Positions 1 through 43,268 of a stretch of 43,268 nt of DNA are shown one piece after another. Below the pieces are notes generated by a model. That model searched no databases. It was given only the letters and a program-made list of their open reading frames with translations, and had not been told where the DNA came from. Every line of letters starts with the position of its first letter. The first letter of the stretch is position 1. This DNA comes from Acholeplasmatales bacterium (GTDB lineage Bacteria; Bacillota_I; Bacilli_A; Acholeplasmatales; Anaeroplasmataceae). The stretch lies in the NCBI GenBank assembly GCA_016280975.1, contig JAEEHU010000012.1, positions 1 to 43,268 of the forward strand, written 5' to 3'. The position numbers were made by a program, and so were the translations under genes.

Positions 1-3000
1 ACATCTTATAGTGTAGTTGCAAATGTTAATGTTCAAAATACAAGCAATACTCCAGTTGATATGTATTTTGCGAATAGCAATGCCCCAGATACTGTATATT
101 CTAATTCAGGATTTAACTGTACTGGAAACGCAACAACTAATACAACACTTACAATGCAAGATTCATATTATGATGTAAATAATTATGTTGTGTATTATAG
201 AGGAACTGATGATGGTAATGGTCATACATATTCTAGTTTATATCTATGGAGTGCTGCAAGAAATATGACTAGTGTATCTTATACAATTACATATAGTTAT
301 ATATACGATTCAGGTTCAAGAACATCTAGTAATAGCAATACAGTTAATTCAAATAGCACTAGTATTACATTACCGACACTTACAAATGTTCAAACATTGG
401 CTGGTGGTAATAAAATAAATAGTGCGACTGTTACTTTAAACATTTCAAACTCATATAATAATTATCACTTATACATTTATAATAAAGATTCATCTTCAGT
501 TATAGCTGATTTAGGTACTGTAAGCACTTCAGGTACAACTTATAACTTAGATTTAACTCAGTATTATGGCACTAATATAGCAGTTGGATATATATATAAT
601 AATGAATTTTCAGAATATAATGGATTTAGAATATCTTCATATACATATACAGTTAATTATTATAGGGGTGTATCAAATGATACTATTTATAAAAATAGAT
701 TGTTAAACTTAGATATTAATTATACTGATGTAAGAAATGATTATTTATGTTATATTTATAAGAATTCAACTAATAATAGTACACTTCATAATAACTTCAT
801 TAAGAGTAATTTAACAATGTTTGCTCCAATCAATACATCAGGAAATGATTCAAGTCCAACTAATCCGTTTGTAAATCAATTATCTAATTCAGAAAAGATT
901 GATTTTGCAAAGGTTGTACTAAAGAATAGTAATGCTGCATTATACTATTTAATTAGTGTTAAGTGTGACACTAATGAAAAGCTTGGTGATGTATTAAAGT
1001 TAATGAGTAATGCAACTGGTGGTTATTCATTTATAGCAGATGGTATAACTAAACTAGTTAATACAAACTATAGTGGAACATCAACTGATTTAATTGATTA
1101 TTACTCAAATGTATTAAAGACATTAATTGCAACATATGTAGTTGCTGATTATAGAACTATCTATAACCAAAATGGTAATGTTTATAATACAGTTTATAGA
1201 GCATTAGTTGATAATGCTAATACAAATGCAACTGGTTCATCAACAACAGGAACATCATTTAAGAATAATATCCAATATATTAATTCAGATGGTACGTTTA
1301 CTGCAACTAAGTATGACTTATTCGTTGAATACATACTTGGTCAAGGAATAACAACATCTGGTTATGGTATATTCGCACTTGCATCATCTCGTGGTATCCA
1401 AAATGGTGCATTCATTCCAGATAATGTTGATTTAACTAAGATGGATGTAAATTATGATACTACAGCTAAAATTGGTTCAACAGATGTAATTGTATTATTA
1501 GATGATCCTGATTCATCATGGAGAGATAATACAGGTGCATCAACTCAATCAACATATGATACTTCAGATACTACATCTATTAACTATCATGTGAGAGTTG
1601 AGATGAAGCAATTAGTTAAGGCTATTTCTAATATCATATTTGAGCTTGATTTAGAATGTGATGATACAACATTATATTCATCTCAAGAACAAATTGATTA
1701 TGAAAATTATATTATTACATATTATGTATCTGAGGCATACTTAAATTACATTAAGGGTGCATCAAGTTTAGAAATATTAAATCTACTTTATGCAGATACT
1801 GCAACTTCAAATAAGGCTAAGGGAGATTCAATATCATTAACAAAGACTTATACATATTCTGAAGTAACAGTTGATTCATCTACATTTGATTCATCAAAGC
1901 ATTATACATATTCAGCTGGTACATATTCACCTGCAGCATCATATGTTGAAGGAACAAAGTATTATGAATTATCACAAATAGATGCAACAAATGCTATTAC
2001 AATCATTCCAGAAGAAACAGCATATACTGCAAACTATACTTTAAGATTTATAAAGATTGATAATTCAGTTACTACATTCGCATATAACGAAATGCGTTAT
2101 CTAACAGCAGAAAATGCAACTACATATGCAACTGCAACAAATGTTAGAGCTATTCCATATTATGGTGCAACAATCAAATTTGAGGTAACAGCTCCTAATT
2201 TACCAGACGGAATGGATTTAAAGTCATTCTTCACTATTACTGGTCAAACTAAGAACTCAACTTGGGAATTTGATTTAAATACTTCAAATAATGGTATTGT
2301 TTCTTCGGGTGTTGCATACATAGTTGTAAATGTAGATATAAGTATGAGTCAAGGAACAAAAGCCTTTGTTCTTAACTTATATGGCTCAAGAAAGACAGTT
2401 AACTTAACAAAAGAAGCTAACTCTAACAACCTAATAACTAAGTTTGGTTATGATGGTACTGATTATACATCAACACTTCAAGGTGGAAGTGATGCAGAAA
2501 GTACAATTTTATATGGTAGAGCATTCAATTACTCCGATTTAACTGAACCATATATTAAGACTACCGATGCAGCACTTGTTGATGGTAAGACATATTATGT
2601 TCAAAATGGTTCAAATGGATCATATTCATATTCTAAGGTATTATCACCAGTAGTAGATGATATAGCAACATATTATGTTCCAAATCCTGATTTCTACCTA
2701 TATGCATTTGAGATTTCTTCAAACGCAACAGTAAAGATTACTGCAACAAAAGAAATAGTAGAATATGATTTAATGAAATATACAGTAGAGTATTTAGTAA
2801 CATCTGAATCAGGTGATTCTGAAACTTATAAGCATATATTACAAGAGAATTCATATTTCGAAAATGGTCAAGCTTATGGATCATTATATAAAGATGGTGA
2901 TACAGTAGATTCTACAGGAATTCATACAGTTGACTTTATTTATAATGACGCAACAGTAGCTGGTAACCTATCAAGCTTAACTTATAGCGAATCAGCAGCT

Positions 3001-4857
3001 GATAACTATGTTGCGGTTAAGTTCAATAGAGGTTACGAACCTCAATATAGAATTAGATATGACTTATCTAACTTCTATGGAGATATAAGTAAATATACTA
3101 TATCTGAAGGTGAATATAATGTAGCAGTAACAGAACCACAAGATACATATGCCGGTATTACAATTACACTTGATGACGAAATTGAACCAGGCACATACAT
3201 GTATATATTCACATATACTAATAGTGGTGAGTGGACAGCAGAAGGAACATATGTTGCATTAGCTGATGATGCTGAATTTGATGAAAACGAAACATATTAT
3301 ATCTTGCAAAATGGAGAATATACAGTTCGTGCTGTAACAGCAGCTACATTCGCAAGATTAAAGTCTCGTTTATTTACATATCAAATGGGAACTGGTTCAA
3401 CCTATACAAGAACTTATAACTTCCCTGCACTATATATCATTAAGGACTTCGCAACTGATGCATTATTCCATAAGTTGACATTCCTTGATGAATCAGTCGT
3501 ATTAGGTGGTACAGCAACAGTTATGTTACCTACAACACCTATTAGTGCTGGTGCGGCTAATACAGATAGTGATGCTATTCCATATAGTACAGTATTCAGT
3601 CAAGTAAATGATATTGTAATTAACCCTAACTCAATTGAGTATTCTGATTCAGCACAAGCTCCATCAGTAACTGATTACTATACAGTTGGTACAGTTTCTG
3701 ATACAGACCTTGAATATTATGCTCCAACAATTAAAGTTGAGGATAATGCACAAGTATTTAAGTATACAACATTAACTAAACTTCGTAGATATGGTGATAA
3801 AGAAGTAAATCCACAAACAGAGAAGGATAGTGAAATATTATCTACAAGAGATGATATGTTACTATATATTCCATTCGCTACAGGAAGTGGAACAACAACA
3901 TCATATGAAGTATTCCTAGTTTTAGTTGATTCTAATATGAATTGGAAGAAAGTATATCCAAGATTATTTAATGGTGATACAACAGATGCATCATCACTAA
4001 TTCATACATATACTTCGACATTCAATACTTTAGCAGCAGAAAAGAATCCATCATTAACTACATTCTCATATGATTTAGAAAATGATGGAACCGCTGAAAC
4101 TTATACAATAGCAAGCTTCGCAGGAAGCACTGATATAACTGATGAAAATAATAAGAATATATCACTTTACATGGATTATATCGGTACACCACTTCAAGAT
4201 CACTTCTGGTATATCTCTTACGTAGTATTCTCTGAATATTACTTAAGTAAGGGAATGACAGATAAGAATAATGATGGTGTTGATGATTTAGGTGCTGTAA
4301 GATATTATCATATCTCAATTGTCGACGCATCTAACACAGTTTACTTCGATATTTCACTATACGCTCCTGAGGATTTAGATCTAAATGAAATTTACTTAAC
4401 AATTTCAGAAAATCTATATGATGGCGTAACTCCAACAGGTTCAGCTCAAATAAGCTGTTACTTAGAGAAGTGCTATGATGAGAATAATGATCCAATCCAT
4501 GGTACAAAAACAGATGATTCAGGATTAGTATTATATCAATTAAGAGTTAATTATAGTATGGCGGCCATGCCGGCGGGCTACTTCACGTTCTATGTAGATT
4601 TACCAAATGGTTATGGTGCAATATGCTATACAAGTAAAGAGAATAAATTAGATAAGACAACCGCTCCAGGTAGCTCAAATACAAAGTCATTCTTACCACA
4701 TACAACAATCATTCCAATTACAGTTGGATTAAGAATTCTTGTAAGTGAATTAACTGGTGCAGATACATCAGTATGGGCAGTTAATACTTCAGACTTATAT
4801 ACTAGACAAGTAGATTATAAGGGTGAAGAGCCAACTAACAATGCTAATAATGGCTAA
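1..4857 (+). CDS. Very large Asn/Thr/Tyr-rich putative secreted or surface protein, 5' truncated by the window start
   Basis: Frame is open from base 1 (TSYSVVANVNVQNTSNTPVDM...) through the listed ORF at 61 to TAA at 4857; low-complexity extracellular-like composition; no family recognised. Confidence 0.8.
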   Translation, partial: TSYSVVANVNVQNTSNTPVDMYFANSNAPDTVYSNSGFNCTGNATTNTTLTMQDSYYDVNNYVVYYRGTDDGNGHTYSSLYLWSAARNMTSVSYTITYSYIYDSGSRTSSNSNTVNSNSTSITLPTLTNVQTLAGGNKINSATVTLNISNSYNNYHLYIYNKDSSSVIADLGTVSTSGTTYNLDLTQYYGTNIAVGYIYNNEFSEYNGFRISSYTYTVNYYRGVSNDTIYKNRLLNLDINYTDVRNDYLCYIYKNSTNNSTLHNNFIKSNLTMFAPINTSGNDSSPTNPFVNQLSNSEKIDFAKVVLKNSNAALYYLISVKCDTNEKLGDVLKLMSNATGGYSFIADGITKLVNTNYSGTSTDLIDYYSNVLKTLIATYVVADYRTIYNQNGNVYNTVYRALVDNANTNATGSSTTGTSFKNNIQYINSDGTFTATKYDLFVEYILGQGITTSGYGIFALASSRGIQNGAFIPDNVDLTKMDVNYDTTAKIGSTDVIVLLDDPDSSWRDNTGASTQSTYDTSDTTSINYHVRVEMKQLVKAISNIIFELDLECDDTTLYSSQEQIDYENYIITYYVSEAYLNYIKGASSLEILNLLYADTATSNKAKGDSISLTKTYTYSEVTVDSSTFDSSKHYTYSAGTYSPAASYVEGTKYYELSQIDATNAITIIPEETAYTANYTLRFIKIDNSVTTFAYNEMRYLTAENATTYATATNVRAIPYYGATIKFEVTAPNLPDGMDLKSFFTITGQTKNSTWEFDLNTSNNGIVSSGVAYIVVNVDISMSQGTKAFVLNLYGSRKTVNLTKEANSNNLITKFGYDGTDYTSTLQGGSDAESTILYGRAFNYSDLTEPYIKTTDAALVDGKTYYVQNGSNGSYSYSKVLSPVVDDIATYYVPNPDFYLYAFEISSNATVKITATKEIVEYDLMKYTVEYLVTSESGDSETYKHILQENSYFENGQAYGSLYKDGDTVDSTGIHTVDFIYNDATVAGNLSSLTYSESAADNYVAVKFNRGYEPQYRIRYDLSNFYGDISKYTISEGEYNVAVTEPQDTYAGITITLDDEIEPGTYMYIFTYTNSGEWTAEGTYVALADDAEFDENETYYILQNGEYTVRAVTAATFARLKSRLFTYQMGTGSTYTRTYNFPALYIIKDFATDALFHKLTFLDESVVLGGTATVMLPTTPISAGAANTDSDAIPYSTVFSQVNDIVINPNSIEYSDSAQAPSVTDYYTVGTVSDTDLEYYAPTIKVEDNAQVFKYTTLTKLRRYGDKEVNPQTEKDSEILSTRDDMLLYIPFATGSGTTTSYEVFLVLVDSNMNWKKVYPRLFNGDTTDASSLIHTYTSTFNTLAAEKNPSLTTFSYDLENDGTAETYTIASFAGSTDITDENNKNISLYMDYIGTPLQDHFWYISYVVFSEYYLSKGMTDKNNDGVDDLGAVRYYHISIVDASNTVYFDISLYAPEDLDLNEIYLTISENLYDGVTPTGSAQISCYLEKCYDENNDPIHGTKTDDSGLVLYQLRVNYSMAAMPAGYFTFYVDLPNGYGAICYTSKENKLDKTTAPGSSNTKSFLPHTTIIPITVGLRILVSELTGADTSVWAVNTSDLYTRQVDYKGEEPTNNANNG

Positions 4858-4878
4858 TTTAAAATCTTAACAAATAAA

Positions 4879-4927
4879 AGAGTAATTCGAAGCGCTAATT
4901 GAGAGTGTTAGAATTGCTCTTTTTTTG
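4879..4927 (+). terminator. Intrinsic terminator after the first surface-protein gene
   Basis: AGAGTAATTC ... GAATTGCTCT stem followed by TTTTTTT. Confidence 0.8.
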
Positions 4928-4984
4928 ATGCTAATCGTATTTATGATTAATTTACTATAGAAGAAGTAAAACGCGTTTAAAACG

Positions 4985-5033
4985 AAAAATAAGGGCTATT
5001 CCATATATCGTAATAGATTTAGGAATAACCCTT
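4985..5033 (-). terminator. Intrinsic terminator of the convergent 3074-aa gene
   Basis: AAGGGCTATTCC ... GGAATAACCCTT inverted repeat; on the minus strand followed by ATTTTTCGTTTT. Confidence 0.7.
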
Positions 5034-5056
5034 GTTTTATTTCTAAGATAGTATTA

Positions 5057-8000
5057 TTAAATTGTAATCTTGAATGTTATAGTTAATAATGGTCTAACTG
5101 AGCAGATGTCAACGTATCCATCTCTTCCGACATCGTTGCAAGAATCTAGTCCAGTAGAAGCCATAAATGAAACCCATAAGCCTAAGTCGACATCATAGAA
5201 ATAATCTTTTAACCACCAGTCTTCTGCTATTTGATTTGCATCTATTACGCTTTGATATGTAGTGTAAGTTGCTTCATCAAGAAGAGTTATTGAATCATTT
5301 CCATATGTTGTTACTAATCCTTCAACAACTGTTTTAATTGTTGAAGTTTCATAATCTATAGCAGATCCATCGGTGTCATATTCGATTTGATTTCCAATTG
5401 CTGTTTTACTTAATAATGTATAAGTAGAAGTCGAATTAACACTATCTATTGATGGGTCGTCTAGTATTATCCATGAATAAGTTCCATACTCGATTGTTTC
5501 AAGATATGTTGGCATTGTAATAGAGTTATAATTTTCTCCATATAAATTATCGATTATAACAACTTTAACTGGGCTATCGTTAATATAATCTGGAATTATT
5601 ATATCAGTTGAACTTGTAAATGAACCATCTTTAATTCCAACTTTATAATAACCTGTCATTTCAGTTAAATCAAACTTAGTTGATAAGTTATTATTTCCAT
5701 CATAACAAGCATATAAATGAGTATTAGTTGCATTTACATCTAATATTGTAACTTGAGTTGTTAGATTAATATCTGAATACCAAGTAACATTTGCTATAGA
5801 TTGTAATGCATAGCTTGATGTTGAAGTATTGTATTTTTCAGTAACAGTACTTGAAGCTGTTCCATCATTATAGTGATATGTTATGTCAATTGTCTTTAAG
5901 TTGAAATAGAAGTCAATATAAGATGAACCATCACCTAAAATTGGAAGTTCATATTTGCCATTATTAGGTCCATCTTCTGTAATTGGAGTAGCAGTCACAC
6001 CATTTACTTTGACATCTGTTAATTCATAACCAGTTTGAGCAGCTGGTGCACTAATGTATACTGCTTCACCAGACACACCATCGTGTTCTACTGTTGGTAT
6101 AGAAGTATAATAATCATCTGCATAATTTTGAAGTTTTGTATTGATTGCGTAATCAATATCGGTTTTTGCTGTAAAGTATGCATAATATGCACCAGAATTA
6201 TTAGCTACTGTTTCAGTGGCGTTAGTTGAGTATTGTAATCCATTATGTGTCCAATAAGCAAAGTCATAACCAGTTGCAGGAGTAGCAGTTATAGTCCATG
6301 TGTCATTACCATTATCAGTCTTAGAAACTGTTCCCTGTCCATTGTTAGGTGTTTCAGATACCTGAACTACGATTCCTGACATAGACCATCTTGCTTCATA
6401 TGAAGTATTCATTCCACTGAATGAATTCATAGTTACAAGTCTTTCGAATGTTTGAGCATAAGTTAATGTTAATTCAGTTCCTGATTCTACTTGATTAGCA
6501 CCGCTATACCAACCTGTCCAGTTGTAGTCTGCATTATTTGTTACAGCTGTTAATGTTAATCCGTTAGTTACTATATCGAATGACTTAGTTATTGATAATC
6601 CATTTTCTTCAGGATTACGAGATATTGGCATAATCTCTGGATCAATCCATAATGCATAAATATACTTTGTGCTAACTGGAGCTTCTAAGCTACATGTATA
6701 TGAAATTGTTTCACCACTTACTAAGTCTCTTGTATTATTAATTGAATCCCACCAACCAGCAAATGTGTAAGTATTGTTAGCTGGCATTGTATAAGTGATT
6801 GTAGAACCACTAATAGAAGGAGTAGCAGTTGATGTTACATTGACATCACTATAAGTGATTGTTATTTGATTGTTTTCATCCTCTGTATATCCAAGTAGCT
6901 TATTTGAAACAATTACATTATTTGCAATGAATCTTGCAACGAAAATTGTATCAGTATCTGGCATTTGTGTTTGATATGTTGCATTTGAACTTACTAATGC
7001 ATTATCAACATACCAACCATTGAATATATTACCAGTAGTAGGAGTAGCAGTTAATGTTACATTATTTCCTGCAACATACTTACCATTTAAGCTATTAACA
7101 TTACCAAGTGTCGTATCATTTGATTGAGTTAATACTCTTACCCATCTTGCTTCATATATGATAGATGAGGCAGGCATGTTAAATGTATATATTAATGAAG
7201 ATGATACCTTACTATCATTTGATGTATCATACCAACCAATGAATGTATAACCATTATTAGTTGTTGCTGTTAATGTAACAGAAGTATTCGCTGATACAGC
7301 TATAGCATTATTTGCTGTTGCACCATAAACATTAGATGATACAGAACCCTTAGTTGAGCTTTCTGTTCTATATGTTAATGTGTAAGCAAAATACTTAGCC
7401 TTGTAAACAACAGTATCAGTAGTTAATGTAAATGTTAATGCTGGATCTGCTTGGATGAATTGATCATTTGAATTATACCAGCCTAAGAATGAGTATCCAA
7501 TGTTAGCTGTTGCTGTAAATGTTACTTCATCGCCTACAACCTTACTTGACATATTAGATGTAACACTTCCTGGAGCGTTAGATTCTTCATTATTTAAGTA
7601 AGTTTGATATGTTGTATTTGAAGGAGTAAATCCTGCATATAATACTATATTAGCTGGAGTAGTAGTATCAATAGTTGTAACTGCTGTTCCAGAGTAGCTA
7701 TCTAAATGGAATCCATCAAATCTATATGTATATGCTATTAGGTTAACTAAATTAATAGTTCCTTCATTATAGTTATAATAATATGTTGTTGGATTTAAAT
7801 TCTTATTAGTTACTAAGTTAGATTGAATATTATAATTATAAGTTATTGTATATTCTTCTAATTCCCACTTAGCATAAATTGTCTTATTAGCTGTTATATT
7901 TTCAATATCAGTTATTTGATTTGAATAATTTCCGGCATTATATGTTTGATACCAACCCTTAAATTCATAATAAGTCTTTGATGGAGCTTTTAATTCAAGT

Positions 8001-11000
8001 CTATCATAGTATGTTAATGTACTTACGTTATCAGTATCATTTGTTCCACCATCTAGAACATATGTGATTTGATATTCATTATATGTCCAGTTAGCATATA
8101 CTTCTATATCACCAACTGAGTGAGCAGGAATAGTTGTAATTGAAGTTCCACCAATAGAACCAGTTGTCCAACCATTAAATGTTGCCTCTGTTGCATTAGT
8201 TGGAGTTGGAAGTGTTATAGTATTACTTTCAACTGTGAATGTAGTAGTAGATGATACTGTAGCATCATGTAAATTAGAATATGTAACATTATATGTATTT
8301 AAGCTTGAATGAGCTACAACTAATAAATCAAATGTGTTTTCTATTTGTGTAGCAGTTGCATTATTAGTTGCATTTGACATATTGATTTCAGTTACAACTG
8401 TATTAGATGTACCAAGTGTCCAACCTTCAAAGCTATAACCATTATCAACTGCTATAACTAAATCACCTAAATCAAGTGGAGTAGTCTTTAATACTGTACT
8501 TGTGATAGTAGTAGTATTGTTAGGGTTTGTTGCACTTTGAAGCTCTGTTGGAATATCGTATGTAATATTGAATGTTAACACAACTTCAATGATTTCAAAT
8601 GTAACATTTTTACTGCCTGTATAGTTACCAATACCAGTTATAGTTACTGTTGCTGTACCTATATCAGTGTTATCTGAATAAGAAAGAGTATAATCAACAC
8701 CATTAGTTAATGTGTGGTTGTTATGTGTAACAGTGAAATTAGTAGGTGTAATTTGATTACCTGTATATGCTTGATTTGAAATAGGAGATACAGTAGCATC
8801 TGCTATATCTAAGCTATTAATATCAAATGTTACTTGTCTTGAACCTGTATAGTTATTAGTACCACTTATTGTTGCTGTATAAGTATCAACTGCTTGTAAA
8901 GTTTTATCATATTGAACTGCATAATCAGTTGGAGCAAGTAAATTGTTGTTTCTTTCAGTATCAATTATTGTGATAGTAGGAGTAATAACTGAACCTGTGT
9001 AGTCATAATCAGGAATACTAATTGTTATTACATAATTATTTAAGCTATCTTGCTTACTTAAATCCTTAGGTAGGATTGTGAAGTTAGCTGTTGTCTCTCC
9101 ACCAAAGTCACCTTTACCCTTTATTGTAGCAACTGCTAAATTAGGGTTATTAGTTGTATTTGATGCATTTATATTATTTGTATAAGTAACTGTATAATCA
9201 GTATTTACTGTTAAAGGATTAGAGTTATGTGTAATTGTAAGTGCTGGAGTTACAGCTGAACCAGTAAATGCTTGGTTAAGAATTGCTGCAATGTCTGCAT
9301 CACTTATTTCATATAGATAAACTCTAAATGTTACATCTTTTGTATTTCCGTAGTTATTTATACCTGTGATAGTAACTGTTGCATTACCAGAAGAAGTATT
9401 TCCTGTATAAGATAATGTATAATCAGTATCCTTTACTAAAGTAGTAGTACCATCAGTTACTGTTGGCTTTGGAGTAAGAGGTGAGCCCTCATACTTCATA
9501 TCTGCAATTTCGGATACAGTAGCTGATGCTATTGATTTAGGATCAATAGTAAAGTTCTTAGTTATTGTACCAGTATAGTTACCCTTACCTGTAATAGTAA
9601 TAGTAGCAGTACCAGCATCTACATTATTTGAATATGAAACAGTATAATCAGTGTTATTAATTAATGGATTTAATAAATTATTTTGATTAACTACTATTTC
9701 ACTATTTAATACAGTTATTGCTGAACCTGTATAAGTTTTATTTGAAATATCACCAACTGTGATATCTGCTGATGCTATATCCTTTGCAACAATTGTGAAT
9801 GTTACTTGCTTAGAGTTCTTGAAATCACCAATACCTGTAACAGTAATTGTTGCAGTACCAACATTTGTATTTGATGTTGCTGATACAGTATAGTCTGTAC
9901 CCTTAACTAAAGGGTTAGCTCTAGATTCATGAGTGATTACTAAATCAGGAAGTATAGCAGTACCAGTATATGTTTGATCTGCTATAGCTTGGATTTCTGT
10001 ATCGTTTATATCATATACATTCTTATTGATTGTAAATTGTAAATTAGTTGAACCTGTGAAGTTAATTCCACTGAACCAAATATAATAATTACCTGGTTCA
10101 ATAGGATCCTTTGTAACAACAGGAGTAGATCTATCTGTATACCAAATAGTGAATTCAGAATTATCAAGCACTGTTGTTCCTAACTTAATTACTGGTGTAA
10201 TTGTTATAGGTTGACCATTTATTGTTTCTTGGTATGCTGACTCAACATTTTCAAATGTTAATACATTAATATTAAGCTTATTGATTGTCCATGTTACATC
10301 AATAGTAGAATCATTTGTATCTAACCACCTAGTATTTAGAGTATCCTTTAATGCTAATGTTACTTGATAATTACCAGCATTAGTTTGAGCATAAGTAGGA
10401 TCATCTAACTCATAATCTAAATTAGCTGCGATTACTGGTGCTTTAGGAGTTGCATCATAATATACACTTTGAAGTGTTGGAGTTGCAATTTGCTTTTTAT
10501 TAATAGTAAATGTAGTAGTTCTACTACCAGTGAAATTACCTATACCTGTAATAGTAATAGTAGCAGTACCAGCATTTATATTATTTGTATAAGTAATAGT
10601 GTAATCAGTATCCTCTGTTAATTCTGTTGAATTATGAGATACTGTAATTGCTGGAGTTATAGCTGAACCAGTATATGTTTGATCTGCTACACTTGATATT
10701 GTAATAGAAGCATCAGTAACAGAAAGTGGTAGGATTTCAAATGTTACATTTTTAGTTCCTACATAGCTACCCATACCAATTATTTGAATTGTTGCAGTAC
10801 CAACATTTGTATTATTAGAGTAGTTACCAATTGTATAATGAGTTCCTAATACTAGTGTACTTGATTCAAATGTAACAGTAGGAGTAGGCTCGATAGCTGA
10901 ACCAGTATAAGTTTGATTTGCGACAGTTACTGTTGCACTACTTATATTATATTCATCAGCTGTTACTGTAAATTGATGCTCGTAAGTTCCATCTAAGTTA

Positions 11001-14000
11001 ACACCATTTGTAATATGTAAGATATAAGTTCCTACATCTTCTAATGATGCAATTATTGCTGATGGGTCAAGAGCAGTAGTAATATAGATATTAAATTCAC
11101 TATTATCTAATACTACATTATTAAATGTAATAACAGGAGTAACATCTATTGGACTTCCTGTCTTAGCATAATTATCATCAAGTCCTGTTATAACTGCATC
11201 ATCTAAGCTTGCTTGATTAATTGTCCAGTCAACGTCAATTGTTGCATTATTTGTTGTAGCCCACTTAGTATTTGATGTATCAGTTAATACTAAAGTTACT
11301 TGATATGTAGCAGCATTTGTTTGAGTGTATGCTGGATTATTAAGCTCAAAGTCATTAGATGTAATAGTTGGTGCTTGAGCAGTTGCATTATAAGTTACAC
11401 TTTCAAGAGTAGGTGTAGCTATTTCTTTTTTGTTTATTGTAAAGTTTTTGATAGTAGAACTTCTGAAATTACCTATACCTGTAATAGTAACCTTTGCAGT
11501 ACCTGCATTTATATTATTTTCATATGTTAATTCATAATCAGTATCTTTTACTAATGTATGTGTACCAAGAGTAACTGTAATATTAGGTGTTATTGCAGAA
11601 CCTGTATATGTTTGAGCTTCAATATTAGATACTGTGATAGATGCATCATAAATATCTAATTTAGAAATTGTTGTAGTTACATATTTGCCTTGTGGTGAAT
11701 CAATGTGATTTGAATCACCCATGATATAGTAGTAAATTGTATAATCACGAGGAGCATTTCCTGTTGGAATAGTAGTAGAATAGTTATCTTGATTATCTAG
11801 TGAATAATAGATATCTCCACCTATAGCTTCTGGACTATTTACAATTAGCGCTTGATTCTCCATAGTATAAACAAGATTTGTGCCCTCTGGCTCAGTTTGA
11901 TAATCAGATTGAGCCTTAGCAATTGTTACAGTTATACTATCTATTTCAGATGATTCATGATCAGTATCTGCATCAATATAGAAGTAAACTGTATATTCGT
12001 CTGCATTTGTTCTAGTTGGAATAGTAGTTGTAAATCCACTTTCCTCAGATAATGAGTATTTAATAGAACCACAAGAAGTAGTACCTCCTGTAACTAGTTC
12101 TTGAGCACTGCCGTTATAAATTAATTCATTAGCTTCAGGTAATGTATCGAATGTAGCTATTGGCTTTAATATAACAACATCTACATATGCAACATCAACA
12201 TCATTGTAATTTTCATCACCTTGAATGAAATAGTATACTCTATATTTTCCAGCTAGTTTTTTTGTAGGAATAGTCTCTTCATAAACTCCAACTTCAGTTA
12301 GAGAGTACTTAAATGTTCCGGCATTTGTTGTACCTGGAGTAATTAACTCTAAATCATCACCATTTTCTCTTAAATTCTCTTTAGGAGTTGGTGCTGTATA
12401 TGTTGGATTTGCCTTTACGATATTAAATATAAGTGTTAATTCACCACTAAAGTTACCCTTACCAGTAATAGTAATAGTAGCTTCACCAATTGCTATATTA
12501 TTTGCATAAGCGATTGTGTAATCAGTATCAAGAACTAAATCATTAGTATCCCATGATAAAGATACACTTGGTTGTATTTCTTGACTAGTGTAAGGTTTAT
12601 CGCTATCATCAAAACTTGAAATCAATGTATCATCAAGTTCTTTAGGATTAATAACGAACTCATAAGTCTTATCTTCAGTAGAATCGTCATTCCAACAAGT
12701 ATTTGTCTTATCAGTAAGTGAAATAGTAACTGTGTAATTACCAGCATCAGTTTTTACATTATTTGTAATAGTATAATCGTCAGATTCTGCTAAATCATAA
12801 GTTACGTTTTCTCCGTTGTTATATGTATAAGCCATATTAGATGGAGCAGGGATTTCAATTTGTTTTTGGTTAATAACAAATACGAATTCTTTATCTTCTG
12901 TAGTACCATCGCTCCACTTAGTATTTGTTTTATCCTTTAGTGAAACAGTTACTGTGTACTCACCAGCATCAGTTTTTACATTATTTGTAATAGTATAATC
13001 GTCAGATTCAACTAACTCATATGTGATTTCTTCGCCAGTATAAGTATATGTAGCTGTAGGAGCTATAGGAGCTTCAATTTCTCTAGGATTAATAACAAAT
13101 GCGAATGTCTTATCCTCTGTAGTACCATCGCTCCACTTAGTATTGTTCTTATCCTTTAGTGAAACGATTACTGTATATGTACCTGCATCAGTCTTCTTAT
13201 TATTAGTAATAGTATAATAATCAGACTCAGCAAGTTCATATGTTAATTCACTACCTGTATAAGTATAAGTTGCAGTTGATGCAGAAGGAGCTTCAATCTC
13301 CTTTGGATTGATAGTGAATGTATATGTCTTATCCTCAGTTGTATTATCACTCCAACAAGTATTTGTCTTATCAGTAAGCGAAATAGTAACTTGATAAGTA
13401 TCCGCATCAGTCTTCTTATTATTAGTAATAGTATAATAGCTTGATTCAACTAAATCATAAGTTATTTCACTACCTGTGTAAGTATATGCCATATTTGATG
13501 GGGCAGGTATTTCTATTTTCTTTTGAGTAATATTGAATTCAATTGATTTAGAATCCTTATAATTACCCTTACCAGTAATAGTAACTGTACCCTTACCAGC
13601 ATTTATATTATCACCATAAGTGATATCATAATCAGTTGCGTTAAGTCCCTGAACAGTTATATCTGGAGTAAGCTTGCTTCCTGAATATACCTGATCTGGA
13701 ATAGCAGCTATTGTTGCGATATCAGTAATTGATTTTCTACCAATTGTATATTGATATCTTAAATCATTACTATTTCCACTTGTAGCCCACTTATAATTTA
13801 TAGTATCTACTAAATGAATAAGAGCTTCATAAGTACCAGCATTAGTTTGTGTATTTTCAGATATTTGATATAGTTGGTTATCGGCAACTGTATAAGTTAT
13901 AGCCGCGCCAGTATAATCAAATGAGTTATTACCTGGGTCTGGTTCTAATACACCCTTCTTATCAATAGTAAATGTATATTTTATATCTTCGCTATTTTTA

Positions 14001-14281
14001 GTATTTTTCCAAGCATATTTATTTTTGTCCTTAAGTGAGATTACTACCTCATAGCTTCCAGCATTAGTTTGCTTATTGCCTGAAACTGTATAGAAGTCAC
14101 TAGGGACTATTGTATAAGTTTGCTCTTCGCCATTATAAGTGTAGTTAATTGTATCCTCAACTGGTTCAGCAATATATGTTTTGCCACCATTTACAGAAAC
14201 TATAACTACAGCTGTAGTAGTACCAACTACTGCACTACCTCCAATAGCTGAAAGTAAAATAATTAGCGCTTTTTTAGTCAT
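5057..14281 (-). CDS. Giant repeat-rich surface protein (N-terminal signal/anchor, MBG/YDG-like repeats, InlB-like repeats, DUF6273-like C-terminus)
   Basis: 3074-aa ORF; N-terminus MTKKALIILLSAIGGSAVVGTTTAVVIVSVNG; recurrent YTGSAITP..NINAGTATVTITGKGNY units, FxGWY units, and C-terminal WWLKDYF...SVRPLLTI. Confidence 0.9.
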   Translation of the reverse strand: MTKKALIILLSAIGGSAVVGTTTAVVIVSVNGGKTYIAEPVEDTINYTYNGEEQTYTIVPSDFYTVSGNKQTNAGSYEVVISLKDKNKYAWKNTKNSEDIKYTFTIDKKGVLEPDPGNNSFDYTGAAITYTVADNQLYQISENTQTNAGTYEALIHLVDTINYKWATSGNSNDLRYQYTIGRKSITDIATIAAIPDQVYSGSKLTPDITVQGLNATDYDITYGDNINAGKGTVTITGKGNYKDSKSIEFNITQKKIEIPAPSNMAYTYTGSEITYDLVESSYYTITNNKKTDADTYQVTISLTDKTNTCWSDNTTEDKTYTFTINPKEIEAPSASTATYTYTGSELTYELAESDYYTITNNKKTDAGTYTVIVSLKDKNNTKWSDGTTEDKTFAFVINPREIEAPIAPTATYTYTGEEITYELVESDDYTITNNVKTDAGEYTVTVSLKDKTNTKWSDGTTEDKEFVFVINQKQIEIPAPSNMAYTYNNGENVTYDLAESDDYTITNNVKTDAGNYTVTISLTDKTNTCWNDDSTEDKTYEFVINPKELDDTLISSFDDSDKPYTSQEIQPSVSLSWDTNDLVLDTDYTIAYANNIAIGEATITITGKGNFSGELTLIFNIVKANPTYTAPTPKENLRENGDDLELITPGTTNAGTFKYSLTEVGVYEETIPTKKLAGKYRVYYFIQGDENYNDVDVAYVDVVILKPIATFDTLPEANELIYNGSAQELVTGGTTSCGSIKYSLSEESGFTTTIPTRTNADEYTVYFYIDADTDHESSEIDSITVTIAKAQSDYQTEPEGTNLVYTMENQALIVNSPEAIGGDIYYSLDNQDNYSTTIPTGNAPRDYTIYYYIMGDSNHIDSPQGKYVTTTISKLDIYDASITVSNIEAQTYTGSAITPNITVTLGTHTLVKDTDYELTYENNINAGTAKVTITGIGNFRSSTIKNFTINKKEIATPTLESVTYNATAQAPTITSNDFELNNPAYTQTNAATYQVTLVLTDTSNTKWATTNNATIDVDWTINQASLDDAVITGLDDNYAKTGSPIDVTPVITFNNVVLDNSEFNIYITTALDPSAIIASLEDVGTYILHITNGVNLDGTYEHQFTVTADEYNISSATVTVANQTYTGSAIEPTPTVTFESSTLVLGTHYTIGNYSNNTNVGTATIQIIGMGSYVGTKNVTFEILPLSVTDASITISSVADQTYTGSAITPAITVSHNSTELTEDTDYTITYTNNINAGTATITITGIGNFTGSRTTTFTINKKQIATPTLQSVYYDATPKAPVIAANLDYELDDPTYAQTNAGNYQVTLALKDTLNTRWLDTNDSTIDVTWTINKLNINVLTFENVESAYQETINGQPITITPVIKLGTTVLDNSEFTIWYTDRSTPVVTKDPIEPGNYYIWFSGINFTGSTNLQFTINKNVYDINDTEIQAIADQTYTGTAILPDLVITHESRANPLVKGTDYTVSATSNTNVGTATITVTGIGDFKNSKQVTFTIVAKDIASADITVGDISNKTYTGSAITVLNSEIVVNQNNLLNPLINNTDYTVSYSNNVDAGTATITITGKGNYTGTITKNFTIDPKSIASATVSEIADMKYEGSPLTPKPTVTDGTTTLVKDTDYTLSYTGNTSSGNATVTITGINNYGNTKDVTFRVYLYEISDADIAAILNQAFTGSAVTPALTITHNSNPLTVNTDYTVTYTNNINASNTTNNPNLAVATIKGKGDFGGETTANFTILPKDLSKQDSLNNYVITISIPDYDYTGSVITPTITIIDTERNNNLLAPTDYAVQYDKTLQAVDTYTATISGTNNYTGSRQVTFDINSLDIADATVSPISNQAYTGNQITPTNFTVTHNNHTLTNGVDYTLSYSDNTDIGTATVTITGIGNYTGSKNVTFEIIEVVLTFNITYDIPTELQSATNPNNTTTITSTVLKTTPLDLGDLVIAVDNGYSFEGWTLGTSNTVVTEINMSNATNNATATQIENTFDLLVVAHSSLNTYNVTYSNLHDATVSSTTTFTVESNTITLPTPTNATEATFNGWTTGSIGGTSITTIPAHSVGDIEVYANWTYNEYQITYVLDGGTNDTDNVSTLTYYDRLELKAPSKTYYEFKGWYQTYNAGNYSNQITDIENITANKTIYAKWELEEYTITYNYNIQSNLVTNKNLNPTTYYYNYNEGTINLVNLIAYTYRFDGFHLDSYSGTAVTTIDTTTPANIVLYAGFTPSNTTYQTYLNNEESNAPGSVTSNMSSKVVGDEVTFTATANIGYSFLGWYNSNDQFIQADPALTFTLTTDTVVYKAKYFAYTLTYRTESSTKGSVSSNVYGATANNAIAVSANTSVTLTATTNNGYTFIGWYDTSNDSKVSSSLIYTFNMPASSIIYEARWVRVLTQSNDTTLGNVNSLNGKYVAGNNVTLTATPTTGNIFNGWYVDNALVSSNATYQTQMPDTDTIFVARFIANNVIVSNKLLGYTEDENNQITITYSDVNVTSTATPSISGSTITYTMPANNTYTFAGWWDSINNTRDLVSGETISYTCSLEAPVSTKYIYALWIDPEIMPISRNPEENGLSITKSFDIVTNGLTLTAVTNNADYNWTGWYSGANQVESGTELTLTYAQTFERLVTMNSFSGMNTSYEARWSMSGIVVQVSETPNNGQGTVSKTDNGNDTWTITATPATGYDFAYWTHNGLQYSTNATETVANNSGAYYAYFTAKTDIDYAINTKLQNYADDYYTSIPTVEHDGVSGEAVYISAPAAQTGYELTDVKVNGVTATPITEDGPNNGKYELPILGDGSSYIDFYFNLKTIDITYHYNDGTASSTVTEKYNTSTSSYALQSIANVTWYSDINLTTQVTILDVNATNTHLYACYDGNNNLSTKFDLTEMTGYYKVGIKDGSFTSSTDIIIPDYINDSPVKVVIIDNLYGENYNSITMPTYLETIEYGTYSWIILDDPSIDSVNSTSTYTLLSKTAIGNQIEYDTDGSAIDYETSTIKTVVEGLVTTYGNDSITLLDEATYTTYQSVIDANQIAEDWWLKDYFYDVDLGLWVSFMASTGLDSCNDVGRDGYVDICSVRPLLTITFKITI
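5060..5480 (-). other. C-terminal DUF6273-like domain within the giant surface protein
   Basis: WIILDD...YTLLSKTAIGNQIEY...WWLKDYF...GYVDICSVRPLLTI resembles the DUF6273 pattern (W.vL....LL.s......WWLRs......GvRPal). Confidence 0.5.
6200..8450 (-). repeat. InlB B-repeat/Flg_new-like units in the giant surface protein
   Basis: Repeated GYSFEGW, FNGWTTGS, FKGWYQTY, GYSFLGWYNS, GYTFIGWYDT, IFNGWYVDN motifs separated by TYxAxW-like strands. Confidence 0.65.
8550..14160 (-). repeat. Array of MBG/YDG-like repeats in the giant surface protein
   Basis: Many copies of IA(D/N)QTYTGSAITP.ITV....L..DTDYT.SYTNN.NAGTATITITGIGNYTGS...FTI; four closely similar units of about 72 aa (IEAP...YTYTGEEITYELVESDDYTITNN.KTDAG.YTVTVSLKDKTNTKWSDGTTEDK.FVFVINP) at about 12640-13520. 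Confidence 0.8.
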
Positions 14282-14333
14282 AATAAATCACATCCGCTTC
14301 TATCTATTAAAATAATTTTGACGTTATTTTATT

Positions 14334-14355
14334 GTTATTATTATATAATAATAAC
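14334..14355. promoter_or_regulatory. 22-bp perfect palindrome in a divergent intergenic region
   Basis: GTTATTATTATATAATAATAAC between the divergent giant surface gene and the ttcA-like gene. Confidence 0.5.
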
Positions 14356-14441
14356 GAAATAAAATCAAATAGTGTTAGAAACATATGGATTTTTAATGAA
14401 TTTGTGCTAAACTATTTTTGAATTTATTTTTAGGTGAAATT

Positions 14442-15281
14442 ATGGATAGATTACAAGAAATAGAAAGATCAATAATTAAAACATATAGAGGTAGACTTTG
14501 GGCTCCATTCGTTAAGGCTTTAAAGGAATATGAATTATTAAAGTCTAATGATAGGGTATGTGTATGTATATCTGGTGGAAAAGATTCAATGCTGATGGCT
14601 AAATTATTCCAAGAATTAAAAAGACATTCAGATTTTGAATTTGAGGTTAAATTCTTAGTTATGAATCCTGGATATAATGAAAGAAATTTAGAGCACATTA
14701 AAAATAACCTAGAGCTTTTAAATATACCCGCAGAAATCATAGATACAGATATCTTTGAAATTGCAAATAGCCAGGATAAAACTCCATGCTATTTATGCGC
14801 AAGAATGCGTAGAGGTGCTTTATATAAGCTTGCATCTGATTTAGGCTGTAATAAAATAGCCTTAGGACATCATTACGATGATGTAATTGAAACAACACTC
14901 ATGAATATGCTTAATGCTGGATCATTTCAAACAATGCTTCCAAAACTTCATAGTGATAATAATGAGGGTATGGAATTAATTAGACCTCTTTATTTAATCA
15001 GAGAAAAGGATGTTAAGGCTTGGGCTAAATATAATGATTTAAGATTCATTATGTGTGCATGTCGCTTTACAGAGGCTTGCTCAGTAGATAATGAAATCAA
15101 TATGAGCCAAAGATTAACAACAAAAAAGCTAATTCAAGAGCTAAAGGAAAATTATAACGAAAATGTAGAAAAAAACATCTTCGCTTCAGCCTCTAACATC
15201 AATATGAATATGATTTTAGGTTACAAAAAGGATGGAGAAAAGCATTCCTTCTTGGATGATTACGATGAGGAAGAAAAATAA
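14442..15281 (+). CDS. ttcA: TtcA/TilS-type PP-loop ATPase, likely tRNA 2-thiocytidine biosynthesis protein TtcA-like
   Basis: SGGKDSM PP-loop motif, CYLCARMRRGALY and HHYDDVIETTLMNML; ATG at 14442 preceded by AGGTGA (the track start at 14418 is probably too long). Confidence 0.75.
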   Translation: MDRLQEIERSIIKTYRGRLWAPFVKALKEYELLKSNDRVCVCISGGKDSMLMAKLFQELKRHSDFEFEVKFLVMNPGYNERNLEHIKNNLELLNIPAEIIDTDIFEIANSQDKTPCYLCARMRRGALYKLASDLGCNKIALGHHYDDVIETTLMNMLNAGSFQTMLPKLHSDNNEGMELIRPLYLIREKDVKAWAKYNDLRFIMCACRFTEACSVDNEINMSQRLTTKKLIQELKENYNENVEKNIFASASNINMNMILGYKKDGEKHSFLDDYDEEEK

Positions 15282-15282
15282 T

Positions 15283-15312
15283 GATATCACATTTCTTTGT
15301 GATGTCTTTTTT
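15283..15312 (+). terminator. Intrinsic terminator of the ttcA-like gene
   Basis: GATATCACA ... TGTGATGTC followed by TTTTTT. Confidence 0.8.
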
Positions 15313-15383
15313 ATCAAACCATACGAGAATACACCAACCTCTTTAGGGTGGGGATGAATCGTACTATATATTATAGCAATGTA

Positions 15384-15412
15384 TTGTAAATTAACATGAA
15401 TTATGATATAAT
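15384..15412 (+). promoter_or_regulatory. Candidate promoter for tnpA
   Basis: TTGTAA, 17-nt spacer, TATAAT (15407-15412) with an upstream TATGA. Confidence 0.55.
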
Positions 15413-15452
15413 ATAAGTATCAGTGGTAGTATAGAAAATCGAGGTAGATTCT

Positions 15453-15851
15453 ATGAAATTTGACACAAACAACCATTCAGTATTTAGCCTTAATTACCAT
15501 CTAGTTATGGTTGTTAAATATAGAAGAAAAGTAATAAATGATATTATATCAGATAGATTAAAGGAAATATTTGAATATATTGGTAAAACATATCATATTA
15601 CAATAGTTGAATGGAATCATGATATTGATCATGTACATGTGCTGTTTAAGGCTTGTCCTAATACTGAGATATCAAAATTCATGAATGCATATAAATCTGC
15701 ATCATCTAGACTTATTAAACAAGAATATCCAGAAATTAGAGAAAAGCTATGGAAAGAATACTTTTGGTCTAAATCATACTGTTTAATCACAACAAGTGGT
15801 GTTACTATTGATATTATTAAAGAATATATTAAAACACAAGGTGAAAAATAA
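15453..15851 (+). CDS. tnpA: IS200/IS605 TnpA Y1 HUH transposase
   Basis: HIDHVHVLFKA HUH motif, C-terminal YIKTQ with candidate catalytic Tyr; GAGG RBS upstream. Confidence 0.92.
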   Translation: MKFDTNNHSVFSLNYHLVMVVKYRRKVINDIISDRLKEIFEYIGKTYHITIVEWNHDIDHVHVLFKACPNTEISKFMNAYKSASSRLIKQEYPEIREKLWKEYFWSKSYCLITTSGVTIDIIKEYIKTQGEK

Positions 15852-17002
15852 TGAAGAAAAACAAAGCGTTTAAGTTCCGAATTTATCCTACAAGTGAACA
15901 AAAGGTGTTACTTGGTAAAACATTCGGATGTTGTCGCCTTGTTTTTAATTATTTTTTAAATTTAAGTACTAAAAAATATGATGAAGAAAAAATAACATTA
16001 AAGTATAAAGATTATGCATTAATGCTAAATGACTTAAAAAGAGAAAAAGAATTTTTAAAAGAAATAGATTCAATATCTTTACAACAAGAATTAAGACATT
16101 TAGCAGACTCTTTTAATAATTTCTTTAAATATAAAAAAGGATACCCAAAATATAAAAGAAAAGCAATGCATAATGATTCATATTCGACTATGAACGTAAA
16201 TGATAACATTGAAATATTAGATAAAAAATATATAAAATTACCAAAGATTGGTAAAGTTCAATGTAAAGTACACAGAGATATAACAAATGATTATCAATTA
16301 AAATCAGCAACTATATCTAGAGTACCATCAGGTAAATATTATGTTTCAGTATTATATGAATATGAAAAAGAGCCTATTAGTTATAAAATTGATGAATCTA
16401 AAATATTAGGACTAGATTATCAAATGAAGAATCTATTCATATCTGATAATATCATTAAGACCAATGATGATTTTTTAAAGTTATATACAAAAAATGAAAA
16501 GAGATTACAATTTTTACAAAAGACATTATCAAGAAGACAAAGACCAAATCATAAAAAAGAAATAGAATCATCAAAAAGATATGAAAAACAAAGGATTAAG
16601 GTAGCTAAGCTATTAGAATATCAAAAAAACAAGAGAATCGACTATTACAATAAATTATCAAAAGAAATAGCCAATCAATATGATATAGTTGTAATAGAAG
16701 ATATTAATATGCAAGATATGGCAAAAGAAAGCAAATTAAATAGTAAAGCTACATATGACAATGGTTTTGGAATATTTAGGAATATGCTTAAATATAAATT
16801 AGAAAATTTAGGTAAAAAGTTAATTATAGTAGATAAGTATTTTCCATCAAGTAAGCTATGTAATGTATGTGGATATAAAAATGAATTATTAGCAATAACA
16901 GATAAAACATGGGAATGTCCAAACTGTAATACAGTACATAATAGGGATATAAACGCTAGTATAAACCTTAAAAAAGAAGGATTAAGAATATATAATTCCT
17001 AA
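15851..17002 (+). CDS. tnpB: TnpB RNA-guided nuclease of an IS200/IS605 element
   Basis: N-terminal FRIYPTSEQKVLL, RuvC motifs LGLDYQ / VVIEDINMQ / NRDINASINL, zinc finger CNVCG...CPNC; TAATG overlap with tnpA. Confidence 0.92.
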   Translation: MKKNKAFKFRIYPTSEQKVLLGKTFGCCRLVFNYFLNLSTKKYDEEKITLKYKDYALMLNDLKREKEFLKEIDSISLQQELRHLADSFNNFFKYKKGYPKYKRKAMHNDSYSTMNVNDNIEILDKKYIKLPKIGKVQCKVHRDITNDYQLKSATISRVPSGKYYVSVLYEYEKEPISYKIDESKILGLDYQMKNLFISDNIIKTNDDFLKLYTKNEKRLQFLQKTLSRRQRPNHKKEIESSKRYEKQRIKVAKLLEYQKNKRIDYYNKLSKEIANQYDIVVIEDINMQDMAKESKLNSKATYDNGFGIFRNMLKYKLENLGKKLIIVDKYFPSSKLCNVCGYKNELLAITDKTWECPNCNTVHNRDINASINLKKEGLRIYNS

Positions 17003-17106
17003 TCCTAAGATGAACCCTGGGACACAGGGAGATAGCTCGTTTACTGGATTCGTTAGAATTCTTGCCCGAGAAGCTCTCAACTTCTATAAGTGAGAGAGTA
17101 TGTCAC
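17003..17106 (+). ncRNA. Candidate reRNA/omegaRNA scaffold at the IS right end
   Basis: GAACCCTGGGACACAGGGAGATAGCTCG with CCCTG/CAGGG hairpin (17015-17029), GGATTC/GAATTC hairpin and terminal hairpin, immediately 3' of tnpB. Confidence 0.65.
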
Positions 17107-17117
17107 TGTGATATAAT
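17107..17117 (+). promoter_or_regulatory. Extended -10 for the thioesterase gene, abutting the IS right end
   Basis: TGTGATATAAT, the same form as other extended -10 elements in the window (22933, 23120, 25971). Confidence 0.5.
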
Positions 17118-17139
17118 CAAAAAGAATGCGAGTGATACT

Positions 17140-17868
17140 ATGATAATGAAAGAAGAAAAACAATATTTCATCCACGAACCATTTGTTGGGGCAGGAGATT
17201 TCCTAAGACCAGCATCTATTTTGGATTTATTCCAGGATACTGCAGCCCTACACGCTAGAAATCTTGGTATTGGCTATGATGATTTATTAAAGCTAAATCT
17301 ACTTTGGGTAGTTACTAATGTTGAGTTTGAATTAGTTGGTAAATTACCTAAATTTGGTGATGAAATAATTGTTAAAACTTGGCCTTTAGAAAAGGGCAAG
17401 CTAGAGTTTAAAAGAGAATATGAAATTACTGATTTAGAAGGTAATTTAATAATAAAGGGAATATCATCTTGGTTTACTATTGATGCGATAACTCATAGAT
17501 TGACTAAGGGTGATAAGGTTGTATATAGTGGTGAGTATTTTAATAAAACTAACTACCCAGATTATAAAAGATTTAAGATAGATACAGAAGTTGAATCATC
17601 TGAAGTATTAGAGTGGCAATATAGGGTTTTATATACAGACTTAGATCATAATAATCATATGAATAATGCAAGATATTTAGATATTATTTACAATAAGAGA
17701 TTATTGACAAATATAAGTGAATTAAAACGTATTAAAATATCATATGAGCATGAAATTTTGTATGATGAAATTATTGATATGAAATATATTAAAAATAATA
17801 AAGAACATACATTTGTTGGCTGTGTTAATGGCACTGAATGCTTTACAGTTTTAATGGAGGAAAAATAA
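17140..17868 (+). CDS. Acyl-ACP thioesterase (FatA/hotdog family)
   Basis: YFIHEPFVGAGDFLRPASILDLFQDTAALHARNLGIGYDDLL...LWVVTNVEFE...TWPL; track start at 17062 runs into the IS end, ATG at 17140 is more likely. Confidence 0.8.
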   Translation: MIMKEEKQYFIHEPFVGAGDFLRPASILDLFQDTAALHARNLGIGYDDLLKLNLLWVVTNVEFELVGKLPKFGDEIIVKTWPLEKGKLEFKREYEITDLEGNLIIKGISSWFTIDAITHRLTKGDKVVYSGEYFNKTNYPDYKRFKIDTEVESSEVLEWQYRVLYTDLDHNNHMNNARYLDIIYNKRLLTNISELKRIKISYEHEILYDEIIDMKYIKNNKEHTFVGCVNGTECFTVLMEEK

Positions 17869-19154
17869 TGGATTTTTTAGATTTTATAAAGAAATCAAAA
17901 ACTATGTTTCACGCTTGTAAAACAGTTGAAGACATACTTTCTGATTTAGGATTTGTTAAATTAAATGAGGGTGATGAATTTAACCTAAAGGGTGATAAAT
18001 TCTATGTTACTAGAAATAATTCATCTATAATTGCATTTACAATTCCAAGTGATAAGAGTGATTTATCACTTAATATTGCTTGTGCACATTTAGATTCACC
18101 AACATTCAAATTAAAGCCTAATTTCACATTTGAAAAGAAGGGCTACAATATGATTAATACAGAGGTATATGGTGGGCCAATACTTCATTCATTTATGAAT
18201 AGACCTTTAGATATTGCAGGAAGAGTATTTGTAAAAGAAAAGGGTAAGGTTGTATCTAAATTAATATCATTTGATAGAGCAATGTGTGCAATACCAAGTC
18301 TATCTATTCATTATGATAAGAAGAATAATATTGAGTTAAATCCACAAGAGGATTTAATACCACTATGTGGAATTGAAAAGGTAAATCTTTTAGATTTAAT
18401 CGCAGAAAAATTAGGATGTAAGAAAGATGATATTATATCTCATGATTTATTCCTATCTTGTTTAGATAGAGGATGCTATATGGGATTTAATAATGAATTT
18501 ATTATGGCTCCTCAAATTGATAATTTAGAATCAGCATATTCAATTGTTAATTCATTTATTGAAGCTAAAAATGATAAATCAATCAATATCTGTGCACTAT
18601 TTGATAGTGAGGAAATTGGATCTAATACTAGATGTGGCGCAAGATCTACTTTTCTTTATGATATAATTTCAAGAATCTCTAATAAGCTTAACATATCAAA
18701 TGATAAGATGAGCGCAATAATCCAATCATCACTATCCTTAAGTGTTGATAATGCTCAAGGCTTCCATCCAAATTATTCAACTAAATATGATGAAACAAAT
18801 GCATGTAAGATGAATGAGGGAATCGTAATTAAAAGAGCTGCTCGTGGATCTTATGTTACAGATGGCTATAGCGAAGCTATATTTAAATATATCTGTGATA
18901 AAGCATGCGTAAAATATCAAATGTTTACAAATAGAAGTGATATGCCTGGAGGCTCAACACTTGGAGCCCTACTTTTAGAATCACTTTCTATTCCATCTTT
19001 AGATATAGGATTTGCCCAAATCGCTATGCATTCAAGCATGGAGGTTGCGGGAATAAAGGATTTATCATATATGCATAATGCATTAAAGGCATTTTATGAA
19101 TCACATATAAAATTATTAAATGATGGCGAGGTAAAAATTGATGGGGTATGTTAA
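17868..19154 (+). CDS. M18-family aminopeptidase
   Basis: ACAHLDSPTFKLKP, FDSEEIGSNTRCGA, RSDMPGGSTLG motifs; TAATG overlap with the upstream gene. Confidence 0.85.
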   Translation: MDFLDFIKKSKTMFHACKTVEDILSDLGFVKLNEGDEFNLKGDKFYVTRNNSSIIAFTIPSDKSDLSLNIACAHLDSPTFKLKPNFTFEKKGYNMINTEVYGGPILHSFMNRPLDIAGRVFVKEKGKVVSKLISFDRAMCAIPSLSIHYDKKNNIELNPQEDLIPLCGIEKVNLLDLIAEKLGCKKDDIISHDLFLSCLDRGCYMGFNNEFIMAPQIDNLESAYSIVNSFIEAKNDKSINICALFDSEEIGSNTRCGARSTFLYDIISRISNKLNISNDKMSAIIQSSLSLSVDNAQGFHPNYSTKYDETNACKMNEGIVIKRAARGSYVTDGYSEAIFKYICDKACVKYQMFTNRSDMPGGSTLGALLLESLSIPSLDIGFAQIAMHSSMEVAGIKDLSYMHNALKAFYESHIKLLNDGEVKIDGVC

Positions 19155-19455
19155 TAAGAAGGACGCATTAATGAATCTATCTAATCCAAAGGACTTTGAT
19201 GTATTTAAAAATAGATTTTTAAAAACATATAAGGACGCAGTAGAAAAGATAGTATTCATTAAGAATAACCAAGAGGAATTATATAACTACATTAGTGGAA
19301 TAAATAATATTTCATTAAATGTTGGATCTCAAATATTATTTAATGACACAAAGGATATTTTAGAGAAAATAAAAAGAGGAGAAGTATCTCCTCAGGATTT
19401 TGATGATTTATATATTACAATTAGAAATGTATATCAGGAATTAGAGCTTCTCTAA
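19138..19455 (+). CDS. Hypothetical protein
   Basis: 105-aa ORF overlapping the upstream stop; family not recognised. Confidence 0.6.
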   Translation: MMGYVNKKDALMNLSNPKDFDVFKNRFLKTYKDAVEKIVFIKNNQEELYNYISGINNISLNVGSQILFNDTKDILEKIKRGEVSPQDFDDLYITIRNVYQELELL

Positions 19456-20142
19456 TACTATAAGTATTCTTTCATCATCTGGCTCTAAATCATCATTAAA
19501 GTCACCACATAATTTAATCATTTTAAATTTTTTAGATTTAAAATCATTTATTTCATATAAATATTCATAATATGATTCAGTAAAAATATCATCATCTTCC
19601 TTAATTGAAATATCATGTTTCAATTTAGTTGGTGATATTTTTTTTGTTGTCCAATCTAAATAGAATGTTTCATAATCCTTATGAATTTCATTAGCCTCAT
19701 ACTCCTTAAATAAGGCTTTTGATGCTATATCAAAGATAAATAGTCCATTTGGCTTTAAATTTCTATAAACAGAATCAAGTAGCTTATTAATATCTGATTT
19801 TTGTTTTAAGAAATTAATTGAATCAAAGAAGCAAGTTATAACATCAAATTTAATATCATAATTAAAGCTTGTCATATCAGCCACATCAAATTTGATATCA
19901 AGTCTATTTATTTTTCTCTTTTCATTTGCAATTTCTATTATATCATCAGATAAATCAAGTCCATATGTTTCATAGCCCTTTAATTTTAGCATTGTTAAGA
20001 ATGTACCAGTACCACAAGCTAAATCTAAGATTTTATCACCAGGCTTTAAGAATTCTTCTGTGAATTCTAGCCATAAATCATAATCAAGCTCACTCATTAC
20101 CTCATCATAATAATAGGCAAATTTCTTATAGGCATTATTCAT
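19441..20142 (-). CDS. Class I SAM-dependent methyltransferase
   Basis: Motif I ILDLACGTGTFL, downstream VITCFFDSINFL and SVYRNLKPNGLFIFDI. Confidence 0.85.
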   Translation of the reverse strand: MNNAYKKFAYYYDEVMSELDYDLWLEFTEEFLKPGDKILDLACGTGTFLTMLKLKGYETYGLDLSDDIIEIANEKRKINRLDIKFDVADMTSFNYDIKFDVITCFFDSINFLKQKSDINKLLDSVYRNLKPNGLFIFDIASKALFKEYEANEIHKDYETFYLDWTTKKISPTKLKHDISIKEDDDIFTESYYEYLYEINDFKSKKFKMIKLCGDFNDDLEPDDERILIVLEKL

Positions 20143-21797
20143 CTTTTTACCTCCAAATCATTAACTAAATTTATATCTGGATCAATATATATAGTCTTTT
20201 CATGTGTGTATGATACAAAGCATCCCTTTTTACCTGGAATCTTTTTAATATATTTTATCCTTGTATAATCAACAGGAACACTTGATGAATCCTTATAGGC
20301 TGAATGTAGAGCCGCAAGATTTGCGCAAGCTCTAATTTCATCCTCAGTTAAGTCCTCACTCTTATGTATAACAACATGGGCGCCTTCCATCTTTTTTACA
20401 TGGAACCAATATTCAGATGGTCTTGATTTTTTATTAGTTAAATAATCGTTTTGAATATTGTTTTTACCAACACTAATTAATGAATTATTAATCTTATATG
20501 TTAATAATTTTGGCTTTTCTATTTTTTTATTCTTTTCCTTTTGCTTAAATAAATATTTGTTATTTATTAATTCCTCTTGAATTTCCATCGCGTCATTTAA
20601 ATTACAATCATTAAGCTGATATTTAAGTAATGTAAAATATTCAATTTCAGAATCTGTAATTTGAATTTGTTCTTTAATATATCTTATTGATGTTTTAGCC
20701 TTTGCGTATTTTTTAAAATACATATTAGAATTTTCTAATATTGTATATCTAATATCAAGAGGTATTTTAACATCCTTATTTTCATAATAATTAAATACTA
20801 CTATTTCACTATCCTTTTTCTTTAGGTCAGAAGTAGTAAGTAATAACTCTCCATAGGTTTTATATCTTGGAATATCATTTTTATCTCTTAATTCTTGTTC
20901 AAGCTTTATTTTTTTCTTTTCATATTTATTTAATTCACGAGAAATAAAAGAAGAAAGGTCATCAGTTTTAGCCTTTATTTTACTTTTTATATCCATCTCA
21001 TAATAATATTCATCCAATAATTCTGATAGACTCTTATACTTATTTACAACCTTATAATCAAATGGATTAAAGTAGTAATCAAGTTTACCATCATCATTTA
21101 TAAATGTAGATGGTATTGTATCAACTAAGAATTTATCATACATATTACGAGCTGGGTTTTCACTATTAAAGATAATATTGGCAAAGAATCTTGATATACC
21201 TGTAAAATTATCAACTAAATCCTTTGCGTTATTTACCTTTCTTTCTTTAAATATTTGACTAAATGTTTCCTCATCAAATATTTCAATGACAGTTATTTTA
21301 TCATTTTTAGGGAATTCATATATAGCATTTGGAAGGATTGTTCTATTATATTCTCCAACTCCATCATGCTTAAGTGAATCTATTATTTTATATTTAGAAT
21401 CAGTTAATACTAAATTAGAATATCTACCCATTATTTCAGCGATTAAATACTTTGTATTTAGATCCTGCATTTCATTTCTACCCTCTAAAGTAAACATAAC
21501 TACTCTATCACCAGTATGCTGTTCTATTCTTTTAATAATATATCCTTCTAAATGCTTCTTTAAAAGAAGCGTAAAGCTTTTAGGAGTAGTTCTTTGCTGG
21601 TAATCCTTATTAGTAAGGTGAATTCTTGAGTAATTTGATGATAGTGATAGCATAAGATTATAATTTACTCTTTCATATCTAATAGTGAAAATAAAATCAG
21701 TATCACCAGATTCAGTTATTTTAGAAATTCTACCTGATGTAAGAGGTATAATATCCTCTTTTAATAGTCTATGTAAAAATACTCCATCAAATGCCAT
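20139..21797 (-). CDS. rqcH: RqcH/NFACT-domain ribosome quality control protein (FbpA family)
   Basis: MAFDGVFLHRLLKED...GRISKI N-terminus, SRPSEYWFHVKKMEGAHVVI and YTRIKYIKKIPGKKGCFVSYTHEKTIYIDP. Confidence 0.88.
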   Translation of the reverse strand: MAFDGVFLHRLLKEDIIPLTSGRISKITESGDTDFIFTIRYERVNYNLMLSLSSNYSRIHLTNKDYQQRTTPKSFTLLLKKHLEGYIIKRIEQHTGDRVVMFTLEGRNEMQDLNTKYLIAEIMGRYSNLVLTDSKYKIIDSLKHDGVGEYNRTILPNAIYEFPKNDKITVIEIFDEETFSQIFKERKVNNAKDLVDNFTGISRFFANIIFNSENPARNMYDKFLVDTIPSTFINDDGKLDYYFNPFDYKVVNKYKSLSELLDEYYYEMDIKSKIKAKTDDLSSFISRELNKYEKKKIKLEQELRDKNDIPRYKTYGELLLTTSDLKKKDSEIVVFNYYENKDVKIPLDIRYTILENSNMYFKKYAKAKTSIRYIKEQIQITDSEIEYFTLLKYQLNDCNLNDAMEIQEELINNKYLFKQKEKNKKIEKPKLLTYKINNSLISVGKNNIQNDYLTNKKSRPSEYWFHVKKMEGAHVVIHKSEDLTEDEIRACANLAALHSAYKDSSSVPVDYTRIKYIKKIPGKKGCFVSYTHEKTIYIDPDINLVNDLEVKR

Positions 21798-21881
21798 AAA
21801 TAATCACCTACTACTCTATTATAATTGATTTTTTAATTTATAAATAGTAGAATATAAATATCATTTTGGCAGGTGATTGTT

Positions 21882-22265
21882 ATGGCTCTATGGGGCAAGA
21901 AGAAGGCATCTGATATTTTAGTTAAATATTTAGATGAAAACAAAATTCATTATGAAATAAAAGATAATGTAGTATCATTCGAATTAGAATTAGGTTCTTA
22001 TTCATTATTTCCTTATTTTGAGGTAGATGATATTAAAAATATGTTATCTGTTGTTGTTAATGTATGTGAAAAGAAGCTAACAGATAATCTTTTAAGAAAG
22101 ATTAATGAATTTAATCTAAAGAGTAAGTACTTCGCCGCTAAAGTAAATAATAATATTATTTATTTAGAATATAATGTTAAAATTGATACTGATATAGTAG
22201 CTGATGTATTTAAGGATTTAATTGCATCACTAAATCAGCTAGAAGAAATAATTGATAACCTATAA
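21882..22265 (+). CDS. Small protein, possibly YbjN-like
   Basis: 130-aa ORF (MALWGKKKASDILVKYLDENKIHYEIKDNVVSFELEL...); weak family resemblance only. Confidence 0.5.
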   Translation: MALWGKKKASDILVKYLDENKIHYEIKDNVVSFELELGSYSLFPYFEVDDIKNMLSVVVNVCEKKLTDNLLRKINEFNLKSKYFAAKVNNNIIYLEYNVKIDTDIVADVFKDLIASLNQLEEIIDNL

Positions 22266-22280
22266 GAGAGGATAATATAA

Positions 22281-22910
22281 ATGAAATTAAATGAACGCGG
22301 GCTTTTAATTGTTATATCAGGTCCATCTGGAGTTGGTAAGGGAACAGTTAGAAAAGCATTATTTGAAATGAAGAATCATAACTTAACATATAGTGTATCT
22401 ATGACAACAAGAAAGATGCGCGAAGGTGAAGTTGATGGAAAGGATTATTACTTTGTTACAAAGGATGAATTCCTTAAGCAAATTGATGATGGAAACTTCC
22501 TAGAGTATGCAGAATTTGTAGGAAACTATTATGGTACTCCATTAGATAAGGTTAATCAAAAGCTAGACGAAGGAAAAGAAGTAGTTCTAGAAATTGAAGT
22601 TGAGGGTGCACTACAGGTTAAAAAGAAGGTTCCTGATTGTGTAATGATCTTCTTAGTTCCACCTTCAAAGGAAGAATTATATAATAGACTTAAAAATCGT
22701 GGAACTGAGGCGGAAGAGATAATTCAAAAGCGTATCGAAAAGGCAAATAGAGAGTTTAAGGTTGCCCCTAAATACGATTATATAGTTGTTAATGATGAGG
22801 TAAATAACGCAGCTGATAGAATTATGGCTATTATTAGAGCAGAGCATGCTAAAACTTCACGTTCAATTGATAAGTACTATGAATTAATTGGTGAAAAAGA
22901 AAATAATTAA
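22281..22910 (+). CDS. gmk: Guanylate kinase
   Basis: LIVISGPSGVGKGTVRKAL, SVSMTTRKMREGEVDGKDYYFV, FLEYAEFVGNYYGTP. Confidence 0.96.
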   Translation: MKLNERGLLIVISGPSGVGKGTVRKALFEMKNHNLTYSVSMTTRKMREGEVDGKDYYFVTKDEFLKQIDDGNFLEYAEFVGNYYGTPLDKVNQKLDEGKEVVLEIEVEGALQVKKKVPDCVMIFLVPPSKEELYNRLKNRGTEAEEIIQKRIEKANREFKVAPKYDYIVVNDEVNNAADRIMAIIRAEHAKTSRSIDKYYELIGEKENN

Positions 22911-22932
22911 TTATATTTAATAATTAAAAAAA

Positions 22933-23020
22933 TGTGCTATAATAAATATGTCGAAAGACAAAGCGAAATCAAAACTAACGAAAAGGGAACTGTTGGTGCA
23001 GTTCCCTTTTCTCATCTGAG
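22933..23020 (+). ncRNA. Candidate sRNA cassette copy 1 (extended -10, GNRA hairpin, linker, terminator)
   Basis: TGTGCTATAAT (22933-22943), GTCGAAAGAC, linker, AAAAGGGAACTGttggtgCAGTTCCCTTTT (22981-23010), then CTCATCTGAGAAAA. Confidence 0.55.
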
Positions 23021-23102
23021 AAAATAATAAAGCGAAATCAAAAATTCAACCTAAATCGAATTGCAACTGTTTTTTGTTGTCTTATATAAGATAATCAAAC
23101 TC

Positions 23103-23210
23103 TTTACATATAAATATAATGTGCTATAATAAAGATGTCGAGAGACAAGCGAATTTGAGATGAACGAAAAGGGAACTGCTGGATACAGTTCCCTTTTCTC
23201 ATCTGAGAAA
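23103..23210 (+). ncRNA. Candidate sRNA cassette copy 2
   Basis: TTTACA, 16-nt spacer, TATAAT (23125-23130) with TGTGC; GTCGAGAGAC; linker; AAAAGGGAACTG...CAGTTCCCTTTT (23167-23197), then CTCATCTGAGAAAA. Confidence 0.6.
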
Positions 23211-23466
23211 ATAATAAAGCGAATTTTAGATGAAATCCTAAATTGGATTATTATGGTTATTTTTAGTTATTATGTACAATATAATAACAAGTAATACCAA
23301 ATACTCCATTTGGAAAATCTCCTTATTCGCTCATTGTTTCCTCCGAGCAAAATGATTCTCATCGCCTATTATTCCTTTCAAATGTTCCATATAAAAATAT
23401 GGCATTTTATTTATATCATAAAATCATTAAAAAAGCAATTAGCTAAGCCATAATTTCGACTTTAAG

Positions 23467-23532
23467 TTTTTGAGAAAAATAGTTAAATTAATAGTTAAAA
23501 GTAAATATTTTTTGATGTATTTTTCTCAAAAA
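23467..23532. repeat. Perfect 15-bp inverted repeat with a 36-nt loop
   Basis: TTTTTGAGAAAAATA (23467-23481) and TATTTTTCTCAAAAA (23518-23532). Confidence 0.7.
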
Positions 23533-23646
23533 ATATGGAGTGTTTCATAAATTCGATTTGTGTTAGATATGAATTGTGCTGTCTTGCAAATATATATTAT
23601 TAAAAGTATAATATATAAAAGGGTTTAATTGTGGAGGCGATTCCAT

Positions 23647-25875
23647 TTGAATACAGCTATTAAAGTAAGAGATAATATCTTAAGATTGTTTGGCTTTAAA
23701 AAGAATAGTAGGTATGTTACTAACTATTTAAATGATGCAAATATCAAAAGTACTGTATATATGTCTTTTATCATCATAGTACTTGAAATATGGATGATCA
23801 TAAGAAATGTTGAAAAGTATGTAATTGGAAAAGATGCAAAACAAGAAGGTTTTAATCTATTTTCATCTATGTTTATAAGAACTTCACAATTCTGGTTGTT
23901 TTTATTTGCTGGAGTTGCAATGTTTATATTTTCAATTTACTATTTAAAAACAAAATATAAGGTTTCCAAAAGATTAAATACAGTAAATATTGTTTTTGGT
24001 AGTTTTTTATCAGGCTATGCAATATTCTTTTTGATTGGTAATTTTACGCTTAATTTATTAAGCTTTAATAATAATGTTAATACAGTATCATCGATTTCAA
24101 CAATTTCCTTGGGCTTTATAGCATTATTATTAGGTGTTGCATGCATACTATTTTCAATATTTAATAGAAAAAGAGTAAATGATACATTATATCTAGTTGG
24201 TGGAGTTTTAACTGTAATATTCTTCGCAGCTATGTGCTTGATATTTGGTGTAAGTGTATCTTATGGTGATTTCTTTAGAAATTGGCAAGGTGGACTTCCA
24301 AGATATTATGCTAGTACTAACTCATATGCAGATATAAAATCAATTATATGCTTCCTAACAATGGTTATTTATGTTGCTTGTTTATTAATTTGGCGTCCAT
24401 GGATTTCAATAATTATGCTAGTTGGTATATTTGTTGGATTCTATTATATGGTTGCACTTCATCCAGAATTAAGAGCATTCCCAGATGGAGAAAGAATCAA
24501 TTACATTACATTCGTTATTACGCTTGTAGTTGTTTCAATGAGTATTTATATTCAGCGTTTAAATGAAGCTGAAAAGGATGAAAAGCTTGAAAGAATCGCA
24601 ATAGAAGATAGCTTAACTGGTATCTATAACTATCGTTATTTTAATGAGCTTGCAAAGCTAGTATTAACTGATCCTGAAACTGATATAAATAGTAAGGTAT
24701 TCTTATTTATAAATATTGAGAACTTTAAAACCTATAATGATCAAAAGGGATTTAAAAAGGGTAATGAATTCTTAATTGAATTTGCTAATAATATAGTATC
24801 TGCCTTTGATAATGATATAGTAGCAAGACAAGCTGACGACCATTTCGTTGTTTTAGGATGTGTTGGAAGCTTTGAAGGTAAGATAGAAATATTAAAGGAT
24901 TTACTTGCAAATGAATCAGAAGTATTCTTAGAATTAAAGGTTGGAGGCTATCGTCCTAAATCAAGAGATGAGGATTCATATCACGCATGTGATAAAGCAA
25001 GATATGCTTGTGGTAGAATCAAATATAAATATAATCAAAATTATTTAGAATATAGCGAAGAAATGGATGAAAAATTCCATAAGATTCAGTACATAGTTAA
25101 TCATATTGATGAAGCTGTTGATAATGGATATATAAAAGCATATTATCAACCAGTTGTATGGAGTAATAATGGAGAATTATGTGGCTGTGAGGCTTTAGCG
25201 CGCTGGATAGATCCTAAATATGGATTCTTATCTCCTGGTGATTTTATTCCAGTTTTAGAAGAACACCGTCAAATTCATAAGCTTGATAAGGCTATATTTG
25301 AAATTGTATGTAAGGATATTAGAAATTCACTTGATAATAATCTACCAATAGTTCCAATATCACTTAACTTTTCAAGATTAGATTTTGAGCTTATGGATGC
25401 CGTAGGAGTACTTGAAAACCTAATGGAAAGATATAATGTTCCAAAGGATTATATACATGTTGAAATAACAGAAAGTGCCTTAACAGATAATGTTGGATTA
25501 TTAAAACAATCACTTGATAAATTTCATGATGATGGATTTGCAATATGGCTTGATGATTTTGGTTCAGGTTATTCATCACTTAATGTATTAAAGGATTACT
25601 CATTTGATGTTTTAAAAATTGACATGAAGTTCGTTGTTAATTTTGATATCAATCCTAAGGCAAGTGATATAATTGATTGTATTATTCAGCTTGCGGAAAG
25701 AATTGGTATGAAGACATTAACTGAAGGTGTAGAAACAAAAGAACAAGCAGAATTCTTGAAAAGGTCTGGTTGTGGAAGACTTCAGGGTTATTTATTTGGA
25801 AAGCCAATTCCACTTTCTGATTTACAAGATCAAGTATCAGAAGGAAAATATACTATATCAGATAAAATAATTTAA
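23647..25875 (+). CDS. Multi-TM GGDEF-EAL protein; degenerate GGDEF, apparently intact EAL phosphodiesterase domain
   Basis: Several N-terminal TM segments; RQADDHFVVL in place of GGDEF; CEALARW, LNFSRLDF, EITES, LDDFGSGYSS, LKIDMKF, TEGVET. TTG at 23647 follows GGAGG (track start 23629 also TTG). Confidence 0.9.
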   Translation: MNTAIKVRDNILRLFGFKKNSRYVTNYLNDANIKSTVYMSFIIIVLEIWMIIRNVEKYVIGKDAKQEGFNLFSSMFIRTSQFWLFLFAGVAMFIFSIYYLKTKYKVSKRLNTVNIVFGSFLSGYAIFFLIGNFTLNLLSFNNNVNTVSSISTISLGFIALLLGVACILFSIFNRKRVNDTLYLVGGVLTVIFFAAMCLIFGVSVSYGDFFRNWQGGLPRYYASTNSYADIKSIICFLTMVIYVACLLIWRPWISIIMLVGIFVGFYYMVALHPELRAFPDGERINYITFVITLVVVSMSIYIQRLNEAEKDEKLERIAIEDSLTGIYNYRYFNELAKLVLTDPETDINSKVFLFINIENFKTYNDQKGFKKGNEFLIEFANNIVSAFDNDIVARQADDHFVVLGCVGSFEGKIEILKDLLANESEVFLELKVGGYRPKSRDEDSYHACDKARYACGRIKYKYNQNYLEYSEEMDEKFHKIQYIVNHIDEAVDNGYIKAYYQPVVWSNNGELCGCEALARWIDPKYGFLSPGDFIPVLEEHRQIHKLDKAIFEIVCKDIRNSLDNNLPIVPISLNFSRLDFELMDAVGVLENLMERYNVPKDYIHVEITESALTDNVGLLKQSLDKFHDDGFAIWLDDFGSGYSSLNVLKDYSFDVLKIDMKFVVNFDINPKASDIIDCIIQLAERIGMKTLTEGVETKEQAEFLKRSGCGRLQGYLFGKPIPLSDLQDQVSEGKYTISDKII

Positions 25876-25881
25876 TTTTAT

Positions 25882-25917
25882 GCACCGATATAATCTATCG
25901 GTGCTATTTAATTTTTA
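25882..25917 (+). terminator. Intrinsic terminator
   Basis: GCACCGATA taatc TATCGGTGC followed by a T-rich tract. Confidence 0.75.
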
Positions 25918-26001
25918 AGACATTATTTATTATTAATATAATAATTTTTTCTAGATATTAAAAAATATGTGTGATATAATAAAGCGGAAACGGAGGAAAC
26001 A

Positions 26002-26232
26002 ATGATGTCTAAAAAAGAATATGATGGAATGCGTTACCCATCAGTAGATGAATTACTAGAGGTTGTTGATTCTAAATATAAGCTTGCAATTATTGCAGCA
26101 AAAAGAGCACACATTATTGATGAAGAGGATTGGTGCTCACTTGAAGATCCTTTATGTGTAAAGCCAGTTGGTGAAGCATTAGAGGAAATATTAGAAGGCA
26201 AGACAGCAATGACTTTTAAGCCATTAAAATAA
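26002..26232 (+). CDS. rpoZ: RNA polymerase omega subunit
   Basis: MRYPSVDELLEVVDSKYKLAIIAAKRAHII...KPVGEALEEILEGK; next to gmk region and preceded by TGTGATATAAT. Confidence 0.85.
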   Translation: MMSKKEYDGMRYPSVDELLEVVDSKYKLAIIAAKRAHIIDEEDWCSLEDPLCVKPVGEALEEILEGKTAMTFKPLK

Positions 26233-26265
26233 TTGTGGTTATTAAATTAACCACAATATTTTTTT
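26233..26265 (+). terminator. Intrinsic terminator after rpoZ
   Basis: TTGTGGTTA ttaaat TAACCACAA followed by TATTTTTTT. Confidence 0.75.
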
Positions 26266-26281
26266 AACTAAAGGAGGTGTC

Positions 26282-28036
26282 ATGATGAGTTTAATTGATG
26301 ATAAATTAAAATTATTACCAGATAGCCCAGGTAGCTATCAAATGAGAGATAAAAATGGAAATATTATCTATGTTGGTAAGGCTAAAAATTTAAAGAATCG
26401 TGTTAGAAGCTATTTTCATGGCGCCCATAATGCTAAAACTACAAGGCTAGTTAGTGAAATAGCTGACTTTACATATGTAATATGTGAATCAGAGCTTGAG
26501 GCTTTAGTTTTAGAGATTAATTTAATTAAAGAATATAACCCTAAATATAATATTATGCTTACAGATGATAAGACATATCCTTATATTGCACTTACAAATG
26601 AGGATAATCCAAGGCTTATCGTCACTAGAAATAAAAGAAAAAGAGGAGAAGCTAGATATTTTGGACCATATCCAAATGTTAAGGCTGCCCGTGCTACAGT
26701 TGATTTATTAAATAGAATATATCCATTAAGAAAATGCTATAAGATTCCTAATAAGGAATGCTTATATTATCATATGCATCAATGCTTAGGTCCTTGTATA
26801 AACAATACTAAATTTGATTATACAGAATATAAGAATAAAATCGTTTCATTCTTAAATGGTAATGCAGAAGATACATTAAAGGAATTAAATAAGAAGATGG
26901 AAGAAGCTTCCATCAACATGGAATTTGAAAAAGCAATAGAATATAGAGATTTAATTAATTTCATTAATACTACAATCTCTAAGCAAAAGATAACTATTAA
27001 TGATATGACAAGTAGAGATTATATAGGTATATATGAATCTGAGGGTGATGTATCAATTAATATCATTATCACAAGATTAGGATCTATTGTTCAAAATCAT
27101 CAAACTATTATTAATTCATACTCAGCTGAGGGTGATGATACCTTATCATATTTATTCCAATTCTATGATATAAATGAAAAGCCAAATGAGCTAATTGTTT
27201 CAGGAATTGATAGTGAAATATTATCTCCACTTGGAATAAATATTGTTGACGTTAAAAAGGGTAAGAAAAAGGAATTAATTGATATGGCACTTTATAATGC
27301 CAAATTCAATTTAGAAAATAGAAGAAATCTATATAAGAATCAGGTTCTATCTAAGATAGATGCGATAGATGAATTAGGTGCACTTCTTGGAATATCATCT
27401 CCAACAAGAATTGAAGCATTTGATAACTCAAATCTATTTGGAGAATATCCTGTATCAGGTATGGTTACCTATATTAATGGTAGACCATCACCAAAGGATT
27501 TTAGAAAGTACCATATTAAAACAGTAGTTGGTGCGAATGACTATGAATCTATGAAGGAAGTAATATATCGTAGATACTACCGTCTATTAATGGAAGATCA
27601 GGCTATGCCATCATTAATTGTTATGGATGGTGGAGAAATCCAGGTTCATGCCGCAGAGGATATTATAAAATCACTTAATTTAAATATTCCGGTTATGGGT
27701 ATTCAAAAGGATGATTATCATACTGCAAGAATAATATTCTTTAAAGAAAAGCTTATTGAGATAGATAAAAATAGTAAGGTTTATCTACTTTTAAGAGATA
27801 TCTCAGAAAGAGTTCATGATTATGCTATATCATTCTTTAGAAGTGAAAAGGCTAAGGGCTTCTTTAAATCACAGCTTGATGAAATAGAAGGCTTAGGACC
27901 AAAAGGAAAAGAGAAATTAATCAAATATTTCACGACTATCGATAATGTAAAGCTTGCCTCAGTTGAGGAATTAAAAAAGGCAGGTATATCAACAAATACA
28001 TGCCAAAATATTTATGATTATTTTCATAAAAATTAA
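26282..28036 (+). CDS. uvrC: Excinuclease ABC subunit C
   Basis: GIY-YIG domain PGSYQMRDKNGNIIYVGKAKNLKNRVRSYF; RIEAFDNSNLFG; C-terminal helix-hairpin-helix. Confidence 0.95.
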   Translation: MMSLIDDKLKLLPDSPGSYQMRDKNGNIIYVGKAKNLKNRVRSYFHGAHNAKTTRLVSEIADFTYVICESELEALVLEINLIKEYNPKYNIMLTDDKTYPYIALTNEDNPRLIVTRNKRKRGEARYFGPYPNVKAARATVDLLNRIYPLRKCYKIPNKECLYYHMHQCLGPCINNTKFDYTEYKNKIVSFLNGNAEDTLKELNKKMEEASINMEFEKAIEYRDLINFINTTISKQKITINDMTSRDYIGIYESEGDVSINIIITRLGSIVQNHQTIINSYSAEGDDTLSYLFQFYDINEKPNELIVSGIDSEILSPLGINIVDVKKGKKKELIDMALYNAKFNLENRRNLYKNQVLSKIDAIDELGALLGISSPTRIEAFDNSNLFGEYPVSGMVTYINGRPSPKDFRKYHIKTVVGANDYESMKEVIYRRYYRLLMEDQAMPSLIVMDGGEIQVHAAEDIIKSLNLNIPVMGIQKDDYHTARIIFFKEKLIEIDKNSKVYLLLRDISERVHDYAISFFRSEKAKGFFKSQLDEIEGLGPKGKEKLIKYFTTIDNVKLASVEELKKAGISTNTCQNIYDYFHKN

Positions 28037-28120
28037 GAATTATTTTAAGTTTAGGGACCTTTATTTTCTTGAATAATATTTGTAAAAATATTATAATAGG
28101 TTGAAGGGTTAAAAGAGGTT

Positions 28121-28480
28121 TTGAAATTGGATACAACATTAATAATATTAATAACTACTATTCCTGCATCCATATTGGTAATATTTATAGCATTATTTAT
28201 GGTGTTTAAATCAAAAAATGGTAATAAGACACCAAGAATCAATGTTAATGATGAATTTATTACTAATTTAATTAATTTATACGGTGGAATAGATAATATA
28301 AATCATGTAGAAACAGAAAATTCTAGATTAAGAATAACTGTTAATGATTTAGATTTAGTAAAGCTAGATGAATTAAAGCCACTTGCGAATGGTGGAATAT
28401 TCGTTACAGGAAATGTAGTAAAAACTTTATATAGAATAGATTCTGAAGAGATTAAGAATTTGATAGAAAAAAGGAGATAG
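28121..28480 (+). CDS. Membrane-anchored PTS EIIB-like domain protein without phosphocysteine
   Basis: N-terminal TM segment then LYGGIDNINHVETENSRLRITVNDLDLVKLDELKPLANGGIFVTGNVVKTLY, resembling glucose-family EIIB but lacking the Cys. Confidence 0.6.
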   Translation: MKLDTTLIILITTIPASILVIFIALFMVFKSKNGNKTPRINVNDEFITNLINLYGGIDNINHVETENSRLRITVNDLDLVKLDELKPLANGGIFVTGNVVKTLYRIDSEEIKNLIEKRR

Positions 28481-28483
28481 TTT

Positions 28484-28756
28484 ATGGTTAAAAGAAGTTT
28501 TAAAATCATTAATGAGTCTGGAATTCATGCGCGTCCAGCAACAACATTAGTAAACACTGCAATCGAGTTTAAAAGTAATATAACATTAACTGCTTTAAAA
28601 CGAGAGGTAGACTTCAAATCAATTATGGGTGTTATGTCACTTGGAATTTATAGTGGTGTAATTATTGAAATTAAGGCAGAAGGCGAAGACGAGATGGATG
28701 CTATCAATACTCTATCAGATAAAATTGTCTCTCTAGGCTTAGGAAAAGAAATATAA
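28484..28756 (+). CDS. ptsH: HPr-family phosphocarrier protein
   Basis: ESGIHARPAT (His15 site) and FKSIMGVMSLGI (Ser46 site). Confidence 0.92.
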   Translation: MVKRSFKIINESGIHARPATTLVNTAIEFKSNITLTALKREVDFKSIMGVMSLGIYSGVIIEIKAEGEDEMDAINTLSDKIVSLGLGKEI

Positions 28757-28762
28757 TATTTG

Positions 28763-28798
28763 ATAAGCAAAACGACTTGAGTTTTGCTTATTGTTTTT
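28763..28798 (+). terminator. Intrinsic terminator after HPr gene
   Basis: ATAAGCAAAAC ... GTTTTGCTTAT then TGTTTTT. Confidence 0.75.
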
Positions 28799-28815
28799 GT
28801 AAGGAGAAATTGTTT

Positions 28816-30159
28816 ATGGATTTAGAAGTATTAATTAAGAATTATAAGGATTTAGGAATTGATGTTTTAAGAGATTTAATATCTTATAAAACAGTTTTAG
28901 ATAAATATGAAGAGAATGGAGAATATCCATTCGGAATAGAGAATAAAAAGGCCTTAGACTATATTTTAGCTAAGGGTGAGGAATTTGGATTTGTATCTAA
29001 GAATGTTGATAATTATGCAGGTCACATTGAATTTGGAAGTGGCGATGAAATATTAGGTGTTTTAGCACACATTGATGTTGTTCCTGTAGAAGAATCAGAG
29101 TGGGTATCAGATCCATTTAAGCTAGATATTCGCGAAAATAAATTATTTGGTCGTGGTACAACTGATGATAAGGGACCACTTGTAGCATCTTTAATTGCGA
29201 TGAAGGCACTAAAGGATGAAGGATTTGTTCCAAATAAGAGAATAAGATTAATTATGGGCTGTGATGAGGAATCAGGCTCTAGATGTCTTGAGCGTTATTT
29301 AGATAAGGAAGCTCATCCAAATTTAGCATTCTCACCAGATGCGGACTTCCCACTTATTTATGGCGAAAAGGCAATTATATCTTTTGATATTATGGCAAAT
29401 ATTAAAAATGACATTATTACATACATGAATGCAGGTGAAAGATATAATATTGTTCCATCTAAGGCTTCATTTAAATTAAGTGTAGACTTAAGACGTGAAT
29501 TTACTGAATACCTAAAGAAGAATAATTATAAGGGTGAGGTTGATGGTGATACATATATTACTTATGGTGTATCATCACATGCAATGGCACCACAAAAGGG
29601 TGTAAATGCATTATTTATCGCATTTGACTTTATTAAGGATTATGATTCAAAGCTAGCACAATTTATGGATAAGTATTTCACATTTGATTGCTTCGGTAAG
29701 AAGGCAGGCTATAATGATACTGATCCTGAGATGCATGATTTAACATCTAATTTAGCTATCGCAAAAACTATTGGAGATACAATTAAGCTTGGATTTAATG
29801 TGAGAGCTCCAAAGGATAGTGCATTTGATTTTATTCCTGAAAAGCTAAATCCAATTACTAAAGAATATGGCTATGAATTTAAGTTCCTAGGTGGATCTAA
29901 GCGTCATTATGTATCACCTAAATCTGAATTAGTTCAAAAGTTACTTAAGTCATATAGATTTGTAACAAATAACAATGTTGAGCCAATCACTATTGGTGGT
30001 GGAACTTACGCAAGAGAACTTGGAAACGCAGTTGCTTTTGGTCCACAAGCACCAGGTGCCGTTGATGTTTGTCATATTTCAAATGAGTATATGAGCTTAG
30101 ATGATTTTTATACAGCTATAAAGGTTTATTACACTGCTATAAAGGAGCTTGCTAAGTAA
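28816..30159 (+). CDS. pepV: M20-family dipeptidase, PepV-like
   Basis: GVLAHIDVVPV, FGRGTTDDKGPL, GCDEESGSRC, IGGGTYAREL; ATG at 28816 follows AAGGAG (track start 28777 lies in the terminator). Confidence 0.85.
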   Translation: MDLEVLIKNYKDLGIDVLRDLISYKTVLDKYEENGEYPFGIENKKALDYILAKGEEFGFVSKNVDNYAGHIEFGSGDEILGVLAHIDVVPVEESEWVSDPFKLDIRENKLFGRGTTDDKGPLVASLIAMKALKDEGFVPNKRIRLIMGCDEESGSRCLERYLDKEAHPNLAFSPDADFPLIYGEKAIISFDIMANIKNDIITYMNAGERYNIVPSKASFKLSVDLRREFTEYLKKNNYKGEVDGDTYITYGVSSHAMAPQKGVNALFIAFDFIKDYDSKLAQFMDKYFTFDCFGKKAGYNDTDPEMHDLTSNLAIAKTIGDTIKLGFNVRAPKDSAFDFIPEKLNPITKEYGYEFKFLGGSKRHYVSPKSELVQKLLKSYRFVTNNNVEPITIGGGTYARELGNAVAFGPQAPGAVDVCHISNEYMSLDDFYTAIKVYYTAIKELAK

Positions 30160-30803
30160 TGAGATTACGTAAGGTTAAAAACGCTAAAGAAAGATTAATG
30201 GTAAATGATAATAAGTACTTTATAGAGGATGCGACTAAATATAAGGGAAAGTGGCATGAGCTATTCAATAATGATAATCCAATTCATATTGAAATAGGCT
30301 GTGGTAAGGGTAGATTCATTGAAACATTATCAGAATTAAATAAGGGTATTAATTATATCGCAATAGAGAAATTTGATTCTGTGTTATTAAGAGCCTTAGA
30401 AAAGGTTATTGATAAGGATATACCTAATCTAAAGCTTGCGTGCTTAGACGCAAGTATACTTGATACTTATTTTTCTTTTGGAGAAGTAGATAGAATCTAT
30501 TTAAACTTCTCAGACCCATGGCCAAAAAGCCATCATGCAAAAAGAAGATTAACTCATGAGAATTTCTTGAAGGTTTATGATAAGGTTTTATCTAAAGATG
30601 GTGAAATATTCTTTAAGACTGATAATAGACATCTATTTGAATTCTCACTTGAATCATTTAATTCATATGGCTTTAAGATGAGCCATATATCACTTGATTT
30701 ACATAATGATTTGGAAAAATATCCAGATAATATTGAAACTGAATTTGAGGAAAAGTGGAGTAAGCTTGGCCCAATATATAGAGTAGAGGTAAAGAGAAAG
30801 TGA
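30159..30803 (+). CDS. trmB: tRNA (guanine-N7-)-methyltransferase
   Basis: HIEIGCGKGRFI, YLNFSDPWPKSHHAKRRLT. Confidence 0.93.
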   Translation: MRLRKVKNAKERLMVNDNKYFIEDATKYKGKWHELFNNDNPIHIEIGCGKGRFIETLSELNKGINYIAIEKFDSVLLRALEKVIDKDIPNLKLACLDASILDTYFSFGEVDRIYLNFSDPWPKSHHAKRRLTHENFLKVYDKVLSKDGEIFFKTDNRHLFEFSLESFNSYGFKMSHISLDLHNDLEKYPDNIETEFEEKWSKLGPIYRVEVKRK

Positions 30804-31510
30804 AATTTATACTTATAGGCGGAAAATCAAAGGATTCAAATGTTAATAAAATTGAGAAGTATGCCATAAGTTTAACTAATAAGGAAAAACCAAAGGTACT
30901 TGTTATTCCTTATGCATCAAAGAATATTAAATCATCAATGGATAAGTTCTATAAGCTAGTTTCAGGCTTAAATATGGATATAGATTATATGGACTTTGAT
31001 AATGTATCCTTATTTGAAGAAAAGCTTAAAGATTCTGATATTATCTATGTCTTAGGTGGAGTCTCTGATGATTTAGTATCATACTTTATAGATAACAAAT
31101 TAGATATAATTTTAAAGAAGTATTTAGATAGTGAAAAAATATATGTTGGATCATCTGCAGGTGCGATGTTAGTTACTCAAATATCTATGGGTGATAAATA
31201 TATGTTTTCAGATAATTTCCATAACTATAATTATAAGATGGTTGATTGTCTTAATATATTAAATATATCAATATGTCCACACTATCAAAATGAGGATTTG
31301 ATTATTTATAATGATGAAATATTAAAGTATAATATAGATAGCTTTGGAATAGAAGAGGATACTGCTTTAGTAATTGATAATAACAGGTTTTATTGTATAA
31401 AGGACAATAAGAAAAGCAGTATATATTATTTTGATTCAAAAAATAATTATAAGATGATTCCACTATATGAAGGAGAAATATATGAAAAAGTTGGCGGTTT
31501 TAGGTCCTAA
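30800..31510 (+). CDS. Peptidase S51 (peptidase E-like)
   Basis: VLGG and GSSAGAML nucleophile motif; GTG start overlapping the trmB stop. Confidence 0.75.
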   Translation: MKFILIGGKSKDSNVNKIEKYAISLTNKEKPKVLVIPYASKNIKSSMDKFYKLVSGLNMDIDYMDFDNVSLFEEKLKDSDIIYVLGGVSDDLVSYFIDNKLDIILKKYLDSEKIYVGSSAGAMLVTQISMGDKYMFSDNFHNYNYKMVDCLNILNISICPHYQNEDLIIYNDEILKYNIDSFGIEEDTALVIDNNRFYCIKDNKKSSIYYFDSKNNYKMIPLYEGEIYEKVGGFRS

Positions 31511-32303
31511 GGGTACATATTCAGATATCGCAGCGAGAAAATATCTTAATGGAAATGACGAATATGAAATAGAATATTATCAATCTATTATTAAAGCTAT
31601 TAATAGTGTAGATGATAATACTTTAGCTATAGTACCATTTGAAAATACATTAGATGGATTTGTCTTTGAAGCACTAGATAGTATTATTGCTAAAAAGCTT
31701 AATATTATTAGTCAAATAAAGCTTGATATTGATTTTGCCTTCTGTGCAAATACAGATGATATTAATAAGGTTGAGACTGTATTTTCACAATTTAAGGCAT
31801 ATGGACAATGCTTAGACTTTATTAATTCACATTCATTTGATGTTATTAAAACTGAAAGTAATATAGTATCCTTAAATATGCTTAAGGATAGTGGAGAAAA
31901 TTTTGGTGCGATTGTACCAATTCACGCAATAAAGGATGACGAGTTTCCACTTGAGATACTTCATATAGCTGATTCTAAAGAAAATGAAACTAGATTCTTT
32001 TTAGTATCTAAGGATAAAAAAGAGATAGCTAAAAAGAATAATTTAGAGGCATCAGTATTAATCTCATCTATCATAGATAGACCAGGTATACTATTTGATA
32101 TTTTAAAGGTATTCCACGATTATAATATTAACTTAAAATCAATATTATCTCGTCCTTTAAAAACTAAGATGGGTGCTTATAATTTCTATTTAGAATTATC
32201 CTTAAAGGATATTGAGCTTGAATCTTTATATGAGCTTGTAAATAATAACAATAATAACGAATATAACATTACATTACTTGGAATATATGAGGCGATAGAG
32301 TGA
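31482..32303 (+). CDS. pheA: Prephenate dehydratase with ACT domain
   Basis: VLGPKGTYSDIAARKYL, PFENTLDG, ETRFFLVS, C-terminal ACT-like RPGILFDILKVFHDYNINLKSILSRPLK. Confidence 0.88.
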   Translation: MKKLAVLGPKGTYSDIAARKYLNGNDEYEIEYYQSIIKAINSVDDNTLAIVPFENTLDGFVFEALDSIIAKKLNIISQIKLDIDFAFCANTDDINKVETVFSQFKAYGQCLDFINSHSFDVIKTESNIVSLNMLKDSGENFGAIVPIHAIKDDEFPLEILHIADSKENETRFFLVSKDKKEIAKKNNLEASVLISSIIDRPGILFDILKVFHDYNINLKSILSRPLKTKMGAYNFYLELSLKDIELESLYELVNNNNNNEYNITLLGIYEAIE

Positions 32304-33574
32304 ACGTAGTAGATATCATAGAGAAAAAAAGAGATGGTGGAGAATTAACACAATCTGAAATTGAATATATGATATATGAATATATAAATGGCATTATTCC
32401 TGATTATCAAATGTCAGCCTTTTTAATGGCTGTATATTTTAAGGGTATGACTGATGAAGAGGTATATAACCTTACTAAGACTATGATTTCATCAGGAGAT
32501 ATGGTTGATCTATCTTTAATTAATGGCTTTAAGGTTGATAAGCATTCAACTGGTGGAGTTGGAGATAAGGTTACATTAATTATTGGTCCAATTCTAGCAT
32601 CACTTGGATATAAATTTCCAAAGCTAAGTGGAAGAGGCTTAGGTCATACTGGTGGTACTATTGATAAGATAGAATCATTTAAGGGATTTGATACATCACT
32701 TACTATAAATGATTTTATTAAAAAGGTTAATGAAATAGGTATATCAATTAGTGGTCAAACTAAGAATTTAGTTTTAGCAGATAAATTATTATACGCATTA
32801 AGAGATGTTACAGGTACAGTTCCATCTATACCATTAATCGCATCATCAATTATGAGTAAAAAGCTAGCCTTAGGTGCTGACTTAATTATGCTTGATGTTA
32901 AGGTTGGCTCAGGCGCATTTATGAAAAATATAGATGACGCAAGAAAACTTTCTATAACAATGGTTAATATTGGTAAGAGATTTGGTAAGAATGTTATTGC
33001 GATGATAACTTCTATGAATTCACCACTTGGATGTAAAATTGGAAATAGCTTAGAGGCTATGGAGGCAATAGAATTTTTAAAAGGAAATTCCTCAGCCGAT
33101 TTAAAGGAAATATGCTATGAGGCAGTAGCTCATGCATTAATGATTCATGAGAATATTTCAAAAGAAGAATCAGTAAGAAGAATTGATGAGGTAATTAAGA
33201 GTGGTAAGGCACTTAATAAATTCTATGAATTAATTAAGAGTCAACATGGTGATATTAATTCACTTACTCTTGCTAAAAAGCATGTACTAAAATCAAAAGA
33301 GGAAGGCTATATTAAGAATATAGATGCTAAAACTATGGGTATAATATCAATGAGACTTGGGGCAGGTAGAAACAAGCTTGGTGATACTATTGATCATAGT
33401 GTAGGTATTAATCTATTAAAAAAGCCAGGAGATTATGTTAAGGCTGGCGAGGATTTAGTTGAGGTATATTACAATTTAGAATTAAGAGATGATATTACTA
33501 ATTCTATTTATAGTGCCTATACCTTTGCGAATACAAAATATTGTGATAAACTTATATTAGACATTATAAAATAA
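32300..33574 (+). CDS. pdp: Pyrimidine-nucleoside/thymidine phosphorylase
   Basis: KHSTGGVGDKVTLIIGPILASLG, LSGRGLGHTGGTIDKIES, SGQTKNLVLADKLLYALRDVTGTVPSIPLIASSIMSKK. Confidence 0.92.
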   Translation: MNVVDIIEKKRDGGELTQSEIEYMIYEYINGIIPDYQMSAFLMAVYFKGMTDEEVYNLTKTMISSGDMVDLSLINGFKVDKHSTGGVGDKVTLIIGPILASLGYKFPKLSGRGLGHTGGTIDKIESFKGFDTSLTINDFIKKVNEIGISISGQTKNLVLADKLLYALRDVTGTVPSIPLIASSIMSKKLALGADLIMLDVKVGSGAFMKNIDDARKLSITMVNIGKRFGKNVIAMITSMNSPLGCKIGNSLEAMEAIEFLKGNSSADLKEICYEAVAHALMIHENISKEESVRRIDEVIKSGKALNKFYELIKSQHGDINSLTLAKKHVLKSKEEGYIKNIDAKTMGIISMRLGAGRNKLGDTIDHSVGINLLKKPGDYVKAGEDLVEVYYNLELRDDITNSIYSAYTFANTKYCDKLILDIIK

Positions 33575-33577
33575 CTC

Positions 33578-33606
33578 TTGAATTGTAAATTCAGTTTTTG
33601 TATAAT
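33578..33606 (+). promoter_or_regulatory. Candidate promoter for secG
   Basis: TTGAAT, 17-nt spacer, TATAAT. Confidence 0.55.
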
Positions 33607-33636
33607 TGTATCGATTGATGACTTTGGAGGTCCATT

Positions 33637-33873
33637 ATGGTTTTTATTATAGATATATTTGTACTTTTAGTAGCAATTTTATTAATTGTAATAGTTATGT
33701 TACAAGGCTCAAAAGATGATATAAATGATGCATTCAACGGTAGTAAGTCTGAACTATTTAAGAATCAAAAGGTTCGTGGCGTAGAATTATTTATGCAAAG
33801 AACTACTGCAATTCTAGCATGCTTGTTTGTAGCATTAGTAATAGTAGCTGTTGTACTTCATACTACTTTATAA
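33637..33873 (+). CDS. secG: Preprotein translocase SecG subunit
   Basis: 78-aa, two TM segments, VIVMLQGSKDD...; followed by rnr-smpB-ssrA as in many Firmicutes. Confidence 0.88.
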   Translation: MVFIIDIFVLLVAILLIVIVMLQGSKDDINDAFNGSKSELFKNQKVRGVELFMQRTTAILACLFVALVIVAVVLHTTL

Positions 33874-33882
33874 TAGATAATT

Positions 33883-33917
33883 AATGAGATTCCTACGAGA
33901 GTCTCATTTATTTTTTT
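33883..33917 (+). terminator. Intrinsic terminator after secG
   Basis: AATGAGATTC ... GAGTCTCATT followed by a T-rich tract. Confidence 0.75.
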
Positions 33918-33930
33918 AAGGGGTGATACT

Positions 33931-36198
33931 ATGGATAAGCTTGAAGAAGTATATAATTTAATAAAATTATCTAAGGTATCATACCTTGAGATAAGAGATT
34001 CATTTAATTTAACTAATAGTGAGCTTGATGAAATATTAGATAAATTATTAAAGGATAATTTAATTAAAATAAATAAAAATGGCTATTATAAGATTAATAA
34101 GAATAATAGCCCTAAAAATAATATTAATTTAGATGATGAATTTGTCCTTTCTAATTTAAAGGAATCATCTAAGACAATAAAGGAATTAAAGAATATCTGT
34201 GGAGTTTCATTTGATTTAATGCAAAATAAATTAAATGAGCTTGAAAGAAATGGTTTAGTTTTAATTAGAAAGGAAAGAGTATTTTATAAAACTACTGCGC
34301 GCTTCATTAGAACTAAGTCAAACAATTCATATTGTGCTATAGATGGAGTAAAGGATTTATATAGACTTGATAATCATGAAACATCTGATTTATTTGATGG
34401 AGATACTATTAATATAGTAGTCTTACCAAAAACATCAGAATTTATGAATGCCAAGGTTTTAAGTGTTGCTGAACGTTATAATAAATTTATTATTGGTGAA
34501 GTATTATCTAAGGTTAAAAATGGAGTAAAGAAATATAAGATTAAGTCAAGAATCTTAAGATTTCCTGTAATTTTACCAATAGATGAAGAAAAGCTTAATG
34601 ATATTTTAGATGGGGAAATAGTAAAGGCATCTATTAAATACTCTCCAAGAGGAGTAGAAATAGATAGTATAGTTGAGGTATTAGGTCATAAGGATGATCC
34701 TAATATTGAGATTACTGAAATAGTATCTGAATATGGCTTTGACACTGAATTTAGTGATGAGGTTAAAGAAGAATTAAAATATATTAATAATAGAGTACTT
34801 GAATCAGAACTTGATGGTAGAGAGGATTTTAGAGATAAGATCATTTTTACAATTGATGGTGATACATCAAAGGATTTTGATGATGCAGTATCTATTGATA
34901 TATTAGATAATGGTAATTATTTACTTGGTGTATATATCGCAGATGTATCACACTATGTTAAGGAAAATAGCGCACTAAATAGTGAGGCATTAAAGCGTGG
35001 TACATCACTATATTTAGCCGATAAGGTAATACCAATGTTACCACATCAATTATCTAATGGTATTTGCTCACTTAATGAGGGTGAAGATAGATTAGTACTT
35101 GCCGCTTTAATAGAATATGATACTAAGGGTAAGTTTATTAATTACGATATTAAAGAAGGCGTAATTAGATCAAGTCATAGAATGACCTATAATATCGTTA
35201 ATAAGATATTAGATGGCGATAAGGATTTAAAGAATCAATATAATGATATTTATGAATCTCTATTAAATATGCACAAGTTATCTAAGCTATTACGTGATAT
35301 TAGATCAAGACGTGGTGGATTAGAATTTGATACATCTGAATATGAATTCGTTCTTGATGATAGTGGCGCACCTATTGAGATTATTAAAAGAGAGCGTAAG
35401 GAATCTGAAAGGTTAATTGAGGACTTTATGCTTGCCGCAAACGAGGTTGTTGCCTACCATATGAATATAAGTCACCTACCTATAGTTTATAGAGTTCATG
35501 AGGAGCCAGATCAAGAAAAGCTTCATGAAACATTTAGTAAGCTAAAGGAATTTAAGATGAATATCAGGAATATTAAAACTGACATTAAGCCATATGATAT
35601 TAAGCGTGTATTAGAGGAGGCTAAGGAAAGTATCAATAAGGATATTATTTCAAACCTACTTTTACGTTCTATGATGAAGGCAAAATACTATGAGGAGAAT
35701 TTGGGTCACTATGGACTTCAATTAAAATATTATTGTCATTTCACATCTCCAATTAGAAGATATCCTGATTTAATTACTCATAGAATGATTAAAAAGCTAT
35801 TACTTCATCCAACTAATAATTTTGAATCTGATTTAAAATATTATTCTAAGGAAATAAAGGAAATAGCTTTAAGAAATTCTAATTCAGAGAAAAGGTCAAT
35901 TGATTTAGAGCGTGATGTTGATGATATGCTATATGCTTGGTATATGGAAAAAAGAGTTGGAAATATCTATGATGGTACTATTACATCAATTGCCCCACAT
36001 GGAATATATATTGAAATTGAAAATGGAATAGAAGGACTATTCTCATTTAGAGATTCCAATGAATATTTTACCTATAATGAGGAAAAGATGATTGCTATAA
36101 GTAGTAAAAAAATATATCATATAGGTGACAAAATTAAAGTAAAATGTAAATGTGCATCAAGAATAACACGCACTATTGATTTTGAGATAGAGGAATAA
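33931..36198 (+). CDS. rnr: Ribonuclease R
   Basis: FTIDGDTSKDFDDAVSI, GVYIADVSHYVKENSALNSEALKRGTSLYLADKVIPMLPHQLSNGICSLN, FTSPIRRYPDLITHR, C-terminal S1. Confidence 0.96.
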   Translation: MDKLEEVYNLIKLSKVSYLEIRDSFNLTNSELDEILDKLLKDNLIKINKNGYYKINKNNSPKNNINLDDEFVLSNLKESSKTIKELKNICGVSFDLMQNKLNELERNGLVLIRKERVFYKTTARFIRTKSNNSYCAIDGVKDLYRLDNHETSDLFDGDTINIVVLPKTSEFMNAKVLSVAERYNKFIIGEVLSKVKNGVKKYKIKSRILRFPVILPIDEEKLNDILDGEIVKASIKYSPRGVEIDSIVEVLGHKDDPNIEITEIVSEYGFDTEFSDEVKEELKYINNRVLESELDGREDFRDKIIFTIDGDTSKDFDDAVSIDILDNGNYLLGVYIADVSHYVKENSALNSEALKRGTSLYLADKVIPMLPHQLSNGICSLNEGEDRLVLAALIEYDTKGKFINYDIKEGVIRSSHRMTYNIVNKILDGDKDLKNQYNDIYESLLNMHKLSKLLRDIRSRRGGLEFDTSEYEFVLDDSGAPIEIIKRERKESERLIEDFMLAANEVVAYHMNISHLPIVYRVHEEPDQEKLHETFSKLKEFKMNIRNIKTDIKPYDIKRVLEEAKESINKDIISNLLLRSMMKAKYYEENLGHYGLQLKYYCHFTSPIRRYPDLITHRMIKKLLLHPTNNFESDLKYYSKEIKEIALRNSNSEKRSIDLERDVDDMLYAWYMEKRVGNIYDGTITSIAPHGIYIEIENGIEGLFSFRDSNEYFTYNEEKMIAISSKKIYHIGDKIKVKCKCASRITRTIDFEIEE

Positions 36199-36201
36199 AA
36201 T

Positions 36202-36648
36202 ATGGATATATGTACTAATAGAAAGGCTACATTTGAATATTTCATTCTAGATAAATTTGAGGCTGGTATTAAGCTTAAGGGTACTGAAATCAAATCTATT
36301 AGAGCTGGTAAATGTAATATTAATGATGCGTATGTTATTATGAAGAATAATAGACCATATATCCTTAATATGTTTATCGCTAAATATGATCATGGTAATA
36401 TTTTTAACCATGATGAATTAAGAACAAGAGAATTACTTCTTAATAAGCACGAATGTGATAAATTAACTAGTAGAATAAAAAAAGAAGGCTTAACTATAGT
36501 TGCCTTAAAGGCATATTTTAAGGGCTCTTTAGTTAAAATTGAAATAGCACTAGCTAAGGGTAAGAAGCTTGTTGATAAAAGAGAAGTAATCAAAAAGCGA
36601 GATACTGAAAGAAAAATTCAAAAGGAAATGAAGGATTCTTACAAATAG
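36202..36648 (+). CDS. smpB: SsrA-binding protein
   Basis: NRKATFEYFILDKFEAGIKLKGTEIKSIRAGKCNINDAYV, C-terminal KKRDTERK. Confidence 0.96.
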   Translation: MDICTNRKATFEYFILDKFEAGIKLKGTEIKSIRAGKCNINDAYVIMKNNRPYILNMFIAKYDHGNIFNHDELRTRELLLNKHECDKLTSRIKKEGLTIVALKAYFKGSLVKIEIALAKGKKLVDKREVIKKRDTERKIQKEMKDSYK

Positions 36649-36651
36649 TAG

Positions 36652-36679
36652 TTGTAATTCTTAAAAAAATGATTATAAT
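36652..36679 (+). promoter_or_regulatory. Promoter of ssrA
   Basis: TTGTAA (36652-36657), 16-nt spacer, TATAAT (36674-36679). Confidence 0.6.
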
Positions 36680-36706
36680 AACAATACTAGCTTGATGCTA
36701 GTAAAT

Positions 36707-37106
36707 GGGCTTGTTATGGATTCGCTGTGATCTATGAAGGTATGTAAGCATGTGGTGGGATTATCGGCCACCTAAAAAACGTCGGGGTTTTTAATAAACG
36801 CTGAAGACAATGATTATGCATTCTTAGCAGCTAGAAGCAATTCAGTTGCTCATTATGCTTTTGCCTAATCTAATAGTATTAGGCGTCCTTTAATCTATTT
36901 CCTACGATAGATTATATGGGCTCAACTCAAGTAGGATATATATTTAGGCTGCTATTCTAAGCTTAAATATGAATTTAATAGAATGTAGTTAAGTTTTGGT
37001 TTGTCTGTTCGCTAAAGGCTTAATGAAAATTTTGAATAGAATAAACATGTAGAAAGCATATTGGATTGGGTTATATACGGGAGTTCGAGTCTCCCCAGGT
37101 CCACCA
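36707..37106 (+). ncRNA. ssrA: tmRNA
   Basis: 5' GGGCTTG pairs with 3' CAGGTCC plus ACCA; T-arm-like GGGAGTTCGAGTCTCCC; tag frame GCT(36800)...TAA(36868) = AEDNDYAFLAARSNSVAHYAFA. Confidence 0.95.
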
Positions 37107-37163
37107 TATAGTCAAAAACCGAACCCATAAAACTAAAGGTTTGGATTAAAATATAATAATTAA

Positions 37164-37259
37164 AAAAGGCTTTGTTAGATTTTCTAACCTTAGAGTGAGG
37201 GGGTTCTCACCGTATGATAAGCCAATAGGAGATACCATATCATATGTATCTCCTTTTTT
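37164..37259 (+). ncRNA. Candidate free-standing three-way-junction RNA with intrinsic terminator
   Basis: TATAAT at 37152-37157; P1 GGCTT/AAGCC, P2 GTTAG/CTAAC, P3 GTGAG/CTCAC; terminator GGAGATAC...GTATCTCCTTTTTT (37228-37258). Confidence 0.45.
37228..37258 (+). terminator. Intrinsic terminator downstream of the three-way-junction candidate
   Basis: GGAGATAC catatcatat GTATCTCC then TTTTTT. Confidence 0.8.
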
Positions 37260-37323
37260 GTTTGCTGCAATTTTATCTTGGGGGTGGTTTTGTGACAGTA
37301 AAGTGGTACCGCTAGAACCCTAA

Positions 37324-37352
37324 TATAAAAAAAGTGGAGTACACCTCCACTT
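37324..37352 (-). terminator. Intrinsic terminator of the antitoxin-like gene
   Basis: AAGTGGAG TACAC CTCCACTT; on the minus strand followed by TTTTTTTATATTA. Confidence 0.8.
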
Positions 37353-37662
37353 AAATATTCACATTATTAAATTTGTTCCTTAATTTTAATTCTACATCTT
37401 CACTTGAAATAGTAGTACCATTATTATGTTCTTCAATTGCTTTATCACACATTAAAGCAATTTCATCATCAGTATAATCTTCATATGCTTTAGACATATT
37501 TGAAATAACAGGTGTAAATGGAATGCCATTTCTCATTTTAATTTGATTGAAGTACATAGTAATTGCAGTTTCCATAGAAACACCTAGATTTTTTAATATT
37601 TTATCAACATCATTTTTTAAATCTGAATCTATGCGTAATGAAATAGTTGCATCTTTTTGCAT
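37351..37662 (-). CDS. RelB/DinJ-family antitoxin-like protein, no toxin adjacent
   Basis: ATISLRIDSDLKNDVDKILKNLGVSMETAITMYFNQIKMRNGIPF is a typical RelB/DinJ ribbon-helix-helix N-terminus. Confidence 0.82.
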   Translation of the reverse strand: MQKDATISLRIDSDLKNDVDKILKNLGVSMETAITMYFNQIKMRNGIPFTPVISNMSKAYEDYTDDEIALMCDKAIEEHNNGTTISSEDVELKLRNKFNNVNI

Positions 37663-37745
37663 TTATAATCACCTTTATTTATATTATAATTTAGTATTTT
37701 ATAATTTCAATATGATGCTTTACTATACTTGATGAAGAAAAATAA

Positions 37746-37837
37746 CTGTCACATCTGTCACGCCAGTCACGTGTCACATAGCGTATATGTTTAAAAATAT
37801 AGGTTTTGAGGGTGCACCTAAATCTATAGAGGGTGCA
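37746..37837. repeat. Cluster of short direct repeats (GTCAC x4, GAGGGTGCA x2)
   Basis: CTGTCACATCTGTCACGCCAGTCACGTGTCAC (from 37746) and GAGGGTGCA at 37809 and 37829. Confidence 0.7.
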
Positions 37838-37876
37838 TTGTATTAACAATACTTACCATACACATTGAAGAACAAT

Positions 37877-37909
37877 AGGTTTAATACGATTTAGCATTAA
37901 GCCTTTTTT
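37877..37909 (+). terminator. Intrinsic terminator with no upstream gene
   Basis: AGGTTTAAT ... ATTAAGCCT followed by TTTTTT. Confidence 0.65.
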
Positions 37910-38006
37910 CTTTGTATAGTTATAAAATATCTCTAACAATAGCCTTTTTTATTAGAAAATGCTATAATTAGATAAAGAAGTAGTTCGTTAATTTATGTTT
38001 GTGAAA

Positions 38007-38030
38007 TCACATTTACTTTTTTAAATGTGA
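38007..38030 (+). promoter_or_regulatory. Leader hairpin just upstream of the kinase RBS
   Basis: Perfect 9-bp TCACATTTA cttttt TAAATGTGA, followed by GAAAGGG RBS; -10 TATAAT at 37963-37968. Confidence 0.5.
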
Positions 38031-38045
38031 GAAAGGGTAGAAGCT

Positions 38046-40571
38046 ATGAAAAGAATTTGGATTATTATTGTTAATGTGGTAATAATGATTTTAATGCTTA
38101 TATTTGTAGCCTTGTATACGTATTTTGATAATAGTAATACAATCAAAAGACAAATTGAGCATTTTGAAAATACTACAATCACAATGGAGCATGTCACTGA
38201 GAACTATTTAGAGGGTGAACAGCGTATTTGTGATGTATGGGCTAACCACATTAATAACAACAACATGACAATTGAAGAGGCTATATCTTTTATTAGAGAT
38301 TCCCATGTGCTTAAAAATACATCAGCTCATATTGTTTATTTAGATGATTTAACTGGTCTATCTACAAGGTCTAGCATAAATGAAGAAATGAATTATTCTG
38401 TTTCATATTCACGAATGGAACTTTTAAATGATTTAAGTTGGATTTATCCTATAGGAGAATCTATTAATGTATCTCGTGCTTATACTAATCCTTTAAATGG
38501 TGAGCAATCTATAGCATTTTGTAATTTTATTAATTTAAATGATGGAATAAATGATAGAGATGCTATATTGTTAAGAATTTTACCTGTTTCAGAATTAAAA
38601 GAAAAATGGGTATTTCCTCAAGAGGAATTCGAGAATGCTGAGCTTTCTATAATTGATTCAAATGGTGATTATATTATTAAAGGTCATTCATTTAAAAATT
38701 CTAGCTTTTTTGAATTTTATAGATCATATAACAGTATTGATCCTGTAAAAGCTGATGAATTTTTTGATAAGATTAGTTCTTCAACAGGCTCATTTACAAT
38801 GCTTAATTCAAAAAATGAGGAATGCATTTTAGCTTATACACCATTTGATGTTACCGGTGGTTGGACATTATTAAGTTTTATGCCTATGGAGTATTTAAGT
38901 GTAAATAATGAGAATTGGATTTTAATTGGTACTATTTCCTTTGGTCTTTTAGTTTTATTCTTATTTGATTTAACATTTATGATTTATTTTAATAAAAAGC
39001 TAGAGGCTACAGCTAAAGAGGCATCATTAGCTAATAAGGCAAAAACTGATTTTCTATCTACAATGTCACATGATATAAGAACTCCTATGAACGCTATTAT
39101 AGGATTTACAACATTAGCTAAAAAGAATATAGATGATAAAAATAAGGTTGATGATAATCTTAGAAAGATTACATTAGCTAGTAATCATTTATTAACATTA
39201 ATTAATGATATATTAGATATTTCTAAGGTTGAAAGTGGAAAGCTAAGTCTATCTCCTCAAAAATTTTCAATTGTTGAGGTTGTTGAAAATTTAATGAATA
39301 TATCTATGTCAATGGTAAAGGAAAAGAATTTAGAATTTAGCTTTAATGTATCTAATATTGAAAATGAAATATTATATGCTGATAAGCTTAGATTAAATCA
39401 AATATTTATAAATATTTTATCTAACGCTATTAAATATACTGAACCTAATGGTAAGGTTATGGTTTTAATGAAAGAGGAATTAAGTGAAAAAGAAGAATGT
39501 GTTAGATTAATTTATAGGGTTTCTGATACAGGAATAGGTATGAGTCCTGAATTTATGCTTACAATGTATGATGCATTCTCACGTCAAACTGATAGCCGTG
39601 TAAATAGCATCCAAGGAACTGGATTAGGTCTTGCTATTACAAAAAAGATGGTTGATTTGATGGGCGGAAAAATAGAATGTGAAAGTGAGCAAGAGAAGGG
39701 AACTACATTTACTGTTACATTAGATATTCCTATTTCTGTGAAAAATAATGATATTCATATTGATGATACAAATATATTAATAATTGATAATGATAATTTA
39801 TTAGTTGATGAGGTTAATACATTAAAATCATTAGGATTAAATGTTGATAGCACAAATTCATATTTAGATTATATTAATATGATAAATGGAAAAATAGGAT
39901 TAGGTAATGAATATAATGTGCTTATTATAGATTCTAAGGCTAATGGTATTAAATTAGATGAATGTATTAATAAAATACGTCAAATTACTAATACACCTAT
40001 TTTATTAATTTCAAATTATGATACTGATATTGAAATTGATATTAATAAAATAAAAAATGTTTCATTTTTAAAGAAGCCATTATTTAAATCAACTTTATAT
40101 GAAAAAATAAATGAAATATTAGGTGTTAATAAATCTAATGATTCAATAAATGATTATTCTGATTTGAATGGATTAAATATTTTAGTCGCTGAGGATCATA
40201 ATATTAATTATGAAATAATTTCAACATTGCTTTCAATGTATGGAATAACAACAGAGCGTGCTTTAAACGGAAGTATTTGTGTTGAAAAAATAAAAGAGGC
40301 AAAGCCTAATACCTATATATTAGTATTTATGGATATTCAAATGCCTATCATGAATGGTTTAGATGCAACTAAGGCTATTAGAAAATTAGATGACGAATCT
40401 AAGAAAAATATACCTATTATAGCTATGACATCTGATGCATTTTCAGAAAATATTACAGAATGCTTAAATGCAGGTATGAATGGACATATTGCTAAGCCTA
40501 TTGATATTAATATTGTTTTAAAGGAAATTAGAAGAATAAAGGAGGAATCAAATTATGAAAAGGATATTTAG
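38046..40571 (+). CDS. Hybrid sensor histidine kinase (TM sensor, HisKA, HATPase_c, degenerate REC, REC)
   Basis: FLSTMSHDIRTPMNAIIGFT H-box, DTGIGMSPE, GTGLGLAITKKMVDLMGG, C-terminal receiver ILVAEDHNIN...VFMDIQMPIMNG. Confidence 0.93.
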   Translation: MKRIWIIIVNVVIMILMLIFVALYTYFDNSNTIKRQIEHFENTTITMEHVTENYLEGEQRICDVWANHINNNNMTIEEAISFIRDSHVLKNTSAHIVYLDDLTGLSTRSSINEEMNYSVSYSRMELLNDLSWIYPIGESINVSRAYTNPLNGEQSIAFCNFINLNDGINDRDAILLRILPVSELKEKWVFPQEEFENAELSIIDSNGDYIIKGHSFKNSSFFEFYRSYNSIDPVKADEFFDKISSSTGSFTMLNSKNEECILAYTPFDVTGGWTLLSFMPMEYLSVNNENWILIGTISFGLLVLFLFDLTFMIYFNKKLEATAKEASLANKAKTDFLSTMSHDIRTPMNAIIGFTTLAKKNIDDKNKVDDNLRKITLASNHLLTLINDILDISKVESGKLSLSPQKFSIVEVVENLMNISMSMVKEKNLEFSFNVSNIENEILYADKLRLNQIFINILSNAIKYTEPNGKVMVLMKEELSEKEECVRLIYRVSDTGIGMSPEFMLTMYDAFSRQTDSRVNSIQGTGLGLAITKKMVDLMGGKIECESEQEKGTTFTVTLDIPISVKNNDIHIDDTNILIIDNDNLLVDEVNTLKSLGLNVDSTNSYLDYINMINGKIGLGNEYNVLIIDSKANGIKLDECINKIRQITNTPILLISNYDTDIEIDINKIKNVSFLKKPLFKSTLYEKINEILGVNKSNDSINDYSDLNGLNILVAEDHNINYEIISTLLSMYGITTERALNGSICVEKIKEAKPNTYILVFMDIQMPIMNGLDATKAIRKLDDESKKNIPIIAMTSDAFSENITECLNAGMNGHIAKPIDINIVLKEIRRIKEESNYEKDI

Positions 40572-41841
40572 TTTAATTTTAAGTGCCCTTATAATTCTAT
40601 TTTTAGCTTCGTCTTGTGCTAATGATTCTTCTAATGATGAGGTATTTACTCCAACATTAGATAAGGAATATACATGTAATATTAAAATAGTTGGAGACTA
40701 TAGTAATTTTGAAGCCTTAGAGGCTGAATTTGATAAATTTAATGAATATTATCCAAATGTAGAATTAAGCTATATAAAGCTTGATGATTATAAAAATAAT
40801 CTTTCTACAACGCTTAATGGAAATGAAAAGCCTAATATTTTCTTTTCGTATACATGGATGATTGGTGATGAAAAATATAAATCTGTAGTTTCTCACATGG
40901 AGAATTTTTCAAATTCAACCCTAAAATCAAATTTAGATTGTATCAGACCTGGGCTTATAAATCATGATGAAAATGGTAATGTATTGATGGTTCCGGTTTT
41001 TTCTAGAACATATGGAATGCTAGTAAATAATGATTTATTTAATAAGGAAAAAATTGATGTACCAAGTACATGGGATGAATTAATTGACGCATGCAATAAA
41101 TTAAAGGAAAATGGACATAAAAGTCCAATGATGGGATATAGCTTAACATCATCAAGCTCCTTAATGAATACTATTGCATACCCGCTTTTTGTTTCAGTGC
41201 TTGCCAATAATGAAGAAGCATTAAATCTTGCGAATAGCCTAGATTCTAGGGCAGGGGGTTATATGAGGGGTGCTTTAGAGAAGGTAGATAGCTTAATTAG
41301 AAATGGCTTTATAGATTTAGATTCATGTGATGAAATAGAGGATAATTATGAAAAGGTATTATTAAGATTTTTTGAAGGTGATGTACCTATGATGATTTGT
41401 ACAGGTGATACAGTATCAGGCACTAAAAAGCGTGAGGAAAAATCAGAAGCATTTACAAAGTCTCCTTTTAATTATTCCTTTAGCCCAATTCCATTAACTA
41501 ATGAAGGTGGATATTTTATTGATAGTCCATCAATTGAATTTTCTGTTAATAAGAATTGTGATAATTTAGATATGACTAATGAATTTATGAAATTCCTAAT
41601 TTCAAATAATGAATTAAATGAAATGGCAAAGATTAAAAGATTAACTACTCCAACTAAAAAAATGTCATTTGATTCTTTGTATGCACCATTTGCTAAAATA
41701 TCTAGTGATAGAATATTTTATCCTGAAGCTTTAGGAATTAAGGATCAATTAACTGTTCAAACAAGAATCGCATCCTTTAAGGTAGGAAGAGGAGAGCTTA
41801 CTGTTAGTGAGGCAGTAAGTATGTATGGAAGCTTTGCTTAA
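40555..41841 (+). CDS. Extracellular solute-binding lipoprotein (ABC SBP family 1)
   Basis: Lipobox-like FLASSCAN; VPSTWDELIDACNKLKENGHKSPM; overlaps the kinase gene by 17 bp. Confidence 0.85.
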   Translation: MKRIFSLILSALIILFLASSCANDSSNDEVFTPTLDKEYTCNIKIVGDYSNFEALEAEFDKFNEYYPNVELSYIKLDDYKNNLSTTLNGNEKPNIFFSYTWMIGDEKYKSVVSHMENFSNSTLKSNLDCIRPGLINHDENGNVLMVPVFSRTYGMLVNNDLFNKEKIDVPSTWDELIDACNKLKENGHKSPMMGYSLTSSSSLMNTIAYPLFVSVLANNEEALNLANSLDSRAGGYMRGALEKVDSLIRNGFIDLDSCDEIEDNYEKVLLRFFEGDVPMMICTGDTVSGTKKREEKSEAFTKSPFNYSFSPIPLTNEGGYFIDSPSIEFSVNKNCDNLDMTNEFMKFLISNNELNEMAKIKRLTTPTKKMSFDSLYAPFAKISSDRIFYPEALGIKDQLTVQTRIASFKVGRGELTVSEAVSMYGSFA

Positions 41842-41865
41842 AACTATAATTGAAAGGATAAGATT

Positions 41866-43268
41866 ATGAGAAATAATAATATTATCAATACATTAAAAAG
41901 ATATATTTTGATAGTTGATGATGAATTCATCAACCAAGAAATATTAAAGGAAATATTAATTAAAGAATATGAAGTAATTACGGCATCTAATGGAAAAGAG
42001 GCATTAGATGTTTTAAATACATCAGTTAAGCCTATTTCATTGATTTTGCTTGATTTAAATATGCCTATTATGGATGGCTTTACTTTAATTAAGGAATTAA
42101 AAAAGAATAATGAATATCAAAATATCCCAATTATAGTAATTACAGGAGATAAGGATAGTGAAATAGATGCTTTAAATTTGGGGGCTGTTGATTTTATTCC
42201 AAAGCCATTTGATTTAACTGAGGTAATTATGGCTAGAGTTAATCGTTCTATTGAATTATCAGAAAAAAGAATTATTGTAAGTGCATCAGAAAAAGATGAA
42301 TTAACTGGTGTTTATAATAAGCATATTTTTGAAAGATATGCAGAACGAATTGATAAATATAAGCCTAATGAAAAAATGGATATGATAGTATTAAATATTT
42401 CGCATTTTCATTTATATAATGAGCTATATGGTAAGGATGAGGGAGATAAGGTATTAATTAATATTGCTAATATTTTAAGAGATATAGCAAGAATTAATAA
42501 TGGTATTGTATCAAGGCTTCAAACGGATTATTTTGCATTATATATTAATCATTTAGCTAATTATGATGATTTAATTAAATTAATAAATGATAAATTAAGG
42601 AATGATTATAATTTATCTAATATTATTATTAGATTAGGTATTTATCCTATTTTGAATTTAGATGAGAATATAGATTCTCGTATTAATAGAGCTAAAAGCT
42701 CTTGTGATGAAATAAGTAATTCTAATACTAAATTTTATAATGTTTATAGTGAAGAGGAACAAAAGAATCAGCTATTTAAGGAAAGATTAATTCATGATTT
42801 TAAAAGAGCAATTGATAATAAGGAATTCCAGGTATATTTCCAGCCTAAGATTTCTATTTTAGGAGATGAATATAAATTATCATCTGCAGAAGCATTAGTT
42901 AGATGGATTCATCCTGAATTAGGCTTTATCTCTCCTGGTATGTTTATTCCTTTATTTGAGGAAAATGGTTATATAAAAATATTAGATCAATATGTTTGGA
43001 ATGAAACTGCTAAAAAAATAAGAGAATGGTATTTAAAATATAATATTTTATTACCTGTTTCTGTAAATGTATCTAGAGTAGATATGTTTGATACTAAAAT
43101 AGTTGATACTATAAAAAATATTGTTAATGATAATAATATTAAGCCTAGTGATTTGTATTTAGAAATAACAGAATCTGCATATAATAATGAAACAGATCAA
43201 ATAATAGGTATTATTAATGAATTAAGAGATTTGGGATTTAAAATTGAAATTGATGATTTTGGCTCTGG
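41866..43268 (+). CDS. REC-GGDEF-EAL response regulator, 3' truncated by the window end
   Basis: Open frame from ATG 41866: YILIVDDEFINQEILKE...LILLDLNMPIMDG...; degenerate GGDEF (QTDYFALYI); EALVRWIHPELGFISPGMFIPLFEENG, VNVSRVD, EITES, IDDFGSG. Not in the ORF track. Confidence 0.9.
   Translation, partial: MRNNNIINTLKRYILIVDDEFINQEILKEILIKEYEVITASNGKEALDVLNTSVKPISLILLDLNMPIMDGFTLIKELKKNNEYQNIPIIVITGDKDSEIDALNLGAVDFIPKPFDLTEVIMARVNRSIELSEKRIIVSASEKDELTGVYNKHIFERYAERIDKYKPNEKMDMIVLNISHFHLYNELYGKDEGDKVLINIANILRDIARINNGIVSRLQTDYFALYINHLANYDDLIKLINDKLRNDYNLSNIIIRLGIYPILNLDENIDSRINRAKSSCDEISNSNTKFYNVYSEEEQKNQLFKERLIHDFKRAIDNKEFQVYFQPKISILGDEYKLSSAEALVRWIHPELGFISPGMFIPLFEENGYIKILDQYVWNETAKKIREWYLKYNILLPVSVNVSRVDMFDTKIVDTIKNIVNDNNIKPSDLYLEITESAYNNETDQIIGIINELRDLGFKIEIDDFGS

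What the first reader, a model, noticed from the sequence alone, without database searches (positions are those of the whole stretch)
22929..23234. Tandem pair of sRNA-like cassettes with conserved ends and divergent, duplicated linkers
Two cassettes about 187 bp apart each contain the extended -10 TGTGCTATAAT, a GNRA-capped hairpin placed near the expected transcript start (GTC-GAAA-GAC in copy 1, GTC-GAGA-GAC in copy 2), a roughly 20-nt divergent linker, and a near-identical terminator AAAAGGGAACTG...CAGTTCCCTTTT. That is the layout of a short bacterial sRNA with 5' cap hairpin, seed and Rho-independent terminator. Unusually, each copy's linker recurs after its terminator: AAAGCGAAATCAAAA at 22960 and 23029 in copy 1 (15/15), AAGCGAATTTGAGATGAA at 23147 versus AAGCGAATTTTAGATGAA at 23217 in copy 2 (17/18), with offsets of 69 and 70 nt. 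The duplicated segment therefore differs between copies but matches within a copy, suggesting target-site-like duplication, gene conversion, or a functional repeat. The sRNA role is inference.
Basis: partly seen in the sequence, partly recalled or inferred. Interest (0 to 1): 0.68.

Follow-up and report, generated by a model that had tools for sequence, protein, structure and literature searches.

The report
New type I toxin-antitoxin RNA module
The two "sRNA cassettes" are antitoxin RNA genes of an apparently undescribed family of type I toxin-antitoxin loci in rumen and gut relatives of Acholeplasma: a tiny membrane-peptide gene lies face to face with the antitoxin, and the odd duplicated linker is the antisense address by which each antitoxin recognises its own toxin message.

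Summary
In detail: two cassettes 187 bp apart, each with an extended -10, GTC-N4-GAC hairpin, linker, terminator, and the linker repeated after the terminator. Copy 2 faces a convergent 23-codon gene (23309-23238, minus; MEYLVLLVIILYIITKNNHNNPI) with Shine-Dalgarno, promoter and structured leader, whose mRNA would end at the same terminator. A covariance model finds 72 such RNAs in 26 of 55 genomes of the family; 50 of 66 with enough sequence have a convergent hydrophobic ORF (random positions: 1.3%). The linker match holds inside a locus and fails between loci (0 of 5000 permutations); within a genome the own partner is strongest in 34 of 35 tests. So the repeat is the complementarity between antitoxin RNA and toxin 3' UTR, giving paralogues separate addresses. 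Layout resembles enterococcal par (Fst), but the repeat sits in the toxin 3' UTR, not at its ribosome site, and the peptide matches no Pfam, NCBIfam or PDB family. The toxin mRNA also has conserved 5'-3' complementarity that would mask its leader. Copy 1 is an antitoxin whose toxin gene is missing. Toxicity, transcription and RNase III cleavage are inferred, not shown.

The parts
22933..22943 (+). extended -10 promoter (TGTGCTATAAT) of antitoxin RNA copy 1
   Evidence: sequence; -10 conserved in the RNA alignment
22950..23015 (+). antitoxin RNA copy 1 (predicted transcript about 66 nt; toxin-less copy)
   Evidence: covariance model hit 22938-23015, 78.4 bits, E 8e-12; no convergent small hydrophobic ORF of its own
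22960..22979 (+). copy 1 linker L1 (antisense address)
   Evidence: AAAGCGAAATCAAAA repeated at 23029-23043
22980..23011 (+). copy 1 terminator hairpin
   Evidence: 13-bp perfect inverted repeat (I5)
23029..23043 (+). copy 1 second linker copy L2; the duplicated segment continues to a remnant (CCTAAAT.G) of a toxin 3' end, then diverges
23120..23130 (+). extended -10 promoter of antitoxin RNA copy 2
   Evidence: sequence
23137..23202 (+). antitoxin RNA copy 2 (RNA II-like), cognate to the toxin gene at 23309-23238
   Evidence: covariance model hit 23125-23202, 68.9 bits, E 6.4e-10
23147..23165 (+). copy 2 linker L1, pairs with toxin mRNA 3' UTR (-19.8 kcal/mol predicted)
23166..23198 (+). shared bidirectional intrinsic terminator of antitoxin RNA and toxin mRNA
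   Evidence: 13-bp stem (I6); T enrichment on both sides across the family
23217..23234 (-). L2: its complement lies in the toxin mRNA 3' UTR and is the antitoxin target; it also lies within the cis 5'-3' complementarity
23238..23309 (-). toxin-like ORF, 23 aa MEYLVLLVIILYIITKNNHNNPI
   Evidence: relatives MEYLVILVIILVII... at 50 of 66 loci; substitutions at codon positions 72/24/121
23319..23324 (-). Shine-Dalgarno AAGGAG of the toxin ORF
   Evidence: sequence; conserved in the 5' UTR alignment
23323..23334 (-). mini-ORF ATGAGCGAATAA (M-S-E-stop) with its own GGAGG (23344-23340), stop overlapping the toxin SD; stem GCTC/GAGC (23348-23345 / 23332-23329) encloses the GGAGG
   Evidence: same start-two codons-stop layout in 23 of 44 loci
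23403..23438 (-). predicted toxin promoter: TTGCTT (23438-23433), 17-nt spacer, TG-A-TATAAA (-10 23415-23410), start near 23403
   Evidence: sequence; -10 column conserved in alignment of 50 leaders
23160..23405 (-). predicted toxin mRNA, about 240 nt, with 5'-3' long-distance pairing
   Evidence: fold z-score -7.4

Best explanation
The locus is a chromosomal type I toxin-antitoxin module plus an extra antitoxin copy. From the plus strand a roughly 66-nt antitoxin RNA is made (5' hairpin GTC-N4-GAC, address segment L1, terminator). Facing it, the minus strand makes a roughly 240-nt mRNA for a 23-aa transmembrane peptide that ends at the same, bidirectional terminator. The second linker copy (L2) lies in the 3' UTR of that mRNA, so in RNA it is the complement of L1: the two RNAs meet at the complementary terminator loops and at L1:L2'. 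The duplicated linker is therefore the recognition address; it drifts between loci but is kept matched within a locus, so paralogous antitoxins do not cross-react. Binding most likely removes the toxin mRNA (RNase III cleavage of the duplex, as in TxpA/RatA). The free mRNA is probably held silent by pairing of its leader (mini-ORF, SD) with the same 3' UTR stretch until the 3' end is trimmed, as in AapA or Hok. Copy 1 is an antitoxin whose toxin gene has been lost. Shown by comparison: conserved architecture, coding conservation, L1:L2' co-variation, cis 5'-3' complementarity. Inferred: transcription, toxicity, cleavage, lock release. The confidence given is for a type I toxin-antitoxin module with L1:L2' as address; I give the decay route about 0.55 and the 3'-trimming step about 0.4.
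For: Convergent hydrophobic ORF at 50 of 66 RNA hits against 1.3% at random positions under the same criteria; peptides strongly alike, ME[YF]L-hydrophobic, often ending KK, start ATG or GTG with SD; substitutions at codon positions 1/2/3 = 72/24/121 in close pairs. L1 pairs with own toxin 3' UTR at -14.8 kcal/mol vs -6.6 with other loci's, 0/5000 permutations; no specific pairing with the 5' UTR. Within genomes with several modules, cognate pairing strongest in 34/35. Terminator stems keep pairing through changes on both sides; T-runs on both sides of the stem. Leader vs own 3' UTR -28.7 vs -23.3 kcal/mol, 0/5000 permutations, control null; window toxin mRNA folds at z -7.4. A second family of the order keeps everything with a different 5' stem (GTGCGAAAGCA), L1/L2 and peptide MDYLVVLVVVLVTITIMLRDKR. 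RNase III is encoded in this genome. Published par_pAD1 has convergent RNAs of about 230 and 40 nt, a shared bidirectional terminator and direct repeats giving complementarity (PMC7472228).
Against: No expression or toxicity data. The antitoxin does not pair with the ribosome site, and its target lies in the stretch that would lock the leader, so binding could open the leader unless degradation follows at once; this step is the weakest. 16 of 66 testable RNA hits lack a nearby ORF (some are weak hits or decayed copies). The window peptide ends NNPI and lacks the basic KK end usual in relatives. Some of the weakest model hits may be ordinary terminators.
Confidence: 0.85

Rival explanations
1. 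A cis-antisense regulated small membrane protein that is not a toxin (for example a regulator of a transporter), with the same RNA-RNA recognition.
For: Only sequence is known; peptides have no family in Pfam, NCBIfam or PDB. Antisense control does not by itself prove toxicity.
Against: Multiple paralogues per genome, tandem duplications, repeated loss of the ORF with retention of the antitoxin RNA, double safety (leader lock plus antisense) and a 20-27 aa hydrophobic peptide are the usual marks of type I toxins.
Confidence: 0.1
2. A trans-acting sRNA pair with linker seeds for distant mRNAs, the downstream repeat being a by-product of duplication.
For: sRNA-like anatomy with cap hairpin, single-stranded linker and terminator.
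Against: The linker varies freely between loci yet stays matched to the adjacent 3' UTR; no conserved seed; Hfq not found in this genome.
Confidence: 0.03
3. Target-site duplication or recombination scar around a mobile hairpin element.
For: Direct repeats differ between copies and match within a copy.
Against: The sequence upstream of the first repeat (promoter, hairpin) and downstream (toxin 3' UTR, ORF, leader) is conserved with the hairpin across 26 genomes; terminator stems vary compensatorily.
Confidence: 0.01
4. Same type I module, but the antitoxin represses translation by a structural switch at a distance (as SR4 on bsrG) rather than by triggering decay. (A sub-model of the best explanation; its confidence is not exclusive of it.)
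For: The antitoxin target lies within the cis complementarity to the leader (75% of target nucleotides, though 64% of the whole 3' UTR is in that duplex), so binding must rearrange the leader; SR4 precedent in PMC4147584.
Against: The simple expectation is that losing the 3' partner frees the leader; I saw no conserved alternative helix that hides the toxin SD, only a hairpin with the mini-ORF SD in its loop.
Confidence: 0.25

Closest known systems
par_pAD1 / Fst family (RNA I-RNA II) of Enterococcus and other Firmicutes
   Same: Convergent toxin mRNA (about 230-240 nt) and short antitoxin RNA; shared bidirectional terminator; direct repeats in DNA that give RNA-RNA complementarity; repeats poorly conserved between loci and thought to set specificity; intramolecular masking of the toxin leader (PMC7472228).
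   Different: The second repeat copy lies in the toxin 3' UTR, not at its initiation site, and no specific pairing of the antitoxin with the 5' UTR was found; one repeat rather than DRa and DRb; peptide 20-27 aa without the published PXXXG motif; no Pfam/NCBIfam hit.
TxpA/RatA and BsrG/SR4 of Bacillus subtilis
   Same: Convergent genes, antitoxin meets the 3' end of the toxin mRNA; decay by RNase III or distant structural change (PMC4147584).
   Different: There the complementarity is a continuous 75-120 nt overlap; here it is a short terminator overlap plus a non-collinear duplicated address segment. TxpA is longer (59 aa).
AapA/IsoA (Helicobacter) and Hok/Sok
   Same: 5'-3' long-distance pairing that masks the leader in the full-length mRNA; AapA also multi-copy on the chromosome (PMC6733600); Hok has an upstream reading frame (mok) coupled to the toxin (PMC4147584).
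   Different: No convergent layout with a duplicated address; sequences unrelated.
Ibs/Sib (E. coli)
   Same: Very short, almost purely hydrophobic toxin peptides (own knowledge).
   Different: Sib RNA is antisense to the coding region; different layout and phylum (own knowledge).

Membership tests
type I toxin-antitoxin systems (general) | short hydrophobic peptide gene with ribosome-binding site next to an antisense RNA gene | tested here: met
   50 of 66 loci vs 1.3% random; window ORF 23309-23238
type I toxin-antitoxin systems (general) | antisense complementarity between RNA and toxin mRNA, specific to the pair | tested here: met
   (computed pairing)
type I toxin-antitoxin systems (general) | peptide toxic when overproduced, RNA suppresses it | not testable with these tools
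   needs an expression experiment
Fst/par family | convergent promoters and shared bidirectional intrinsic terminator | tested here: met
   predicted from sequence and conserved in the family; transcripts not measured
Fst/par family | direct repeats placing antitoxin pairing on the toxin translation initiation site | tested here: not met
   second repeat copy is in the 3' UTR; L1:5' UTR pairing no better than between loci
Fst/par family | Fst/Ldr peptide profile with PXXXG motif | tested here: not met
   no Fst or Ldr profile among Pfam matches up to E = 10, none in NCBIfam; PXXXG absent by inspection of 50 peptides
TxpA/RatA | long continuous 3' overlap between toxin mRNA and antitoxin | tested here: not met
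   predicted overlap limited to the terminator (about 33 nt) plus a separate address
TxpA/RatA | repression by RNase III-dependent decay | not testable with these tools
   only the presence of an RNase III gene was checked
AapA/IsoA-like or Hok-like mRNA lock | 5'-3' long-distance pairing masking the leader in full-length mRNA | tested here: met
   computed complementarity own vs other 0/5000 permutations, fold z -7.4 for the window mRNA; not probed experimentally
known Rfam RNA families | match at gathering score | tested here: not met
   only the tmRNA in the window passes; weak matches in the region all far below cut-offs

The most novel reading that the evidence does not exclude
A distinct style of type I control: the antitoxin carries a diverged sense copy of a toxin-leader element and competes with the leader for one 3' UTR strand, so a single 3' UTR segment serves both as the cis lock and as the trans address. 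A tripeptide mini-ORF next to the toxin Shine-Dalgarno gates translation, and orphan antitoxin copies persist after toxin loss as cross-protecting (anti-addiction) RNAs.
Probability: 0.3. Interest if true: 0.72.

Novelty: new variant of a known kind. Interest (0 to 1): 0.55.

Why it matters
It adds an apparently undescribed, multi-copy type I toxin-antitoxin family in the order Acholeplasmatales, a lineage poor in known sRNA systems, with a peptide that none of the libraries searched names (so these genes are invisible in annotated genomes). The family offers dozens of natural, mutually orthogonal antisense addresses on one scaffold, which makes it possible to read how RNA-RNA specificity diverges after duplication, and it joins a cis lock and a trans address in one 3' UTR segment.

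Tried and rejected
Rfam at gathering and relaxed thresholds: nothing relevant. Pattern scan of named genomes: 8 loci, of which L103 (inside a Bacteroidales coding gene) and L106 (Clostridium methylpentosum) lack a terminator hairpin and are chance. Viral contigs, phages and plasmids: no match to this RNA or locus. PHROGs, Pfam and PDB with the peptides: only sub-threshold matches typical of transmembrane composition (best PHROG 0.013, YxzE 0.026). Antitoxin pairing with the toxin 5' UTR, expected by analogy with Fst: tested, absent. The inverted repeat at 23467-23532 as a conserved module part: its motif occurs upstream of only 7 of 48 toxins, though above background (0.04 per 240 nt).

Full report
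What is there. Both predicted RNAs fold much better than shuffles (z -4.9, -5.6).

The missing half. On the minus strand, facing copy 2, lies a 23-codon ORF (23309-23238, MEYLVLLVIILYIITKNNHNNPI) with AAGGAG nine nucleotides before its ATG, a leader, and a plausible extended -10 promoter (TGATATAAA, 23418-23410, with TTGCTT 17 nt upstream). Its mRNA would run about 240 nt and end at the terminator of copy 2, read in the other direction. The second linker copy is in its 3' UTR.

Family. A DNA search of the own genome and 100 relatives found further copies. A covariance model built from 16 of them finds 72 RNAs in 26 of 55 genomes of the taxonomic family, 26 of 160 genomes in the order, all hits in two families, and none outside the family in a sample of 395 genomes of the class. 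Named contigs with the same size and match position as hit contigs are titled Acholeplasmatales bacterium RGIG3211 (goat reticulum), Acholeplasmatales bacterium RUI388 and 'Bacillales bacterium UBA7004', so the window most likely belongs to the order Acholeplasmatales as used in GTDB (inference). This genome holds four copies: the two here, a complete module on contig 101 (MEYLVILVIILVIMILLIRTY) and a toxin-less one on contig 66.

The peptide. Of 66 RNA hits with at least 250 nt of downstream sequence, 50 have a convergent 15-40 aa hydrophobic ORF with Shine-Dalgarno ending within 115 nt of the terminator and beginning M[EDKVQ][YFS]; random positions in the same loci give 1.3%. The peptides are mostly 20-27 aa, consensus MEYLVILVIILVII..., often ending in KK or RK. 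Among close pairs, substitutions fall 72/24/121 on codon positions 1/2/3, the mark of selection on protein. No model in Pfam, NCBIfam or PHROGs and no PDB sequence recognises them above threshold.

What the duplicated linker is for. Because the two RNAs are transcribed towards each other, a direct repeat in DNA is a complementarity in RNA. Across 44 loci with distinct linkers, L1 pairs with its own toxin 3' UTR at a mean of -14.8 kcal/mol and with others' at -6.6; no permutation of 5000 reached the observed sum; the reverse-complement control and the toxin 5' UTR show nothing comparable. In genomes with two to six modules the cognate 3' UTR is the best partner for 34 of 35 linkers.

A second layer. 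The toxin leader has a conserved element (consensus GGAGGAAACGATGAACGTGTAA...AGGAGG...ATG): a Shine-Dalgarno inside a hairpin loop whose stem differs from locus to locus but keeps pairing (GCTC/GAGC here, CGTTC/GAACG, ACACG/CGTGT, CACAG/CTGTG, CTAC/GTAG elsewhere), and in 23 of 44 loci a mini-ORF of start, two codons and stop placed just before the toxin Shine-Dalgarno (ATGAGCGAATAA here). The toxin 3' UTR is complementary to this leader (-28.7 kcal/mol own vs -23.3 other, 0/5000 permutations, control null). The full window toxin mRNA folds with z -7.4 with its two ends paired. This is the kind of 5'-3' lock known for AapA and Hok (PMC6733600; PMC4147584). The antitoxin target lies in that duplex (75% of target bases, against 64% of the whole 3' UTR, so the overlap is largely expected and not in itself a signal).

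Mechanism. Best supported: antitoxin RNA in excess meets new toxin mRNA at the complementary terminator loops and at L1:L2', and the duplex is cut by RNase III, which this genome encodes. Without antitoxin the locked mRNA persists, is trimmed at the 3' end, and the leader and toxin are translated; the peptide acts on the membrane. Every step from the meeting of the RNAs onward is inference. Since antitoxin binding takes away the leader's partner, decay is more natural than a translational block, but a structural switch such as SR4 on bsrG cannot be excluded. Hfq was not found.

Copy 1. It keeps promoter, hairpin, L1, terminator, L2 (15/15) and the last bases of a toxin 3' end (CCTAAAT.G), then diverges into the promoter of copy 2; no toxin ORF remains. 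Toxin-less antitoxins immediately before a complete module also occur in G007, G008, G009 and G018, some with decayed L2. Copy 1's address pairs with the copy 2 toxin mRNA only at -9.4 vs -19.8 kcal/mol; with the shared terminator stem included, predicted binding is intermediate (-16.7 vs -26.3 cognate, -1.3 for the contig 101 RNA). It may be a relic or a weak back-up.

Known systems. The layout is that of par_pAD1/Fst (PMC7472228), but the defining placement of the repeats at the initiation site is not met and the peptide is not recognised as Fst; so it works like a par-type module and is not filed as Fst. I found no paper in the searched library describing type I modules in Acholeplasma relatives; one paper states that type I systems are known from Tenericutes in general (PMC12390103), so presence in the phylum is not new, while this family appears to be. 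The library is partial, so novelty is provisional.

Noticed in passing
window 23467-23532: Imperfect 31-nt inverted repeat (TTTTTGAGAAAAA ... TTTTTCTCAAAAA) between the toxin promoter and the GGDEF/EAL-like gene; the motif occurs upstream of 7 of 48 family toxins, above background but not general.
   Followed up: partly
L084 (G021 contig 180), L088 (G007 contig 43): Arrays of several complete modules spaced about 950 bp with different addresses; in L084 an ORF fragment resembling the end of an FtsW/RodA-type gene is duplicated along with the module.
   Followed up: partly
window 15453-17002: IS200/IS605-like pair: a Y1-transposase-like ORF (132 aa) directly followed by a TnpB-like ORF (383 aa), by eye. 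Its guide RNA end was not examined.
   Followed up: no
window 61-4857 and 5057-14281: Two giant repetitive surface-like proteins (1598 and 3074 aa), the latter with many YTYTGSAITP-type repeats.
   Followed up: no
window 36707-37106: tmRNA with tag AEDNDYAFLAARSNSVAHYAFA, whose end AHYAFA differs from the common ALAA/AVAA.
   Followed up: no
L010 1446-1523 (minus; G000 contig 66): Fourth antitoxin-like RNA of this genome without L2 or toxin ORF; may be a true orphan or a repurposed sRNA.
   Followed up: partly
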